A DNA stretch of 64,000 nt, taken from NCBI RefSeq assembly GCF_004923295.1, contig NZ_CP039634.1, positions 2,074,001 through 2,138,000 of the forward strand, written 5' to 3'. This DNA comes from Azospirillum sp. TSH100. GTDB taxonomy: Bacteria; Pseudomonadota; Alphaproteobacteria; Azospirillales; Azospirillaceae. The position numbers and the translations under genes were made by a program. Position 1 is the stretch's first letter, and every line of letters starts with the position of its first letter. Below are positions 1 to 64,000 of the stretch, piece by piece. A model generated the notes under the pieces. That model searched no databases, was not told the origin of the DNA, and saw only the letters and a program-made list of their open reading frames with translations.

Positions 1-269
1 TAGTCGCCCTGGATGGCGCCGGGGGCGGCGCCCTGCACTCCGCCAGCATCCGCATTCGCGGCGAACAGGTCATAGCCGAACTGACGCAACGGCTCGCCGG
101 CACGGGCGGAGAAGGCCGCTTCCAATGGAGAATCGGAGGGGGGCGACAATAGCTGCGGCAATGGACCATCGCTCCGCATCGGTCCCGCGGCCGACACGGT
201 GCAAGCCCACAGAATCAGCGCCGCTCCCGGCGCAAAAAGGGCGAATATCCTGCACGCAGCAGCCAGCAT
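1..269 (-). CDS. Polysaccharide export protein (SLBB/Wza-like), 5' part only
   Basis: An open frame runs from an ATG at 269 off the left edge, so only the first 89 residues are visible. The N-terminus is a hydrophobic signal sequence (about residues 5-29) ending in ACTVSAA. After a Pro/Ser-rich stretch comes PLRQFGYDLFA, then an acidic segment ending GAIQGD. The block RQFGYDLF followed by a DYVLGPGDE-type continuation is typical of outer-membrane polysaccharide export proteins with a Poly_export domain and SLBB repeats. That defining domain lies outside the window, so the family call rests on the N-terminal block alone. The Cys in the signal region is preceded by LWA, a poor lipobox. The gene is divergent from the amidohydrolase at 492. 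Confidence 0.6.
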   Translation of the reverse strand, partial: MLAAACRIFALFAPGAALILWACTVSAAGPMRSDGPLPQLLSPPSDSPLEAAFSARAGEPLRQFGYDLFAANADAGGVQGAAPGAIQGD

Positions 270-491
270 CGATGTCTGTTTACCCCATCAATCACCCGCA
301 CAGCGCGAGTGATTTTTAGTGAACACTATCGCGTGCATTAAGCCGAAAGGCAATGCCCGGCGTCCGGGGCGCCATGCAAAAGCACGGCATCCACGGATGG
401 AATGGAGGGACTATGATGCGGTCTCTTTCCGCAGGACCGAGAAGCTCGGCAGCGAAACAGTCGCGGCGGAACAATCAAGGAAGCCAACGGC

Positions 492-1526
<1,035 letters not shown>

Positions 1527-1609
1527 GGCGAAGAGTTGGGCATGAGCATGGCCGCATCGTTGCCGGTGCGGCCGAATCGTCCTAAATTGATGGGAAGTTC
1601 GGCATCTGA

Positions 1610-2197
1610 TTGAGGATGCAGGCGGTGGCTGCCGACCTTACCATTTCCGGTCTGTCGATCGGGTCCTATTCTACCCCGCGCAGCCTGCCGTTGCGTCGGG
1701 ACGGGAAGGATTCTGCCGGCGCGCAGGATCGGAAGAGCGGCTCCACCGACAGCGTGACGCTGTCCGATGCGGCCCAGCAGCAGGTTCAGAAGCTCAAGCA
1801 GGCCGACACAAGCGTCCGCCAGCACGAAGCGGCGCATCAGGCGGCGGGCGGCGCCCATGCCGGCGGTGCCTCCTTCACCTTCACGCGCGGGCCGGACGGC
1901 AAGAACTACGCCACCGCCGGCGAGGTGCCGATCGACGTCAGCCCGGAATCGGAGCCGGCGGCCACAGTCGCCAAGATGGAACAGGTGAAGGCTGCGGCAC
2001 TCGCTCCGGCCGACCCGTCACCGCAGGATTTGCGGGTTGCCGCGCAGGCCGACGCGGCGAAGCTGCAAGCCCAGTCCGAACAGCGCCGACAAGGTGGTGA
2101 TACCGCATCCGGACGTGCGGCGGCCGCCTATGGAGCGGCACAGTCTCTTGGCAATGGTCGGAGCGATTTCGGAACGGGGAGGGGACTGACGGTCTGA
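1610..2197 (+). CDS. SprA-related putative metalloprotease (CJM1_0395-like)
   Basis: A 195-residue protein with a low-complexity N-terminal half and a conserved central block (about residues 60-150). The block holds [18 protein letters not shown], whose HEAAH resembles an HExxH zinc site, then a Gly/Ala stretch, [21 protein letters not shown], and [30 protein letters not shown]. This order matches the SprA/CJM1_0395 family annotated as putative metalloproteases; no substrate is established. There is no signal peptide or membrane segment. The start may be TTG at 1610 (GGGAAG at 1592-1597) or ATG at 1616. The stop codon sits inside a strong inverted repeat shared with the convergent nitrilase gene. 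Confidence 0.7.
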
Positions 2198-2230
2198 TGC
2201 CGCGGCAGCGGCTCCGACCGTCAGTCCCCT
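2180..2230. terminator. Bidirectional terminator hairpin
   Basis: A 15-bp perfect inverted repeat (2180-2194 with 2216-2230, AGGGGACTGACGGTC and its complement) flanks a 21-nt GC-rich loop. It lies between the convergent SprA-like and nitrilase genes and includes the end of the former. There is no long T tract. Confidence 0.7.
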
Positions 2231-2240
2231 TCTGCTCGGA

Positions 2241-3149
2241 TCAACGACGCGGAGTCGTTTCGCCGTCAAGCGTCAGCAGCGCGCCGTAAAGTTCCGGCCG
2301 GCGGTCGCGGAAGACGCCCCAGGAGGCGCGCTGGGCCGCGATGCGATCGAGGTCGAAGCTGGCGGTCAGGACCGCACGGCTTTCGCGGTCGGCCTGCGCC
2401 ACGATTTCCCCCTGTGGCCCGGCGATGAAGGAGGAACCGTAGAAGGTCAGCGCGCAGCTTTCCCCCTGTTCCACCCCGACACGGTTGGAGGCGACCAGCG
2501 GCATCAGGTTGGCGCCGGCATGACCCTGCATAACCCGCGTCCAGTGGCCCTGGCTGTCGATGGAGGAGTCCTGCGGTTCCGACCCTATGGCAGTGGGATA
2601 GAGCAGAATCTCCGCCCCCTTGAGTGCCATAACGCGGGCGGTTTCCGGGAACCACTGGTCCCAGCAGATGGCGCAGCCGACAGTGGCGTAGCGGGTCTTG
2701 AACACCCGTATGCCGGTGTCGCCAGGGCTGAAATAAAACTTTTCCTGATAGCCGGGGCCGTCGGGAATGTGGGACTTGCGGTAGATGCCAAGCAAGCTGC
2801 CGTCCGCATCGACCATGGCCATCGAGTTGTAATAGGCGTTGCGCGCCTTCTCGAAGAAGCTGACGGGAATGACCACCGACAGCTCGCGCGCCAGAGCCTG
2901 CATCCGTTCGATCACCGGATGCCCCTCGGCGGGGGCGGCCAGCTCGAACAGCGACTGCTTTTGGTCCTTGCAGAAATAGGGGGTCTCGAACAGCTCCTGC
3001 GGCAGGATGATCTGCGCGCCCTTGGCCGCAGCCTCGCGGATCAGCGATTCGACGCCGTCGACGTTGGCGGCACGGTCCCAACTGCAGACCATCTGGGTGG
3101 CGGCGACGGTGACGGTACGGGACGAAGGAACGGTCGGCGAAGCGGTCAT
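2241..3149 (-). CDS. aguB: N-carbamoylputrescine amidase-type nitrilase
   Basis: A 302-residue carbon-nitrogen hydrolase that probably converts N-carbamoylputrescine to putrescine, CO2 and ammonia in the arginine/agmatine route. The nitrilase triad is visible: Glu52 in LPQELFETPYF, Lys125 in YRKSHIPDGPGY and Cys162 in GCAICWDQWFPE. The FETPYFCKDQ and IPDGPGYQEKFYFSPGDTG blocks are characteristic of the AguB subgroup. I chose the ATG at 3149 because AGGAG lies about 13 bases upstream, and the open frame further 5' (to 3224) has no family similarity. No agmatine deiminase is visible beside it, so the exact substrate is inferred from subgroup motifs. Confidence 0.85.
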   Translation of the reverse strand: MTASPTVPSSRTVTVAATQMVCSWDRAANVDGVESLIREAAAKGAQIILPQELFETPYFCKDQKQSLFELAAPAEGHPVIERMQALARELSVVIPVSFFEKARNAYYNSMAMVDADGSLLGIYRKSHIPDGPGYQEKFYFSPGDTGIRVFKTRYATVGCAICWDQWFPETARVMALKGAEILLYPTAIGSEPQDSSIDSQGHWTRVMQGHAGANLMPLVASNRVGVEQGESCALTFYGSSFIAGPQGEIVAQADRESRAVLTASFDLDRIAAQRASWGVFRDRRPELYGALLTLDGETTPRR

Positions 3150-3687
3150 CGCGGGCACACGGCTCCTATGACGGTCAGGTTGCTGTTTGTGTGACCAAAG
3201 GTCGCGGCGGTTACAAGGGACCAAAAGGAAATTATCAACAATTTAACGAAATAATCACTTTCCCAGCTCGCTGATGTACGAATTGCCAAATAAAACCTAC
3301 CAAAGCAGCAATCATCATACCGTTCATCATATGCGGATATGGTGTCCACAATCGGCGTCCGGAAGATGGGCGTGACACAAGGCGGCCATGCAACGAGTGG
3401 AGAGGGGCGTTCTGTTTGTTCTGGAGCCGAATCGGCAGCTTTGGGGTGACATATCATTGCATGTCGGCGATCGATGGCTGCGCAATTGATTTGCGCTTTG
3501 CACACAACACGTTATGATTGGATGACGCAGCCACGCCCCTTCGTGCCAAGGTGGTGTTACGAGACAGGCATGGACCCGGCGGATGCAAAAGCGGCGTCGT
3601 CGCCTCGACAGGCGGTCGTCCGATGCTTGCAGCCGGTGGGCCGGGGGTGGTTGGGGGCACGGGAACGACGGCAGAGAGATTGTCGGT
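3150..3687. other. Intergenic region between divergent nitrilase and marR genes
   Basis: This 538-bp gap is clearly richer in A+T than its surroundings, especially 3180-3340, which suggests promoters for both divergent genes. Short open frames exist on both strands, but none has a convincing start, conserved motif or high-GC codon pattern. The only specific signal I can name is the palindrome/promoter candidate at 3480-3518. Confidence 0.5.
3480..3518 (+). promoter_or_regulatory. Candidate promoter with overlapping palindromic operator
   Basis: GCGCAA-N5-TTGCGC (3480-3496) is a perfect dyad. Its right half can act as a -35 (TTGCGC), followed after 16 bases by TATGAT (3513-3518), a good -10. 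It lies about 170 bp upstream of the marR start, where an autoregulatory site would be expected. No binding data support this. Confidence 0.35.
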
Positions 3688-4203
3688 ATGGAGGCGTCTG
3701 TCAAGGGGTGGGAGCCGGAACGCCCCGGCGAGTCGGAGGACGCGGCCGGTTCGGCCGATGGTGCTTTATCGTTCGTCGTCCGGGAGGTGAATCGTGCTTT
3801 CGCCCGTGCTCTTCAGACGCGCATCGCGCGGTCCGGAGTCAATATGGGCCAATGGTTCTTCCTGCGCGCCCTGTGGGAGGAGGACGGCCTGACCCAGCGG
3901 GAGTTGAGTCACCGGGTGGGCATGATGGAGCCGACCACCGTCACTGCCGTCAATGTGATGGAAAGCCAGGGGCTGGTGCAGCGCGTGCGCAACAGCCATG
4001 ACCGCCGCAAGATGAACGTCTTCCTGACCGACAAGGGGCGTGCGTTGCGTGAGACGATGATGCCCAGCGCTTCGGAAATCTCCCAAATCGCCATCGAAGG
4101 CATCGCGCCGGAGGATCTGGATCTGGCGCTGGACGTGCTGCGTCGTGTCGGCGCCAACCTCAACGCTGCCTGCGCGGCCGCCCGCGACGGCGAAGAAGGG
4201 TAA
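3688..4203 (+). CDS. MarR-family transcriptional regulator
   Basis: A 171-residue winged-helix regulator. After an acidic N-terminal tail (about 1-25) comes the dimerisation helix (LSFVVREVNRAFARALQTRI). The DNA-binding core follows (GLTQRELSHRVGMMEPTTVTAVNVMESQGLVQR), and then the wing with the MarR hallmark NSHDRRKMNVFLTDKG. The ligand is unknown. I chose the ATG at 3688 because AGAGAGA precedes it at suitable spacing, and the upstream in-frame extension is Arg/Gly-rich with no similarity. It is preceded by a long AT-rich region with a palindrome, consistent with autoregulation. The neighbouring nitrilase is divergent and is the simplest candidate target. Confidence 0.85.
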   Translation: MEASVKGWEPERPGESEDAAGSADGALSFVVREVNRAFARALQTRIARSGVNMGQWFFLRALWEEDGLTQRELSHRVGMMEPTTVTAVNVMESQGLVQRVRNSHDRRKMNVFLTDKGRALRETMMPSASEISQIAIEGIAPEDLDLALDVLRRVGANLNAACAAARDGEEG

Positions 4204-4303
4204 TGCAGTAGGAAGATAAGTCGCGGTGGGCGGCGGGCGCTATGCCCGTCCAGCCCTAACGCGTCTATGGCAGTCCAGTCGCCCTGATTAGCCGCCGTCT
4301 CGA

Positions 4304-5620
4304 TCAGTCGTCATCCGGCTCCGGTGGCGGGGGCAGGCTGGCACCTGTCAGGTTGGCGCCGGTGAACTTGGCGTCACGGATGTTGGCATCGCTCAGGATC
4401 GCGCCGGTCAGGTTGGCATTGCTGAAATCGCAGTCGGACAGGTTGGCGCCCCGCATGTTGGTGCGCACGCAGGAACTGCCGGTCAGCCGGGCACCGGTCA
4501 GGTTCGCCGCCCACAGACGGCCGGTCGGCTGTCCATCCGGTCCCTTTATATCGACCCAGCCGACGCCGGCCCCGTCCAGGCGTACCCCGTCCATGTTGGC
4601 GCCGCGCAGGTTGGCGCCGTCCAGGATCGCTCCGCTGAAATCCGCATCGGCGAGCACCGCTTCGGAGATGTCGCACATGATCAGCAGCGCCTCGCGCATT
4701 TTGGCGCCGCTGAGATTGGCCCGCTTCAGGTTGGCGCCCGACAGGTTCACCCCCGTCAGGTCGATGTGGCTGAGGTCGGCGCCGGTCAGATCGGCCCTGG
4801 CACCCATCGTCCCGTTGGTGTTGATCCAGGTGTAGTGGCTGTGCAGCGCCTGCTGGATCTGGACGGAGAAATTGTCGGCGGATCGCGCCAGATTGGCGCC
4901 GGTGGTGTCGGCGCCGGCCAGATCGGCGCCCTCCAGCTTCGCTCCCTGGAGGTCGGCGTTGCGCAGGTTGGCGCCGGCCAGCATCGCACCGGTCAGGTTG
5001 GCGTCGCGCAGCACTGCACCTTGCAGGTTCACGCCGGACAGGTTGCTGCCGCGCAGATCGGCGCGGGCGAGGTTGCAGCTTTTCATGCTGGCCCGCATCA
5101 GCGTGGCGCCTGTCAACAGCGCGCCTTCGCAATCGGCGCCATTCATCGACACATCCGTCAGGTCGGCGCCCGACAGGTTGGCGTTGTTCAGCGACGCATC
5201 GTCGAAATCCGTGCCCGACAGGTCGGAACGGACGAAGTCCAGTCCCTTGCCGCCCTTACTGCCGCCGGGCCCGCCATAGAGCAGGGCGCCACCGCGCAGG
5301 TCGGCCTCCTTCAGGATGGCACGCTTCAACTTGGCGCCGCGCATGTGGGCGCCGCGTAGGTCGGCGCGGTAAAGGTTGCATCCGGACATGTCCGCCTTCG
5401 TCAGGTGCGCGGCGAACAGGTCGGCGGTGCTGAGATTGGCGTTGGACAGGTCGCAGTGGGACAGGTTGGCGCCTGACAGCTTGCCTTGGGCCAGATTGAC
5501 CCCGGACAGGTTGGACCCTTCCATGTTCGCCATGGTCAGGTTGGCGCGCGAACCGCCTGACTTGTTCTTCAGCCAGCGCTCGTGCTTTTCCAGCACGGCA
5601 ACCAACTCGTGCGGTGTCAT
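4304..5620 (-). CDS. Pentapeptide-repeat protein with two repeat blocks
   Basis: A 438-residue protein made almost entirely of A(D/N)LXX pentapeptide repeats (for example ADLRGAHMRGAKL, SGANLSHCDLSNANL), which fold as a right-handed quadrilateral beta-helix. Each repeat block begins with a similar non-repeat module: HERWLKNKSGGSRANL at the N-terminus, and HSHYTWINTNGTMGARADL around residue 262. This points to an internal duplication. A Gly-rich insertion (LLYGGPGGSKGGKG) near residue 115 breaks the first block, and a WVDIKGPDGQPTGRLW insertion breaks the second. There is no signal peptide, TM segment or partner domain. The function is unknown; some family members mimic DNA to protect gyrase, but nothing here shows that role. 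ATG at 5620 has AGGA close upstream. Confidence 0.85.
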   Translation of the reverse strand: MTPHELVAVLEKHERWLKNKSGGSRANLTMANMEGSNLSGVNLAQGKLSGANLSHCDLSNANLSTADLFAAHLTKADMSGCNLYRADLRGAHMRGAKLKRAILKEADLRGGALLYGGPGGSKGGKGLDFVRSDLSGTDFDDASLNNANLSGADLTDVSMNGADCEGALLTGATLMRASMKSCNLARADLRGSNLSGVNLQGAVLRDANLTGAMLAGANLRNADLQGAKLEGADLAGADTTGANLARSADNFSVQIQQALHSHYTWINTNGTMGARADLTGADLSHIDLTGVNLSGANLKRANLSGAKMREALLIMCDISEAVLADADFSGAILDGANLRGANMDGVRLDGAGVGWVDIKGPDGQPTGRLWAANLTGARLTGSSCVRTNMRGANLSDCDFSNANLTGAILSDANIRDAKFTGANLTGASLPPPPEPDDD

Positions 5621-5808
5621 CGATCCTGTCCGGTCTGCATGGTTGCGTGGTCCATCGATAGACCAGTGTCCCGAAATAATCTATGCCAAAGGTTAAGGCC
5701 GCGTCCAATGCCGGGGCGGGTTGGCGCGGGCGGCCCCAGGTACCATTTGCGGGACGCCGGGCGTCGATCCGCCTGTAACAGTCCAGTCGGAACAAGGAGT
5801 TGGGTATC

Positions 5809-6528
5809 ATGTCGGGTGGACACACGCTTGCAGCTTTCGACGCCGAACTGGCGGCCCTGCGCGGCGCCATCGACCGGATGGGTGAACTGGTGGAGCGTCA
5901 GGTCGGGCTCGCGCTCGATTCGCTGGCCGGTCCCGATGCCGACATCGCCGGCGAAGTGCTGAAAGGCGACGCCGAGATCGACCGCCTGGAGTCGGAGGTG
6001 GAGGCGATGACCGTCCGCCTGCTGGCCCTGCGCCAGCCGATGGCAAAGGATCTGCGCGAGATCGTCGCGGCGTTGAAGATCGCCTCCAACCTGGAACGGA
6101 TGGGCGATTTCGCCGGATCGGTCGCCAAGCGGGCGGTCACGCTGGCCACCCTGCCGGTGGCGCCGCCGGTCGCCTCGCTGGTCCGCATGGGGCGGATGGT
6201 GCAGGCGATGATCGGCGACATGCGGCGCGCCTTCACCGAACAGGATGTCGAGCTTGCCATCTCCGTCCGTGACCGCGACGGTGAGGTCGACGCCGCCTAT
6301 ACCGCGCTGTTCCGCGAATTTCTGACCTACATGATGGAGACGCCGGCGCAGATCACCGGTTGCACCCATCTGCTGTTCGCCGCCAAGTCGATCGAGCGCA
6401 TCGGCGACCACGCCACCAACGTGGCGGAGAACATCAGCTTCCTGGTCAAGGGCCGCCTGCCGTCGGATGAACGCCGCAAGGAGGATCTCAGCAGCTACGC
6501 CGTCGCCCCGCCGCGGGACGACGCGTAA
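5809..6528 (+). CDS. phoU: Phosphate signalling/transport accessory protein PhoU
   Basis: A 239-residue all-helical protein with two PhoU repeats (about 10-105 and 115-215). Both carry the metal-binding E/DXXXD-type helices, as in LKIASNLERMGDF and LFAAKSIERIGDHATNVAENI. PhoU normally couples the Pst phosphate transporter to the PhoR/PhoB system and restrains phosphate uptake. Here it stands alone without pst or phoB genes, as sometimes happens in alphaproteobacteria. The ATG at 5809 is chosen over the in-frame TTG at 5800 because AAGGAG (5794-5799) is nine bases before the ATG and abuts the TTG. Confidence 0.93.
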   Translation: MSGGHTLAAFDAELAALRGAIDRMGELVERQVGLALDSLAGPDADIAGEVLKGDAEIDRLESEVEAMTVRLLALRQPMAKDLREIVAALKIASNLERMGDFAGSVAKRAVTLATLPVAPPVASLVRMGRMVQAMIGDMRRAFTEQDVELAISVRDRDGEVDAAYTALFREFLTYMMETPAQITGCTHLLFAAKSIERIGDHATNVAENISFLVKGRLPSDERRKEDLSSYAVAPPRDDA

Positions 6529-6538
6529 CAGGGAACAC

Positions 6539-6567
6539 TTGACAGGCTGCCCCGCCCTGTGTTGCGG
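6539..6567 (+). promoter_or_regulatory. Predicted trp promoter
   Basis: A perfect TTGACA (6539-6544) is followed, 17 bases later, by a weak -10 (TTGCGG, 6562-6567). The first base of the trpL ATG (6576) falls where transcription should start. This predicts a leaderless trpL transcript, as known for the trp leader of Sinorhizobium meliloti. Confidence 0.5.
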
Positions 6568-6575
6568 TTGCAGCC

Positions 6576-6653
6576 ATGAACAAGTCCTCGCCCCTCCTGT
6601 CGCAGCATTGGTGGTGGCCCGTCTCCAACGGGCCGGCCCGGCGACGCGCGTGA
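6576..6653 (+). CDS. trpL: trp operon leader peptide
   Basis: A 25-codon ORF whose codons 12-14 are three consecutive Trp codons (6609-6617). It lies between phoU and trpE(G). No Shine-Dalgarno sequence precedes the ATG, but a consensus -35 sits 37 bases upstream, so the mRNA may start at the AUG. The Trp codons abut the first arm of a set of mutually exclusive hairpins, so ribosome stalling on scarce Trp-tRNA would decide between antitermination and termination. It is too short for routine ORF calling. Confidence 0.9.
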   Translation: MNKSSPLLSQHWWWPVSNGPARRRA

Positions 6654-6704
6654 GCGTGGATTGAAAAACAAAGGGCCGCCCGGTGCATCCGGAGCGGCCT
6701 TTTT
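6616..6704 (+). promoter_or_regulatory. trp transcription attenuator
   Basis: Arms 1 and 2 form GGCCCGT (6616-6622) with ACGGGCC (6628-6634), loop CTCCA. Arm 2 can instead pair CGGCCC (6634-6639) with GGGCCG (6673-6678), the antiterminator. Arms 3 and 4 form the terminator GGCCGCCCGG/CCGG-A-GCGGCC (6674-6699) followed by five T. Stalling at the Trp codons (6609-6617) covers arm 1 and frees arm 2, the classical arrangement for read-through into trpE(G) when tryptophan is low. Confidence 0.88.
6671..6704 (+). terminator. Intrinsic terminator of the trp leader
   Basis: The stem GGCCGC (6674-6679)/GCGGCC (6694-6699) is extended by CCGG/CCGG with one bulged A, and ends in a T run at 6700-6704. 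Termination here would release an RNA of about 130 nt carrying trpL. Confidence 0.85.
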
Positions 6705-6805
6705 CCTGACCCGGCACAACGGGTCACCCAGCGGAAGAACGGACAGGCAGGCGGAAGCACCGGGCGTCGTCATCGACAAGACGCACGAACCGGAGCAACT
6801 CCGCC

Positions 6806-9034
6806 ATGATCCCGTCCCACCTGTTCCTCGCCGACCAAGCTTTTCTTGGCCCGTTCACCGCAACCACCGGCGGCGGCCTTGGCCTACACCGCACTGCCGA
6901 ACCGGTGGGGCTGGCCGAGGCGATCGATGCGCTGGTCACTGCGCTCGACGAGCGGCGTGGCCTGTTGCTGTCCGGCGGGGTGGAGGCGCCGGGCCGCTAC
7001 CGGCGACAGGCGCTGGGATTCGTCGATCCGCCGCTGTCGGTGACCGCCCGTGGCCGCAGCGTGCGCATCGATGCGCTCAACCCGCGCGGCCGGTTGTTGC
7101 TGCCCGCCGTGGCCGGCGCGTTGGATGGGCATGAGGCGATCGTCGGGCTGGAGGTCACCGCCGGCCGGGTCACGGCCCTGGTGCGCCGTCCGGCAGGCTC
7201 CTTCGCCGAGGAGGAGCGCAGCCGCCAGCCCTCCGTCTTCAGCGTGCTGCGGGCGCTGATGAGGCTGTTCGCCTGCCCGGACGAGCCCTTCCTGGGGCTT
7301 TATGGCGCCTTCGGCTACGACCTCGCCTTCCAGTTCGAGCCGATCCGGCGTCGGCTCGAACGGCCGGACGACCAGCGCGATCTTGTGTTGTATCTGCCGG
7401 ACCGGCTGCTGGTGGTCGACCATGCCGCCGGGGTGGCGTGCCACTTCGCATATGAGTTCGTGGTGGATGGCGTCTCGACTGCGGGGATCGCGGGGGGCGG
7501 CCGGGTCCATGGCTATCGCCCCGACACCAACGCCGCCGCGGAGTGCGACCACGCCCCCGGTGAATATCAACGAGTGGTGCGGGCGGCAAAGGAGGCCTTC
7601 AATCGCGGTGACCTTTTCGAGGTGGTCCCCGGCCAGACCTTTGCCGAGCCCTGTGCCGACAGCCCGGCCACCATCTACCGGCGTCTGCGCGCCGCCAATC
7701 CGGCCCCCTATGAAGCGCTGATCAACCTGGGCGACGGCGAGTTCCTGGTCGCCGCCAGCCCGGAAATGTATGTGCGTGTCGGCGGTGGACGGGTGGAGAC
7801 CTGCCCGATCTCCGGCACCGTGGCGCGCGGGAGCAATGCGTTGGCCGACGCCTCGCAGATCCTGACGCTGCTGAACTCGGCGAAGGATGCGGCGGAGCTG
7901 ACCATGTGTACCGACGTCGACCGCAATGACAAGGCGCGGGTGTGCGAGCCCGGCTCGGTCCGCGTGATCGGCCGGCGGATGATCGAACTGTACTCCCGCC
8001 TGATCCACACCGTCGATCATGTGGAAGGCCACCTGCGCGAGGGCTTCGACGCGCTGGACGCCTTCCTCACCCACAGCTGGGCGGTGACGGTGACCGGTGC
8101 GCCGAAGCGCTGGGCCATGCAGTTCCTGGAGGACACCGAACGCTCGCCGCGCCGCTGGTACGGTGGGGCCTTCGGCCGCATCGGTTTCGACGGCGGGATG
8201 GACACCGGGCTGACCCTGCGCACCATCCGCATGAAGGACGGCTTGGCCTTTGTCCGCGCTGGCGCCACGCTGCTGGCCGACAGCGACCCGGATGCGGAAG
8301 ATGCCGAATGCCGTCTGAAGGCGTCGGCTTTCCTCGACGCGGTGCGCGGCGCCGCTCCGCGGCTGTCGGTGGTCCAGAACACCGTCCGGCGGAGCGGCGA
8401 GGGCAGGCGGGTGCTGCTGGTCGACCACGATGACAGCTTTGTCCACACGCTGGCTGACTATTTCCGTCAGACCGGCGCCGAGGTGACGACCCTGCGCCAT
8501 ACCCATGCGCGCACCGTGCTGCGCAGTGATCCGCCCGATCTGCTGGTGCTGTCGCCTGGACCGGGGCGGCCGGGCGATTTCGATGTCGGCGGCAGTGTGC
8601 AGGCGGCGCTCGACCTTGGCGTGCCGGTGTTCGGCGTCTGCCTGGGCCTGCAAGGTATGGCCGAGCATTTCGGCGCGCAACTGGACCGCCTGCCGGAGCC
8701 TATGCATGGCAAGGCCTCCCCATTGCGTCACCAGGGCGGTGGTCTATTCGAAGGGTTGCCGCAGGGGATGCAGGCCGGCCGCTACCATTCGCTGGTGGCT
8801 CGGCGCGACAGCCTGCCGCCGGACCTGCGGGTCACGGCGGAGACGGATGACGGAACGGTGATGGCGATCGAGCACCGGACTCTGCCGCTGGCCGCGGTGC
8901 AGTTCCATCCCGAATCGATTCTGACGCTGGATGGAGGGACCAATGGAGGGGCAGGGCTCGCTCTGGTCGCCAATGTGATGGAAAAGCTGGCCGGGCGCGT
9001 GGCCAGGATGCCGGAACGCGAAGCGGCGGCCTGA
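6806..9034 (+). CDS. trpE(G): Anthranilate synthase, fused TrpE-TrpG
   Basis: A 742-residue fusion that makes anthranilate from chorismate and glutamine, the first committed step to tryptophan. The TrpE part (about 1-520) has the N-terminal regulatory region with LLLSGG, then the chorismate-binding core (FEVVPGQTF, CPISGTVARGS, ELTMCTDVDRNDKARVC, LTHSWAVTVTGAPK, YGGAFGRIGFDGGMDTGLTLRT). The glutamine amidotransferase part (about 530-742) has LSPGPGRPGDF, Cys612 in GVCLGLQG and His701/Glu703 in VQFHPES. Fused trpE(G) genes are known in rhizobia and Azospirillum. The ATG at 6806 has GGAG ten bases upstream and follows the attenuator by about 100 bases. No other trp genes are adjacent. Confidence 0.96.
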   Translation: MIPSHLFLADQAFLGPFTATTGGGLGLHRTAEPVGLAEAIDALVTALDERRGLLLSGGVEAPGRYRRQALGFVDPPLSVTARGRSVRIDALNPRGRLLLPAVAGALDGHEAIVGLEVTAGRVTALVRRPAGSFAEEERSRQPSVFSVLRALMRLFACPDEPFLGLYGAFGYDLAFQFEPIRRRLERPDDQRDLVLYLPDRLLVVDHAAGVACHFAYEFVVDGVSTAGIAGGGRVHGYRPDTNAAAECDHAPGEYQRVVRAAKEAFNRGDLFEVVPGQTFAEPCADSPATIYRRLRAANPAPYEALINLGDGEFLVAASPEMYVRVGGGRVETCPISGTVARGSNALADASQILTLLNSAKDAAELTMCTDVDRNDKARVCEPGSVRVIGRRMIELYSRLIHTVDHVEGHLREGFDALDAFLTHSWAVTVTGAPKRWAMQFLEDTERSPRRWYGGAFGRIGFDGGMDTGLTLRTIRMKDGLAFVRAGATLLADSDPDAEDAECRLKASAFLDAVRGAAPRLSVVQNTVRRSGEGRRVLLVDHDDSFVHTLADYFRQTGAEVTTLRHTHARTVLRSDPPDLLVLSPGPGRPGDFDVGGSVQAALDLGVPVFGVCLGLQGMAEHFGAQLDRLPEPMHGKASPLRHQGGGLFEGLPQGMQAGRYHSLVARRDSLPPDLRVTAETDDGTVMAIEHRTLPLAAVQFHPESILTLDGGTNGGAGLALVANVMEKLAGRVARMPEREAAA

Positions 9035-9097
9035 GGGGGCCGCCGCGTTCGTAAAGATCCAGTGGTGGGAGTGACGGGGAACCCCGTTACTCCACCA
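9023..9097. terminator. Convergent terminator hairpins after trpE(G) and gapR
   Basis: Two stem-loops lie in tandem. GCGGCGGCC/GGCCGCCGC (9023-9046) spans the trpE(G) stop. A longer stem (9063-9079 with 9082-9097, one bulge, one G-T pair) runs into the gapR stop codon. Neither has a long T tract. Confidence 0.6.
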
Positions 9098-9335
9098 TGC
9101 CCAGGGCTTCCTTGTAGAGCTCCAGGATGGCTTCCTGCTCCTGGCGGTCGGCCTTGTCCATCTTCCGCAGGCGGATGATCTGCCGGATGATCTTGGTGTC
9201 GAACCCGGTGCCCTTCGCCTCGGCGTAGACCTCCTTGATGTCTTCCTGCAGACCGCGCTTTTCCTCTTCGAGACGCTCGATGCGCTCGACGAAGGACTTC
9301 AGGCGATCCGCCGCGATGCCGCCGACGTCGGACAT
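9087..9335 (-). CDS. gapR: GapR-like nucleoid-associated protein (DUF2312)
   Basis: An 82-residue DUF2312 protein. It has a coiled-coil first half (RLKSFVERIERLEEEKRGLQEDIKEVYAEAKG) followed by GFDTKIIRQIIRLRKMDKADRQEQEAILELY, which is near-invariant in the family. In Caulobacter, GapR binds overtwisted, AT-rich DNA ahead of replication and transcription and stimulates topoisomerases; the same role is inferred here. Length is normal (about 80-90 residues). The ATG at 9335 has GAGG seven bases upstream. The gene is monocistronic, convergent with trpE(G) and divergent from the pnt operon. Confidence 0.93.
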   Translation of the reverse strand: MSDVGGIAADRLKSFVERIERLEEEKRGLQEDIKEVYAEAKGTGFDTKIIRQIIRLRKMDKADRQEQEAILELYKEALGMVE

Positions 9336-9731
9336 GGCAAAACCTCAAACGATGGGGGTGTTCGTGAACGGGGCGGGACAATATCGGCGGGCGGGAGGAA
9401 TGGCAAGCCGGCGATGCGACCCAAGAGCATAAGGCAGGCGCACGGCAGAGATCCGGCTGCGTCATCCGGTCGCGGCAATGCCTTCGTACAAGCTGGACCA
9501 TCGCCGGGATTTGAACAGCTCGTGGCTCATTTGTCTTGTTGCATGAAACAATCGTACGATGGACTTACTTAGCCATTCCCTTTGTTGCGGCGCACCCAAT
9601 AGGCTGGTATTACCATCGTTGGGTTCGGCTTCACAAAGTCACATGGATCCGGCATGTATGCGCGTCGTCTGTGCCGATAACCCATGGGGGATGCCGGGAT
9701 CGGCGAATTTGAGGCAGGGGAGTTTAATCTA
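9336..9731. other. gapR-pnt divergent intergenic region
   Basis: About 396 bp with no credible ORF. It holds a weak sigma-70-like promoter candidate for pnt (TTGCGG at 9585-9590, 17 bases, TATTAC at 9608-9613). It also carries AAACAATCGTACG (9546-9558), which recurs upstream of the MarR gene near 49,940. A stretch near 9510 looks superficially like a tRNA T-arm but has no matching stems. Confidence 0.35.
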
Positions 9732-10880
9732 ATGAAAGTCGCCATTCCAAAGGAGCGACGTGCGGGCGAACTTCGCGTGGCCGCCTCACCGGAAACGGTG
9801 AAGAAACTGAAGGGTTTGGGACTGGACGTGGTGGTTGAGAGCGGGGCCGGTCTCGGTTCCAGCATCACCGACGCCGCGTTCGAGGCGGCGGGGGCCGCCA
9901 TCGCCGCCGACGCGGCCTCGGCGCTGGCCGATGCCGACATCGTGCTGAAGGTCCAGCGGCCGCTGATCGCCGCGGAAGGCGGCGAGGACGAGCTGGCGCT
10001 GATCCGCAAGGGTGCGCTGCTGTTCGCCATCCTCAATCCCTACAACAGCCGCGACCATGTGAAGGCCTATGCCGATGCCGGCGTGAATGCCTTCGCCATG
10101 GAGTTCATGCCGCGCATCACCCGCGCCCAGGTCATGGACGTGCTGTCCTCCCAGGCCAACCTCGCCGGCTACAAGGCCGTCGTCGATGCCGCCTCGGAAT
10201 ATGGCCGCGCCTTCCCGATGATGATGACCGCCGCCGGCACCGTGCCGCCGGCGAGAGCCTTCATCATGGGCGTCGGCGTCGCCGGCCTGCAGGCCATCGC
10301 CACCGCCAAGCGGCTCGGCGCCATCGTCTCGGCCACCGACGTGCGCCCGGCGGTGAAGGAGCAGGTGCAGTCGCTGGGCGGCAGCTTCGTCGCCGTCGAG
10401 AACGACGAGTTCCGCCAAGCCGAGACCGCCGGCGGCTACGCCAAGGAGATGTCCGACGACTATAAGCGCCAGCAGGCCGCCCTGGTTGCCGAGCACATCA
10501 AGAAGCAGGACATCGTCATCACCACCGCGCTGATCCCCGGCCGCAAGGCGCCGATCCTGGTGACGGCGGAGCATGTGGCGTCGATGAAGCCGGGTTCGGT
10601 CATCATCGATCTGGCGGTTGAGCAGGGCGGCAACGTCGAGGGTTCCAAGCTGGGCGAGGTGGTGACCACGGCCAACGGCGTGAAGATCGTCGGCCATGCC
10701 AACTACGCCAGCCGCATCGCCGAGAGCGCCTCGCTGCTCTACGCCAAGAACCTGCTGGCGCTGCTGACGTCGCTGCACGGCAAGGACACCGGCGTGGCCG
10801 TCAACTGGGACGACGAGATCGTCAAGGCCATCGCGCTGACCCGCGACGGCGCCGTCGTCCACCCCGCCTTCGCCGGCTGA
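9732..10880 (+). CDS. pntAA: NAD(P)+ transhydrogenase alpha subunit 1 (soluble dI domain)
   Basis: A 382-residue NAD(H)-binding dI component of the proton-translocating transhydrogenase, which drives NADPH formation with the proton gradient. It starts [20 protein letters not shown], as alanine dehydrogenase/PNT proteins do. The nucleotide site is visible as [27 protein letters not shown], and the mobile loop region as [18 protein letters not shown]. Length matches the split alpha-1 subunit of alphaproteobacteria rather than E. coli PntA, which fuses dI with membrane helices. The ATG at 9732 has GGGGAG nine bases upstream; the upstream in-frame extension is not conserved. It is the first of three genes in an operon. 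Confidence 0.95.
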
Positions 10881-10906
10881 CCGGGCGCCCGAGGAGACTT
10901 ACCGCA

Positions 10907-11326
10907 ATGGATCAGACCCAACTGTCCGCCCGTATTGCCGAGCTGAAGGCGAACCTCGCGGCGCTCGGCCAGCAGGCCGACCAGCTGGCCGCCCAGGTCG
11001 CGCACGCCGCCCAGCCCGCCGCCGAGGCGGCTGGCGGTCACGGCAACTTCTTTGTCACCGGCCTGACGGTGCTCGTGCTGGCCTGCTTTGTCGGCTACTA
11101 CGTCGTCTGGCGCGTCACCCCGGCCCTGCACTCGCCCCTGATGGCCGTCACCAACGCCGTGTCGTCTGTCATCATCGTCGGCGCGCTGGTCGCCGCCGGA
11201 CCGGCCGGTTTCGACTTCTCCAAGGTTCTCGGCTTCCTCGCCGTCATCCTGGCGTCCGTCAACATCTTCGGCGGCTTCCTGGTGACCCAGCGCATGCTCT
11301 CCATGTTCAAGAAGAAGGGCAAGTAA
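10907..11326 (+). CDS. pntAB: NAD(P) transhydrogenase alpha subunit 2 (membrane)
   Basis: A 139-residue membrane subunit with an Ala/Gln-rich cytoplasmic N-terminus (about 1-45) and three to four helices. These include [20 protein letters not shown], then the conserved [20 protein letters not shown] and [23 protein letters not shown], ending in a Lys tail. The motif around TNA is part of the dII proton channel. It follows pntAA by 26 bases with GAGGAG before the ATG, and is four bases from pntB. Confidence 0.95.
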
Positions 11327-11330
11327 GACC

Positions 11331-12725
11331 ATGGAAACCTTGTCGGCCCTTCTCTATCTCGTCGCCTCCATCTGCTTCATCATGGCGCTGCGTGGGCTCT
11401 CCAGCCCGGAGACCTCGCGCCAGGGCAACATCTACGGCATGGTCGGCATGACCATCGCCATCCTGACCACGCTGGCCTCGCCCATCGTCCAATCCTATTG
11501 GATGATCGTGCTCGGCATCGCCATCGGCGGGGCCATCGGCTATGTGGTCGCCAAGAAGATCGAGATGACGGCGCTGCCGCAGCTGGTCGCCGCCTTCCAC
11601 TCGCTGGTCGGTCTGGCCGCCGTCTTCGTGGCGCTCGCCGCCTTCTATTCGCCGGAGGCCTACGGCATCGGTCTGCCCGGTGCCATCGCCAAGGGCTCGC
11701 TGATCGAGATGGCGCTGGGCACCGCGGTCGGCGCCATCACCTTCACCGGCTCCATCGTCGCCTTCGCCAAGCTCCAGGGGCTGGTCACCGGCAAGCCGCT
11801 GGTCTTCCCGATGCAGCATCCGCTGAATGCGGCGCTGGGCGTGCTGACCGTCATCCTGATCATCTGGCTGGTGCAGTCCAACTCGACCGCCGCCATGTGG
11901 CTGATCATTCTGGTGGCGCTGGCCCTGGGCTTCCTGCTGATCCTGCCGATCGGCGGCGCCGATATGCCGGTCGTCATCTCGATGCTGAACAGCTATTCGG
12001 GCTGGGCGGCCTGCGGCATCGGCTTCACCCTGCAGAACAACCTGCTGATCATCACCGGTGCGCTGGTCGGCTCTTCGGGCGCGATCCTGTCCTACATCAT
12101 GTGCAAGGGCATGAACCGCTCGATCTTCAACGTCATCCTCGGCGGCTTCGGCGGCGAGTCTGCCGCGGCCGGCGGTCCCGCCAAGGGCCCGCAGGGCTCG
12201 GTCAAGGCCGGCTCGGCCGAGGACGCTGCCTACATCATGAAGAACGCCCAGTCGGTCATCATCGTCCCCGGCTATGGTATGGCCGTCGCCCAGGCTCAGC
12301 ATGCCCTGCGTGAAATGGCCGACGTGCTGAAACATGAGGGCGTCGATGTGAAGTACGCCATCCACCCGGTGGCGGGCCGCATGCCCGGTCACATGAACGT
12401 GCTGCTGGCCGAAGCCAATGTGCCCTACGACGAGGTGTTCGAGCTGGAGGACATCAACCGCGACTTCGGCACGGCGGATGTGGCCTTCGTCATCGGCGCC
12501 AACGACGTGACCAACCCGGCGGCCAAGACCGACCCGACCTCTCCCATCTACGGCATGCCGATTCTGGACGTGGAGAAGGCCAAGACGGTGTTCTTCATCA
12601 AGCGCGGCATGGCCGCCGGCTATGCCGGTGTCGAGAACGAGCTGTTCTTCCGCCCCAACACCATGATGCTGTTCGGCGACGCCAAGAAGGTCACCGAAGA
12701 GGTCGTCAAGGCGATGGAAGCCTGA
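11331..12725 (+). CDS. pntB: NAD(P) transhydrogenase beta subunit
   Basis: A 464-residue subunit. It combines the rest of membrane domain dII (about 1-260, eight or nine helices; it includes QLVAAFHSLVGLAAVFVALAA with the proton-pathway His) with the NADP(H)-binding dIII domain (about 285-464). The dIII fingerprints are VPGYGMAVAQAQHALREM, HPVAGRMPGHMNVLLAEA, IGANDVTNPAA and KRGMAAGYAGVENELFF. With PntAA and PntAB it forms the complete proton-pumping transhydrogenase in the inner membrane. A strong terminator follows 25 bp downstream. Confidence 0.96.
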   Translation: METLSALLYLVASICFIMALRGLSSPETSRQGNIYGMVGMTIAILTTLASPIVQSYWMIVLGIAIGGAIGYVVAKKIEMTALPQLVAAFHSLVGLAAVFVALAAFYSPEAYGIGLPGAIAKGSLIEMALGTAVGAITFTGSIVAFAKLQGLVTGKPLVFPMQHPLNAALGVLTVILIIWLVQSNSTAAMWLIILVALALGFLLILPIGGADMPVVISMLNSYSGWAACGIGFTLQNNLLIITGALVGSSGAILSYIMCKGMNRSIFNVILGGFGGESAAAGGPAKGPQGSVKAGSAEDAAYIMKNAQSVIIVPGYGMAVAQAQHALREMADVLKHEGVDVKYAIHPVAGRMPGHMNVLLAEANVPYDEVFELEDINRDFGTADVAFVIGANDVTNPAAKTDPTSPIYGMPILDVEKAKTVFFIKRGMAAGYAGVENELFFRPNTMMLFGDAKKVTEEVVKAMEA

Positions 12726-12749
12726 TCGGTTTTCACGAGCAGTTGACCG

Positions 12750-12790
12750 AAACGGGCGCGGGGGGCGAGGCTTCCCGCGCCCGTTTCTTT
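12750..12790 (+). terminator. pnt operon terminator
   Basis: A 13-bp perfect stem (AAACGGGCGCGGG 12750-12762, complement 12774-12786) with an 11-nt loop, followed by CTTTTG. Confidence 0.85.
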
Positions 12791-12824
12791 TGGGCCGATA
12801 ACGAAAAGAGAGGATGCGGAAGCC

Positions 12825-13112
12825 ATGACCGCTTACATCATCGCCGACGTTCGCGTGACCGATCCCGTGGCCTATGAGGTCTACAAGTCGCTGACCCCCG
12901 ATGCGATCGCCAGGAACGGCGGGCGCTTCCTCAGTCGTGGCGGCGAGACGGCGGTGCTGGAAGGCGGTTGGCAGCCCAGCCGCATCGTCATACTGGAATT
13001 CCCGGACATGGCGACCGCCAAGGCGTTCTATGACAGTCCGGAATACCGAAAGGCCCGCGAGGCCCGGCGCGATGCAGCCGACTTCAAGATGATCGTGGTG
13101 GAAGGGCTGTAA
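12825..13112 (+). CDS. DUF1330 family protein
   Basis: A 95-residue dimeric alpha/beta ferredoxin-like protein of the DUF1330 family. It has the recognisable frame TAYIIADVRVTDPVAYEVYK, GGRFLSRGGETAVLEG, RIVILEFPDMATAKAFYDSPEY and a C-terminal strand. No biochemical role is established for the family. The ATG at 12825 follows a GCGGAAG purine stretch. It stands between the pnt terminator and a 12-bp hairpin at 13217, so it is probably monocistronic. Confidence 0.88.
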   Translation: MTAYIIADVRVTDPVAYEVYKSLTPDAIARNGGRFLSRGGETAVLEGGWQPSRIVILEFPDMATAKAFYDSPEYRKAREARRDAADFKMIVVEGL

Positions 13113-13216
13113 CAGCCTGTCCGCAACGACCGGCCGGCACGGTTACCAACCGTTACACAAGACCGTTTGCAGGACATACAGCCGCAACACGGCGCCGGTA
13201 ACGCTTGTCGTCACCG

Positions 13217-13246
13217 GGAACCGGCGGAGGACAATCCGCCGGTTCC
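13217..13246 (+). terminator. Strong hairpin downstream of DUF1330 gene
   Basis: A 12-bp perfect stem (GGAACCGGCGGA 13217-13228 with its complement 13235-13246) and a 6-nt loop. It lacks a T tract, so it may be a terminator, an RNA-stability element or a leader structure for the small ORF at 13270. Confidence 0.45.
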
Positions 13247-13269
13247 ACCATAGTGACGGATGCCCGACC

Positions 13270-13398
13270 ATGGACGATGACGATCTGCTCGACCCACTCG
13301 ATTCGCACCCCAGGCTTTGGACACGCATCGCCATGGCGATCCTGATGGTGGGTGTATCGCTGTGCGGCGTGTCGCTCTACCTGCTGACGGAGACCTGA
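13270..13398 (+). CDS. Small single-pass membrane protein (hypothetical)
   Basis: A 42-codon ORF. It has an acidic N-terminus (MDDDDLLDPLD), a short basic stretch and one hydrophobic helix (about residues 19-40), ending LLTET. Charge distribution and length look like a real small inner-membrane protein rather than a shadow frame. There is no strong ribosome binding site; GTGACGG lies upstream. It lies 170 bp before the ABC importer genes in the same direction. I do not recognise the family. Confidence 0.4.
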   Translation: MDDDDLLDPLDSHPRLWTRIAMAILMVGVSLCGVSLYLLTET

Positions 13399-13467
13399 GC
13401 CCTGCCGATCCCGGCCGTGCTGCATCCACGTTTCCCGCGGCTTTATCCGGAAAAACAACTGCATTTC

Positions 13468-13505
13468 TTATGTGGTATGGTGAATTCCCTTTTCCTGTTA
13501 TGTGG
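13468..13505 (+). repeat. Direct repeat TTATGTGG upstream of ABC operon
   Basis: TTATGTGG occurs at 13468-13475 and again at 13498-13505, 30 bp apart (about three helical turns), in an AT-rich stretch 70-105 bp before the solute-binding protein start. The spacing suggests a regulator binding site. Confidence 0.3.
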
Positions 13506-13571
13506 AAATCACTCTTCTCCAACCGTACAACCGTGCTAAATAGCGTCGGAACCTTAGCCGAGGACGATCCG

Positions 13572-14600
13572 ATGCTCCGCCTGACCCGCCGAACCACTCT
13601 TGCCGCCCTGATCGCCCTTGGCACGGCTGCCGCCGTCATGCCCGGCACCGTGCGCGCCGCCGATCCGGTGAAGCTGGAAATCGGCTATATCCCGATCCTG
13701 GCGGCATCGCCGCTGTTCATCGTCGATGGGCAGGGCTGGGCCAAGGATGCCGGGATCACGCTGAAGCTGACCCGTTTCGAATCCGGCCCGCATGCCATCC
13801 AGGCCATGGCGGCCGGCCAGATCGACCTGCTTTATGCTGGCGTCGCTCCGGTCCTGGTCGCCCGCACCAAGGGTGCCGACATTTCGGTCATCGCCAACTC
13901 GGCGGTGGAGGAGATGGTGGTCGCCGCCCGCGGTCCCTTCGCCAAGGCGATGGGCGCCACGCCGACCGCGGAGTCCTTCAAGAAGTTCGCCGCCGACACC
14001 GGCCGCAAGGCGAAGATCGGCACGCAGCCGCCGGGCTCCGTTCCCGACACCGTGCTGAAGCACTGGCTGTTCAAGGTGGTCAAGGTCGATCCGGCCGACG
14101 TGGAGCTGGTGCCGATGGGCATCGAGAAGACGCAGCAGGCCCTGCTGGCCGGTGCGCTCGATGCTGCCACCATCCGCGAGCCAACGGTGACCGTCACCCA
14201 GCAGATGGACCCGAACGTTGCCCTGCTCGCCACCGGCGCGCAGATGTTCCCGGACCAGCCCGGCACCGTCGTCGCCGCCCGTGCGGAGGTGCTGAAGAAG
14301 AACCCAGACGCCATCAAGGCGCTGGTCAAGGCTCACATCCGCGCGGTCGAGCTGATCGCCAAGGATCCGGCGGGATCGGCCAAGATCGTGAACAACTATC
14401 TGGGCAAGGGCCTGATGGAGCCGGCGACGCTGGAGGCCGCCTTCAAGGGGCCGGGATCGAAGTTCGTCGCCGATCCGCACAAGGTCGTCCCGGCGGTCGA
14501 GCAGATGATGGCCTATACCAAGGAGATCGGATCGGCCAGCGAGACCGTTCCGGTGGCCGAGGCCTTCGACTTCAGCTTCTACGACGCCGCCGTCAAGTAA
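13572..14600 (+). CDS. ABC transporter substrate-binding protein (nitrate/sulfonate/taurine type)
   Basis: A 342-residue periplasmic binding protein with a signal peptide (RRTTLAALIALGTAAAVMPGTVRAA, mature from about residue 31; the twin Arg may be incidental). The NMT1/SsuA-like core begins VKLEIGYIPILAASPLFIVDGQGWAKDAGI and includes AMAAGQIDLLYAGVAPVLVA. The true substrate is not evident; sulfonates, taurine, nitrate or pyrimidine precursors are all possible. ATG at 13572 has GAGGA seven bases upstream. The ORF can be extended upstream to 13317, but that segment lacks a signal sequence and overlaps the small ORF. It is first in a three-gene importer operon. Confidence 0.88.
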   Translation: MLRLTRRTTLAALIALGTAAAVMPGTVRAADPVKLEIGYIPILAASPLFIVDGQGWAKDAGITLKLTRFESGPHAIQAMAAGQIDLLYAGVAPVLVARTKGADISVIANSAVEEMVVAARGPFAKAMGATPTAESFKKFAADTGRKAKIGTQPPGSVPDTVLKHWLFKVVKVDPADVELVPMGIEKTQQALLAGALDAATIREPTVTVTQQMDPNVALLATGAQMFPDQPGTVVAARAEVLKKNPDAIKALVKAHIRAVELIAKDPAGSAKIVNNYLGKGLMEPATLEAAFKGPGSKFVADPHKVVPAVEQMMAYTKEIGSASETVPVAEAFDFSFYDAAVK

Positions 14601-14632
14601 AGACGGCCGGGCCTGAGGACATCGACAAGCCG

Positions 14633-15385
14633 ATGAAGACCACCAACAAGATCGCCCTGTCGGCGCTGGGCGTCGTCGTCTTCCTGCTGGCGTGGGAAGC
14701 GGTTGCGCGCAGTGGCGTCGTGCCGGCCCGGCTGCTGCCGTCACCGAGCGCGGTGCCCGCCGCCTTCCTGACCGAGTTCAACAGCGGTACGTGGCAGGCG
14801 ATGGTGCTGGCCAGCCTGTCGCACTATCTGGTCGGGCTGTCGCTGGGCACTTTCCTCGGCGTATCCTTCGGAACGGCGGCTGCGCTGTGGGGCAAGTGGG
14901 ACGCCTTCCAAGCCTGGGTGGTGCGCATGTTGCGCCCGATCCCGGCGATTGCCTGGATCCCCTTTGCCATCATCTGGTTCGGCGTCAGCGAAGGGGCGGC
15001 ATCGTTCCTGATCGCGCTGACGGTGTTCTGGATCAACTATTACGCCAGCTACGCTGCGGTGCGTGGGGTCGACAAGGACCTGATCGAGCTGGGCTATGCC
15101 TTCGGCCAGGGCGGACTGATCCCGCGCCTGTTCAAGATCATCCTGCCGGGCGCCCTGCCGGGCATCCTTTCTGGCCTGCGCGCCGGTCTGGGCCAGGGCT
15201 GGATGACCGTGGTCGCGGCCGAACTGTTCGGCATCTCCGGCCTCGGCATGCGGATGATGGAGGCGTCGGGCCTGCTGGCCACCCACATCGTCGTCCTCTA
15301 CATGGTCACCATCGCGCTGCTCTACGGCGTGTCGGATTTCCTGTTCATGCAAGTTCAGTCGCGGGTGCTCTCATGGCAGCGGTGA
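14633..15385 (+). CDS. ABC transporter permease (SsuC/TauC-like)
   Basis: A 250-residue inner-membrane permease with about six TM helices. The EAA-type loop that contacts the ATPase reads ELGYAFGQGGLIPRLFKIILPGALPGILSGLRAGLGQGW. It belongs to the BPD_transp_1 family, nitrate/sulfonate/bicarbonate branch. It begins 32 bases after the binding-protein gene and overlaps the ATPase gene by 13 bases, which supports translational coupling. Confidence 0.9.
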   Translation: MKTTNKIALSALGVVVFLLAWEAVARSGVVPARLLPSPSAVPAAFLTEFNSGTWQAMVLASLSHYLVGLSLGTFLGVSFGTAAALWGKWDAFQAWVVRMLRPIPAIAWIPFAIIWFGVSEGAASFLIALTVFWINYYASYAAVRGVDKDLIELGYAFGQGGLIPRLFKIILPGALPGILSGLRAGLGQGWMTVVAAELFGISGLGMRMMEASGLLATHIVVLYMVTIALLYGVSDFLFMQVQSRVLSWQR

Positions 15386-16140
15386 CCCTTTCCAAGACCG
15401 CAGCCGCGTCGGTCATCGATCTTGTGGACGTGTCCATCGGCTACGGCAAGGACGCGCCGCCGGTGCTGGTCGACGTCAACCTGTCGGTCGAGCGCGGCAG
15501 CTTCGTCGCCATTGTCGGTCCGTCCGGAGTCGGCAAGTCCACCTTGCTGCGCGTCGTCGCCGGCCTGCACACCGCCCGCAGCGGCGGCGTCACCATCCAT
15601 CAGGACCAACGCCCCGGCCACCGTCCGGTCGGGCTGGTGTTCCAGGATTCCCGTCTGCTGCCCTGGCGCCGGGTGATCCGCAATGTGGAGTTCGGGCTGG
15701 AGGGCCTGCCGGTCAGCCGTGACGAGCGCCGCCGCCGGGCCGAGGCTGCGTTGAAGCTGGTCCGGCTGGACGGCTATGCCCGCCGCTGGCCCTACGAGCT
15801 GTCGGGCGGCCAGCGCCAGCGCATCGGCATCGCCCGCGCGATGGCGGTGGATCCAGACATCCTGCTGATGGACGAGCCGTTCGGCGCGCTCGACGCCATC
15901 ACCCGCCACAACCTTCAGGACGAGCTTCGCCGCATCCATCAGGAGACGGGCAAGACGGTTCTGTTCGTCACCCATGATCTGGAAGAGGCGGTGCATCTGG
16001 CCGACCGCATCATCGTGCTGGGCGGCACTCCCGCCCGCGTGGTGCGCGACGTGCGCAACACCGCCGGGCGGGATGGCTCGGTGTTCCGCGATCAGGTGGA
16101 ACAGCTGCGTTCCGAGATCGCGGACAATTACAGCATCTGA
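15373..16140 (+). CDS. ABC transporter ATPase (SsuB/TauB-like)
   Basis: A 255-residue ATPase with Walker A GPSGVGKST, Q-loop FQDSRLLPWRR, signature LSGGQRQRIGIARA, Walker B ILLMDEPFGALD and switch His in VTHDLEEAVHLAD. The LLPW following the Q-loop is typical of nitrate/sulfonate/taurine importers. The ATG at 15373 overlaps the permease stop at 15385. It completes a binding-protein/permease/ATPase importer, and a bidirectional terminator follows the stop. Confidence 0.92.
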   Translation: MAAVTLSKTAAASVIDLVDVSIGYGKDAPPVLVDVNLSVERGSFVAIVGPSGVGKSTLLRVVAGLHTARSGGVTIHQDQRPGHRPVGLVFQDSRLLPWRRVIRNVEFGLEGLPVSRDERRRRAEAALKLVRLDGYARRWPYELSGGQRQRIGIARAMAVDPDILLMDEPFGALDAITRHNLQDELRRIHQETGKTVLFVTHDLEEAVHLADRIIVLGGTPARVVRDVRNTAGRDGSVFRDQVEQLRSEIADNYSI

Positions 16141-16162
16141 GGGGTGGGGCTTACCCCACCTC
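16141..16162. terminator. Bidirectional terminator between ABC operon and ilvA
   Basis: GGGGTGGGG (16141-16149), loop CTTA, CCCCACCTC (16154-16162). The loop holds the ilvA stop codon on the minus strand. Confidence 0.6.
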
Positions 16163-17365
16163 CATCATCAGGCTGGTCGGATAGCCGGCGTCCTTCATCC
16201 GGCCGATCAGCGTGTCGACATGCGTCTGGTTGCGGGTTTCCAGCACCACGTCGACCTCGGCCATCTTCACTGGCACATTGTGGAACAGGCGCTGGTGGTG
16301 GACTTCGACGATGTTGGCGCCGGCCTCGCCCAGCAGGCGGGTGACACGAGCGAGAGCACCGGGGGCATCGGTGATGCCGATGCGCAGGCGGACGATACGG
16401 CCCTCATAGACCAGCCCGCGCATCAGTACCTGGGCCATGATGCGGGAATCGATATTGCCGCCTGAAAGGACGATGCCGACCTTGCGGCCGCGGTAGCGCT
16501 CCGGCTCCTCCAGAACGGCGGCAAGCGCTGCTGCACCGGCACCCTCGGCGACCTGTTTCTGCACGGTGGCGAGGCGGTAGACCGCCTCCTCCAGCCGGGC
16601 TTCGCCCACCTCCACCACATCGTCGACCAGGGTGCGGATGATCGGCAGGGTCAGGGCGCCGGGCGCCTTCACAGCGATGCCTTCGGCCACCGTCGCGCCG
16701 CCGCAAGTAATTGGCTGGCCGGCCAGCGCCTGACGCACAGCTGGGTAGAGGCTGCACTGCACTCCGATGATCTCAAGATCCGGCCGCAGTGCCTTGGCAG
16801 CGGTCGCCATGCCCGCGATCAGCCCGCCACCCCCGACGGGAATCACCAGCACGTCGAGATCCGGCACATCCTCAAGCAGCTCCAGCGCTGCGGTCCCTTG
16901 GCCGGCAGCCACCAGCGGGTCGTCATAGGGATGGACGAAGGTCAAGCCGTCGCGCGTCGCCAGATCATGGGCGAAGGCGGCGGCCTCGCTCAGCGTTTCG
17001 CCATGCAGCTCGACCGTGGCGCCGAGATTCTCCGTCCGCTCCACCTTGGTGAAGGGGGTGAAGGCCGGCATGACGATGGTCGAGCGGATGCCCAGCCGGG
17101 TGGCATGGCAGGCCACTGCCTGGGCATGGTTGCCGGCGGACATGGCGATGACGCCGGCGCGGCGCTCCGCCTCGCCCAGCGACAGCAGCTTGTTCAGCGC
17201 GCCGCGCTCCTTGAAGGAGGAGGTGGCGTGCAGGTTCTCCAGCTTCACATGCATCCGGCAACCCGCCATGTCCCCCAGGCGGGGCGCCGGAACCGTGGGC
17301 GTTCGGGACAGGTGCCCCGCGATGCGCGCCGCCGCGGCGCGCACGTCCTCCAGAGTTATGGTCAT
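16151..17365 (-). CDS. ilvA: Threonine ammonia-lyase with ACT domain
   Basis: A 404-residue PLP enzyme that deaminates threonine (or serine) to 2-oxobutyrate. The PLP Lys52 lies in HATSSFKERGALNK. The phosphate-binding loops are SAGNHAQAVACH and PVGGGGLIAGMATA. A C-terminal ACT domain (about 325-404, VRLRIGITDAPGALARVTRLLGEAGANIVEVHHQR) suggests amino-acid control. A single ACT domain and about 400 residues fit the shorter TdcB/IlvA form common in alphaproteobacteria. The ATG at 17365 overlaps the stop of the upstream acylase gene (ATGA), so the two are translationally coupled. Confidence 0.92.
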   Translation of the reverse strand: MTITLEDVRAAAARIAGHLSRTPTVPAPRLGDMAGCRMHVKLENLHATSSFKERGALNKLLSLGEAERRAGVIAMSAGNHAQAVACHATRLGIRSTIVMPAFTPFTKVERTENLGATVELHGETLSEAAAFAHDLATRDGLTFVHPYDDPLVAAGQGTAALELLEDVPDLDVLVIPVGGGGLIAGMATAAKALRPDLEIIGVQCSLYPAVRQALAGQPITCGGATVAEGIAVKAPGALTLPIIRTLVDDVVEVGEARLEEAVYRLATVQKQVAEGAGAAALAAVLEEPERYRGRKVGIVLSGGNIDSRIMAQVLMRGLVYEGRIVRLRIGITDAPGALARVTRLLGEAGANIVEVHHQRLFHNVPVKMAEVDVVLETRNQTHVDTLIGRMKDAGYPTSLMMEVG

Positions 17366-20166
17366 TTCTTGTCTGTCCCGGTGTTGCGTGGTGTGAGTGT
17401 CAGCACCTCCGCCCCTGCCGAGATCAACGTGCCACGGTCGCCGGCCAGACGCAACGAGCCGCCGTCGCGCCACAGGGTGACCAGATCGCCCCAATGGCGC
17501 GACCAGATGTTGCCGGACTGGCCGGTGGCGATCACGAACCGGGAATTGTCGAGGTCGGCCAGATCATAAACCGCGCGGAACCCGGCGCCCTGGACATGGC
17601 GGAACGGGTTCGCCGGATCGCGGATCGTGGTGGACCCGCGGTTGACGGTGAAGAAATCGCCGTCGGTCTCCACCGACAGATCGGCCCTGCCACCGATCAG
17701 CGGCAGGCGGCTCAGCATGCGGTGGACCAGCGCCACCGTATGGTCGTCGCCCCAGCGCCAGCTTTTCGGATTGGAGCCGTGACGCTCGGCCAGCGCCTTG
17801 ACCGCCGTTTCCAGCGAGCGGCCGATGATGTCGGCGCAGCTTTCCTTCTGCGGGGTGGTGATGTCATCGCACCACTCCGGCCGCTCCTTCAGGACATGGC
17901 GCAACGCCTCCGGCCGGAGATCCCAGTAGGAGGCGAAGTCGGCACCCAGCTCGTCGGCGAAGACGGCGCGGACCAGCTCGCGCAGCCACATGTCGAAAAT
18001 CAGCGGTTCCGGCCGGTTGCGGTCGATGCGGCCGTCCCAGCCGCGCAGCAGGGCCGCGGCGTCGCTGGCGAGGCCGGGCGGCGTCGGGTACTTCAGCAGT
18101 TCGGGCAGAAAGTCGCGGGCCGGCAGGGAGACGATGTCCATCTGCTGGCGCGCCACATCCTCGACCGAATGGCGTCCGTTGCCCAGCATCTCGACGATGC
18201 GCTTGGCGCGCGAAGGATCCGGCCATTCGGTGGCGAGGCGATAGGGATAATCGCGCCCGACCACCGCGTTGTTGGCGTTGACGAACTGGCCGGTCGGCGG
18301 GTTCACCGCCTGCGGCAGGGCGTAGTAGGGCAGGAAGCCGGTCCAGTCATACTCGCCGGTCCAGCCGGGAACCGGCACACGGCCGTCGCCTTTGCGGCGG
18401 ATCGGCACACGGCCGGGGGTGATGAAGCCGACCTCTCCGGTCACGTCGGCATAGACCACATTCTGCTGCGGGGCGACATGCAGGCGCAGCGCGTCGCGCA
18501 CCGCCTCCGCCGAACCGGCATGGTTCAGGCGGTAGAGTGCCTCGGCGCTGGTGTCGTCGTCGGCGAGGCCGGGGAAGGACAGCGCCAGCACCGGAGCGGG
18601 TGCATTGGGCGCGTTGGGCGCATTGACGGGGGCCGGCTGCGGATCGAGGTCGGAGATGACCGGGCCGTGCCGCGTGCTGCGGACGGTCAGCGTCTGCGAC
18701 GTCTCCCCGGCAATGGCGATGGTCTCGGCGCGCGTCTCGAAGGGCTGGCTGCCGTCCGGAGTCAGGTAGCGGGCGGGATCCTGCGGGTCCGGCTTCTCGA
18801 CGAAGAGGTCCTGGGTGTCGCTGTGGGTGGTGGTGAAGCCCCAGGCGACCTTGCCGTTGTGGCCGAGGATGGTCAGCGGCACGCCCGGCACGGTGGCGCC
18901 GGTGACGGTCAAGCCGGGCGTCACGATGCGGGCGAGGTACCAGAGGATCGGCGCCTCAAGCGCCAGATGCGGATCGTTGGCGAGGATTGGCTTGCCGGTG
19001 GTGGTCCGTGCCCCGGTCAGGACCCATTCGTTTGACGCGGTGTCGAAGCCCATCTGCGGCAGGGCCGCCAGCGTGCGGCGTACCGTTTCCCGCAAATCCA
19101 TGCCGCGCAGGTCGCTCGCCAGCGTGGTGGGAGAGCCGGGGGCGTCTGGCGGGAACAGGTCGTCTACCTGCTGCGGCGACAGCCGTTCCAGAATGCGGGA
19201 GCGGAACAGCTCGTCGCGATAGTTGGCGGACAACTGCAACGCCATCAGCTTGGCCCAGACCAGACTGTCGGCCACGGTCCAGGGCTCCGGCGTGTGGCGC
19301 AACAGCTGGAATTCGATCGGCAGCGCTTCCGATCTGGTGGCGAGATAGGCGTTCACGCCGTCGGCATAGGCGTCGAAGGCGGTACGGGTCTCGGGCGACA
19401 GGGTGGCGGCCATCGCCTCGGCGGCGTGGCGAATGCCCAGCGTGCGCATCAGCCGGTCGGTGCGCAGGGCGAAGTCACCGTATTTGGTGCCGATCAGCTC
19501 GGCCAGCCGGCCAGCGCCGGCGCGGCGCATCGTCTCCATCTGCCACAGCCGGTCCTGGGCGTGGGCGTAACCCAGCGCGCGGTAAGCATCCCGTTCGGTC
19601 GCGGCGAAGATATGGACGACGCCCTGCTTGTCGCGGATGACCTCGGTTGGGGCGCCATTGCCGGGGATGGTCACGGATCCGCTGGTCTGCGGTTGCTGCG
19701 CCCGCATCCACCAATAGGCGCCGAGCAGACCAACCGGGGGCAGCAGCACCAGCACGCCGGCGACCGCCGCCACCTTGCCCCAACGGCCGCGCGGCAGGCG
19801 CAATCGGGGACGATGGAACGGGCCGTTGGGTTGCGTCGGCTGTATGCCATAGGGCGGCGCCGGCTGCTGGGGATAGGGCTGACCGGGTGGCGCCGTACCC
19901 ATGGGATGCACAGATGGAGGGTAGATTTCCGCCGGATGGGCGCCGGGCTGATAGACCGGCTGCCGCGCTGCCTGCGGATAAGGCGTGCCGGGATAGGGCG
20001 CGCCCGGATACTGCTGCGTCTGTTGGGGGGGGGCCGGGTAGCCGTGGTGGTAGGGCGGAGCGGCTGGCGGAACGGGCGGGGCCGGGCGGGACAGCGCACG
20101 CGCCAGGGCGGCGCGGAGGCGGAAGGCGCAGGTCTCGCCGGCGCGGATCAGGGAACGGCGCAGCAT
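17362..20166 (-). CDS. Penicillin acylase family N-terminal nucleophile hydrolase, membrane anchored
   Basis: A protein of about 934 residues in three parts. Residues 30-120 are unusually rich in Pro, Gln, Tyr and Gly (HHGYPAPPQQTQQYPG and similar). A TM helix follows (about 131-152, VAAVAGVLVLLPPVGLLGAY). The rest is a penicillin acylase/acyl-homoserine-lactone acylase fold exposed to the periplasm. The self-processing site is near residue 379 in DTASNEWVLTG, with Ser as N-terminal nucleophile of the beta chain. Other family blocks are RDKQGVVHIFA, GYAHAQDRLWQMETMRR, LANDPHL and LGHNGKVAWGFT. Start is ATG 20166 or GTG 20169. The substrate could be N-acyl-homoserine lactones or other acylamides. 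Confidence 0.88.
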   Translation of the reverse strand: MLRRSLIRAGETCAFRLRAALARALSRPAPPVPPAAPPYHHGYPAPPQQTQQYPGAPYPGTPYPQAARQPVYQPGAHPAEIYPPSVHPMGTAPPGQPYPQQPAPPYGIQPTQPNGPFHRPRLRLPRGRWGKVAAVAGVLVLLPPVGLLGAYWWMRAQQPQTSGSVTIPGNGAPTEVIRDKQGVVHIFAATERDAYRALGYAHAQDRLWQMETMRRAGAGRLAELIGTKYGDFALRTDRLMRTLGIRHAAEAMAATLSPETRTAFDAYADGVNAYLATRSEALPIEFQLLRHTPEPWTVADSLVWAKLMALQLSANYRDELFRSRILERLSPQQVDDLFPPDAPGSPTTLASDLRGMDLRETVRRTLAALPQMGFDTASNEWVLTGARTTTGKPILANDPHLALEAPILWYLARIVTPGLTVTGATVPGVPLTILGHNGKVAWGFTTTHSDTQDLFVEKPDPQDPARYLTPDGSQPFETRAETIAIAGETSQTLTVRSTRHGPVISDLDPQPAPVNAPNAPNAPAPVLALSFPGLADDDTSAEALYRLNHAGSAEAVRDALRLHVAPQQNVVYADVTGEVGFITPGRVPIRRKGDGRVPVPGWTGEYDWTGFLPYYALPQAVNPPTGQFVNANNAVVGRDYPYRLATEWPDPSRAKRIVEMLGNGRHSVEDVARQQMDIVSLPARDFLPELLKYPTPPGLASDAAALLRGWDGRIDRNRPEPLIFDMWLRELVRAVFADELGADFASYWDLRPEALRHVLKERPEWCDDITTPQKESCADIIGRSLETAVKALAERHGSNPKSWRWGDDHTVALVHRMLSRLPLIGGRADLSVETDGDFFTVNRGSTTIRDPANPFRHVQGAGFRAVYDLADLDNSRFVIATGQSGNIWSRHWGDLVTLWRDGGSLRLAGDRGTLISAGAEVLTLTPRNTGTDKK

Positions 20167-20328
20167 CACGGTCCGTGAGAGAGAAGGGGGGCGGCGACGG
20201 GCGGGGGCCGCCGGGGGCTCGTTCGGGTGGCGGATGCTAGTCTCCCGGCCGCCGGCCCGTCCAGGGTTGCTTCGGTGGAGTCGGGCGCTTTTTGGCCTTG
20301 TTGCGGCTTCAAGGGACGAGCCCGCGTC

Positions 20329-22773
20329 TTACGCCGACGCGGTGAGGATCTCGCGGAGCATCGGGGCGGAGACCGGCTTGTGGATCAGGCGGTGGCCGCT
20401 GCGCTGGACCTCGGCGATGCGGGCGGGGTCGGTGTCGCCGGTCAGCACCACGGCCGGGACGCGTACGCCGCAGACCCCATAGATGTCGCGGATCGCCTCT
20501 ACCCCCGTCCGCCCTTCACGCAGGCGATAGTCGGCGACGATCATCGCCGGCTGCCGGCCGAGATTGAGCAGCGAGGCGATGGCCTCGTCGGCCGACACGG
20601 CGGCGACGACCTCGTAGCCCCATTCCTCCAGCATCGCCCGCATGCTGAGAAGGATGATGGTATCGTCGTCTACGACCACGATCAGCCCCTTGGCGTCGGG
20701 CAACTCGACCGGGCTGCGCACCGGCTTCGGGATCGGGCGTGGCACCGCCGCCGGCAGGTCGAGGAAGAAGCCGCTGCCCCGGCCAGGAGTGGATTGCACC
20801 GTGACCCCATGTTCCAGCAGACCTGCCAGCCGTCGCACGATGGCAAGGCCGAGGCCGAGGCCCTTGCGGCGGTCGCGCTCCGGATTGGCGAGCTGGGTGA
20901 ACTCCTGGAAGATGTCCTGCGTCTTGTCGGCGGGAATGCCGATCCCCTGGTCCAGCACCGCCAGCAGCAGGGTGCCTTTGCGGTGCAGGCAGCCGACGAG
21001 GATATCGCCGCGTTCGGTATAGCGGATGGCGTTTTCGATCAAGTTGCGCAGGATGCGTTCCAGCAGGGCGGGATCGCTGCGGGTCCAGGCGCAGGTCGGC
21101 ACATAACGCAGCGTCAGCCCGGATTCGGCGGCGCGGATGCGATATTCCTCCGCCAGCCGGTCCAGCAGGGGACCCAGAGCGAAGTCGGTGAGGCTGGGCT
21201 TCACCACCCCGGCATCCAGCCGCGAAACGTCCAGCAGGCTGTCCAGCATCACCCGCAATCCGTTCAGCGAATCGGTCATGCTGGCCAGCAGCGGAGCCGT
21301 CGGATGGTTCTCCAGCTTGTCCGCCAGGGCATGGGCGAAGAAGAACAGCGATTGCAGCGGCTGGCGGAGGTCGTGGCTGGCGGCAGCCAGGAACTTGGTC
21401 TTGGCACGGTCGGCGCGCTGGGCGTCGTCGCGGGCCCGCAGCGCCTCGACCCTCGCCGCTTCCGCCTCGTCGCGGGCACGCAGGATCGCTTCCTCCGCCG
21501 CCTTGCGGGCGGTGATGTCGCGCATGATGCCGGTGTACATGCGGCGCCTGCCGACATGCCACTCGCCGACCGACAGGTCGAGCGGGAAAGTGGTGCCGTC
21601 CTTGCGCAGCCCCATCACCTCGCGGCCGATGCCGACGATCCTCCGCTCCCCGGTTCGGTGATAGCGGTCGAGATAGCCGTCATGGGCGCTGCGGTAGGGC
21701 TCCGGCATCAGCATCTTGACGTTGCGCCCGATCACCTCGTCGGCGCGGTAGCCGAAAGTTTTCTCCGCCGCATGGTTGAAGGACTCGACGATGCCGTGGT
21801 CGTTGATCAGGACGATGGGATCGACCGCGGTATCGACGATGGCGCGGTAGCGCGCCTCCTGCTCCGCCGACTGCTCCGCCTGTTGCCGGCGGCCGAGCAG
21901 CGAGGACAGCATTGCCAGAGACAGGAGAAGAAGGGTTCCCACCCCGGTCATGATCGCCAGAAGGGGGGAGGACAAGGCGACACCCTGGCCGGAATGCGTC
22001 GTGGCATGGGCCAGCACGGTCCGGTCGGCATCGCTGCCGCCGCCGATGGTCATGGCGCTCAGTTCCGTCACCGGCTCCATTCCGGCGGCAGCCATGCCGG
22101 TGTAGTGCATGGTCACCACCCCCAACCCGAGCAGGACGGCGCTGGCGGCGCGCTGAAGCGGGCGGCTGGTGCGAAAGGCCAGCCACAATGCCGCCGTGGA
22201 GGCGACGATGGCGACGATCACCGAGGCGGCGACCAGAACCACGTCATAGGACAGGTCAATGTCCATGCGCATGCCCGCCATTCCCACATAATGCATACTA
22301 ACAATGCCGAGCCCGGTCAGGGTTCCTGCGACAGGCAATGTAAAGTGGTTTGGCCGCCGATTGCGCGCCACCGCGAACAGGCCGGCCCCCGAAACCCCGA
22401 CGGCCAGCAGGAATGACAACGCGGTCAGACCTGCGTCATAGCCGATCGGCATGTCGCTGCGGTAGGCGAGCATGCCGATGAAATGCATCGACCATATCCC
22501 GGCGCCCAGGGCCAGCGCCGCACCAGCCAGCCGCCGGTTGTCGCATGGACCGCTGTTGCCGCCTTCGCTACGCCGATCCGCCGCCGGGAATGCGCCTGCC
22601 AGGCCGCCCCGGGCGTGATGGGCGAGATCCAACGCCACATAGCCGCCGAATACGGCGATCACGTAGGACAGCGCGACAAGAAGGGGGTCGTAGTGGCCGG
22701 GCACGATGGGTTTGGCTGTTGTGAAGGGGCGTTCGCGGAGGGAGCAGAATCGAATGTGCGTGTACAGGAACAA
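20329..22773 (-). CDS. MHYT-PAS hybrid histidine kinase
   Basis: A protein of about 814 residues. It has a seven-helix MHYT sensor (about 30-275) whose three signature motifs are WSMHFIGM, VSMHYVGM and VTMHYTGM, thought to bind copper and sense O2, CO or NO. The order after it is: a FixL-like PAS (about 300-415), a HisKA with ASHDLRQPLQSLFFF, a HATPase_c (NLIENAIRYTERGD, DQGIGIPADK, GLGLGLAIV) and a C-terminal receiver (VVVDDDTIILLS, Asp in IVADYRL). The SHDLRQPL H-box with a terminal receiver resembles the NahK/ErcS group. The start is uncertain: TTG at 22773 has no SD, and GTG at 22704 leads directly into the MHYT domain. No cognate regulator is adjacent. Confidence 0.88.
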   Translation of the reverse strand: MFLYTHIRFCSLRERPFTTAKPIVPGHYDPLLVALSYVIAVFGGYVALDLAHHARGGLAGAFPAADRRSEGGNSGPCDNRRLAGAALALGAGIWSMHFIGMLAYRSDMPIGYDAGLTALSFLLAVGVSGAGLFAVARNRRPNHFTLPVAGTLTGLGIVSMHYVGMAGMRMDIDLSYDVVLVAASVIVAIVASTAALWLAFRTSRPLQRAASAVLLGLGVVTMHYTGMAAAGMEPVTELSAMTIGGGSDADRTVLAHATTHSGQGVALSSPLLAIMTGVGTLLLLSLAMLSSLLGRRQQAEQSAEQEARYRAIVDTAVDPIVLINDHGIVESFNHAAEKTFGYRADEVIGRNVKMLMPEPYRSAHDGYLDRYHRTGERRIVGIGREVMGLRKDGTTFPLDLSVGEWHVGRRRMYTGIMRDITARKAAEEAILRARDEAEAARVEALRARDDAQRADRAKTKFLAAASHDLRQPLQSLFFFAHALADKLENHPTAPLLASMTDSLNGLRVMLDSLLDVSRLDAGVVKPSLTDFALGPLLDRLAEEYRIRAAESGLTLRYVPTCAWTRSDPALLERILRNLIENAIRYTERGDILVGCLHRKGTLLLAVLDQGIGIPADKTQDIFQEFTQLANPERDRRKGLGLGLAIVRRLAGLLEHGVTVQSTPGRGSGFFLDLPAAVPRPIPKPVRSPVELPDAKGLIVVVDDDTIILLSMRAMLEEWGYEVVAAVSADEAIASLLNLGRQPAMIVADYRLREGRTGVEAIRDIYGVCGVRVPAVVLTGDTDPARIAEVQRSGHRLIHKPVSAPMLREILTASA

Positions 22774-22862
22774 TTTGGGTGAAGGTGCCAGCCCCTTCCC
22801 ACGAACGAAAGACTCGCCTTCGTGGTAGACATGGACCTAGAACCTCCGGCGGGATATTTCCA

Positions 22863-23444
22863 ATGAACAGCACTCTCCCTCCAGGGGCGCAGAACCGTTC
22901 CGCCGCCTCCGAACCGCTATCACGGCCGCGCCGGTTGCTGTCCCGGTTGCTGCGGCCGATCGCGACCCTGTTCGCCATCGGCTATTTCCTTCTGGACGCA
23001 GTGGCCTATTGGGTGGTGCGGCCGGTGGTCGGCCAACTCGCCCGCCTGCCGCTGTTCGCATGGTTCGGACGCTGGGTGGCGGGGCTGGGGCCTTATCCGT
23101 CGCTGGTTCTTGTCCTGGTGCCTCTGGCCCTGCTGGAGCCGGCGAAGCCGGTTGGCGCATGGCTGTTCGCCACCGGCCGCCCGATGGCCGGCGCCGCCGT
23201 GATCGTCGTGGCGGAACTGGTCAAGATCACGTTGGTGGAGCGGTTATTCCACATCGCCAAGCCGAAATTGCTGACCATCGGCTGGTTCGCCTGGGGGTAT
23301 GTGCGGGTTACGGCCTGGCTCGCGTGGCTGAAGGAGACCGCTCCAGTCCGTGCCGCCCGCAGGCTGCTGGGGGCAGTCCGCGAATTCGCGAACCGCGTCG
23401 GCCGGCGGTTGTCACTGATGGTGCGACGGGCCGGGCGGGGGTAA
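22863..23444 (+). CDS. Hypothetical membrane protein
   Basis: A 193-residue protein with a basic N-terminus and several hydrophobic segments (around LLRPIATLFAIGYFLLDAVAYWVV, LVLVLVPLALLE, MAGAAVIVVAELVKITLVERLF). Conserved-looking elements are LEPAKPVGAWLFATG and ITLVERLFHIAKPKLL. The C-terminal third is Arg-rich and amphipathic. This architecture is common in small alphaproteobacterial membrane proteins of unknown function. I cannot assign a function. It is divergent from the MHYT kinase and convergent with cobD, whose stop lies four bases away. Confidence 0.7.
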   Translation: MNSTLPPGAQNRSAASEPLSRPRRLLSRLLRPIATLFAIGYFLLDAVAYWVVRPVVGQLARLPLFAWFGRWVAGLGPYPSLVLVLVPLALLEPAKPVGAWLFATGRPMAGAAVIVVAELVKITLVERLFHIAKPKLLTIGWFAWGYVRVTAWLAWLKETAPVRAARRLLGAVREFANRVGRRLSLMVRRAGRG

Positions 23445-23448
23445 GCGG

Positions 23449-24480
23449 TCAACCCAGCATGGCGAGCACGAGCGCTCCCGCGATCAGCAGCACGCAGGCG
23501 CGTCGGTAGAGCGCCAATGCCCGGCCGATGTCGTCCGGCGTTGCGGCGGTGCGGCCGGCACCGAGCCAGACATCCTCGACGCGCGTGTCGCCATAGACGC
23601 GTGGTCCGCCGAGCCGCAGGTCCAGAGCGCCGGCCATCGCTGCCTCCGGCCAGCCGGCGTTGGGGGAGCGGTGGCGGTGGGCGTCCTGCCGGACCGACGC
23701 CCAGGCCTGCCGCGCGTCGGCTCCTCCTGTCATCCAGGCGGCCCCCACCAGCAGCAGGGCGGTCAGGCGCGACCCCGGGAGGTTGACCAGATCGTCCAGC
23801 CGTGCCGCCGCCCAGCCAAAGGCCTCGTGCCGCGGGGTGCGGTGGCCGATCATGCTGTCCGCCGTGTTGATCGCCTTGTACAGCGCCAGACCGGGCAGCC
23901 CGCCCACCAGCAGCCAGAAGGCCGGGGCCACCACGCCGTCGGAGAAATTCTCGGCAAGGCTCTCGATGGCCGCACGGGCGACCGCCGGCTCGTCGAGTGT
24001 GGCCGGGTTGCGGCCGACGATCATCGACACCGCCTTGCGCGCACCCTCCAGCCCGCCGTTGCGGAAGCCCTTGGCGACGGCGGCCACATGGTCGTGCAGG
24101 CTGCGCTGAGCCAGCAGGGTGGAGGCCAGCACCGCCTCGATCAGCCAGCCGAAGGGCAGAAGCCGGCAGACCCAGGCCACCGCCACCGCGATCCCGCCCA
24201 CCGTCACCAGAAGCGCCACGAGTGCCAGAACCCCGAACGCCTTGCGACGGTCGAAGTCATCCGTCTCGTGGTTGAGTGCGCCGTCCAACTGGGCGATAAG
24301 CGCTCCGATCCACACGACCGGGTGACGGATGCGGGCGTAGAGTGGATCGGGATAGCCGACCGCCGCTTCGATGATGAGTGCTGTGGCGAGCAGGAAGGGA
24401 TGCAGCGGCACGGGAGGGGCGTTCCAGGCAGTGGGGCGGCCCGCCGGCCGCGCGATGATGGAAATGAGGAGCGCGATCAT
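23449..24480 (-). CDS. cobD: Adenosylcobinamide-phosphate synthase
   Basis: A 343-residue inner-membrane protein of the CobD/CbiB family, which attaches aminopropanol (phosphate) to adenosylcobyric acid late in cobalamin synthesis. Family blocks are YPDPLYARIRHPVVWIGALI, RRKAFGVLAL, LAQRSLHDHVAAVAKG, SMIVGRNPATLDEPAVARAAIESLAENFSDGVVAPAFW, YKAINTADSMIGHRTPRHEAFGWAAARLDDL, and GDTRVEDVWLG near the C-terminus. The start is not certain: ATG 24480 has no clear SD, while GTG 24411 has GGAAC eight bases upstream. It is divergent from cobC, with overlapping 5' regions. Confidence 0.92.
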   Translation of the reverse strand: MIALLISIIARPAGRPTAWNAPPVPLHPFLLATALIIEAAVGYPDPLYARIRHPVVWIGALIAQLDGALNHETDDFDRRKAFGVLALVALLVTVGGIAVAVAWVCRLLPFGWLIEAVLASTLLAQRSLHDHVAAVAKGFRNGGLEGARKAVSMIVGRNPATLDEPAVARAAIESLAENFSDGVVAPAFWLLVGGLPGLALYKAINTADSMIGHRTPRHEAFGWAAARLDDLVNLPGSRLTALLLVGAAWMTGGADARQAWASVRQDAHRHRSPNAGWPEAAMAGALDLRLGGPRVYGDTRVEDVWLGAGRTAATPDDIGRALALYRRACVLLIAGALVLAMLG

Positions 24481-24523
24481 GGCCGAAGACAGCCCGGCGA
24501 CCAAGCCGCACGTCACGCAGCAT

Positions 24524-25566
24524 ATGGTGGACCAGTGCGGGCAGGGGAGCATCGTCAAGGGCGCTCCTCTTCATGGCGGCGACCTGGATGGTGCCCGCGC
24601 CGCCTTTGCCGATGCGCCGGAGCCTTGGATCGACCTGTCCACCGGCATCAACCCCTGGCCCTATCCGCTGCCGCCGGTGCAGCAGGAAGCCTGGGCCCGG
24701 CTGCCCGGCCGGGGGCGGAGGTGATGCTGCGCGCGGCGGCGGCCGAGTGCTATGGGGTGCCGTCTGTGGAACTGGTTGCCGCGGCGTCGGGCTCTCAGGC
24801 GTTGATCCAGCTGCTGCCGCGGATGCGTCGGCCGGGCAGCGTCGCCGTGCTGGGGCCGACCTATGCCGAACATGCGCGCTGCTGGGCGCTGGCGGGCCAC
24901 GATGTCCGGATGGTGGATGAGATGGCGGCGACCGACTCGCTGCCCGACGTGCTGGTGGTCGTCAACCCCAACAACCCCGATGGCCGGCGCTTGTCCGTTA
25001 CCCGACTGCTGGAGCTTGCCGCAATACAGGCCGCTCGCGGTGGCTGGCTGGTGGTGGACGAGGCCTTCGCCGATATGCGGCCGGAGGGCAGCGTCGCGGC
25101 CCATGCCGGCCGGCCGGGACTGGTGATCCTGCGCTCCTTCGGCAAGTTCTTCGGGTTGGCGGGGCTGCGGCTCGGTATCGCGCTTGCCCCGGCCGATCTT
25201 GCGGCGGCATTGCGCGACGCCATCGGCCCCTGGGCCGTGTCGGGGCCGGGGTTGAGCATCGCCACGACCGCGCTGGGCGATCGCGACTGGATCGCGGCGA
25301 CACGCGATCGGTTGGCGGCCGCCGCGGTGGAACTGGACCGCGTGCTTGTGGGGGCCGGATTGCGGGTCACCGGCGGGACCGAACTGTTCCGTCTTGTCGA
25401 GGATGTACAGGCGCAAGCGCTGTATCACGTCCTAGGTGCGGCCGGGATTCTGGTCCGCCGGTTCGAGCACAGGCAGGATTGGCTGCGCTTCGGATTGCCG
25501 GGAGCCGGGCCGGAGTGGCTGCGGCTTGGTGACGCCCTGGGCCGGGAACGGGCTTGGGCAGCGTAG
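24524..25566 (+). pseudogene. cobC: Threonine-phosphate decarboxylase CobC, frameshifted
   Basis: The PLP enzyme CobC makes (R)-1-aminopropan-2-ol phosphate for the CobD step. The N-terminal part (from ATG 24524: LHGGDLDGARAAFADAPEPW, DLSTGINPWPYPLPP, EAWARLPG) is in one frame and stops at 24722-24724. The remaining protein (GAEVMLRAAAAECYGVPSVE through VNPNNPDGR, VVDEAFADM, the PLP Lys in LRSFGKFFGLAGLRLG, and WLRFGLPG) is in another. Adding one G to the run of five at 24711-24715 would join them in frame. Either this is a sequencing/assembly error, a real inactivating mutation, or (least likely) recoding. The rest of the gene shows no decay, which favours a very recent change or an error. 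The 3' part alone could start at ATG 24724. Confidence 0.85.
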
Positions 25567-25597
25567 CCTTGTAAAATGTACGCGTCTTGAACAATCG

Positions 25598-25617
25598 TGA
25601 GAAATTTTATATTCTCA
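25598..25617. promoter_or_regulatory. AT-rich dyad upstream of diguanylate cyclase
   Basis: TGAGAA-N8-TTCTCA, a perfect 6-bp dyad, lies in a short AT-rich stretch 31 bp after cobC and 91 bp before the GGDEF gene. It could be an operator or a weak hairpin; there is no T run. Confidence 0.3.
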
Positions 25618-25708
25618 ACCGTGTTTAGAAGTTTGGTTCTTCCAGTTCGACCCTGTCGGAAACCGCTGGCGCTGCGGGGAAATAAAAGTCAATGGGACAC
25701 CTTCGGCC

Positions 25709-27199
25709 GTGCCGGTTCCGGGTTGCATGGCAATGATCGCAAACTGCGATGCGCATGAGGAACGCGGTGCCGCGTTCTCCGTCCTCGATTGTCTTCCGGT
25801 CGGGGTTTGCGTCGTTGCGGCTTCGGGGATCATTCACCATGCAAATCCGGCACTGCATGAGCTGCTGGGCTGTGAACCCGGTGGCTTGCCGGGACGGAGT
25901 CTGTGCGAGTTCGGGCTGGAGTGTTGCGAGGCCGGCACACCGGTCGCCGATCCGGCGAGGGCACAGCGTGCGTTTCGGAACGACGGATCCAGCCGCTGGG
26001 TAACGGTGGCGGAAGCAGCCTTGACCAGGCCCCGGCCCGGCATGGAGGCCGGCTATGAGGTGGAGGGGCTCCGTCTGGTCACGGTGACCGACGTCGATTC
26101 GCTGCGTCGGCAGGGCGTGATCGTGGATGAGGGTGCGGCGCAGTCCGAACTGCCGGTTGCCGACACTTTGCTGGAGCATGGCGGCACCCGCGGGTACAAG
26201 GTTCCGGACCGTTTGGCACAGGGCGCCACGCGCTCTGCCAACCTGACCAGGGCGGCTTTTCGCGACGGATCCGACGAGCCTGCCGGCATCCTCGGCAGTC
26301 TTCGCGAACCGGGTGATCCGCAGCCGAACCATGAACGGCTGGAGGCGATCCTCGAACAGAGTCCGATCGGCGTTTCGGTGTCCCGCCGCGACGACGGGCG
26401 GATCATCTTCGTCAACACCCGCTTCGCCGAACTGATCGGCCTGCCGCGCGAGAAGCTGATCGGCAGCCGCGCCCGCGACTATTACCTGGACAGCCACCAG
26501 CGCCTGCGCGTGCTGGACGGGCTGCGGGACGGTGGCGGCGTCACCAACATGGAGGTGCAGTTCAAGCGGGCGGACGGATCGCCTTTCTGGACCCTGTTCA
26601 CGGTGAATCAGGCGGTTATCCAGGGTACGGCGGTCAATCTTGCCTGGATCTACGACTACACCGAACGCCGCAGCATGGAAGAGGCATTGCGCGACATGGC
26701 GTCGCGCGATCCGCTGACCGGCATCTACAACCGGCGTTCCTTCATGGACATGGCGCGCGCCCAGCTGGCCCGTGCCCATCGCTTTCACGAGCCGCTTTCG
26801 GTCTTCGTTCTCGATGTCGACCACTTCAAGCGCATCAACGACACCTTCGGCCATGCCACTGGTGACGACGCGCTGCGCATGGTGGCGGCCGGCTGTCAGG
26901 CCATCCTGCGGGAATACGACATCCTCGGCCGGTTGGGCGGGGAGGAGTTCGTGGTGGTCCTGCCCGGTGCGACGGCCGACGAAAGCCGTGTTGTGGCCGA
27001 ACGGGTCCGTCGCCATCTGGCCCGCATGCCGATCGAAGCGCCGGACGGCACCTTCCGCCTGACCGCCAGTATCGGCATCGCCGGGTTGGAGGGGGCCACC
27101 GACACGCTGGAGCGGGCGATCCACCGCGCCGACCTCGCGCTCTATCGCGCCAAGCACCTCGGCCGCAACCGTGTCGCGGTGTTCGAGCCTGGGATGTGA
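25709..27199 (+). CDS. PAS-PAS-GGDEF diguanylate cyclase
   Basis: A 496-residue cytoplasmic protein with two PAS-like domains (about 25-130 and 208-320; the second has IIFVNTRFAELIGLPREKLIG) and a C-terminal GGDEF domain (about 325-490). The active-site signature is GGEEF (410-414). It is preceded at the correct five-residue distance by an RxxD inhibitory site (REYD, 401-404), so an active, product-inhibited enzyme making c-di-GMP is predicted. The start is unclear: GTG 25709, ATG 25727 or ATG 25733, none with a good SD. It is followed after 102 bases by a STAS gene in the same direction, which suggests a functional link to the partner-switch genes. Confidence 0.92.
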   Translation: MPVPGCMAMIANCDAHEERGAAFSVLDCLPVGVCVVAASGIIHHANPALHELLGCEPGGLPGRSLCEFGLECCEAGTPVADPARAQRAFRNDGSSRWVTVAEAALTRPRPGMEAGYEVEGLRLVTVTDVDSLRRQGVIVDEGAAQSELPVADTLLEHGGTRGYKVPDRLAQGATRSANLTRAAFRDGSDEPAGILGSLREPGDPQPNHERLEAILEQSPIGVSVSRRDDGRIIFVNTRFAELIGLPREKLIGSRARDYYLDSHQRLRVLDGLRDGGGVTNMEVQFKRADGSPFWTLFTVNQAVIQGTAVNLAWIYDYTERRSMEEALRDMASRDPLTGIYNRRSFMDMARAQLARAHRFHEPLSVFVLDVDHFKRINDTFGHATGDDALRMVAAGCQAILREYDILGRLGGEEFVVVLPGATADESRVVAERVRRHLARMPIEAPDGTFRLTASIGIAGLEGATDTLERAIHRADLALYRAKHLGRNRVAVFEPGM

Positions 27200-27301
27200 G
27201 TGGCTGGTTGGGGCGTGGTTTGAGACTTGCTATCCTGGGTAAGGCGGGCTCCGCAGCGAATGATCCGTCGGGGATGGCGGCTTGCAACGTGGGAAGCGGA
27301 A

Positions 27302-27607
27302 ATGGACTACACGGTGCACGACAGCGGCAATCTGCGTGAGCTGGAGCTGCGCGGGCAGATCACATTCGAGGCCGACGCCGATTTCCGGACGATCCAGGCG
27401 GAATGGGAGCAGGGTGGCGTTGCGGACTGCGTCCTCAACCTGTCGGCCGTTGATTACATGGACTCCGCCGGCCTTGGGCTGTTGGTGATGGCGAACAAAG
27501 CCGCCAAACAGGCGGGCGTCACCTTCCGCCTGAAGCATCCGCGCGGTCAGGTCCGTGAACTGATCGAGATATCTGAGTTCCACACCATCATCCCCTGCGA
27601 GTTCTAG
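27302..27607 (+). CDS. STAS-domain anti-sigma factor antagonist
   Basis: A 101-residue STAS protein of the SpoIIAA/RsbV type. The phosphorylatable Ser55 lies in DYMDSAGLGLLV, the standard site targeted by RsbW-type kinases and released by PP2C phosphatases. The rest (LELRGQITFEADADF, LKHPRGQVRELIEISEF) matches the fold. ATG at 27302 has GGAAGCGGA just upstream; the upstream extension to 27227 is not family-like. It is three bases from the PP2C gene, so the pair is almost certainly co-translated. Confidence 0.9.
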   Translation: MDYTVHDSGNLRELELRGQITFEADADFRTIQAEWEQGGVADCVLNLSAVDYMDSAGLGLLVMANKAAKQAGVTFRLKHPRGQVRELIEISEFHTIIPCEF

Positions 27608-27610
27608 CCG

Positions 27611-28807
27611 GTGAGCGGCAGCCCACTGGTCGTCATCGGTCATCCGCGCCCATCGGCCGCCGGCCCGTTGCGCGATGCCCTGGGGCGGCTGGGGGTTCGT
27701 CGCATCACGGTGGTGGACGGCCATGAACTGGCGGATTGCCTGACCGCTGCGGCGGCCGACGTACCGCATCTTCTCCTTCTGCATGCCGGGTTGCCCGGCT
27801 TCGGCCCTGATCTGCTGGTGGGACTGCGGGCAGAGCCGCATCTGCGCGACGTACCAATTCTCGTCCTAGGCCGTTTTGCCGGCGGCCATCACCGCCGGGA
27901 GCTGATGGAGGCCGGGGCGAGCGATCTGCTGGCGCGCCCACTGACCCTGGCGGAACTTTCGGCCCGCCTGTCGGTGCATCTTGAAAGGCATCGGCTTGGC
28001 CGCTCCTTGCAGGAGGTCATCCGCAGTCTGCAGACCTACCATCACGGTGCCATGCAGCGGATGGCACTGGCGCGCGAGATGCAGCTTGGGCTGCTGCCCG
28101 ACGCCACGATGTGTGGTCAGCTGGAGGAGCGGTACGGCGTCATGCTGGACAGTCATTTCGAATCCAGTTCGGAACTCGGCGGCGACCTGTGGGGCGCGCG
28201 TCCGCTCGACGACCGACGCTTCGGACTGTTCCTGTGCGATTTCACCGGTCATGGCGTGGCGGCGGCGTTGAACACCTTCCGGCTGCACGCGCTGCTGGCC
28301 CGCACCGATCTGCCGGCTGACGATCCGGCCGAGACTCTGGCGGCGCTGAACGCCCTGCTGGTCGGTCTGCTGCCGGAGGCGCAGTTCGCCGCGATGATCT
28401 ATGCCGTGGTCGATGTGGCCGCAGACCGGCTGGTCTATGCGACCGCCGGCGCGCCCAAGCCGTTGATCCGCCATGCCGACGGCAGGATGGAGGTCGGGCC
28501 GAGCTGCGGTCTGCCCCTGGGGGTGGCGAACGGGGCGCGATACCGCAACCATTGTCTCGATTTTCCGCCCGGCACCACCCTGCTCCTGTTCAGCGACGCG
28601 CTGTACGAGGCACGTGGGTGGGATGGTGAGATGTTCGGTTATGGTGGCGTGACCGAACTGGTGCGGGGCCTCGGCGACTTCGCAGCGGGGCGGCCCCTGA
28701 ACCAACTGCTGGATCGCTATTTCACGACGATGCCCCGGCTGCTGGCCGACGACCTGACCCTGGTCTGGATCAGCAGGACAGGCCGTCCGCCGTCCGGTCC
28801 AGATTGA
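27611..28807 (+). CDS. PP2C/SpoIIE phosphatase with pseudo-receiver domain
   Basis: A 398-residue two-domain protein. Residues 5-125 have a receiver fold, but every catalytic position is altered. The acidic pair is GHP (10-12), the phospho-Asp position is His58 (LLLLHAGLPG), and the conserved Lys is Arg109 (LLARP). It therefore cannot be phosphorylated in the normal way. After a helical linker, the C-terminal SpoIIE/PP2C domain (about 165-390) keeps its metal-binding residues: ELGGDLWGA, CDFTGHGVAAAL, LFSDALYEA, LADDLTLVWI. It probably dephosphorylates the STAS protein encoded just upstream. GTG start at 27611. The last 38 bases overlap the convergent kinase gene. Confidence 0.9.
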   Translation: MSGSPLVVIGHPRPSAAGPLRDALGRLGVRRITVVDGHELADCLTAAAADVPHLLLLHAGLPGFGPDLLVGLRAEPHLRDVPILVLGRFAGGHHRRELMEAGASDLLARPLTLAELSARLSVHLERHRLGRSLQEVIRSLQTYHHGAMQRMALAREMQLGLLPDATMCGQLEERYGVMLDSHFESSSELGGDLWGARPLDDRRFGLFLCDFTGHGVAAALNTFRLHALLARTDLPADDPAETLAALNALLVGLLPEAQFAAMIYAVVDVAADRLVYATAGAPKPLIRHADGRMEVGPSCGLPLGVANGARYRNHCLDFPPGTTLLLFSDALYEARGWDGEMFGYGGVTELVRGLGDFAAGRPLNQLLDRYFTTMPRLLADDLTLVWISRTGRPPSGPD

Positions 28808-29690
28808 CGATCCCGACCACCCGGTTGCCGTTGCCGACATAGGTCAGCTGGTCGAAACCGACCATGCGTGCAAGCGCAATGCCCCGGCCATGGGTGGCAT
28901 CCGACTGCGAGGCATCGACCGACAGGTAGCGGTTGAAATCGAAACCCGTTCCCATGTCGGTGACCGTGAAGATCACCCGGCTGTCGCTGCGCTCCACATG
29001 CAACGTGGCGTATTTGTCCCGATTCTCGGCGGAGGCCAGCCGCGCCTCGATCTCGCGCGCCAGCATCCCGCTGGCCTTCAGCCGGCCTTTGGCCTCGAAG
29101 CCAATGCCGAGATTGCCATGCTCCACCGCGTTCACCAGGATCTCCGAAAGGCCGAAGGTCAGGCTGTGGGCGGTGGCCGCGACAGACGACAGGGTGATGG
29201 CGAGGTTCTGCGCCTCCTGTGGCGTGCGGAAGCGGAAATGCCCGTCGCGCAGCAACCCGATGGCGTCGGAGCGGGAGCGCAGGTCGCCCTGCAGGCTCTT
29301 CAACCGACCGGTGGTTTCCTCCGCAGCCCGCACGACGGAGCGCAGCAGGGCGCCGTCATAGGGCTTGATCAGATAATAGAAGACACCGGCCCGGATCGCC
29401 GCAGCGATCTCGGAGCTGCTGTCGGAGATGGTCTGGACGATGACGGGGATATCGGCCAGATGAGGATCGCGCTTCATCCGCTCGTAGAGTTCCAGCCCGT
29501 CGCCGTCGGTCAGGCGGCGGTCGAGCAGCACGACATGGATGGCCGATCCGTTGGTGGACAGGATCTCCCAAGCCTCCGCCTTGGTCTCCGCCTCCAGCGT
29601 CCGATAACCGATGCGGGACAGATACCCGGCGACGATGGCGCGGGTCATTTCCTCGTCGTCGACGACCAGTGCGGTAACGGCATCGGCCAT
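28770..29690 (-). CDS. Receiver plus RsbW-type anti-sigma serine kinase
   Basis: A 306-residue protein. An N-terminal receiver (1-125) has an intact acidic pocket (VVDDEE), phospho-Asp57 in VLLDRRL and Lys109 in YYLIKPYD. After a coiled linker comes a GHKL ATPase of the RsbW/SpoIIAB type (about 165-300), with SEILVNAVEHGNL (N box), TDMGTGFDFN (G1) and GRGIALARMV (G2). It should phosphorylate the partner STAS protein under control of an upstream phosphorelay. ATG at 29690 has GGAG 12 bases upstream; a GTG at 29738 is an alternative. It lies 121 bp downstream of the hybrid kinase gene on the same strand, a likely phosphodonor. Confidence 0.9.
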   Translation of the reverse strand: MADAVTALVVDDEEMTRAIVAGYLSRIGYRTLEAETKAEAWEILSTNGSAIHVVLLDRRLTDGDGLELYERMKRDPHLADIPVIVQTISDSSSEIAAAIRAGVFYYLIKPYDGALLRSVVRAAEETTGRLKSLQGDLRSRSDAIGLLRDGHFRFRTPQEAQNLAITLSSVAATAHSLTFGLSEILVNAVEHGNLGIGFEAKGRLKASGMLAREIEARLASAENRDKYATLHVERSDSRVIFTVTDMGTGFDFNRYLSVDASQSDATHGRGIALARMVGFDQLTYVGNGNRVVGIVNLDRTADGLSC

Positions 29691-29811
29691 GGTCGGCGTA
29701 TACTCCAGAGGTTCGGGAAGCGGGATCAGGAATTCCACAGCATTTTACCGAAACCGCGTCAACCGCACAATCACCGGCGGCACTGCGTCGCAGCATTGCC
29801 AGTTGCCGACA

Positions 29812-32800
29812 TCAGCCGGCGGCGGCCTCCAGCGTCGCCGCGGCCTTTCTTGCGGTCGACAGCTCGTCGGCGACACGCTCGCCGGCGGTGGCTGTGAGGG
29901 CATCAAGGTCGCCGCGGCGGGCGGCGGCGACAAGATAATGGGCCGCGTCGGCAAGCCGGTCGAAGCCGACATTGGCGGCGGAGCCCTTCAGGATGTGCGC
30001 CTCCCGTTCGACGCCGGTGCTGTCGCCGCGCGCGATGGCTGCGCGCAGAAGGTCGAGATGCTGCGGGCTGTCGCTGAAGAAGGTTTCCAGCAGCAGCGCG
30101 AAACCGTCCTTGCCCAAGGCGTCGCGCAGCTCTTCGATCTTCTCCGAATTGACGGTGGCGGGCTCCGAATCCGTCTTCGGCGCTGGTGAGGTGGCTTCCC
30201 CGGTGGTTTCGGCTCGGTCGTTCATCGGCGGATGGACGAAGCGTGCGATGGCGTCCAGCAGCTTGCGCGCGTTGATCGGCTTGGACAGATAGTCGTCCAT
30301 GCCCGCTTCCAGGCAAATGGCGGCGTCTCCCTGCATGGCGTTGGCGGTCAGCGCCACGACCGGGATCCGGGCCGCCGGTCCGGACAGGCGGCGGATCCGC
30401 CGCGTCGCCGTCAGCCCGTCCATCACCGGCATCTGGACATCCATGAGGACGAGGTCATAGGGGCGGGCGGTTACCGCCTCCACCGCCTCCTCGCCATTCG
30501 ACACCGCTTCCGCGCTGTGGCCTGCGCGGCGCAGGAGAGCGAGGGTCAGTTGCTGGTTGACCGGATTGTCCTCGGCGACCAGAACGCGGGCACGTGGCGC
30601 CTGTTCCGGCTGCCTGCCGACCGTGACGCCGGGAGCGGCATCCGCCTTCGGGCCGGCGCTCACGGCGGCCGGGGCGCGGATGGGGAGGGGGACGACGTTG
30701 CTGGCGGGGGTGCCGCCCGGCGCGCCGTTCAGCCAGGATGTGGCGGGCGATCCCGTCAGTGACAGCGCCTGGGGCTCCAGCAGGCGGGCGAGGCACTGGC
30801 ACAGGGTGCTGAAGCGGATCGGCTTGGGCAGGTGGGTGTCCACCGGCGCCCGCTGCGGCTCCTGTCCCTCAAGCCGTTGCGAGGAGGCGAGCGCCAGCCG
30901 GATGCCCGCCAGTTCAGGAATGGCCCGGATACGCTGCGCCACCTCCGGTCCGGTCATGCCGGGCATCCGGTGATCGAGGATGGCCGCGTCGAAGGGCTTG
31001 CCGAGACGAACGGCGGCGATCAACCGGTCGAGCGCCTGCCCCCCGTTCTCCGCCGTTTCCACGATGATACCGAAGCCGTCGAGTTGCCTGGTCAGCAGGT
31101 CGCGGTTGACGGCGATGTCGTCGACCAGCAGCAGGCGGCGCCCTGCCCAGTTCCCGGCGGGGGTGGGGGGATGGGCGCTGCCGGCCCCCCGCTTCAGCGG
31201 GACGGTCACCCAGAATACGCTTCCCATTCCCGGCTGGCTGTCCACACCGATCCGGCCGCCCATCAGTTCAGCCAGCCGCTTGCAGATCGCCAGTCCCAGG
31301 CCGGTACCGCCGTGGCGGCGGGCCGGGGACGAATCAACCTGGGTGAACATGGCGAACAGGCGCGGACGTTCCTCCTCCGGGATACCAATTCCGGTGTCGC
31401 GCACCTCGAAGCGGACGCAGACGATATCACCCGCCTCGCCACCCGCCTCGCCACCCGCCTCGCCGGCTGCCTGGGCGCCGCTTGCCGGTGCGCCATCGCC
31501 TTGCGCTTCCTCGCTCAGCAGGATGGTGACGCTGCCGGTATCGGTGAACTTCACGGCGTTGCCGGCGAGGTTCAGCAGGATTTGCCGCAACCGCCCGGCA
31601 TCGCCCAGCAAGGTTCCGCGCAGCCCCAGTGGCACGAAGCTGGCGAGATCCAGCCCCTTCGCCGTGGCACGCGGCGCCAGGATCTCCGCCACGCTTTCAA
31701 CCATCGGCACCAGCTCGAACTCTCCGATCTCCAGATCGAGGCGGCCGGCGTCGATCTTTGAGAAGTCGAGGATGTCGTTGATGATCACCAGCAGCGATTC
31801 GGCGGAATCACGGATCGTCTCGGCATAGCTGCGCTGTTCCGCCTCCATCGGCGTGTCGAGCAGCAGCCCGGCCATGCCGATCACGCCGTTCATCGGGGTG
31901 CGGATCTCGTGACTCATGGTCGCGAGGAATTCCATCTTGATGCGCTGGCCGTCCTCCGCCCGTTCCTTGGCGTCGCGGAGCGTGTGCTCCAGCCGCTTCT
32001 CCTCGGTCAGATCGCGCAGGATCGCGGCATAGAGCGGGCCGGCCGATGTCTTTACCAGCGCCATCGAATAGGCCAGCGGAAAGCTCTCCGTCCTGTCTCC
32101 ACTCCTGTCTTCGTCCCCCTGCAACGCCGGCCGCAGCGCGATGGTCTCGCCGCGTGCGGTGGGGTCCATGCTGTGGCTGCCGCGGGCGATCCCGTCGAGC
32201 GCACGGGCGGCATCGGCCCGTTTGTCCACCGGCAGCAAATCCACCACCGACCGGCCGACCAGTTCGCCCGGCGCGCAGCGGAAGATGGCATGGGCGGCTG
32301 GATTCGCCGCCTCGATCACGCCGTCCGGCCTTGCGGTGACGATGCCTTCCGCCGCGGTGGCGACGATGGCGGACAGGCGGGCGTTGGCCTCCTCCAATTC
32401 CTTTCCCTGTTCGCGCTGCGCCGCGAGGGAGCGGGCCAGCAGCAGGCCGAACAGGCCGAGCAGCAGGATCATGCCGCCGGACAGCAGCGATGCCGTCCGC
32501 AGATTGTCGTGCCAGGCAGCCAGAACCGTATCGCTGCGCACGCTGACCGTCAGCACCAGCGGCCAGACCGGAGTCGTCCGGTAGGCGACGATGCGCGTCT
32601 CGGGGCCGGCGCCAATGTCCGTTCCGGAATGGCGGAACACGCCATATTCGGCCTGTGGCAGATATTGGCGGAACAGGGGTGTCGTGGCGAAGGACTTGGC
32701 GATCGCCTCTCCCGACTGCGGCTGGACGGTCAGCAGGGTACCGTCATAGCGATACAGCGCGATCCGGTCGCCGACGCCCGCACCGGTGCCGCCCTGCACC

Positions 32801-33327
32801 GCCCGGTACAGGCCCTGGAAATAATCCGGGTTGACGGTGGCGACGATCACCGCCTGCAGCGTGCCGTCGGCCTCGCGCAGGGCGCGGCTCATCGGCAGCA
32901 GCCAGCGTCCCGACCGCTCGCCGCCGGCGGTGCGGTCGATCAGCCCGCGTCCGGGGCGCGGATCGCCGATCTGCAGCCCGTTTCGCTGTCCAGCGGCCTG
33001 GAGGCGGAACACGTCCAGTTCCGTCAGATAGGTCCCGGCGGGATGTATGCCTTCCGTTGTGGCGATGATGCGGCCGGTGCGGTCGAGCAGCGTCAATCCG
33101 CGCAGGTGGGGCGACCGGCGCAGCCGATCGGTCAGCATGGCCGTAAGGTCGGGATCGGGTAAGCCGTCCTCCCCGGTCCAGTTGGCGTCCGACAGCGCGT
33201 CGACGATGGAGGACAGCGTCACATCCACCGACTGCACCGTGCGGGTGGTCGATACCTCCAGCGCCGCCGCAAGGCTCGAGAGGCTGGCCTCTGCCGAGTC
33301 CAGGGCAGCCTGACGCGCGGCGATCAA
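29812..33327 (-). CDS. Hybrid sensor kinase: Cache-PAS-HisKA-HATPase-REC-REC-Hpt
   Basis: A BarA-like hybrid kinase, 1171 residues from the first canonical start (TTG 33327). Visible parts are: periplasmic Cache-like sensor (about 10-270), TM (278-300), PAS (312-440), HisKA with His473 in TMSHEIRTPMNG, and HATPase (about 560-712, NLAGNAVKFTD, DTGIGIP, GTGLGLAI). Then come REC1 with Asp785 in AILDHRMPG, REC2 (LVAEDNPVNQQ, LMDVQMPVMDG) and Hpt with His1111 in AHILKGSAANVG. The open frame continues 44 codons upstream (to 33459) and there encodes the expected first TM (GGIIAFALLAVFALLI). It has no ATG, GTG or TTG, so the true 5' end is unresolved. Output is probably the receiver of the adjacent RsbW-type kinase. 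Confidence 0.9.
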   Translation of the reverse strand: MIAARQAALDSAEASLSSLAAALEVSTTRTVQSVDVTLSSIVDALSDANWTGEDGLPDPDLTAMLTDRLRRSPHLRGLTLLDRTGRIIATTEGIHPAGTYLTELDVFRLQAAGQRNGLQIGDPRPGRGLIDRTAGGERSGRWLLPMSRALREADGTLQAVIVATVNPDYFQGLYRAVQGGTGAGVGDRIALYRYDGTLLTVQPQSGEAIAKSFATTPLFRQYLPQAEYGVFRHSGTDIGAGPETRIVAYRTTPVWPLVLTVSVRSDTVLAAWHDNLRTASLLSGGMILLLGLFGLLLARSLAAQREQGKELEEANARLSAIVATAAEGIVTARPDGVIEAANPAAHAIFRCAPGELVGRSVVDLLPVDKRADAARALDGIARGSHSMDPTARGETIALRPALQGDEDRSGDRTESFPLAYSMALVKTSAGPLYAAILRDLTEEKRLEHTLRDAKERAEDGQRIKMEFLATMSHEIRTPMNGVIGMAGLLLDTPMEAEQRSYAETIRDSAESLLVIINDILDFSKIDAGRLDLEIGEFELVPMVESVAEILAPRATAKGLDLASFVPLGLRGTLLGDAGRLRQILLNLAGNAVKFTDTGSVTILLSEEAQGDGAPASGAQAAGEAGGEAGGEAGDIVCVRFEVRDTGIGIPEEERPRLFAMFTQVDSSPARRHGGTGLGLAICKRLAELMGGRIGVDSQPGMGSVFWVTVPLKRGAGSAHPPTPAGNWAGRRLLLVDDIAVNRDLLTRQLDGFGIIVETAENGGQALDRLIAAVRLGKPFDAAILDHRMPGMTGPEVAQRIRAIPELAGIRLALASSQRLEGQEPQRAPVDTHLPKPIRFSTLCQCLARLLEPQALSLTGSPATSWLNGAPGGTPASNVVPLPIRAPAAVSAGPKADAAPGVTVGRQPEQAPRARVLVAEDNPVNQQLTLALLRRAGHSAEAVSNGEEAVEAVTARPYDLVLMDVQMPVMDGLTATRRIRRLSGPAARIPVVALTANAMQGDAAICLEAGMDDYLSKPINARKLLDAIARFVHPPMNDRAETTGEATSPAPKTDSEPATVNSEKIEELRDALGKDGFALLLETFFSDSPQHLDLLRAAIARGDSTGVEREAHILKGSAANVGFDRLADAAHYLVAAARRGDLDALTATAGERVADELSTARKAAATLEAAAG
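31429..31464 (-). repeat. Three tandem 12-bp repeats inside hybrid kinase
   Basis: ACCCGCCTCGCC is repeated three times without change. On the coding strand it gives GEAG-GEAG-GEAG in the loop of the HATPase domain before DIVCVRFEVRDTG. The length is a multiple of three, so repeat slippage would keep the frame. Confidence 0.8.
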
Positions 33328-33725
33328 CTGCTGGCCCTGGTTGATCAGCAGGGCGAAGACCGCGAGAAGGGCGAAGGCGATGATGCCGCCCCGCTTTTCG
33401 AAGAGACCCTTCAGATCCGCTTTTGCTGGGGACGGGGACAGGGCTTTCGTTCCGGACGGTCAGACGTGGTGGGGCGACCAAGCCAGGGGTTGCAGGGGGT
33501 GACGCCGTCCTCCAATTGCGCTCCGTCACCGGATCACAGTCGAATCAATGCGCTCGGCCCTTGGTCCTGGTTGAAGTTTGCGTCTGAGACAATAGCAGCT
33601 ATACGCACCATACGCCAAGCATCCGCTGCCGTAAACGACCGGTCAATGCTAAGATACCGCCGCCGCTTCACGGCCCTGTGTTCGGGTCGTGAAGAACAGT
33701 GTGGTTGGTTAACGAAAGGTGTGAC

Positions 33726-34535
33726 ATGGCGACGCGCGTCCTCTGGGCAGTCGGCTTCTCAATTCTGTCGGTTCTATCGGCCGGATTCGCAGGTACCGCC
33801 ATGGCGGCCGACGGGAGACTTCAGAAAATTGCAGAACAGAAGCAACTTCGTGTCTGTTCCTGGCCTGATTACTACGCGATTTCGTTCCGCAATCCACGCA
33901 CCGGTGCGCTGGAAGGATTGGATGCCGAACTGGCACAGGCCTTCGCCGACGATTTGGGCGTTCGCCTGACGGTGGTCGAGAGCAGCTTCCCCCGCTTCAT
34001 TGAGGATCTGTTGGCCGACCGCTGCGATATCGGCATGTTCGCCATCGGCGCCACCCCGGCGCGGGCGGAGCGCGTCGCCTTCAGCCAGCCCTATCTGCGC
34101 AGCGGCATCTATGCGGTGACCACCCAGACCAACGACGGTATCCGGCGGTGGGAGGATTTGGACCGTGCCGGCAACATCGTGGCGGTGCAGAAGGATACCT
34201 ACATGGACGGCTATGCCCGCTCCGCGATGAAGGCTGCCCGCATCGTCGCCGTGAACCGCCCGCAGGAGCGCGAGGAGGAGGTGCAGTCCGGCCGTGCCGA
34301 TGCGTTCCTGACCGACTATCCCTATGGGCAGCGCATGCTGGCCTTCCACCCCTGGGCCCGGCTGGTCGTGCCGGATGTTCCGGTACAGCCGACCCCCTAT
34401 GCCTATGCAGTCGCACCCGGTGATGCGTCGTGGCTGGAGCGGGTGAACGGCTTTGTCGCCGCGATCAAGGCCGACGGCCGGTTGGAGCGCATCGCCGCCC
34501 GCTACAACCTGACCCCCATCGTGGCGCGGGACTGA
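33726..34535 (+). CDS. Family 3 extracellular solute-binding protein
   Basis: A 269-residue periplasmic binding protein of the amino-acid type (SBP_bac_3). It has a signal peptide (MATRVLWAVGFSILSVLSAG, cleaved near AMAA|DG). The core includes LRVCSWPDYYAISFRNPRTGALEGLDAELAQAFADDLGV, RCDIGMFAIGATPARAERVAFSQPYLRSGIYAVT and a C-terminal WLERVNGFVAAIKADGRLERIA. No permease or ATPase genes are near. It stands divergent from the hybrid kinase, so it may act as that sensor's ligand-binding partner rather than in transport; this is inference from position only. ATG at 33726 has AAAGG seven bases upstream. Confidence 0.9.
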   Translation: MATRVLWAVGFSILSVLSAGFAGTAMAADGRLQKIAEQKQLRVCSWPDYYAISFRNPRTGALEGLDAELAQAFADDLGVRLTVVESSFPRFIEDLLADRCDIGMFAIGATPARAERVAFSQPYLRSGIYAVTTQTNDGIRRWEDLDRAGNIVAVQKDTYMDGYARSAMKAARIVAVNRPQEREEEVQSGRADAFLTDYPYGQRMLAFHPWARLVVPDVPVQPTPYAYAVAPGDASWLERVNGFVAAIKADGRLERIAARYNLTPIVARD

Positions 34536-34617
34536 GCCGCGCCGCACGAATGCGGATTCGGGATAAATCCGGGTTAGGATGCATGCCGTCTTCCACCATT
34601 CGGCAGGGAAATCCCCG

Positions 34618-35244
34618 ATGATCCTGATCGGACAGTATGACTCGCCCTTCGTGCGCCGTGTCGCCGTTGCTTTGCGCCTTTACGGCATGGCGTACGAGCA
34701 TCGGCCCTGGTCCGTCTTTTCCGATGCGGCGGAGGTCGCGCGCTTCAACCCGCTGAAGCGGGTGCCGACGCTGGTATTGGCGGATGGCGAGGTTCTGATC
34801 GAAAGCAGCGCTATCCTTGACCATCTGGACGAGGTGGCCGGGTCGGCCCGCGCGTTGATCGCCCGCCAGGGGCCGGATCGCCGTCGGGGATTGAAATTGT
34901 GCGCGCTGGCGACCGGATTGGCCGACAAGGCGGTGAGCCTCGTCTACGAACGGGTCCTGCACAAGGAACGGTCAGACCTGTGGATGGAGCGCTGCACCGG
35001 CCAGATCGGCGCCGTTCTCGACGTGCTGGAGGCCGAGCGTGCCGCCGCCCCTGGACCCTGGTGGTTCGGCGGGCACATCGGTCATGCCGACATCGCTGCC
35101 GGCTGTGCCCTGCGCTTCGTTGGCGAGGCCCACCCGGCGGTGTTTGATCGTTCCCGTTGGCCGGCGCTCGCCGCGCATTCCGACGCCTGCGAGGCGATGG
35201 CGGAGTTCCGGGCGGTGGTGCAGCCCTTTTCGGTAAGCGCCTGA
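34618..35244 (+). CDS. Glutathione S-transferase family protein
   Basis: A 208-residue GST. It has an N-terminal thioredoxin-like domain (MILIGQYDSPFVRRVAVALRLYGMAYEHRPWSVF, then FNPLKRVPTLVLADGEVLIESSAILDHLDE with the cis-Pro and the glutathione-binding ES pair) and a C-terminal helical domain (HIGHADIAAGCALRF). The likely catalytic Ser is in YDSPFVRR. The substrate is unknown. ATG at 34618 has AGGGA nine bases upstream. A strong hairpin terminator follows. Confidence 0.9.
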   Translation: MILIGQYDSPFVRRVAVALRLYGMAYEHRPWSVFSDAAEVARFNPLKRVPTLVLADGEVLIESSAILDHLDEVAGSARALIARQGPDRRRGLKLCALATGLADKAVSLVYERVLHKERSDLWMERCTGQIGAVLDVLEAERAAAPGPWWFGGHIGHADIAAGCALRFVGEAHPAVFDRSRWPALAAHSDACEAMAEFRAVVQPFSVSA

Positions 35245-35250
35245 GGCAGC

Positions 35251-35286
35251 GCCCTCTTTCCCGTGCGACAGCATGGGAAAGAGGGC
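35251..35286. terminator. Bidirectional terminator between GST and DUF1244 genes
   Basis: A 12-bp perfect stem, GCCCTCTTTCCC (35251-35262) with GGGAAAGAGGGC (35275-35286), and a 12-nt loop, between convergent genes. Confidence 0.75.
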
Positions 35287-35294
35287 ATGGTGCC

Positions 35295-35621
35295 TTAGCG
35301 GTGGCCGCTGATCTCGGCGTGCAGCGGTTTGGTGTCCTCGAAGGTCTTCTGCTGTTCGGGGGTGGCTTCCTTCTGGTGCTTCTGCTTCCATTCGGAATAG
35401 GGCATGCCATAGACGGCAATGCGGGCGTCCTCGTCGGACAGAGGGACGCCGCGCTCCTTGGCGGCCGCGGCGTACCATTTCGACAGGCAGTTGCGGCAGA
35501 AGCCGGCGAGGTTCATCAGGTCGATGTTCTGCACGTCGGTGCGCTTGCGCAGATGCTCGACCAGACCGCGGAAGGCGGCGGCTTCCAATTCAATGCGGGT
35601 CTGGTGATCCAGATCGGCCAT
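35295..35621 (-). CDS. DUF1244 family protein
   Basis: A 108-residue protein matching the compact DUF1244 family of proteobacteria: EAAAFRGLVEHLRKRTDVQNIDLMNLAGFCRNCLSKWY, then VYGMPYSEWKQKHQKEAT. The FCRNCLSKW motif with two Cys is invariant in the family and suggests metal or redox chemistry. No function is established. ATG at 35621 has GGAGGAG upstream. It is probably monocistronic, convergent with the GST gene. Confidence 0.92.
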   Translation of the reverse strand: MADLDHQTRIELEAAAFRGLVEHLRKRTDVQNIDLMNLAGFCRNCLSKWYAAAAKERGVPLSDEDARIAVYGMPYSEWKQKHQKEATPEQQKTFEDTKPLHAEISGHR

Positions 35622-35653
35622 GGGGTCTCAACTCCTCCGGTGTTCTTGTTCAG

Positions 35654-36880
35654 TTAAGAATGGGGTGGCCGGTGCAGTGTGACCATCCGGCCATAGGGGT
35701 GGAAATCGCGTGATCCACCACCGCCGGCGATGGTGCGGACCACCGCCTCGCGGTCGGTGGCGACGAAGCCGGCGAGCGATTGGATGCCATAGTCGAACAG
35801 GCGCGGGGTCAGCGGCGTGCCGGGACCGATCATCGCTACCGTGGCACCCGCCGAAACGCGCAGCAGGCGTGGCAGGGTGCGGTTGGCGAGGGACGACGCG
35901 GTGACCGCCACCGCATCGGCGCCCGGCAAAAGCCAGTCGCAGGCCGCCTCGGGATACTCACCGTCCTGCGGGCTCATGTCGATCACCTGGGCGCGGGGCA
36001 TCCGGCGGGCAATCTGCGGAAAACCGCCGACCACCACGACCCTCCCCTCGATCGAGGCGAACAGATCCAGCCCGTTGCCGGGGACGCCGGTCAGGTCGGG
36101 CCGGTTGTAGTGCGCGTTCAGCGCCGCGACGCCTACGGAGATTTCCAGCGGGTCCCAGGAGCGGGCGGCCATGGCGGCGAGATCGCACAGAGACCTGCCG
36201 GCCCAGCGCTGCGGATCGTCCGCCGCCGCCGGGGCCTGACGGGCGGCGACGCCGAGCCCGTCGTCGGTTTCGACCAGAACCCACTTGTCCCCTGTGACGA
36301 CCCGGCGGACCTCGGCATCGGCGACGCCCTGGACCAGATCCTGGTACATCCGCTGTGGCCCCCACCAACGCCACAGCGAGTCCGGCACAGGCGACAGCAG
36401 GTCGCAAAAGCCGCCGGTCGCCGTCTGCCATTCGTTGAGATAGCGGCTGCCGACGCTGGTCAGCACCGGAATACCCTCGGCGATGGCGGTCAGCATCTCG
36501 TCGGAAAGGCCGTCGCCGTGGGATTCCAGCCCGGCGAACTTGTTGACCACCAGCAGGTCGACGCCAGACGAGACGGCGTTGCGGATCGCCTGGCTGGCCT
36601 CCGCCACTCCGGTCGGATCGACGCGGCAGGATTGGGATTCCCGGCCCAGTTTCTGGGTGATGTCATAGGCATGGCCGGTGGCGACGTCGACCAGTTCCAT
36701 CCGCTCGGCGCAGTCGTCGCCCGGCCCGTGGTTGCGTTGAACCAGCCCGCCGACGCGGAAGCCACGCCGCTTCAGCTCTGCCGAAAAGCCGTCCAGCAAT
36801 GCGTCGACGCCGTAGGAACCGGGCCCATGGATGACGGCACCGGGGCGCAGCGGCGGCAGGGAGGCGGGGAGTAGCGGCAT
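35654..36880 (-). CDS. DUF2478-DUF4213/DUF364 fusion, putative metal-handling protein
   Basis: A 408-residue protein with two unrelated halves. Residues 13-150 match DUF2478, a nucleotide-binding-like domain found near molybdenum-uptake genes: DALLDGFSAELKRRGFRVGGLVQRN, VDVATGHAYDITQKLGRES, CRVDPTGVAEAS, LLVVNKFAGLESHGDGLSDEM, IPVLTSV. Residues 195-400 match DUF4213/DUF364, annotated as putative heavy-metal chelation: ISVGVAALNAHYN, VVVVGGFPQIARRMP, WLLPGADAVAVTASSLANRTLPRLL, IGPGTPLTPRLFDYGIQSLAGF. I know of no described function for this combination. It lies 46 bases downstream of a TusA-like gene on the same strand, so the two probably form an operon. ATG at 36880 follows a GGGTGG-poor SD region. 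Confidence 0.8.
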   Translation of the reverse strand: MPLLPASLPPLRPGAVIHGPGSYGVDALLDGFSAELKRRGFRVGGLVQRNHGPGDDCAERMELVDVATGHAYDITQKLGRESQSCRVDPTGVAEASQAIRNAVSSGVDLLVVNKFAGLESHGDGLSDEMLTAIAEGIPVLTSVGSRYLNEWQTATGGFCDLLSPVPDSLWRWWGPQRMYQDLVQGVADAEVRRVVTGDKWVLVETDDGLGVAARQAPAAADDPQRWAGRSLCDLAAMAARSWDPLEISVGVAALNAHYNRPDLTGVPGNGLDLFASIEGRVVVVGGFPQIARRMPRAQVIDMSPQDGEYPEAACDWLLPGADAVAVTASSLANRTLPRLLRVSAGATVAMIGPGTPLTPRLFDYGIQSLAGFVATDREAVVRTIAGGGGSRDFHPYGRMVTLHRPPHS

Positions 36881-36926
36881 CGGGGTGGACCTTTCGCGGG
36901 ACGGCGGGCGTATGGCGACGGGCGCC

Positions 36927-37169
36927 TCAACCGCCGCGTCGGATGCGGTAGATGAAGACCGTCTTATGGACCTCGTCCGGCTGGGTCTCGTGCGACAGCA
37001 GCGCGTTGTCGGTCGTGTTGCAGAAATGCCTGAAGTCGATCACCGAGGCTGGATCGGTCGCATAGACCACCAGTTCCTCACCGGTCGCCATCCCGTTCAG
37101 CAGGGCGCGGGTGCGCAGGATGGGCAATGGGCAATGCAGCCCCTTCACGTCAAGCTCTCTCACCGGCAC
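36927..37169 (-). CDS. TusA/SirA-family sulfur carrier protein
   Basis: An 80-residue TusA-like protein with the conserved sulfur-accepting Cys in LDVKGLHCPLPILRTRALLNG, followed by ELVVYATDPASVIDFRHFC. TusA proteins carry persulfide sulfur to tRNA thiolation, molybdenum cofactor or sulfur-oxidation enzymes. I chose GTG at 37169 because GGAG lies eight bases upstream and the protein then has normal family length (GTG 37172 is also possible). It is directly upstream of the DUF2478-DUF364 gene, which together suggest a role in metal-sulfur cofactor supply. Confidence 0.85.
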   Translation of the reverse strand: MPVRELDVKGLHCPLPILRTRALLNGMATGEELVVYATDPASVIDFRHFCNTTDNALLSHETQPDEVHKTVFIYRIRRGG

Positions 37170-37390
37170 CACGCCCGCTCCACACTGGTTGAGGACGAAT
37201 TCCTTAACAAGGACGTATGACTGTAGCGGGTTCGTCCACGCTTCTCCAGACCGGCGGCCGAAAGGTCGCATGCACGACGGGTGTCCCTGAACCGCGATTT
37301 TCCGCCGCCGGCGCTGTTGTACGGCGCAATCGCAGGGAACTTGCCCCTAGAAAACTTGCCCAGAGAAATTTTGGCGGAAGGACAGCGGTC

Positions 37391-38422
37391 ATGGCGAAGC
37401 GGCACGGCAATGATATGAGCGAAAAGGTGGTGGTCATCACCGGTGCTTCCAGCGGCATCGGCCGGGCGACTGCCTTGGAGTTCGCCAGCCAGGGGGCGGC
37501 GGTGATCCTGGCCGCCCGGCGGATGGCCGCTCTGCACGAGGTCGCGGAGGACTGTATCAGCGCCGGCGGCCGGGCCATGGTGGTGCCGACCGACGTGACA
37601 GACCAGCGCGCGATGCAGGCTTTGGCCGACCGAGCCATTCAGGCCTTTGGTGGCATCGACGTCTGGGTGAACAATGCCGGCGTCATTGCTTTCGGCCGTT
37701 TCGAGGACATCCCCGACGAGGTGTTCGAGCAGGTGGTGCGCACCGACTTATTCGGCATGGTCCATGGCTGCCGCGCCGTACTTCCCCATTTCCTCGACCG
37801 CGGCGAGGGGATCATCATCAACACCGCGTCGATGGTGTCCAACATCGGCCAGCGCTATGCCACCCCCTACACCGCGGCGAAGTTTGCTGTGCGCGGCTTC
37901 TCCGAATCCCTGCGGCAGGAGCTGGTGGACGAACCGGACATCCATGTCTGCATGGTCATGCCGGCCTCCATCGACACGCCGTTGTGGCAACATGCCGCCA
38001 ACTACACCGGCCGGGCGATCAAGCCGTTGAACCCGATCCATCCGCCGGAAGAGGTCGCCGCCGCCATCCTGTCGCTGGCGGCCAATCCCCAGCGCGAACT
38101 GTTCGTCGGGGCCGAAGGGCGCCTCGCTGCCGTCGGCAACGCCATGGCGCCGCAGATGACGGAACGGGCGGTGGCCCACACCATCGAGCGCGACATGTTC
38201 CAGAACCGTTCGGCACCCGACACGCCGGGTGGCGTTCTGACCGCCATGCCGGAATATCAGGGCGCCAGCGGTGGCTGGTTGGAGCGACGGCCAACCCGCA
38301 GCCGGGGCGGGGAAGTGGGGCGGCAGCGCTCTTTCTCCTGGACCAACCTGACGCTGTTCCTGCTGCCGGTGGTGCTGGCCAGCCGTCCGCTGGGTGGTGG
38401 CCGGATGCGCCACGTTTGGTGA
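37391..38422 (+). CDS. Short-chain dehydrogenase/reductase
   Basis: A 343-residue SDR oxidoreductase with the Rossmann motif VITGASSGIGRATALEFA, NNAG in DVWVNNAGVIAFGRFED, the catalytic Ser in IINTASMVSN, and YTAAKFAVRGFSESLRQEL with the Tyr and Lys of the active site. It is longer than a classical SDR (about 250); the C-terminal 80 residues are Arg/Gly-rich and end in a hydrophobic helix (WTNLTLFLLPVVLASRPL), a possible membrane anchor. The substrate is unknown. ATG at 37391 has AAGGA nine bases upstream; ATG 37415 is a second option. It is divergent from the tusA-like gene. Confidence 0.88.
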   Translation: MAKRHGNDMSEKVVVITGASSGIGRATALEFASQGAAVILAARRMAALHEVAEDCISAGGRAMVVPTDVTDQRAMQALADRAIQAFGGIDVWVNNAGVIAFGRFEDIPDEVFEQVVRTDLFGMVHGCRAVLPHFLDRGEGIIINTASMVSNIGQRYATPYTAAKFAVRGFSESLRQELVDEPDIHVCMVMPASIDTPLWQHAANYTGRAIKPLNPIHPPEEVAAAILSLAANPQRELFVGAEGRLAAVGNAMAPQMTERAVAHTIERDMFQNRSAPDTPGGVLTAMPEYQGASGGWLERRPTRSRGGEVGRQRSFSWTNLTLFLLPVVLASRPLGGGRMRHVW

Positions 38423-38526
38423 CCAGTCTGCAGCAGGCTTGATCCGGCGGTCCGGAGCCGTTATACGCTCGCCCCTTTTCCGGTGCGGCGGCTGGCCGCA
38501 CCGGTCATCCGGGCAGGAGGCGGGAC

Positions 38527-39777
38527 ATGACGGCGTGCGGGCTCGATTTCGGCACCTCGAACACGACGCTGGGCGTGCAGGACGCCGATGGCTTCCGGCT
38601 GCTGGCGCTCGACGGCACACGGACGACCCTGCCGACCGCGGTGTTCTTCGATTTCGAGCATGACCGGACCACCATCGGGCAGGCCGCCATCGACGGCTAT
38701 GTGTCGGGGGTGGAAGGGCGGTTGATGCGCTCCATCAAGTCGATGCTCGGCACCGACCTGATCGATGCCGATACGGCACTCCGCAAGGGCCGCATCAGCT
38801 TCCGCGCGGTGATCGGCACCTTCCTCGATCTGGTGAAGAAGCGGGCCGAGGATGCGCTGGGCGGCGAGCTGGGCGACGTGGTGGTCGGCCGGCCGGTCCA
38901 TTTCGTCGACGGCGATGCGGCCGGCGATGCCTCGGCGGAAGAGACGCTGGGGCAGATCGCGCGCGCTGCCGGCTTCCGCAACGTCTCCTTCCAGTTCGAG
39001 CCCATCGCCGCCGCCCTCGATTACGAACAGCAGGTGACGGGGGAGGAACTGGCGTTGATCGCCGACATCGGCGGCGGCACCTCGGACTTCTCCGTCGTGC
39101 GCATCGGGCCGGAACGGCGCGTTAAGGCCGACCGGGCCGGCGACATCCTCGCCAACGACGGCATCCGCGTCGGCGGCACCGATTTCGACCGCGACCTCAG
39201 CCTTGCCACCGCCATGCCGGAGCTGGGGCTGGGCAGCGCCATGAAGCGCGCCGGGCTGCTGGCACCGCGAAGCATCTATTACGATCTGGCGACCTGGGCG
39301 AAGATCAATTTCCTCTACACCGCCAAGGCGATGGCCGAGCTGGAGCGTTTGCAACGCGATTCCGCCGAGCCGGAGAAGATCGAACGGCTGATCGGCATCG
39401 TCGAGCATCGCCAGGGCCATGCCCTGGCAATGGCGGTGGAGCGCACCAAGATCGCCCTGTCCGATCATGAGGCGGCGGAATTGGCACTGGATTGGGGCAA
39501 CGGGGATCTGGCGCTGGCGGTGGACCGCGGGGCGCTGAACCGCGCGACGGGCTCGCTGGCGGCGCGGATCGGAACCCGCATCCGCGACTGTCTGTCCGAC
39601 GCCGGCGTGACCGCCGACCGCATCGACGCGGTGTTCCTGACCGGCGGCTCCACCCTGCTGCCCCAGGTCCGCGCGGCGATCCTGGCCGAGGCTCCGGACG
39701 CGCGGGTGGTGGAGGGAAACATCTTCGGCTCCGTCGGCCTCGGGCTGACGGTGGAGGCTTTGCGGCGGTACGGCTGA
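38527..39777 (+). CDS. yegD: YegD-like Hsp70 family protein
   Basis: A 416-residue actin-fold ATPase related to the Hsp70 homologue YegD. It has the phosphate-1 loop GLDFGTSNTTLGV, GRPVHF, phosphate-2 ALIADIGGGTSDFSVVRI, GGTDFDRDL, VERTKIALSD, and the adenosine loop AVFLTGGSTLLPQVRAAI. It ends after the nucleotide-binding domain, with no canonical substrate-binding domain, as is usual for YegD. Physiological role is unclear. ATG at 38527 has AGGAGG seven bases upstream. It is convergent with the Mrp gene. Confidence 0.9.
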   Translation: MTACGLDFGTSNTTLGVQDADGFRLLALDGTRTTLPTAVFFDFEHDRTTIGQAAIDGYVSGVEGRLMRSIKSMLGTDLIDADTALRKGRISFRAVIGTFLDLVKKRAEDALGGELGDVVVGRPVHFVDGDAAGDASAEETLGQIARAAGFRNVSFQFEPIAAALDYEQQVTGEELALIADIGGGTSDFSVVRIGPERRVKADRAGDILANDGIRVGGTDFDRDLSLATAMPELGLGSAMKRAGLLAPRSIYYDLATWAKINFLYTAKAMAELERLQRDSAEPEKIERLIGIVEHRQGHALAMAVERTKIALSDHEAAELALDWGNGDLALAVDRGALNRATGSLAARIGTRIRDCLSDAGVTADRIDAVFLTGGSTLLPQVRAAILAEAPDARVVEGNIFGSVGLGLTVEALRRYG

Positions 39778-39783
39778 AAGGAC

Positions 39784-39808
39784 GGGGTGGGAGGTTGATT
39801 CCCACCCC
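39784..39808. terminator. Bidirectional terminator between yegD and mrp
   Basis: GGGGTGGGA (39784-39792), loop GGTTGAT, TCCCACCCC (39800-39808), between convergent genes. Confidence 0.6.
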
Positions 39809-39815
39809 TGACCGA

Positions 39816-40973
39816 TCACTGCACCACGATGCGCGGCGCCGCACGGCCGCCGGTGCCGCCGCCGATCTTCTCCCACAGGCGGGTTGCGATCCGGCGATAG
39901 GCCTGGGCATGCTCCGAATCCGGCTGCGACACCACGATCGGCTGCCCCTGGTCGGAGGTCTCGCGGATCGACAGGTGCAGCGGAATCTCGCCCAGGAACT
40001 CCATGCCCAGATCGTCGGCCTCCTTGCGGGCGCCGCCGTGGCTGAAGATGTCGGTGCGGTGGCCGCAGTTGGGGCAGCAGAAATAGCTCATGTTCTCGAT
40101 GATGCCCAACACCGGGACATCGACGCGGCGGAACATGTTCAGCCCCTTGCGGGCGTCCAGCAGGGCGATGTCCTGCGGGGTGGAGACGATCACGGCACCC
40201 GCCAGCGGCACCTGCTGCGCCATGGTCAGCTGGGCGTCGCCGGTTCCCGGCGGCATGTCCACCACCAGAACGTCGAGCGTGCCCCAGTTCACGTCGCGCA
40301 GCATCTGCTGCAACGCGCTCATCACCATCGGCCCGCGCCAGATCATCGGCGTGTCCTCTGCAACCAGAAAGCCCATGGACATCACCTTGACGCCGTAATT
40401 CTCCATCGGCTCCAGGCGCTTGCCGTCGGGGCTGTTGGGTCGCCCGGCGATACCCATCATCCGCGGCATCGACGGGCCGTAGATGTCGGCATCAAGCAGA
40501 CCGACCTTCAGTCCGTTCGCGGCCAGCGCCAGCGCGAGGTTGGCCGACGTGGTCGACTTGCCGACACCACCCTTGCCGGATGCCACCGCGACGATGGCCT
40601 TCACGCCGGGGACCAGAGGCTTCTGCGGATCGTTCTGCGGTGCAGCCTGGGGGGCGCCACCATGGGAGTGACCATGGGAATGCCCATGCGAGTGGCCCTG
40701 TTGCGGTGCCGCCTGGGGCGCGGCCCGGTGGGCGGTCAGCACGGCGGTGACCGAAAGGACGCCGGGCAGGGCGTCGACCGCCTTCTCCGCCGCGTGGCGC
40801 AGGGGTTCCGCCTGGGCGCCGCGCTTGGGGTCCACTTCGATGGAAAAAGCGACATGCCCGTCGCGCACCACGAGGCCCGACAACATGCCCAGGCTGACGA
40901 TGTCGCCGCCCCGGTCCGGGTCGATGACGGTCTTCAGCGCCTGCATGACTTGAGCTTCGCTGATCTGCGCCAT
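39816..40973 (-). CDS. apbC: Mrp/ApbC-type iron-sulfur cluster carrier ATPase
   Basis: A 385-residue P-loop ATPase of the Mrp/NBP35 family that carries and inserts Fe-S clusters. It has an N-terminal MIP18-like domain (1-85, [16 protein letters not shown]) and a linker. The deviant Walker A is [20 protein letters not shown] (133-141 core), followed by [26 protein letters not shown] and the cluster-binding CxxC in [14 protein letters not shown]. The linker contains a His/Gly/Ser run ([14 protein letters not shown], 93-106), which could bind metal and is unusual for this family. ATG at 40973. Confidence 0.94.
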
Positions 40974-41145
40974 GGTTGAAAACTCCGCTGTCTTCCCGAT
41001 ATTGGCGGATATCCGTTGGTGGAATCCTTGCCGAAGGGTATGGGGGACTATAGGACCGACGGACGAGATCGGTAAAGGGATGCGCGGGGCTTAAGCCATT
41101 GCGCTTCCACATGATGGGACGAATCGCAGAGGGGGACAGAGTCGG

Positions 41146-42414
41146 ATGCCGTGGAACAATCAAGGTGGGGGCGGCGGTGGCGGCCCCTGGGGTCCCCCGC
41201 CGGGCAACAACGGCCCGGGCAATCCGTGGGGGCGGCCCCAGGGCGGAGGAAATGGCGGCGGTGGCGGCGGCCCGCAGCCTCCCGACCTTGAGGATCTTCT
41301 GCGGCGCAGCCAGGACCGCCTGCGCCGCGCCATGCCCGGCGGCTTCGGCAGCGGCCGCGGCGTTGCGCTGGTCGTCGGCGTGCTCGGCCTGATCTGGCTC
41401 GCCAGCGGCATATACCGCGTCGAGGCCGACGAACAGGGCGTCGTCATGCGCTTCGGCGAGTGGACCCGCACCGAACAGCCCGGCCTGCGCTACCGCCTGC
41501 CGTCGCCGATCGAGACGGTGCTGCTGCCCAAGGTGACGCGCGTCAACCGGATCGAGGTTGGTTACCGCTCCTCCGTCGGCGGCGGACGCACCGACCGCGA
41601 CGTGCCGGACGAATCGCTGATGCTGACCGGTGACGAGAACATCATCGACATCGACTTCACTGTGTTCTGGGTCATCAAGGACGCCGGCAACTTCCTGTTC
41701 AAGATCCGCGAACCGGAAGTCACGGTGAAGAAGGCCGCCGAAAGCGCCATGCGCGAGGTCATCGGCCGTACCGACCTGCAACCGGCCCTGACCGAGGCCC
41801 GCCAGCAGATCGAAACCTCGACCCGCCAGCTTCTCCAGGCCATGCTCGACGAGTATCAGGCCGGCATCGAGATCACCCAGGTCCAGTTGCAGAAGGCCGA
41901 CCCGCCGCAGCCGGTCATCGACGCGTTCAACGACGTGCAGCGTGCCCGCGCCGACCGCGAACGTGCCCGCAACGAGGCGGAAGCCTACCGCAACGACATC
42001 ATTCCGCGCGCCCGCGGCGAGGCGGAGCGGCTGGTGCAGGAGGCCTCGGCCTACCGCGAGCAGGTGGTCAGCCTGGCGCAGGGCGACGCCGACCGCTTCC
42101 GCAAGGTTTATGAGGCCTATGCGCTGAACAAGGACGTCACCGCCAAGCGCATGTATCTGGAGACCATGGAGGAAATCCTCCGCGGTCGGAACAAGATCAT
42201 CGTGGAGGGATCGGCTCAGAACGTCGTTCCCTATCTGCCGCTGAACCAGCTGACCCCGAACGCAACGCCGGCCCCGCAGCAACAAGCGCCGCGTCAGGCT
42301 CCGCCTGCCCAGAGCGGCAGCAACCAGGGGGGGGCGCGGTCCGGAACGCAGACGCAGCCGCTGTCTTCGCTGCCCCAAAACACCTCCCTGAACCCTTCAA
42401 TGTCCGGCCAGTGA
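41146..42414 (+). CDS. hflK: FtsH protease modulator HflK
   Basis: A 422-residue SPFH/band-7 protein. The N-terminus (1-50) is Gly/Pro/Asn-rich, followed by a short basic segment, one TM helix (about 72-88, VALVVGVLGLIWLASGIY) and the periplasmic SPFH domain (YRVEADEQGVVMRFGEWTRTEQPGLRYRLPSPIE). A long coiled coil follows, then a Gln/Pro-rich tail. HflK and HflC form a large cage around the membrane protease FtsH and restrain it. AGGGGG lies upstream of ATG 41146. It is first in an hflK-hflC pair, 13 bases apart, with degP behind. Confidence 0.95.
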   Translation: MPWNNQGGGGGGGPWGPPPGNNGPGNPWGRPQGGGNGGGGGGPQPPDLEDLLRRSQDRLRRAMPGGFGSGRGVALVVGVLGLIWLASGIYRVEADEQGVVMRFGEWTRTEQPGLRYRLPSPIETVLLPKVTRVNRIEVGYRSSVGGGRTDRDVPDESLMLTGDENIIDIDFTVFWVIKDAGNFLFKIREPEVTVKKAAESAMREVIGRTDLQPALTEARQQIETSTRQLLQAMLDEYQAGIEITQVQLQKADPPQPVIDAFNDVQRARADRERARNEAEAYRNDIIPRARGEAERLVQEASAYREQVVSLAQGDADRFRKVYEAYALNKDVTAKRMYLETMEEILRGRNKIIVEGSAQNVVPYLPLNQLTPNATPAPQQQAPRQAPPAQSGSNQGGARSGTQTQPLSSLPQNTSLNPSMSGQ

Positions 42415-42427
42415 GGAGGATCGCATC

Positions 42428-43366
42428 ATGAACCGCACCCTCGCCATCGCCGGCATCGCCATCGTCGCCCTCGGCGTCGTCGCATCGTCCGCCCTGTTCA
42501 CCGTCAACGAGGCCCAGCAGGCGCTCGTCCTGCAATTCGGCGAGCCGCGCCGGGTGATCCAGGAACCGGGCCTGAAGGTGAAGATCCCCTTCATCCAGGA
42601 AGTCCGGCTGCTCGACCGTCGAGTCCTCGACCTCGACCCGCCTGTGGAGCAGGTCATCCTGGCCGACCAGAAGCGTCTGGACGTCGATGCCTTCGCCCGC
42701 TACCGCATCCACGACCCCCTGCGCTTCTATCAGACCGCCGGGACCGAAGCGGTTGCTGAAACGCGCCTGAACTCGATCGTCAACTCGTCGCTGCGCCGCG
42801 TCCTCGGCAACGTCACGGTGCTGGCCGTCCTGTCGGACGAGCGCGCCCGCATCATGACCGACATCAAGGGCCAGGTGAACGACGAGGCCAAGCGCTTCGG
42901 CATCGAGATCGTCGACGTCCGTATCCGCCGCGCCGATCTGCCGGAAGAGACCAGCCAGTCGATCTTCGCCCGCATGCGGTCCGAACGCGAACGTGAGGCG
43001 GCGGAGGCCCGCGCACAGGGCCAGGAGCAGTCGCAGCAGATCAAGTCGCGCGCCGAACGCGAACGCACGGTCATCATCGCCGAAGCCCAGCGCGACGCGC
43101 AGATTCTGCGCGGCGAAGGCGACAACTCGGCGCTGAAGCTGATTGCCGAGGCGACCTCGCAGGATCCCGGCTTCTATGGTTTCTACCGGTCGCTGGAGGC
43201 TTATCGGAAGTCGCTGAACGGCAACGATACCACCATGGTGCTGTCGCCGACCGGCGAGTTCTTCCGCTACTTCAACGGCGTTGGTCCGCAGGTCGGAGGT
43301 GGCGCGCCTGCGGCTCCGGTTGCGCCGGCACCTGCCCCGGCGCCGACGCCGACGCCGGTGCAGTAA
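42428..43366 (+). CDS. hflC: FtsH protease modulator HflC
   Basis: A 312-residue SPFH protein. The N-terminal TM (about 3-22) is followed by TVNEAQQALVLQFGEPRRVIQEPGLKVKIPFIQEV, then VDAFARYRIHDPLRFYQ, the conserved ETRLNSIVNSSLRRVLG, and the FGIEIVDVRIRRADLPEE block. A coiled coil and a Pro/Ala tail end the protein. It partners HflK. GAGGAGG overlaps the hflK stop codon, nine bases before the ATG, so the two are coupled. Confidence 0.95.
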   Translation: MNRTLAIAGIAIVALGVVASSALFTVNEAQQALVLQFGEPRRVIQEPGLKVKIPFIQEVRLLDRRVLDLDPPVEQVILADQKRLDVDAFARYRIHDPLRFYQTAGTEAVAETRLNSIVNSSLRRVLGNVTVLAVLSDERARIMTDIKGQVNDEAKRFGIEIVDVRIRRADLPEETSQSIFARMRSEREREAAEARAQGQEQSQQIKSRAERERTVIIAEAQRDAQILRGEGDNSALKLIAEATSQDPGFYGFYRSLEAYRKSLNGNDTTMVLSPTGEFFRYFNGVGPQVGGGAPAAPVAPAPAPAPTPTPVQ

Positions 43367-43393
43367 GGCCGCGGCCACAGGTGAAAGAGGGTA

Positions 43394-43427
43394 GCGGCCG
43401 GGTCGGATTCACTTCCAACCCGGCCGC
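43394..43427 (+). terminator. Hairpin downstream of hflC
   Basis: GCGGCCGGGT (43394-43403) pairs with ACCCGGCCGC (43418-43427), loop 14 nt, no T run. It may be a weak terminator or a processing site between hflKC and degP. Confidence 0.5.
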
Positions 43428-43617
43428 AGCCATGTCCGGCTTCCGTGGTCCGCAGAAATGGTTCGAAAGAAGGCTCCGGGCTTAAGATTTCCACTGGTGC
43501 CGACTGGACCGGCACGCCATCTTGCGGCCATACTCTTGGCTCAACACCTATATGGCCCAGAACTGGGCGGCCGCTCCCGTCCATGGAATCGGCCGGACGT
43601 CTGGTAGGGAGAGCACG

Positions 43618-45201
43618 TTGATTCGCATACCCAACTTCGAACCCGCCACGCGCGGCGCCGTGGCCGAGGCCCGGCCTCGCAAGGCGGGCGTCCGGCCGCT
43701 GGTCGCCGCCATCGTCTGGGGCATGACATCGCTCATGGCCGGCGGTGCGGTGATGGGCGGCTTCGCCGCTGCGCCGGCCCAGGCCCAGGCTGCCACGCCG
43801 AATCGCAATGCGCCCGGCAGCTTCGCCGATCTGGCGGAAAAGCTGCTGCCGGCGGTCGTCAACATCTCCACCAGCCAGAACGCGCCGCAGCGTCCGCAGG
43901 GCCAGCGGCCGGAGATCCCGCAATTCCCGCCGGGTTCGCCCTTCGAGGATTTCTTCCGGGACTTCTTCGACCGCCAGCAACAGCAGGACCAGCCGCAGCG
44001 CAAGGCGACGTCGCTCGGCTCCGGCTTCATCATCGACGCCAAGAACGGCTACGTGGTCACCAACAACCACGTCGTTCAGGACGCCGACGAGATCACCGTC
44101 ATCCTGCAGGACGACACCAACATCAAGGCGGAGCTGGTCGGCAAGGACAGCAAGACCGACCTCGCCCTGCTGAAGATCAAGACCAGCCACCCGCTGGTCG
44201 CCGTTCCATTCGGCGACAGCGACGCCATGCGCGTCGGCGACTGGGTGCTGGCCATCGGCAACCCGTTCGGTCTCGGCGGCTCGGTCACTGCCGGCATCAT
44301 CTCGGCACGCCAGCGCAACATCGATGCCGGACCGTATGACGACTTCCTCCAGACCGACGCCTCGATCAATCGCGGCAATTCCGGCGGCCCGATGTTCAAC
44401 CTGAACGGCGAGGTCATCGGCATCAATACCGCCATCTTCTCGCCGTCGGGCGGGTCGGTCGGCATCGGTTTCGCCATTCCGTCCAACCTCGCCAAGCAGG
44501 TGGTGGCGCAGCTGAAGGACTATGGCAAGACCCGCCGGGGCTGGCTGGGCGTGCGCATCCAGGCAGTGACGCCGGAGATCGCCGAGAGCCTGGGTTTGCC
44601 CAACCACAAGGGCGCGCTGGTCGCCTCCGTCACCCCGGACGGCCCGGCCGCCAAGGGCGGCATCCAGGCCGGCGACGTGGTGACCAAGTTCGACGGCAAG
44701 GAAATCGACGAGATGCGCCGCCTGCCGCGCGTCGTCGCCGAGACCGGCATCGACAAGGCCGTTCCGGTCGAGGTGTGGCGCAAGGGCAAGGCGCAGACCG
44801 TCCAAGTCAAGGTCGGCGAGCTTGAAGCCGCCGAGGAGCAGGGCCTGCTCGCCGCCGGTCCGGACGAGAAGCAGCAGCCGAAGGACAAGGCTCCGGCCCA
44901 GAAGCCGACTGAATCGCTCGGCATGAAGCTGACCTCCATCACGCCGGAACTGCGCCAGCAGTACGAGATCAAGCCTGATATGAAGGGCGTGGTCATCACC
45001 GACGTGGCGGGCAACTCGACCGCGGCGGAAAAGGGCCTGCGCGCCGGCGACGTCATCATCGAAGTCGGCCAGGAAGAGGTCCGCAAGCCCGAGGACGTGA
45101 CCGCCAAGGTCCAGAAGGCCAAGGAGCAGAGCAAGAAGTCCGTCCTGCTGCTGGTTGACCGCAAGGGTGATCTGCGCTTCGTGGCGATCCCGCTCAGTTG
45201 A
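43618..45201 (+). CDS. degP: Periplasmic serine protease DegP/HtrA (Do family)
   Basis: A 527-residue protease/chaperone. The N-terminal TM or uncleaved signal (about 25-55) ends at APAQAQA. The trypsin-like domain has His151 in TNNHVV, Asp181 in KTDLALL and Ser255 in NRGNSGGP. A Q-rich LA loop (RQQQQDQPQRK) precedes the active site. Two PDZ domains follow (RRGWLGVRIQAVTPEIAESLGL and PELRQQYEIKPDMKGVVIT). Start is TTG 43618, supported by GGGAGAG immediately upstream; an upstream in-frame ATG at 43522 lacks an SD. The stress-protease role and hflKC neighbourhood fit an envelope quality-control cluster. Confidence 0.94.
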   Translation: MIRIPNFEPATRGAVAEARPRKAGVRPLVAAIVWGMTSLMAGGAVMGGFAAAPAQAQAATPNRNAPGSFADLAEKLLPAVVNISTSQNAPQRPQGQRPEIPQFPPGSPFEDFFRDFFDRQQQQDQPQRKATSLGSGFIIDAKNGYVVTNNHVVQDADEITVILQDDTNIKAELVGKDSKTDLALLKIKTSHPLVAVPFGDSDAMRVGDWVLAIGNPFGLGGSVTAGIISARQRNIDAGPYDDFLQTDASINRGNSGGPMFNLNGEVIGINTAIFSPSGGSVGIGFAIPSNLAKQVVAQLKDYGKTRRGWLGVRIQAVTPEIAESLGLPNHKGALVASVTPDGPAAKGGIQAGDVVTKFDGKEIDEMRRLPRVVAETGIDKAVPVEVWRKGKAQTVQVKVGELEAAEEQGLLAAGPDEKQQPKDKAPAQKPTESLGMKLTSITPELRQQYEIKPDMKGVVITDVAGNSTAAEKGLRAGDVIIEVGQEEVRKPEDVTAKVQKAKEQSKKSVLLLVDRKGDLRFVAIPLS

Positions 45202-45222
45202 TCGCGCGCCGGTAACGAACAG

Positions 45223-45255
45223 GGGCGTCGGCGGGAGACCGCCGGCGCCCTTTTT
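45223..45255 (+). terminator. degP intrinsic terminator
   Basis: A 12-bp stem (45223-45234 with 45239-45250, one G-T pair) with GAGA loop, followed by TTTTT. Confidence 0.85.
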
Positions 45256-45288
45256 GTTTGCCGGCGGCGGGAGCCGGAGATTGGACGC

Positions 45289-45462
45289 CTACGCACCGTC
45301 CATCAGCATCGCCAGTGCGACGGCGCCGGCCAGCAGGGCACAGAGCATGGCGACAATGGCGAGGCTGCGCAGATACTGGCGGAACTCGCCCTGCTTCCAG
45401 GCGCTGCGCCCCAGCAGCACCAGATAGCCCGCCATCGCGGCGACGATGATCTGCCAGCCCAT
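45289..45462 (-). CDS. Small two-helix membrane protein
   Basis: A 57-residue protein with two hydrophobic helices (about 3-20 and 33-54) joined by a polar loop RSAWKQGEFRQYLR. The start at ATG 45462 is supported by GAGGA at good spacing. The open frame extends to 45585, but that part reads as unrelated Arg-rich sequence. It is convergent with degP across a terminator. Function unknown; the helical hairpin resembles small alphaproteobacterial inner-membrane proteins. Confidence 0.6.
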   Translation of the reverse strand: MGWQIIVAAMAGYLVLLGRSAWKQGEFRQYLRSLAIVAMLCALLAGAVALAMLMDGA

Positions 45463-45985
45463 CCTGTCCTCGTCCTGTTTCCGCCGGGCGCGGAAGCCGG
45501 CAGAGATGCACATGCGCGGCCTGGAGGCGTCAAGTCCAAGCCGATAGCCGCGAGCATTTCTATATCGAAAGTGCAGGCTCTCCATTCGGGTTATCTGATG
45601 GCATCACCCCACTGGCGACAGTCAGTGCAACTCGATGTGAGAAAAATGCGGCATCTCTCGCTTATGAGATGGTCCTATACGCAAATAAGTAGTGGTTAAC
45701 AAAACAGTTAATTCCTTTGTGCAGAGTAATGTTCGCTGCTGTGATATCTTTGGATCTGGAAATCTTGGGGAGGCTTTGCGCATATGCCCAATGCGTTCTT
45801 CTTTTAACTCCGGAGAGTGGTACCGTAGGACACGACACGGGGGTAACCTCCCCCTAAATAACGGCCTGCCGAAGCTATCGAGGGGTAATCGCCGAATCGC
45901 CAAAGCGTCGGGACCTTCCTCTGTACAACGGCCTCCACCCTGGCCACGACGTCATGACGATCGACCAAAATTGCGGGAGCGGACG
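45463..45985. other. AT-rich intergenic region before LuxR-type regulator
   Basis: A gap of about 520 bp with clearly lower GC at 45640-45790. It contains the close repeat GTTAAC/GTTAATT near 45695 and possible promoter elements, but no confident one. Both strands have short open frames, none with a convincing start or conserved motif. A long 5' leader or several regulator sites for the gene at 45986 would fit. Confidence 0.45.
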
Positions 45986-46675
45986 ATGGACTCAGTGCGC
46001 GCATTTCTAATCGACTCGAACAAGCTGTTTCGCGAGGGGCTGAAGCGCCTGCTCGACGATTCGCCCTTCCAAATCGTTGCCGAGGCGGGAAACCTGCGGG
46101 AGGCGCTGGGGTCGGTTGAAAACGGCTTGCGGCCGCAGCTGGTTCTTCTGGACCTGCAGAATGGCGGCGACGAGGAAGCCGACGGGATGCGCCGCCTGCG
46201 CGCCCTTCTGCCGGAAACCCGCATGGTCATCCTGACCAGCGATCTGTGCACCCGCCGCCTCGCCAATGCGCTGGAGGCCGGTGCCGACGGCTACCTGATG
46301 AAGGATCTGTCGTCCGACGCGCTGGCCCAGTCGCTGAAGCTGGTGATGATGGGCGAGAAGGTGTTCCCGACCCATCTGGCGGCTCTGCTGATCTCCGGCC
46401 GCGTCAACGGCAACGGCACCGAAATGCCGGTGTCGCGCAAGGGCCTGTCGCAGCGCGAGGTGCAGATCCTGCGCTGCCTGCTGAACGGCGACAGCAACAA
46501 GATGATTGCCAACCACCTGAACATCACGGAAGCCACCGTGAAGGTTCACCTGAAAAGCCTGCTGCGCAAGATCAACGCCTCCAACCGCACCCAGGCCGCC
46601 ATCTGGGCGCTGAACAACGGCATCGGCGGCGAACTGGCCGGCGCCAACGTCGTCGCCGCGGCGGCGAACCAGTAA
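45986..46675 (+). CDS. NarL/LuxR-type response regulator
   Basis: A 229-residue regulator with an N-terminal receiver (RAFLIDSNKLFREGLKRLL, phospho-Asp in LVLLDLQNGGD, Lys in GYLMKDLSSD) and a C-terminal LuxR helix-turn-helix (GLSQREVQILRCLLNGDSNKMIANHLNITEATVKVHLKSLLRKINASNRTQAAIWA). The acidic pocket is reduced (IDSN in place of DD), so phosphorylation may be weak. ATG at 45986 has GGGAG seven bases upstream; a 98-codon upstream extension is open but AT-rich and not family-like. The cognate kinase is not adjacent. Confidence 0.9.
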   Translation: MDSVRAFLIDSNKLFREGLKRLLDDSPFQIVAEAGNLREALGSVENGLRPQLVLLDLQNGGDEEADGMRRLRALLPETRMVILTSDLCTRRLANALEAGADGYLMKDLSSDALAQSLKLVMMGEKVFPTHLAALLISGRVNGNGTEMPVSRKGLSQREVQILRCLLNGDSNKMIANHLNITEATVKVHLKSLLRKINASNRTQAAIWALNNGIGGELAGANVVAAAANQ

Positions 46676-46761
46676 CCTCAGCACCTGTCCATTGCCCCAT
46701 CCCCGCCTTGCCTGTTCACGGGTGAGGTGGGGGACGAGGCAGTCATTGCATGACATGAATT

Positions 46762-46788
46762 GCCCGCCTGAATGAAGGCGGGCTTTTT
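46762..46788 (+). terminator. Terminator of LuxR-type regulator gene
   Basis: GCCCGCCT (46762-46769), loop GAATGA, AGGCGGGC (46776-46783), then TTTTT. Confidence 0.85.
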
Positions 46789-46824
46789 CATGGGCTTATT
46801 TCATTGGATCAGAATAGCCTGGGA

Positions 46825-48225
46825 TCAGACTGGAAGCCGGATCACCGCACGCAGGCCGCCATAGGGGCTGTCGTCGAGCGTGATGTCGCCGCCATGGCTG
46901 CGCGCCACATCACGTGCGATGGTCAGACCGAGGCCTGAACCGCCGGTATCGAGATTGCGGCTGCTGTCGACGCGGAAGAAGGGCTTGAACACGTCGTCGC
47001 GCAGATAGGCGGGAATGCCGGGGCCATCGTCGTCCACCGTGATCTCGATCACGCCGTCCTTGCGTTCCGCCTTGACCCAGGCGGTACCGGCATGGCGACC
47101 TGCGTTGACCAGCAGGTTGGCGATGCAGCGGCGCACCGCGTTGGGACGCAAGGGCAGGGTCAGCCCCTCCGGTGCTGTCAGCGTCACCTCGGTGCCCTCA
47201 CGGCGGGCGCCGGCGGCGACTTCGTTCAGCAGGCGGGTCAAGTCGGTCGGTTGCACAGCCTCCGTCCCCTCGCCGCGAGCGAAGGCGAGATAGCCTTCGA
47301 TCATCTCCTCCATCTCGGCGACGTCGGCCTTCAGTTCCTCCACCTCCGGGTCGAGCTCGGGATCCCCGATCATGTCGAGCGCCAGCTTCATCCGGGTCAG
47401 CGGCGTGCGCAGGTCGTGGCTGACGCCGGCCAGCATTTCGGTGCGTTGGTTGATCTGACGTTGGATGCGCTCGCGCATCAGCAGGAAGGCCGACGCCGCC
47501 TGCCGCACCTCCGTCGCCCCTTCCATCTTGAAGTTGGAGACGTCGCGTCCCTTGCCGAGCGCGTCGGCGGCGATGGCCAGCCGCTTGATCGGCCGGATCT
47601 GGTTGCGCATGAACAGAATGGCGACCGCGAACAGCACGATGGCCGACCCGACCATCCACAGGATGAAGATGTAGCTGGTGGGGGTGAACAGCCGGCGTTC
47701 CGGCGACATCACCGACAGCACGCCGTCGGCCATCTGCACCCGGATCTCGTACCATTCATGGGCGACGCGGGTGTTGATGGTGAAGGGCCGGCCGACCCGA
47801 TCGTCCAGCGCCTTGCCCAGCGTGCGCTCCAGAAGGCCGCTCAATGCTCGGCGTTTGTCCGGCAACGTCTGGTCGGGCTCGACCGTCACGATCAGGTCGG
47901 TGGTGCGGGCGGCGGTGGCGAGCGTCCAGTCGCGCCCGTCCTGCGACGGGTCGCGCTCCAGCATGGCGATGACGGTGGCGATGTCGCCGGCAACGGCATA
48001 GGCCAGCCGGTTCGTCACCGTGTCCCAGTGGCGGTCGTAGAAGATCCAGGTCGCCACCGCCTGGGCCAGGATCACCGGCGTGACGATGATCAGCAAGGAG
48101 CGGCCGAACAGTGTGCGCGGCAGGAAGCGCTTGAGAAAGGGCGTGCGTCGTCGCCGTTCCGCACGGCGGGCCGCCGCCCGGCCGGCCGCGGCGCCATCGG
48201 CGCCGGCCTGTCCGCTCGCCGTCAC
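46825..48225 (-). CDS. EnvZ-like sensor histidine kinase
   Basis: A 466-residue inner-membrane kinase. It has an Ala/Arg-rich N-terminus, TM1 (about 42-62), a periplasmic loop of about 120 residues, TM2 (about 186-206), a HAMP domain (RNQIRPIKRLAIAADALGKG), HisKA with the phospho-His in AGVSHDLRTPLTRMKLAL, and HATPase_c (NLLVNAGRHAG, DDDGPGIPAYLRDDVFKPFFR, GSGLGLTIARDV). This is the EnvZ architecture. The GTG start at 48225 overlaps the stop of the response-regulator gene (GTGA), so kinase and regulator are co-translated. Confidence 0.92.
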   Translation of the reverse strand: MTASGQAGADGAAAGRAAARRAERRRRTPFLKRFLPRTLFGRSLLIIVTPVILAQAVATWIFYDRHWDTVTNRLAYAVAGDIATVIAMLERDPSQDGRDWTLATAARTTDLIVTVEPDQTLPDKRRALSGLLERTLGKALDDRVGRPFTINTRVAHEWYEIRVQMADGVLSVMSPERRLFTPTSYIFILWMVGSAIVLFAVAILFMRNQIRPIKRLAIAADALGKGRDVSNFKMEGATEVRQAASAFLLMRERIQRQINQRTEMLAGVSHDLRTPLTRMKLALDMIGDPELDPEVEELKADVAEMEEMIEGYLAFARGEGTEAVQPTDLTRLLNEVAAGARREGTEVTLTAPEGLTLPLRPNAVRRCIANLLVNAGRHAGTAWVKAERKDGVIEITVDDDGPGIPAYLRDDVFKPFFRVDSSRNLDTGGSGLGLTIARDVARSHGGDITLDDSPYGGLRAVIRLPV

Positions 48226-48923
48226 GGATCGGGCCTCAGCACATAGCCCTCGCCGCGGACCGTGTGGAGATAGCGGGGCTCGCGCGGATCGGCCTCGATC
48301 TTGCGGCGCAGGCGGGTGACCTGGACGTCGACGGTGCGGGCATTGCCGGCGACCTTGCTGCGTTCGGTCAGTTCGTCGCGGGTGAAGGTCACGCCGGGGG
48401 AGGCGGCGAGGATGCGCAGCAGGCTGGCTTCCGCCGTGGTCAGGCGGATCACCTCGTCACCCTGGCGCAACTCGTCGCGGTCGGGCAGGTAGGTGAGGGG
48501 GCCGAGGCGCACCGGGGCTGCCGGCGGAGCCGCCGGATCGGCCGGCCGGGCAGCCTGCCGGCGCAGGATGGAGTTGATGCGCAGCAGAAGCTCACGCGGG
48601 TTGAAGGGCTTGGCGAGATAGTCGTCGGCCCCGGCCTCCAGCCCGGCGATGCGGTCGTCCGGCTCGTCCCGGGCGGTCAGCAGCAGGATCGGCAGGTCGC
48701 GTTCGCGGCGCAGCGATTCGGTCAGCGACAGCCCCGATTCGCCCGGCATCATGATGTCGAGCACCAGCAAGTCGAAGGCCAATCCGCCCAGCTGCGCCCG
48801 CGCATCGGCGGCGTCACGGGCGGTGCTGACCAGAAAGCCGTTGCTGGCGAGATATTTGCGCAAGAGTTCGCGCAGGCGGGTGTCGTCGTCGACGACCAGG
48901 ATGTGGGGCTGATCTTCGGTCAT
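48222..48923 (-). CDS. OmpR/PetR-like response regulator
   Basis: A 233-residue regulator with a receiver (ILVVDDDTRLRELLRKYL, phospho-Asp in LLVLDIMMPGE, Lys in DYLAKPFNPREL) and an OmpR-type winged helix (TTAEASLLRILAASPGVTFTRDEL, RTVDVQVTRLRRKIE, GEGYVLRPD). The position beside a MarR gene and upstream of an EnvZ-like kinase resembles alphaproteobacterial petR loci, where PetR and PetP affect cytochrome bc1 synthesis in Rhodobacter. ATG at 48923 is chosen by family start; the SD is weak. Confidence 0.9.
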   Translation of the reverse strand: MTEDQPHILVVDDDTRLRELLRKYLASNGFLVSTARDAADARAQLGGLAFDLLVLDIMMPGESGLSLTESLRRERDLPILLLTARDEPDDRIAGLEAGADDYLAKPFNPRELLLRINSILRRQAARPADPAAPPAAPVRLGPLTYLPDRDELRQGDEVIRLTTAEASLLRILAASPGVTFTRDELTERSKVAGNARTVDVQVTRLRRKIEADPREPRYLHTVRGEGYVLRPDP

Positions 48924-49092
48924 GGCGGGACTATAACGCGGCTCCCCGCAATGGACATAGAGGCGCCATGGGGGACTTATCCTGGGTATGCATGGCGGGC
49001 AGGCGTGTAAGCGCTTGGCCGTTTCGGCCCTGATCCGTGTTAGTCTCCATATGCCCTCCGCTGAGGGCCGAGAGACACGAGGAGCGATCACG

Positions 49093-49338
49093 ATGGCCTA
49101 TGACCACAGGTCCAACGACCCCAGGGACCTGGACGCCCAAGACCTCGCCGAAATGACCCGCGCCTTCCTGGCTAAGGGCGGGAACATTGTCCAATGCCCG
49201 CCGGGCGCTTCTGAAAACGTGGTGTATCGCAAGGGCGGTTTCCGCCGCCGCAATCCCAACGATGCGAAGGCCGCCGCGGAGAAGCCGGCCGACGCGACCG
49301 CAGCCTCTCCGGCAACAACCGAATCGAAAACCGGCTGA
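49093..49338 (+). CDS. Small conserved hypothetical protein
   Basis: An 81-residue basic protein: acidic N-terminus (DPRDLDAQDLAEMTRAFLAKGG), core NIVQCPPGASENVVYRKGGFRRRNPND, then an Ala/Thr-rich disordered tail. The core looks conserved and positively charged, consistent with nucleic-acid or regulator binding, but I know no function. ATG at 49093 has GAGGAG nine bases upstream, a good SD. It sits between the petR-like and petP-like genes, divergent from the former and convergent with the latter. Confidence 0.65.
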   Translation: MAYDHRSNDPRDLDAQDLAEMTRAFLAKGGNIVQCPPGASENVVYRKGGFRRRNPNDAKAAAEKPADATAASPATTESKTG

Positions 49339-49374
49339 TCCGGTTCGGCGTTCTGACGTTCAGCGGCCAATCGT

Positions 49375-49887
49375 TCAGCGTTTGACGGCAAGACGGGCAG
49401 GGGGAACGGGCGGAGCGAACTTCGCCCGGTCCTCCTCGTCTAGCATGCCCATCATGACCTTGCGGAATCCTTCCACCGCCTCGGCCCCTGCCATGCGATA
49501 GGCACGGGCGATGCGCTGTCGTTGGGTTTCCGACAGCTGGCGTTCCAGCTCCACACCCTTTTCCGTCAGCTCCAGCAGACGCTGCCGCCGGTCGCGGGCG
49601 CCGGTCTGCTGGTCGATGAAGCCCTGGCGCACCAGTTCGCCCAGCACGCGCGACAGGCTCTGCTTGGTGATCTTCAGGATCGCCAGCAGTTCCGACACCG
49701 TGATCCTGGGATACCGGCCGACGAAGTAGATCACGCGGTGATGCGCCCGGCCGAAGCCGATCTCCGCCAGAATTTCGTCCGGTTCGGCGGTGAATTCGCG
49801 ATAGGCGTAGAAAAGCAGCTCCATCCCGGTGCGGAGTTCCTCCTCGCGGAGGAAGAGCTGGTTCACGCCCGCTTTAAGGTCAGCCAT
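49375..49887 (-). CDS. MarR-family regulator (PetP-like)
   Basis: A 170-residue winged-helix regulator: N-terminal helix (LRTGMELLFYAYREF), recognition region (ITVSELLAILKITKQSLSRVLGELVRQGFIDQQ), wing (GARDRRQRLLELTEKG), then a C-terminal helical tail with FRKVMMGMLDEED. The K-Q-S-L-S-R recognition helix and proximity to an OmpR-type regulator suggest PetP. A near-perfect palindrome lies 22 bp upstream of the ATG, as expected for autoregulation. Confidence 0.87.
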   Translation of the reverse strand: MADLKAGVNQLFLREEELRTGMELLFYAYREFTAEPDEILAEIGFGRAHHRVIYFVGRYPRITVSELLAILKITKQSLSRVLGELVRQGFIDQQTGARDRRQRLLELTEKGVELERQLSETQRQRIARAYRMAGAEAVEGFRKVMMGMLDEEDRAKFAPPVPPARLAVKR

Positions 49888-49908
49888 GGCGACGCGGTTG
49901 GTTCGATT

Positions 49909-49924
49909 TGTTCTAATTAGGACA
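49909..49924. promoter_or_regulatory. Candidate MarR operator
   Basis: TGTTCTAATTAGGACA is a 16-bp near-perfect dyad around CTAATTAG (one mismatched pair), 22 bp before the marR start. AT-rich cores of this kind are typical MarR-family binding sites. Confidence 0.55.
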
Positions 49925-50000
49925 GCAACTCAGACATAAACAATCGTACGCCCGGTTACAAGGACAAGCTCATTCCCGCAATCGGCTTTTCCCCCGCGCC

Positions 50001-50957
50001 TCAGGCGCTGCCGATCAGGATGCCGGTGCCGAAAACCAGCAGCCCGCCGACCACCACCTGGAAGGCGGCCGACAGCAGCGGCGTGTCCATGTAGCGGTTG
50101 CGGATCCAGGCGATGATCGCCAGTTCGACCACCACCACCGCAATGGCGACGGCGGTCGCCGTCCAGAAATGCGGGATCAGGTAGGGCAGGGCGTGGCCCA
50201 GCCCGCCCAGTGTGGTCATGGCGCCGCAGACCAGCCCGCGCAGCCACGGGCTGCCGCGCCCGGTCAGCGACCCGTTGTCCGACAGCGCCTCGGCGAAGCC
50301 CATCGAGATGCCGGCACCGATGGAGGCGGCGAGGCCGACCAGGAAGGTCTCGTGGCTGTCCTGGGTGGCGAAGGCGGCGGCGAACAGCGGGGCGAGGGTG
50401 GAGACCGACCCGTCCATCAGCCCGGCCAGACCCGGCTGCACCACCTGGAGCAGGAACAGGCGGCGTTCCGATTCGTGTTCCTGCTCGCGCACCTGCGGGG
50501 ACACGTATTTGGCCTCAAGCCGTTCCGCCTTGGCCTCGTGCCGCCGCTCCTCCTCGGCCAGATCGCCCAGCAGCTGGCGGATGGCGGCGTCCTGGGATCG
50601 CTGGGCGGCGCGATTGTAAAAGCGCTTGGTCTCCGCCTCCATCAGTTCGGCCTGCCGGCGGACGGTGTCGAGCCCCAGCGGACGGGTCAGCCAGACCGGC
50701 TTGCGTTCGACGAACCCCTTTACGTCCTGGCGGCGGATCAGCGGAATGTGGTCGCCGAAGCGCTGGCGGAACAGCTCCAGCAGCCGGTGCCGGTGTCCGC
50801 TTTCCTCCGACGCCATGGCGCGGAACAGCTTGGCCGTGTCGGGGTAGTTGTCGGTCAGGGCATGGGCGAACTCGTCATAGATGCGGCTGTCCTCCTCCTC
50901 CAGGGCGATGGCGAGCGCCAGCAGTTCCTTTTCCGTCAGGTCCGAAAAGTTCTTCAT
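50001..50957 (-). CDS. mbfA: Membrane-bound ferritin-like protein MbfA (ferritin-VIT fusion)
   Basis: A 318-residue protein. It has a ferritin/rubrerythrin-like domain (1-150, diiron Glu/His in LALEEEDSRIYDEFA, ASEESGHRHRLLEL, MEAETKRFYNRAA, LAEEERRHEAKAERLE) fused to a VIT1-type membrane domain (about 170-318, five helices with PGLAGLMDGSVSTLAPLFAAAFA and GISMGFAEALSDNG). MbfA exports iron in rhizobia and Agrobacterium and is controlled there by Irr. ATG at 50957 has AAGG nine bases upstream. It is divergent from tpiA. Confidence 0.92.
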   Translation of the reverse strand: MKNFSDLTEKELLALAIALEEEDSRIYDEFAHALTDNYPDTAKLFRAMASEESGHRHRLLELFRQRFGDHIPLIRRQDVKGFVERKPVWLTRPLGLDTVRRQAELMEAETKRFYNRAAQRSQDAAIRQLLGDLAEEERRHEAKAERLEAKYVSPQVREQEHESERRLFLLQVVQPGLAGLMDGSVSTLAPLFAAAFATQDSHETFLVGLAASIGAGISMGFAEALSDNGSLTGRGSPWLRGLVCGAMTTLGGLGHALPYLIPHFWTATAVAIAVVVVELAIIAWIRNRYMDTPLLSAAFQVVVGGLLVFGTGILIGSA

Positions 50958-51236
50958 GGGTCAGGCCTTCGCCGCAGGGAGATGGTGCGTTGCGAATGAT
51001 GCTATTCCGGACAGGGGTATCCGCAACATGGCACTTCGTCTGATGGGGGTCCGCCATGGGGCCGATCGGCCTCCGCCCTGGGGCTGCTACAAGATGTCTC
51101 TTATGGCTGTCGGCGGCGCGATGCGCCGGTCGGGTGAGTGGAAATTCGCCGTCGGGCTTGCTATGGCCTTTGATCACGAGAGGCCAAGAACGTTCCGCAA
51201 GTTCCCTTATAAAGCCGAGACAAGAAGGAAACGACC

Positions 51237-51992
51237 ATGACCGCCAACCGGAAGCTGATCGCCGGAAACTGGAAGATGAACGGGTTGAAGGCCGACGGGC
51301 TGGATCTCGCCTCCGACCTCGCCGGTCGGCTGAAGGGCGCCGGGCCGGTCGCCTTCGACATGCTGGTCTGCCCGCCCTTCCCGCTGCTGTTCCCGGTGGG
51401 CGAGGCGATCGCCGACAGCCCACTGGCGCTGGGCGGCCAGGATTGCGCGCCCAAGACCTCCGGCGCCCACACCGGCGACGTGGCGCCGACCATGCTGAAG
51501 GATGCCGGCTGCCGCTTCGTCATCCTCGGCCATTCGGAGCGCCGCGCCGACCACGGCGAGAGTGACGCCGTGGTGAACGCCAAGGCGGTGGCCGCCCACA
51601 AGGAGGGCCTCGTCGCCATCATCTGCGTCGGCGAGACCGAGACGCAGCGCGACGCCGGCCAGGCCGACGCCGTGGTGTCGGGCCAGCTGGCCGGTTCCAT
51701 CCCCGCCGGCGCGACTGCCGAGAACACCGTCATCGCCTATGAGCCGGTTTGGGCGATCGGCACCGGCAAGACCGCGACTCCGGACGACGTGAAGGCGATG
51801 CACGCCCACATCCGCGCCGAACTGGACGGCAAGATCGCCGAATCCGCCAAGGTCCGCATCCTCTACGGCGGTTCGGTGAAGCCGAACAACGCGGCGGAGT
51901 TGATGGCGGTGGAGAATGTCGACGGCGCGCTGGTCGGCGGCGCTTCGCTGAAGGCCGACGATTTCTGGGCCATCGCCACCGCCTGCCGCTGA
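51237..51992 (+). CDS. tpiA: Triosephosphate isomerase
   Basis: A 251-residue TIM barrel interconverting dihydroxyacetone phosphate and glyceraldehyde 3-phosphate. Catalytic residues are visible: Lys13 in AGNWKMNG, His99 in ILGHSERR and Glu169 in [11 protein letters not shown]. The phosphate loop reads [17 protein letters not shown] precedes the ATG at 51237. It begins the conserved alphaproteobacterial run tpiA-secG-pyrG. Confidence 0.97.
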
Positions 51993-52158
51993 TACGCCAC
52001 GCCGGTGTCAGCCATGCCGCCAACGGATATGGCATGGGTATTTTGGCGCTGGCATATCGCGTGGTGGCGCGGTACAAACAGTGGGCGCGCGCCACGGGCC
52101 CTTAAGACGGCCTGTGGCGCGCTATTCGATTTTTGGGATGGTGTGGGGTGAGCATCGC

Positions 52159-52491
52159 ATGGAATCGGTGATTCTGGTCATTCACCTGCTGATCGCCGTC
52201 GGGCTGGTCGGTGTGATTCTGATCCAGCGGTCGGAAGGCGGCGGGCTCGGCATCGGCGGCGGCACCATGGGCGGCATGATGAGCACCCGTGGCACGGCCA
52301 ATCTGCTGACGCGGACCACCGGCATTCTGGCGGGCTGCTTCTTCGCCACCAGCATCGTGCTGGCGATTCTGGCCGGCGGTCATTCGCGCCCGGCCTCGAT
52401 CATCGACACGCTGCCGGCCTCTCCGGTGGCTCCGGCCCAGCCGGCTGCCCCGGCCGCTCCGGCCCAACCCGCGCCGCCGGTGTCCCAGTAA
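52159..52491 (+). CDS. secG: Preprotein translocase subunit SecG
   Basis: A 110-residue SecG with two TM helices (about 3-23 and 57-77) and the conserved loop QRSEGGGLGIGGGTMGGMMSTRGTANLLTRTT. The tail is a Pro/Ala-rich stretch (SPVAPAQPAAPAAP), a common alphaproteobacterial extension. It stabilises SecYE during protein export. ATG at 52159 with GGTGA upstream. A good terminator separates it from pyrG. Confidence 0.95.
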   Translation: MESVILVIHLLIAVGLVGVILIQRSEGGGLGIGGGTMGGMMSTRGTANLLTRTTGILAGCFFATSIVLAILAGGHSRPASIIDTLPASPVAPAQPAAPAAPAQPAPPVSQ

Positions 52492-52529
52492 CGGGACAGT
52501 TCCAAGCGCACGGGTACGAAGCGGACAGC

Positions 52530-52563
52530 GAGGCGGCCTCCCCGAAGCCGCCTCTTTCTTTTG
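52530..52563 (+). terminator. secG terminator
   Basis: GAGGCGGC (52530-52537) pairs with GCCGCCTC (52547-52554), followed by TTTCTTTTG. Confidence 0.8.
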
Positions 52564-52617
52564 AGGGCCGACGACCGAGACACGAGGTTTCGGCGCCGAC
52601 CTTTCGGGGGACGTTGA

Positions 52618-54327
<1,710 letters not shown>

Positions 54328-54362
54328 GCAGTCAGGCATCGCGCAAACCACCGCATCGAAAG

Positions 54363-54391
54363 AGCCCCGCCCCCAAAAGGCGGGGCTTTTT
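54363..54391 (+). terminator. pyrG terminator
   Basis: AGCCCCGCC (54363-54371), loop CCCAAAA, GGCGGGGCT (54379-54387), then TTTT. Confidence 0.88.
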
Positions 54392-54497
54392 CATGCCTGC
54401 AACCTTCCCCATACGTCACCTTTCTTGCGCGTCCGGCACCCTTGTGCGACGATCAGCGGAAAATCGCATAAACAAACAATCAGATCGGGGAAGGACC

Positions 54498-56327
54498 ATG
54501 AATCGCGTCAGAATCGCCGCTCTCGCCACTTGCCTCACCGCGCTCGCCGCAGTCCAGGCCGGTGCGGCGGATTATTCCTCCACCATCTTCTTCGGCGACA
54601 GCCTGACCGACAGCGGTGCGTTCCAGTCGCTGCTGCCGGTCGGCGGCAAGTTCACCACCAATCCCGGTCCGGTGTGGTCGGAAAACCTCGCCGGGGCGCT
54701 CGGCACCTCCGCCACCACCGCGGCGCGGGGCGGCACCGATTATGCGGTTGGCGGCGCGCGGGTGAACACCTCCGTCGGTTTCCCGGCGACCGGTCCGACG
54801 GCGCTGGCCCCAAGCGTGGCAACACAGATCTCCGGCTACTTGGCCTCCACCGGTGGGCGGGCCGATCCGAACGCGCTCTATACCGTCTGGGGCGGGGCCA
54901 ACGACATCTTCACCGCGCTCAACACTCCTGCCACCGCCCAGGCGACGGTAACCCAGGCGGCGAGCGATCTGGTGGCCCAGGTGTCACGGCTGCGTGCTGC
55001 CGGTGCCCGCACCATCCTGGTGCCGACGGTGCCGGACATCGGTTCGACTCCGTTCGGACTGGCGCAGGGCGCCACGGCGGCAGCGCAGATCACGCAGCTG
55101 GTCAGCGGCTATAACCAGTTGGTCACGCTGGGGCTGGCCAATGCCGGCGTCTCGGTCATCCCGATCGATACCTACTCCCTGCTGCGGGCGGCAGTCGCCA
55201 ATCCGGCCTCCTTCGGCTTCACCAATGTGACCGGCACCGCCTGTACCACCAGCAGTTCACTGCTCTGCACCTCCGGGACCCTGGTGGCCCCCAATGCGGC
55301 GCAGACCTATCTGTTCGCCGACGGCGTCCATCCAACCACAGCCGGGCACCGCGCGGTGTCGGACTTCGTGCTGAATGCGCTGACCGCCCCCGGCAACGTG
55401 GCGCAGCTCGCCGAATCGCCGATCCACACCCGCGACCGCCTGACCGCCACAATCCTGGCCCAGGCGGCGACCAGCCTGTGGAGCCGGAAGCCCGGCACGA
55501 CCGGGGCCTGGGTCAGCGGCGGCGTCGGCCGGCTGACCAGCGACCGCACCGGTGACCCTGGTGCCGGCGGGCAGGCGGAAGTTCGCGGCACGCCGCTTTC
55601 GGTCAGCGTCGGCATCGACAAGCGCTTCACCGAGAACCTGCTGCTCGGCGTCGCCGGCACGGCGTCGCATTATCGCGGAAGCTTCTCCACCGGTGGTGAT
55701 TACAAGCAGCGCGAGTATGTTTTGAGCGGCTACGGCCTCTACCGCATGGGCGGCGCCTTTGTGAACGGCGTCGGGTCCATCGGCTTCACCGATTACGACC
55801 TGCGGCGTGGCGTCACCATCAATGGCACTGACCATTCCACCGGCGGCAACACCGAGGGCATCAACGCCTCCATCGGCGCCGAGGGCGGCTATGAGTTCAT
55901 GACCGGCGGGCTGACCCACGGACCGGTGCTGGGCCTGCGCTACCAGCATGTCGAGGTCGAGGGCTTCAGCGAGGACAGCAGCCTGTTCGGCTTCACCTAC
56001 CGCTCGCAGACCCGCAACTCGCTGGTCGGCAGCGTCGGCTATCAGGCGTCCTATGATTTCGGCAGTGTTCTGCCCTATGCCAAGGTGACGCTGAACCGGG
56101 AGTTCAAGGATGATCAGCGCAACATCACGGTGGAAAGCCGCAGCATTTCCACCCTGGCTTACGACGTGGCGGTGGCGAAGCCGGACCGCAGCTATGTCGA
56201 CCTGACGGCCGGTGCCTCCTTCAAGTTGGCGGAGTCGGTGACCGGCACGCTCGGTCTGAACGCCCGGCTGGGTGAGGAGAACCGTCGCGATTATGGCGGC
56301 TTCGTCGGTGTCAGCGTCGGTTTCTGA
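54498..56327 (+). CDS. GDSL esterase autotransporter
   Basis: A 609-residue secreted protein: signal peptide (1-22, ending QAGAA), GDSL/SGNH hydrolase passenger (about 25-320) and C-terminal autotransporter beta-barrel (about 345-609). Catalytic Ser35 lies in FFGDSLTDSG, block III in WGGANDIF, and Asp275/His278 in DGVHPT. The barrel ends with alternating aromatic strands and a terminal Phe (GFVGVSVGF), as needed for outer-membrane assembly. This is the EstA/TesA-like autotransporter class that hydrolyses short esters or lipids at the cell surface. GGGGAAGG precedes ATG 54498. It interrupts the usual pyrG-kdsA neighbourhood. Confidence 0.93.
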   Translation: MNRVRIAALATCLTALAAVQAGAADYSSTIFFGDSLTDSGAFQSLLPVGGKFTTNPGPVWSENLAGALGTSATTAARGGTDYAVGGARVNTSVGFPATGPTALAPSVATQISGYLASTGGRADPNALYTVWGGANDIFTALNTPATAQATVTQAASDLVAQVSRLRAAGARTILVPTVPDIGSTPFGLAQGATAAAQITQLVSGYNQLVTLGLANAGVSVIPIDTYSLLRAAVANPASFGFTNVTGTACTTSSSLLCTSGTLVAPNAAQTYLFADGVHPTTAGHRAVSDFVLNALTAPGNVAQLAESPIHTRDRLTATILAQAATSLWSRKPGTTGAWVSGGVGRLTSDRTGDPGAGGQAEVRGTPLSVSVGIDKRFTENLLLGVAGTASHYRGSFSTGGDYKQREYVLSGYGLYRMGGAFVNGVGSIGFTDYDLRRGVTINGTDHSTGGNTEGINASIGAEGGYEFMTGGLTHGPVLGLRYQHVEVEGFSEDSSLFGFTYRSQTRNSLVGSVGYQASYDFGSVLPYAKVTLNREFKDDQRNITVESRSISTLAYDVAVAKPDRSYVDLTAGASFKLAESVTGTLGLNARLGEENRRDYGGFVGVSVGF

Positions 56328-56401
56328 CGAAAGGCGGGGTGACCGGGGGCAAGTCCGCTCCATATCAGGGGCGGATTTGCCTACGGGAGGATAGGAGCAC
56401 A

Positions 56402-57097
56402 ATGTCCGACGTGATGATCGATGCCGCCGACGGCGGCCGCTTTTCCGCCTATGTCGCCAAGCCCACCGTAGCCCCGGCTGGCGGACTGGTGGTGATCCAG
56501 GAAATCTTCGGCGTCAATGCGGTGATGCGCGAGCAATGCGACTGGTACGCCGCGCAGGGCTTCCTGGTGGTATGCCCCGACCTGTTCTGGCGCCAGCAGC
56601 CCGGCGTGCAGCTGACCGACAAGACGCAGGAGGAGTGGAGCCAGGCTTTCGCGCTGTTGAACGGCATGGATCAGGACAAGGCCGTCGAGGACCTGAAGGC
56701 AGCGCTCGCCTGGGTGCGCGGGCAGGACGGCTGCACCGGCAAGGCCGGCACCGTCGGCTACTGCCTGGGTGGCCGGCTCGCCTTCATGATGGCGACGCGG
56801 TCGGACGCCGAGGCCAATGTCGGCTATTACGGTGTCGGACTGGAGGGACTGCTGGGCGAGGCCGATAGGATCGCCAAGCCCCTGATGCTGCACATCGCCG
56901 AGAACGACAAGTTCTCAAGCCCTGACAAGCGCGACGCGGTGGTGGCCGGGGTGAAGGACAACAAATGGGTGACCGCCAAGGTTTATCCCGGCATGGACCA
57001 TGCCTTTGCCCGGCCGGGAGGCGAGCATTACGACCGGAACGCTGCCGACGAGGCGAACCGGCTGACGGTGGAGTTCTTCCGGACGCATCTGGCCTGA
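56402..57097 (+). CDS. Dienelactone hydrolase family protein
   Basis: A 231-residue alpha/beta hydrolase with Cys121 in GYCLGGR, Asp169 in ENDKF and His200 in GMDHAFARPGG, the dienelactone hydrolase triad. It includes the typical IQEIFGVNAVMREQCDWYAAQGFLVVCPDLFWR. The family hydrolyses dienelactones in chlorocatechol degradation, but chromosomal copies outside such clusters often have unknown substrates, and no catechol genes are near. AGGAG lies seven bases before ATG 56402. Confidence 0.92.
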   Translation: MSDVMIDAADGGRFSAYVAKPTVAPAGGLVVIQEIFGVNAVMREQCDWYAAQGFLVVCPDLFWRQQPGVQLTDKTQEEWSQAFALLNGMDQDKAVEDLKAALAWVRGQDGCTGKAGTVGYCLGGRLAFMMATRSDAEANVGYYGVGLEGLLGEADRIAKPLMLHIAENDKFSSPDKRDAVVAGVKDNKWVTAKVYPGMDHAFARPGGEHYDRNAADEANRLTVEFFRTHLA

Positions 57098-57134
57098 CGC
57101 CAGCGCCGTTGACCGATTTCCTGAATAGTGGGAT

Positions 57135-57156
57135 GCAAGGGTCTTCCGACCCTTGC
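57135..57156. terminator. Hairpin between dienelactone hydrolase and kdsA genes
   Basis: GCAAGGGTC (57135-57143), TTCC loop, GACCCTTGC (57148-57156). Perfect 9-bp stem without T run; terminator or RNA-stability element. Confidence 0.5.
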
Positions 57157-57224
57157 CCGAACCCGTGTCGGGTGAGTGCGGGAGGGCGGCGCCCTCTCGC
57201 CTCTCTTCGCTCTGGAGCATTCCG

Positions 57225-58052
57225 ATGACCACGCCGCGCGCCGTTCAGGTCGGCGACCTGACCATTGCCAACGACCGTCCCTTCGTCCTGATTGCCGGCC
57301 CTTGCCAGATGGAAAGCCGCGACCATGCGATGGAGACGGCGTCCGCGCTGGTGGAGATGACCCGCGCGCTGGGCATGGGGCTGATCTACAAGTCCAGCTT
57401 CGACAAGGCCAACCGCACCTCGATCACCACCGCGCGCGGGCTGGGCATGGACAAGGCGCTGCCGATCTTCGCGGAAGTCCGCGAGCGGTTCGGCTGCCCG
57501 GTCATCACCGACGTGCATGAATCGGCCCAGTGCGCCCCGGTCGCCGAGGTGGTGGACGTGCTGCAGATCCCCGCCTTCCTCTGCCGCCAGACCGACCTGC
57601 TGATCGCCGCCGCCGAGACCGGCCGGGCGGTGAACGTCAAGAAGGGCCAGTTCCTGGCGCCGTGGGACATGAAGAACGTCGCCGCCAAGCTGGTGGCATC
57701 GGGCAACGAGCGCGTGCTGTTGTGCGAGCGCGGCGCCAGCTTCGGCTACAACACGCTGGTGTCGGACATGCGGTCCTTGCCGATCATGGCGGAGACCGGC
57801 TTCCCGGTGGTGTTCGACGCCACCCACTCGGTCCAGCAGCCGGGCGGGCAAGGCACCACCTCGGGCGGCCAGCGGGAGTTCGTGCCCGTCCTCGCCCGCG
57901 CCGCCATCGCCGTCGGCGCCGCCGCCGTCTTCATGGAGACGCATGAGAACCCCGACTGCGCCCCCAGCGACGGCCCCAATATGGTGCCGCTGAAGGAGAT
58001 GCCGGCGCTGCTGGCGAAACTCCAGGCCTTCGATCGTCTGGCGAAGTCCTAA
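57225..58052 (+). CDS. kdsA: KDO 8-phosphate synthase
   Basis: A 275-residue enzyme that condenses arabinose 5-phosphate and phosphoenolpyruvate to KDO 8-phosphate for lipid A-core synthesis. Family blocks are [73 protein letters not shown] and [15 protein letters not shown] at 57225 has GGAG eight bases upstream. It follows the alphaproteobacterial trend of kdsA downstream of pyrG. Confidence 0.97.
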
Positions 58053-58139
58053 ACAGGCTTAATTTGGCTGGGGTGGGGCGCTGTGCTTCACTGGCGCCTC
58101 TCCCGCATCCACGGGTCAAGTCAGCCTTCGGGGACAAGC

Positions 58140-58610
58140 ATGATGGTCGGTCGGCGTTTTCGGGGTGTTGTCGCAGCGCTCCTGTTGCTGGTGGTCGCCT
58201 TCCCGGCCCTGGCGCTGGAGAGCTTTCAGAAATCCAAGCTGACCATCGAGACGGCGGGCGGCGGCAAGTTCCGCTTCGATGTTGAACTGGCGCTGACGCC
58301 GGGCCAGCAGGCGCAGGGGCTGATGTTCCGCGAGTCGATGGCGGCCGATGCCGGAATGCTGTTCGTCTATGACCGGGTGCAGCCGGCCAGCTTCTGGATG
58401 AAGAACACGCTGATCCCGCTCGACATGCTGTTCATCGCCGCCGATGGCCGCATCGTGAACATCCACGATCGGGCGGTGCCGGAATCGCTGGACTCGGTCA
58501 ACTCCGACGGGCCGGTGAAAGCCATCCTGGAACTGAATGGCGGCATGGCCTCGCGGCTCGGCATCCGCCCCGGCGACCGGGTGGTCTCGCCGGACATCGC
58601 CAAGCCGTAA
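58140..58610 (+). CDS. DUF192 family exported protein
   Basis: A 156-residue protein with a signal peptide (RRFRGVVAALLLLVVAFPALA) and a DUF192 domain: FDVELALTPGQQAQGLMFRESMAADAGMLFVYDRVQPASFWMKNTLIPLDMLFIAADGRIVNIHDRA, and a C-terminal LELNGGMASRLGIRPGDRVV. The FWMKNTLIPLDMLFI block is diagnostic. Function of the family is unknown; the fold is a small beta-barrel. Start ATG 58140 or 58143, with GGGGACA upstream. Confidence 0.93.
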   Translation: MMVGRRFRGVVAALLLLVVAFPALALESFQKSKLTIETAGGGKFRFDVELALTPGQQAQGLMFRESMAADAGMLFVYDRVQPASFWMKNTLIPLDMLFIAADGRIVNIHDRAVPESLDSVNSDGPVKAILELNGGMASRLGIRPGDRVVSPDIAKP

Positions 58611-58708
58611 GCCAAAAGCCCTGATGTTGAAAGACCGCCTTCGGCCCCTGACTTTCGCGTAAACTCCCCCAGATTCATCGCGCGGGTGGCGCGATGCGGA
58701 GGAGCGCA

Positions 58709-60343
58709 ATGGGCAGGCGGTCGGCGATCTTTCTCGGACTGGCGCTCAGCGCCGCGGCCGGACTGTCCGCCTATGTCGTACTGGCACGGGCGGAGCCGGG
58801 ACCGGCCTACCGGCTGGCGCGGGTCGAACAGGGCCCGCTGGTCAGCGCGATCACCGCGACCGGCACCATGAGTGCCCTGGTGACGGTGGAGGTCAGTTCC
58901 CAGCTTTCCGGTCAGATCGCCGAACTGTATGCCGATTTCAACAGCCGGGTCACCAGCGGCCAGATCCTCGCGCGGCTGAATGGCGACCAGTTGGCCGCCC
59001 GGCTGGCCCAGGCCGGCGCCGATGTCGATTCCGCCAAAGCGACGCTGACCCAGCAGCAGGCTTTGCTCGACAAGGCGCGGGCCGATCTCGCCAGTGCCAA
59101 GGCCAGCATCGCCAACGCCGACGCCCAGATCGTCCGCGCCGACCTCGCCCAGCGCGATGCGGAGCGCGACCTGCGCCGCCGGCGCGATTTGCAGGGTCGT
59201 GGCGTGGTCGCCGCCGCCGATCTGGAGAAGGCGGAGACCGCGGCGCACAGTGCCCAGGCCCAGCTGATCGCCGCACGCGCCCAGAAGCGGCAGGCGGAAG
59301 CGGCGGAGGCATCGGCCGATGCCTCGCTGGCGGTCGCCGCCGCCCAGGTGGAGGTCGCCCGTGCCCAGGTGGCCCAGCGCGAAGCCGCCTTGCAGTTGGT
59401 CCGCGTCGATCTGAACCGCTCCGTCATCCGCTCTCCAATCGATGGGGTGGTGGTGAATCGGGCGGTCAGCACCGGCCAGACGGTGGCGGCCAGCCTGTCG
59501 GCGCCGACCCTGTTCACCATCGCCCAGGATCTGCGGCAGATGGAGGTTCTGGCCAACATCGACGAGGCAGACATCGGCCGGGTCCGCGAGGGCATGCCGG
59601 TGCGCTTCACCGTCAATGCCTTTCCCGGCGACAGCTTCACCGGCCGGGTGGCTCAGGTGCGGCTGGCGCCGAAGGAGGACCAGACCGTCGTCACCTATAT
59701 CGTCGTGATCACGGTGGAGAATCCGGAGCTCCGGCTGCTTCCCGGCATGACCGCCAATCTGCGGATCACGGTTGACGAGCGGCCTGCGGCAGTGAAGCTG
59801 CCGAATGCAGCCCTGCGCTTCCGTCCGCCCGGCGCCGAGGCAGCCACCGATGCGCCGGCGCCGACCATTGGCGGTCCGAATGGCGGGCGAGGTGCTGCGG
59901 CGCTTGAGGCGGCGGCGAAACGGGTAATGGACGGGCTGAAGCTGGACGAGACAAGGCGGCGCGACATCGCCGCCCTGGTGGCCGAGGCGCGGGAGCGGTT
60001 CGCAGCGCTGGACGCGGAAGGCGGCGACCCGGAACGGCGAAGGCTGGAAGCCAATGCGATCCGCACCGCGACTTTGGAACGCATCGCCGGGCTGCTCGAA
60101 CCGGCGCAGCGCGACCGTTTCGATTCGCTGGTCGACCCCGGCCGGGCAGTCGAGGCGACTCGCACCGTCTGGGTGCCCGGTCCCGGCAATGGGAGCCCGG
60201 TTGGCGTCCAGGTACGGCTCGGCATCGGTGACGGCAGCTTCACGGAGGTGGTCGCGGGCGACCTGCGGGCAGGGCAGGAGGTCATCACCGGAATCCTCGC
60301 TCCCGACCGCGACACCCGACGGGGGCCGCGCCTTGGTTTCTGA
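58709..60343 (+). CDS. MacA-like periplasmic adaptor with helical insertion
   Basis: A 544-residue periplasmic adaptor (membrane-fusion protein) with an N-terminal anchor (about 4-24) and a split barrel-sandwich domain (VSSQLSGQIAELYADFNSRVTSGQILARLNGDQ; later VIRSPIDGVVVNRAVSTGQTVAAS). It also has a long alpha-hairpin (about 95-235, Ala-rich) and a beta-barrel domain (LANIDEADIGRVREGMPVRFTV). Residues about 395-470 form an extra Arg/Glu-rich helical segment (LKLDETRRRDIAALVAEARERF, RIAGLLEPAQRDRF) resembling Spy/CpxP LTXXQ repeats. This is absent from ordinary MacA. GGAGGAG precedes ATG 58709. It overlaps the ATPase gene. Confidence 0.9.
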   Translation: MGRRSAIFLGLALSAAAGLSAYVVLARAEPGPAYRLARVEQGPLVSAITATGTMSALVTVEVSSQLSGQIAELYADFNSRVTSGQILARLNGDQLAARLAQAGADVDSAKATLTQQQALLDKARADLASAKASIANADAQIVRADLAQRDAERDLRRRRDLQGRGVVAAADLEKAETAAHSAQAQLIAARAQKRQAEAAEASADASLAVAAAQVEVARAQVAQREAALQLVRVDLNRSVIRSPIDGVVVNRAVSTGQTVAASLSAPTLFTIAQDLRQMEVLANIDEADIGRVREGMPVRFTVNAFPGDSFTGRVAQVRLAPKEDQTVVTYIVVITVENPELRLLPGMTANLRITVDERPAAVKLPNAALRFRPPGAEAATDAPAPTIGGPNGGRGAAALEAAAKRVMDGLKLDETRRRDIAALVAEARERFAALDAEGGDPERRRLEANAIRTATLERIAGLLEPAQRDRFDSLVDPGRAVEATRTVWVPGPGNGSPVGVQVRLGIGDGSFTEVVAGDLRAGQEVITGILAPDRDTRRGPRLGF

Positions 60344-61049
60344 ATCGGCCAAGCCCCTGATCGCCGTTGAGCATCTCACCCGCCAATACCGCATGGGGCC
60401 GCAGGTCGTCCATGCGCTCGACGACGTTTCCCTTACCATCGGACACGGCGAGTTCGTCGCGGTGATGGGGCCGTCGGGGTCGGGAAAATCCACCTTTATG
60501 AATTTGTTGGGCTGCCTGGATCGTCCCGATGCCGGCCAGTACCGGCTGGACGGGCTGGAGGTCGCCGGCCTGTCCTCCGACGCGCTGGCGGCGGTACGCA
60601 ACCGCAGAATCGGCTTCGTCTTCCAGTCCTTCAACCTATTGCCGCGCCAGTCGGCGCTCGACAACGTCATGCTGCCGATGGTCTATGCCGGCGTCGGCCG
60701 TGCCCAGCGGGTGGAACAGGCGCTGGCTGCACTCGACGCGGTGGGGCTGCGGGAACGGTCCAGGCACCGGCCGACCCAGCTTTCCGGCGGGCAGCAGCAG
60801 CGCGTCGCCATCGCCCGCGCCCTGGTCAACGACCCGCTGCTTCTTCTGGCCGACGAGCCGACCGGCGCGCTCGACACCGCCACCAGCCTGGAGATCATTG
60901 GCTTGTTCCAGCGGCTGAACCGGCGCGGCATCACCATCGTTCTGGTGACGCATGAGCCGGAGGTGGCGCGTTTTGCGTCCCGTGTCCTGCAATTCCGCGA
61001 CGGTCGCCTGATCGACGACGCACGTCAGGCTGCGGAGGTCGCGGCATGA
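60333..61049 (+). CDS. MacB-type ABC transporter ATPase
   Basis: A 238-residue LolD/MacB-class ATPase: Walker A GPSGSGKSTFMNLLGCLDRPD, Q-loop VFQSFNLLPRQSALDNVMLP, signature LSGGQQQRVAIARALVNDP, Walker B LLLADEPTGALD and H-switch LVTHEPEVA. In this strain, the MacB ATPase and permease are separate genes. Start is TTG 60333 overlapping macA by 11 bases, with a G-rich SD-like run upstream. Stop overlaps the permease ATG (ATGA). Confidence 0.93.
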   Translation: MVSESAKPLIAVEHLTRQYRMGPQVVHALDDVSLTIGHGEFVAVMGPSGSGKSTFMNLLGCLDRPDAGQYRLDGLEVAGLSSDALAAVRNRRIGFVFQSFNLLPRQSALDNVMLPMVYAGVGRAQRVEQALAALDAVGLRERSRHRPTQLSGGQQQRVAIARALVNDPLLLLADEPTGALDTATSLEIIGLFQRLNRRGITIVLVTHEPEVARFASRVLQFRDGRLIDDARQAAEVAA

Positions 61050-62278
61050 CCGCCTGGGACGCGCTGCGCGCTGCACTCGATTCGCTGCGGGCGAATATGC
61101 TGCGCAGTGCGCTGACCATGCTGGGCATTGTCATCGGCGTCGCCGCGGTGATTGCCATGGTGGCGGTCGGGGCCGGGGCACGGGAGCAGGTGCTGCGTCA
61201 GATCGCCAGCCTGGGCACAAACCTGATCATGGTGGGGCAGGGCAGCATCGTCCGCGGCGGGGTGAAGTTGGGCGCCGGCACCGCCTCCTCCTTGACGGAG
61301 GATGATGCGCTGGCGGTGCTGTCGGAGATCCCCGGCGTGGTGGTGACGGCACCGTCGGTGCGCTGGGGCCTGCAAATCGTTGCCGGCAACCAGAATTGGG
61401 GCACGGTGCTTTTCGGCATCACGCCCGATTATATGGACGCCCGCGATTGGAGCATCGCCGCAGGGCGCGGCCTGTCGGACGTGGATGTGGCGCAGGCCAA
61501 CAAGGTGGTCGTGCTCGGGCAGACGGTGGTGCGCAATCTGTTCGGTGGCGGCGATCCCATCGGGGAGCCGGTGCGGGTGTTCTCCACCCCACTGACCGTC
61601 GTCGGCGTGCTGGCGGAGAAAGGACAGAACACCCAGGGCCAGGATCAGGACGACGTCATCTTCGTGCCGCTGTCCACCGCCAAGCGCAACATCCCGGGCA
61701 TGGCGAAGAGCAACCCCCGCTTTATCCACACCATGGTGGTGAAGATGCGCGACGGCGCCGACATGGCGGACGCCCAGGCGCAGATCCGCGACCTGCTGCG
61801 TCAGCGCCATCGGCTGATTCCCGGGCAGGATGACGATTTCTGGATGCGCGACCTGTCGGAGGTATCGGCAACCCGCGATGCGTCATCCCGCGCCCTGTCT
61901 TTCCTGCTGGCCGCCGTCGCGGCGGTTTCGCTGCTGGTCGGCGGCATCGGCATCATGAACATCATGCTGGTATCGGTGACCGAGCGCACGCGGGAGATCG
62001 GCCTGCGGCTCGCCATTGGGGCGCGGCGGCGTGACATCCTGGTGCAGTTCCTGATCGAATCGACCACCCTGTCTCTGATCGGTGCCGCCATCGGCGTCGC
62101 TCTGGGCATCGGCACCGCGGTGGGGGTCGCTGCGCTCGCGGGCTGGCCAATGCTGATCCAGATCGACTCCGTGGTTCTTGCGGTCGTTGTCAGCGGTCTG
62201 ATCGGTGTGTTCTTCGGCCTCTATCCCGCCCGCCGCGCGGCACGGCTCAATCCCATCGAGGCGCTGCGGCACGAATAG
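61046..62278 (+). CDS. MacB-type ABC transporter permease
   Basis: A 410-residue permease with one N-terminal TM (about 14-38: RANMLRSALTMLGIVIGVAAVIAMVAVG), a large periplasmic MacB_PCD domain (about 45-280) and three C-terminal TMs forming the FtsX domain (FLLAAVAAVSLLVGGIGIMNIMLVSVTERTREIGLRLAIGARRRDI). It ends in YPARRAARLNPIEALRHE, the FtsX/LolC signature. With the preceding adaptor and ATPase it makes a tripartite exporter; an outer-membrane channel would be encoded elsewhere. Its ATG overlaps the ATPase stop (ATGA). Confidence 0.94.
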   Translation: MTAWDALRAALDSLRANMLRSALTMLGIVIGVAAVIAMVAVGAGAREQVLRQIASLGTNLIMVGQGSIVRGGVKLGAGTASSLTEDDALAVLSEIPGVVVTAPSVRWGLQIVAGNQNWGTVLFGITPDYMDARDWSIAAGRGLSDVDVAQANKVVVLGQTVVRNLFGGGDPIGEPVRVFSTPLTVVGVLAEKGQNTQGQDQDDVIFVPLSTAKRNIPGMAKSNPRFIHTMVVKMRDGADMADAQAQIRDLLRQRHRLIPGQDDDFWMRDLSEVSATRDASSRALSFLLAAVAAVSLLVGGIGIMNIMLVSVTERTREIGLRLAIGARRRDILVQFLIESTTLSLIGAAIGVALGIGTAVGVAALAGWPMLIQIDSVVLAVVVSGLIGVFFGLYPARRAARLNPIEALRHE

Positions 62279-62651
62279 CCGCAAGATCTGCCTCCGCTTC
62301 GCCTGTCAGCACGACCAGCTTCGCAACGCTGCGCGCCAGCATCAACGCCACCCGTCCCACCCACGCCACCTCCCTTGGCATCGCCAGCAGTGCCGGCCGC
62401 CGTTCCGACACCACGCGGGCCAGCGCCAGGGCGGAGGTCGCGGCATGGCGTTTCGCGAGGTCGATTTGTCCGATGGCCGGGTCCAGCGACGCACGCAGCG
62501 GTCCGCCGCCCATCGGCGCCACCACGTCCACTGCCGCGCCGGCATGCAGAAGTCCATGGGCGAGATCGACGGCGGCGCGCCGGTCGGGCCGGCTGGTAAG
62601 ATCGGGCAGGAAAAGGGCGATGGTGAGCGGAGCGGAGGTCAGGGAGGGCAA
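62247..62651 (-). pseudogene. Truncated glycosyltransferase N-terminal fragment
   Basis: A 134-codon ORF (TTG 62651, GGA upstream) encoding only a glycosyltransferase-4 N-terminal half. TIALFLPDLTSRPDRRAAVDLAHGLLHAGAAVDVVAPMGGGPL matches the usual first Rossmann strand and helix, but the family's GGAER is changed to RPDRR. SERRPALLAMPREVAWVGRVALMLAR resembles the ARYLRRERPDV-type second part. The nucleotide-sugar-binding C-terminal half is missing. The 3' end overlaps the macB end by 32 bases. It probably is a relic; expression as a short protein cannot be excluded. Confidence 0.5.
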
Positions 62652-62816
62652 CGAAACGGATCCGGAATGGTGTTGACGACAGGCTGTTGAGCGACCGAAC
62701 GCCGCACCGGACGACCAGGACGCCCCCGGCGCGGCAAGCGCGATCGAAAAGACCGCGAAAGCGATCGCCGTTCGCTTGCCGTGGGCGTGGCGTTCGTGTA
62801 TCTCACAACGCGGCGA

Positions 62817-62894
62817 CGGGGCGTAGCGCAGTCTGGTCAGCGCGCCAGTTTTGGGTACTGGAGGCCCCCGGTTCGAATCCGGGCGCCCCGACCA
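62817..62894 (+). tRNA. tRNA-Pro (TGG)
   Basis: Acceptor CGGGGCG (62817-62823) pairs with CGCCCCG before ACCA. The anticodon stem CCAGT/ACTGG encloses TTTGGGT, giving anticodon TGG. T-arm CCCGG-TTCGAAT-CCGGG. The 3' CCA is encoded. Confidence 0.96.
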
Positions 62895-62970
62895 TCGCCA
62901 GAGGACAAATCCGCGTCCAAGCCATCGGAGCCAGGACGCAACCGCAGGCATTTGGGGAGACGAGCGAGCC

Positions 62971-63267
62971 ATGAACGTCCGGATCTATCAGCCGAGCAAG
63001 ACGGCCATGCAATCCGGCCGGGCCAAGACTCACCGTTGGATGCTGGATTACGAGATCGAGACGCCGCGCCGTCCGGAGCCGCTGATGGGATGGACCAGCT
63101 CGGGTGACACGCTGAACCAGGTGCGCCTGTCCTTCGAGACGAAGGAGGAGGCGATCGCCTTCGCCGAACGTGAGGGCTGGAACTACACCGTTCAGGAAGC
63201 TCCGGTCCGCCGTGTCCGTCCGCGCAACTACGCTGATAATTTCCGCACCGACCGCCCCCGCTTCTGA
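62971..63267 (+). CDS. Complex I accessory subunit (NDUFS4/18 kDa-like)
   Basis: A 98-residue protein of the NADH dehydrogenase 18 kDa/NDUFS4 family, a supernumerary complex I subunit retained in alphaproteobacteria. It has MNVRIYQPSKTAMQSGRAKTHRWMLDYE, DTLNQVRLSFETKEEAIAFAEREGWNYTV, then RRVRPRNYADNF. ATG at 62971 has GGGGAG upstream. It lies between tRNA-Pro and tRNA-Arg, as often in this group. Its presence supports the alphaproteobacterial origin. Confidence 0.93.
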   Translation: MNVRIYQPSKTAMQSGRAKTHRWMLDYEIETPRRPEPLMGWTSSGDTLNQVRLSFETKEEAIAFAEREGWNYTVQEAPVRRVRPRNYADNFRTDRPRF

Positions 63268-63297
63268 TCGCGAACCGGGATCGTAGGCCCAGGACAA

Positions 63298-63374
63298 GGC
63301 CCCATAGCTCAGTTGGATAGAGCAGCCGCCTTCTAAGCGGCAGGTCGCTGGTTCGAATCCAGCTGGGGTCGCCA
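63298..63374 (+). tRNA. tRNA-Arg (TCT)
   Basis: Acceptor GGCCCCA/TGGGGTC (one G-T pair), D-arm AGCTCAGTTGGATAGAGC, anticodon stem GCCGC/GCGGC with loop CTTCTAA (anticodon TCT), T-arm with TTCGAATC, encoded GCCA end. Confidence 0.96.
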
Positions 63375-63400
63375 TCCTGGCAAGCCGGTACCGAACAAAT

Positions 63401-63427
63401 AAAAGCCCCGCTTCGGCGGGGCTTTTT
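63401..63427 (+). terminator. tRNA-Arg terminator
   Basis: AAAAGCCCCGC, TTCG tetraloop, GCGGGGCTTTTTT: an ideal intrinsic terminator. Confidence 0.93.
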
Positions 63428-63477
63428 TGTTGCCTCCCTGCTCCCCGGCTGACAGGGAGCAAGCGTGCCCCAAATGC

Positions 63478-63503
63478 AAAAAGGGGCCGCGAAAGCGACC
63501 CCT
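63478..63503 (-). terminator. tRNA-Lys terminator
   Basis: On the minus strand AGGGGTCGC, loop TTTC, GCGGCCCCT followed by TTTT, placed 29 bases after the tRNA-Lys 3' end. One T-G pair. Confidence 0.75.
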
Positions 63504-63531
63504 TCAGGAAGGCTAAAGCCTTGAATTGGTT

Positions 63532-63607
63532 TGGTGATCCGGGTGGGATTCGAACCCACGGCCACATGATTAAAAGTCACGTGCTCTACCGACTGAGCTA
63601 CCGGATC
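63532..63607 (-). tRNA. tRNA-Lys (TTT)
   Basis: On the minus strand: acceptor GATCCGG/CCGGATC, D-arm AGCTCAGTCGGTAGAGC, anticodon loop CTTTTAA (anticodon TTT) closed by CGTGA/TCATG, T-arm GTGGG-TTCGAAT-CCCAC, encoded ACCA end. Confidence 0.96.
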
Positions 63608-63736
63608 ATCCTTTCGCGGCAGTGCCGAACTGGCCCCGCCGGAAGTGGGCGCACCATAGAAAGACGCGCACGAAAGGTCAACCACGGGCTTGATGGAAAA
63701 CGCAGGATTTTGTCATCCAGCCCGCAGTCGCACAGA

Positions 63737-64000
<264 letters not shown>

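Follow-up and report, generated by a model that had tools for sequence, protein, structure and literature searches.

To our knowledge, the route by which molybdate, and especially vanadate, passes from its importer to cofactor assembly is only partly known. The paper on the DUF364 structure proposed a role in heavy-metal chelation and, in its accessible part, noted molybdate, tungstate and vanadium neighbours (PMC2954201), so the link between DUF364 and metals is not new. A 5' regulatory RNA has also been reported for a Serratia DUF364 gene (PMC4046660, as far as its accessible text goes). DUF2478 receives a single mention, in a table, in the accessible part of a further paper (PMC9674854). 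Phosphonate-type importer genes are predicted to bring in vanadate in Azotobacter (PMC9542535, accessible sections), and a V-nitrogenase, probably transferred from Rhodopseudomonas palustris, has been reported in Azospirillum brasilense Sp245 (PMC3899980). The accessible text of the latter paper mentions neither a fusion gene in the V-nitrogenase cluster nor DUF2478. V-nitrogenase in Azospirillum, considered here as a candidate novelty, was set aside because of that earlier report. In the open-access literature, judged by titles and the beginnings of abstracts, no description was found of a fusion of the two families or of DUF2478 in Mo metabolism.

Such a fusion is encoded in the window, by which we mean the whole 64-kb stretch of Azospirillum DNA that was analysed. 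The genes of the locus are as follows.

35654..36880, minus strand: DUF2478-DUF4213-DUF364 fusion gene, an ORF of 408 aa (Pfam and AlphaFold2 model)
36927..37169, minus strand: tusA-like gene, 80 aa from a GTG at 37169, with the CPxP sulfur-carrier motif (Pfam TusA)
35295..35621, minus strand: DUF1244 gene, third of the apparent operon (Pfam E 3.4e-38; relatives 2o35 and 3fyb)
37217-38422, opposite strand to the operon: flanking SDR gene
34579-35244, opposite strand to the operon: flanking GST gene

In the list of ORFs, the tusA-like frame (36927-37271, minus strand) stays open to an ATG at 37271 and would give 114 aa; the 80-aa reading agrees with a 243-bp CDS annotated in A. lipoferum 4B. 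The end of tusA, the upstream gene, is separated from the start of the fusion by 46 bp, and the fusion from the DUF1244 gene by 32 bp. Given these gaps, the shared strand and the position of the SDR and GST genes on the other strand, tusA, the fusion and the DUF1244 gene are likely to form one operon. A preliminary description of this DNA had placed a fusion 46 bp behind a TusA gene, as the ORF list and Pfam bear out, and had missed both the third gene and DUF4213, which usually accompanies DUF364 on its N-terminal side. The fusion is the sole DUF2478 match and the sole DUF364 match in its own genome. A promoter scan returned one weak promoter-like site against 0.3 expected, and a terminator scan returned none. 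Rfam searches for a riboswitch across window positions 33000-40000 gave only matches below gathering scores, and no FNR-like or Mo-box-like site was present upstream of tusA at up to two mismatches in 44 loci.

Two further features of this region deserve a separate mention. The DUF1244 protein (35295-35621, minus strand) contains a CRNC motif, and its solved relatives, 2o35 and 3fyb, bear no function in their names. Further upstream of the operon, past the SDR and Hsp70-like genes, lies a gene for an Mrp/ApbC iron-sulfur carrier (39816-40973, minus strand), which recurs in 9 of 11 related loci.

The fusion protein resolves into the following domains and motifs.

36365..36835, minus strand: DUF2478 half, residues 16-172 (Pfam E 2.6e-47), with a THEP1-like fold lacking Walker A
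36107..36346, minus strand: DUF4213 domain, residues 179-258 (Pfam E 8.2e-15)
35678..36049, minus strand: DUF364 domain, residues 278-401 (Pfam E 2.4e-33), with DUF4213 the fold of 3l5o
36617..36628, minus strand: CRVD motif (C85, D88), its Cys invariant in 34/34 DUF2478 rows
36506..36544, minus strand: NKFAGLESHGDGL motif (N113-L125), its Phe, Glu and last Gly invariant in 34/34 rows

The two family names given in the preliminary description hold up against profiles: DUF2478 (PF10649) scores 160.8 bits against a cut-off of 22.3 over profile positions 3-159 of 159, and DUF4213 (PF13938; 55.3 bits against 23.5) is followed by DUF364 (PF04016; 115.3 against 23). By Pfam, DUF2478 and DUF364 are both full length, or nearly so, in the fusion. 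The AlphaFold2 model, built with 41 aligned rows, has a pLDDT of 91.7 and a pTM of 0.90. Its residues 171-404 superimpose on 3l5o with Z 30.8 and an rmsd of 2.0 over 231 aligned residues, giving the two-domain DUF4213-DUF364 fold. Residues G210, N255, G285, P288, N333, G352, P353 and G371 of the C-terminal half are kept in 97-100% of 37 rows; two of them, N255 and G285, are equivalent in the alignment to Asn83 and Gly129 in the pocket of Dhaf4260.

For the N-terminal half, residues 11-178 of the model align with the human THEP1-type NTPase 2i3b with Z 14.6 and an rmsd of 3.2 over 161 residues. The model of a lone DUF2478 protein (L179, pLDDT 93.8) gives Z 15.2 with 2i3b and 14.9 with Aquifex THEP1 (1ye8), the next row being at 9.3. 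The predicted models thus agree on a THEP1 (PF03266) fold, with Z 14.6-15.2 and rmsd 3.2-3.3 against 2i3b. This reading rests on VIA-align and on the NTPase_1 profile, which at an E threshold of 1 matches 26/34 DUF2478 rows (best E 2.4e-11) and does not match the window's own fusion protein. It does not rest on Foldseek, which gave the lone DUF2478 model no match at E 0.001 or better and no THEP1 among its best 50. The full Walker A motif, G-x4-GK[ST], occurs in 0/34 aligned DUF2478 rows, and fusion residues 18-26 read HGPGSYGVD; the half is therefore not classed as a THEP1 NTPase. The nucleotide-like domain proposed earlier thus stands as regards its predicted fold and falls as regards Walker A, and a nucleotide role for the DUF2478 half appears doubtful. 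Four residues are invariant in 34/34 DUF2478 rows, namely Cys (C85), Phe (F115), Glu (E119) and Gly (G124) in fusion numbering.

Within the DUF2478 family, a subgroup of eight loci (L181, L192, L198, L183, L193, L184, L189 and L196) has EKFG in place of NKFG. Three of them (L181, L192 and L198) adjoin genes that by eye resemble those for ring-hydroxylating dioxygenases, and six of the eight are without a Mo marker; the subgroup perhaps represents a second role of the family.

The preliminary description allowed that the fusion might be an event of one genome. It is found throughout the genus, in three further genera of the family and in two other families. A DUF2478 match is present in each of the 44 other genomes of the genus. 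In the 44 core Azospirillum loci (the window's own genome and 43 others), tusA adjoins the fusion in 44/44 and the DUF1244 gene does so in 42/44; a fragmented assembly (G037) has no DUF364 and stands outside this set. Across the order, DUF364 is present in 54/82 genomes, with two frames not of fusion length, a lone DUF364 (G053) and a fusion split by a frame change (G035). Of 385 genomes drawn evenly from the class, 38 had a match: five carried the full-length fusion (G000, G036, G051, G082 and G124), five the DUF364 half only and 28 the DUF2478 half only. One of the 38 (G456, E 7.6e-4) was left out of the locus analysis, as was a second, stop-ridden place in G472. Outside the genus, the fusion occurs in g4, g6 and g8 of the same family and in G082 and G124 of the two other families, and DUF2478 is missing from 74/145 relatives.

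Gene neighbourhoods of the stand-alone families point towards molybdenum and nitrogenase. Mo genes accompany stand-alone DUF2478 in nine of the ten annotated plasmid loci opened, with none in the remaining one. Four of these loci contain narGHJI, three of them together with MoeA/Glp and one also with MoaA and Mog. The others, one locus each, have Glp with modAB, Glp-MobB-MobA-FdhD, Glp with a molybdopterin subunit, a molybdopterin oxidoreductase with Glp and MoaA, and TorA. DUF2478 also stands with mop inside a nif cluster in g2 (L089), g12 (L098 and L130) and g3 (L090), and the Mop and NifB proteins of L089 exceed NCBIfam cut-offs. Here and below, neighbours without HMM, annotation or marker support were named by eye from sequence.

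These associations were compared with background using 29 marker proteins drawn from loci already read (tblastn with E up to 1e-8, covering half the length or more), with 35 stretches at round coordinates in genomes carrying DUF2478 or DUF364 as controls. The 23 DUF2478-only loci of the class scan were unseen when the markers were chosen. A Mo or nif marker lay within about 10 kb in 11/23 of them against 3/35 controls (Fisher p 0.001), or 8/23 against 0/35 at 40% identity or more (p 3e-4), the p values here and below being only a guide since the loci are related to one another. The marker at L177 falls outside the stricter count at 39.6% identity. Excluded from the 23 is L188 (G339), linked to a record that supplied markers (L047); its inclusion would give 12/24. 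L190, which lies behind a NapA-type molybdopterin oxidoreductase and NapC that the markers missed, is uncounted. Twelve of the 23 have no marker, and of three DUF2478-only loci read earlier, L152 and L153 likewise lack markers and L154 shows nothing beyond weak ones. For DUF364, the DUF364-only loci of the phylum scan, all eight of which had been read beforehand, carried markers in 6/8 against 3/35 controls (p 3e-4): nif or mod/mop markers at L159 and L161-L165, none at L160 and L166. L085 supplied markers and is excluded from the eight; with it, the count is 7/9. Among the class-scan DUF364-only loci, markers were found in 3/5 (L083, L085 and L087) and none in the other two; L167 has MoaA, and a Methylococcus plasmid locus (L168) has no marker. 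The association with Mo enzymes and nitrogenase envisaged in the preliminary description is therefore supported for both halves.

The fusion itself also has copies in metal loci. An alternative-nitrogenase D subunit is present in 7/145 relatives, scoring 691-714 bits with the ANFD model where the best of the other genomes reach at most 285; a vnf cluster was found in 1/398 phylum genomes. By eye the enzymes had been taken for Fe-only (anf) nitrogenases, a reading rejected on the scores of L094, 990.5 with VNFD against a cut-off of 823.1 and 705.8 with ANFD against 873.8. The D subunit of L094 is VnfD, with VnfG and VnfK also above their NCBIfam cut-offs; that of G124 scores 979.6 with VNFD, and those of the other five genomes are 89-93% identical to the L094 VnfD. 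A member of a paralogous fusion clade lies at most 13 kb from vnfD in six of these seven relatives. A phosphonate-type importer shares the stretch with the fusion and vnf in L094, L091, L109 and L113 (a marker in all four), PhnE of L094 scoring 255 bits against a cut-off of 216.7. In G070 the importer lies on a different contig, together with a second copy of the fusion (L112), and a 20-kb stretch of G124 yielded no importer. A further copy in G066 stands beside modE-modA-modB-modC and mop (L110), and G049 has a DUF364 copy in a similar modABC-mop-type locus (L114). The seventh genome, G050, has vnf and the importer, with DUF364 absent from the genome. Together with the relatives that lack DUF2478, this indicates that the fusion is not essential to the use of Mo or V.

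Of the 44 other Azospirillum-genus genomes, two (G022 and G040) have vnfDGK with a phosphonate-type importer (L094 2960-10456 and L091 8977-18657). A gene for a xylose-isomerase-like TIM barrel recurs in vnf clusters behind NifX-like genes (L081 8454-9248, L109 11613-12701, L118 6951-7820 and L117 7858-8751), assigned as Pfam AP_endonuc_2 in L081 and by eye in the other three.

These paralogues in vnf and modABC-mop loci, together with moeA beside the operon in part of the genus (below), give the fusion a metal linkage of its own. The link to metals is real, mostly at relatives and paralogues instead of the window locus, where the Mo/V neighbourhood does not rise above background. On balance, we favour a view in which the fusion is probably an accessory protein of Mo supply (in the paralogous clade, of V supply), acting between oxyanion uptake and Mo/V cofactor assembly. 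This view builds on the domain composition, the predicted folds, the absence of Walker A, the residues conserved in DUF4213-DUF364 and the genes that recur near relatives and paralogues: mod/mop, phosphonate-type (vanadate-type) importers, Moco genes, nitrate reductase, nif and vnf. The DUF4213-DUF364 cleft would hold a metal-bearing ligand, whether the oxyanion, its chelate or a pterin adduct. The THEP1-like DUF2478 half, presumably unable to use a P-loop, could be a module for docking or specificity that works via the invariant Cys and the F-x-x-x-E residues, and TusA and DUF1244 would be additions in Azospirillum.

The history of the two halves adds to this picture. For the DUF364 half, the tree unites the vnf/mod-linked copies in a single clade (100/97) that groups with the g8 and g4 copies (95/94), and a single clade of all fusions is not rejected (AU p 0.142). 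In the DUF2478-half tree, a branch (94/97, not starred) has all fusions on the same side. When 12 core proteins are compared, the DUF2478 half is the more conserved of the two in 66/66 pairs, as it is in only 3/21 pairs among seven proteins of the vnf-linked clade, and the Cys motif is gone in 8/8 members of the vnf/mod-linked clade. Pairwise conservation and Cys motif loss thus indicate that the C-terminal half is kept in every setting and that constraint on the N-terminal half is stronger in the core copies. The loss of the Cys does not simply follow V versus Mo, given that one of the eight copies adjoins modABC.

The surroundings of the core copy invite other explanations. The window is free of marker genes, as are 12 of 13 Azospirillum loci spanning 19-21 kb and the surroundings of six fusions from other genera (L079, L080, L082, L156, L157 and L158); the thirteenth locus (L044, A. 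brasilense) has a gene for a MoeA with three MoeA domains. With that gene as query, MoeA was found directly behind the DUF1244 gene, in convergent orientation, in 17/44 core loci, 11 of them as a partial gene at the end of a short stretch, a count to which loci with shorter flanks could not contribute. This arrangement may reflect a single event in one lineage. MoeA_N is matched five times in the genome to which the window belongs, each time outside the window. Three species (G027, G029 and G031) retain the operon although nothing in them matches the nitrogenase D model; the core copy is thus not bound to nitrogen fixation. One could argue that the Azospirillum copy no longer belongs to Mo metabolism and works with TusA and DUF1244 in sulfur or redox homeostasis, which would accommodate the genus-wide operon, the GST, SDR, Hsp70-like and Mrp/ApbC neighbours of the window clade, the scarcity of markers and these three species. 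We consider this quite unlikely: it sits badly with moeA directly behind the operon in 17/44 loci, with the retention in core copies of the Cys and F-x-x-x-E motifs of the Mo-linked stand-alone DUF2478 proteins, and with the stronger conservation of the DUF2478 half in every core pair.

The TusA partner raises a related question. The window protein matches TusA in Pfam (E 1.9e-17; 63.3 bits against a cut-off of 28.6) and E. coli TusA (1dcj/3lvj) at E 2e-9, and its sulfur-carrying CPxP Cys motif is intact in 44/44 loci. It reaches 48.5 bits against the NCBIfam equivalog cut-off of 78 and for that reason is called TusA-like rather than an equivalog; the genome has three TusA matches, of which it is one. 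The preliminary description took the combination of a sulfur carrier, a nucleotide-like domain and a metal-binding domain to suggest assembly or insertion of a metal-sulfur cofactor, for example for Mo enzymes. On this reading, the fusion would hold a metal and TusA would supply it with persulfide sulfur, perhaps yielding a thiomolybdate-like intermediate. This would explain tusA directly upstream with an intact motif in every core locus, and FdhD, a sulfurtransferase for Mo enzymes, adjoins DUF2478 in L172 and lies about 1 kb from DUF364 in L085. However, the pairing of TusA with the fusion was observed in Azospirillum alone: across 79 further stretches, almost all of them centred on DUF2478 or DUF364 genes, tblastn (E up to 1e-3) recovered a single TusA, at a distance of over 6 kb. 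None is near the vnf-linked fusions, and the window has no marker genes. The proposal as a whole is very unlikely, and its sulfur part is weak because the pairing is a matter of operon order in one genus. Highly improbable is an extended version in which DUF2478, as a Walker-less THEP1 relative, would dock a DUF4213-DUF364 carrier of molybdate or vanadate on its way from importer to cofactor assembly, with a private TusA adding sulfur in Azospirillum so that a thio-metalate is delivered. A different possibility, following Miller et al. 2010, is that DUF364 enzymes make or modify a flavin- or pterin-like metal-binding chelator; the accessible text of that paper bases this on a conserved-residue pocket, similarity to precorrin methyltransferases and metal-gene context (PMC2954201). 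The fusion retains several of the pocket residues (Asn83, Gly129, Thr174 and Thr182 among them), yet Glu148 is replaced by Asp and Asp180 by Asn, and no chelator pathway was recognised by eye in the neighbourhoods read, which leaves this reading rather unlikely.

The fusion brings together two conserved families without assigned function that occur in a common setting, near genes for nitrate reductase and Moco and near nif and vnf genes. A natural fusion in a fixed operon of a plant-associated genus offers a direct test, and the V-nitrogenase clusters of the family gain a partner gene of which no description was found in the open-access literature (titles and beginnings of abstracts).

Comparison with known systems brings out what is particular to this locus. 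The tusA product shares the family profile and CPxP motif of the TusA sulfurtransferases; it differs in lying under the NCBIfam equivalog cut-off and in being one of three matches in its genome. The phosphonate-type importer genes beside vnf and the fusion resemble those of the vanadate-type importer VodABC of Azotobacter, whereas the accessible text on the latter names no DUF2478 or DUF364 protein (PMC9542535), and the importer here is a putative vanadate type. THEP1/HCR-NTPases (1ye8, 2i3b; NTPase_1) resemble DUF2478 in predicted fold and profile matches; DUF2478 lacks their G-x4-GK[ST] and has its own invariant Cys, Phe, Glu and Gly. The closest counterparts of the C-terminal part are Dhaf4260 (PDB 3l5o) and PH1506 (3npg), which share its two-domain fold (Z 30.8 and 26.8) at 30% and 20-21% identity, respectively. 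Both are stand-alone proteins, whereas the window protein carries DUF2478 in front and has tusA and the DUF1244 gene as companions in its apparent operon.
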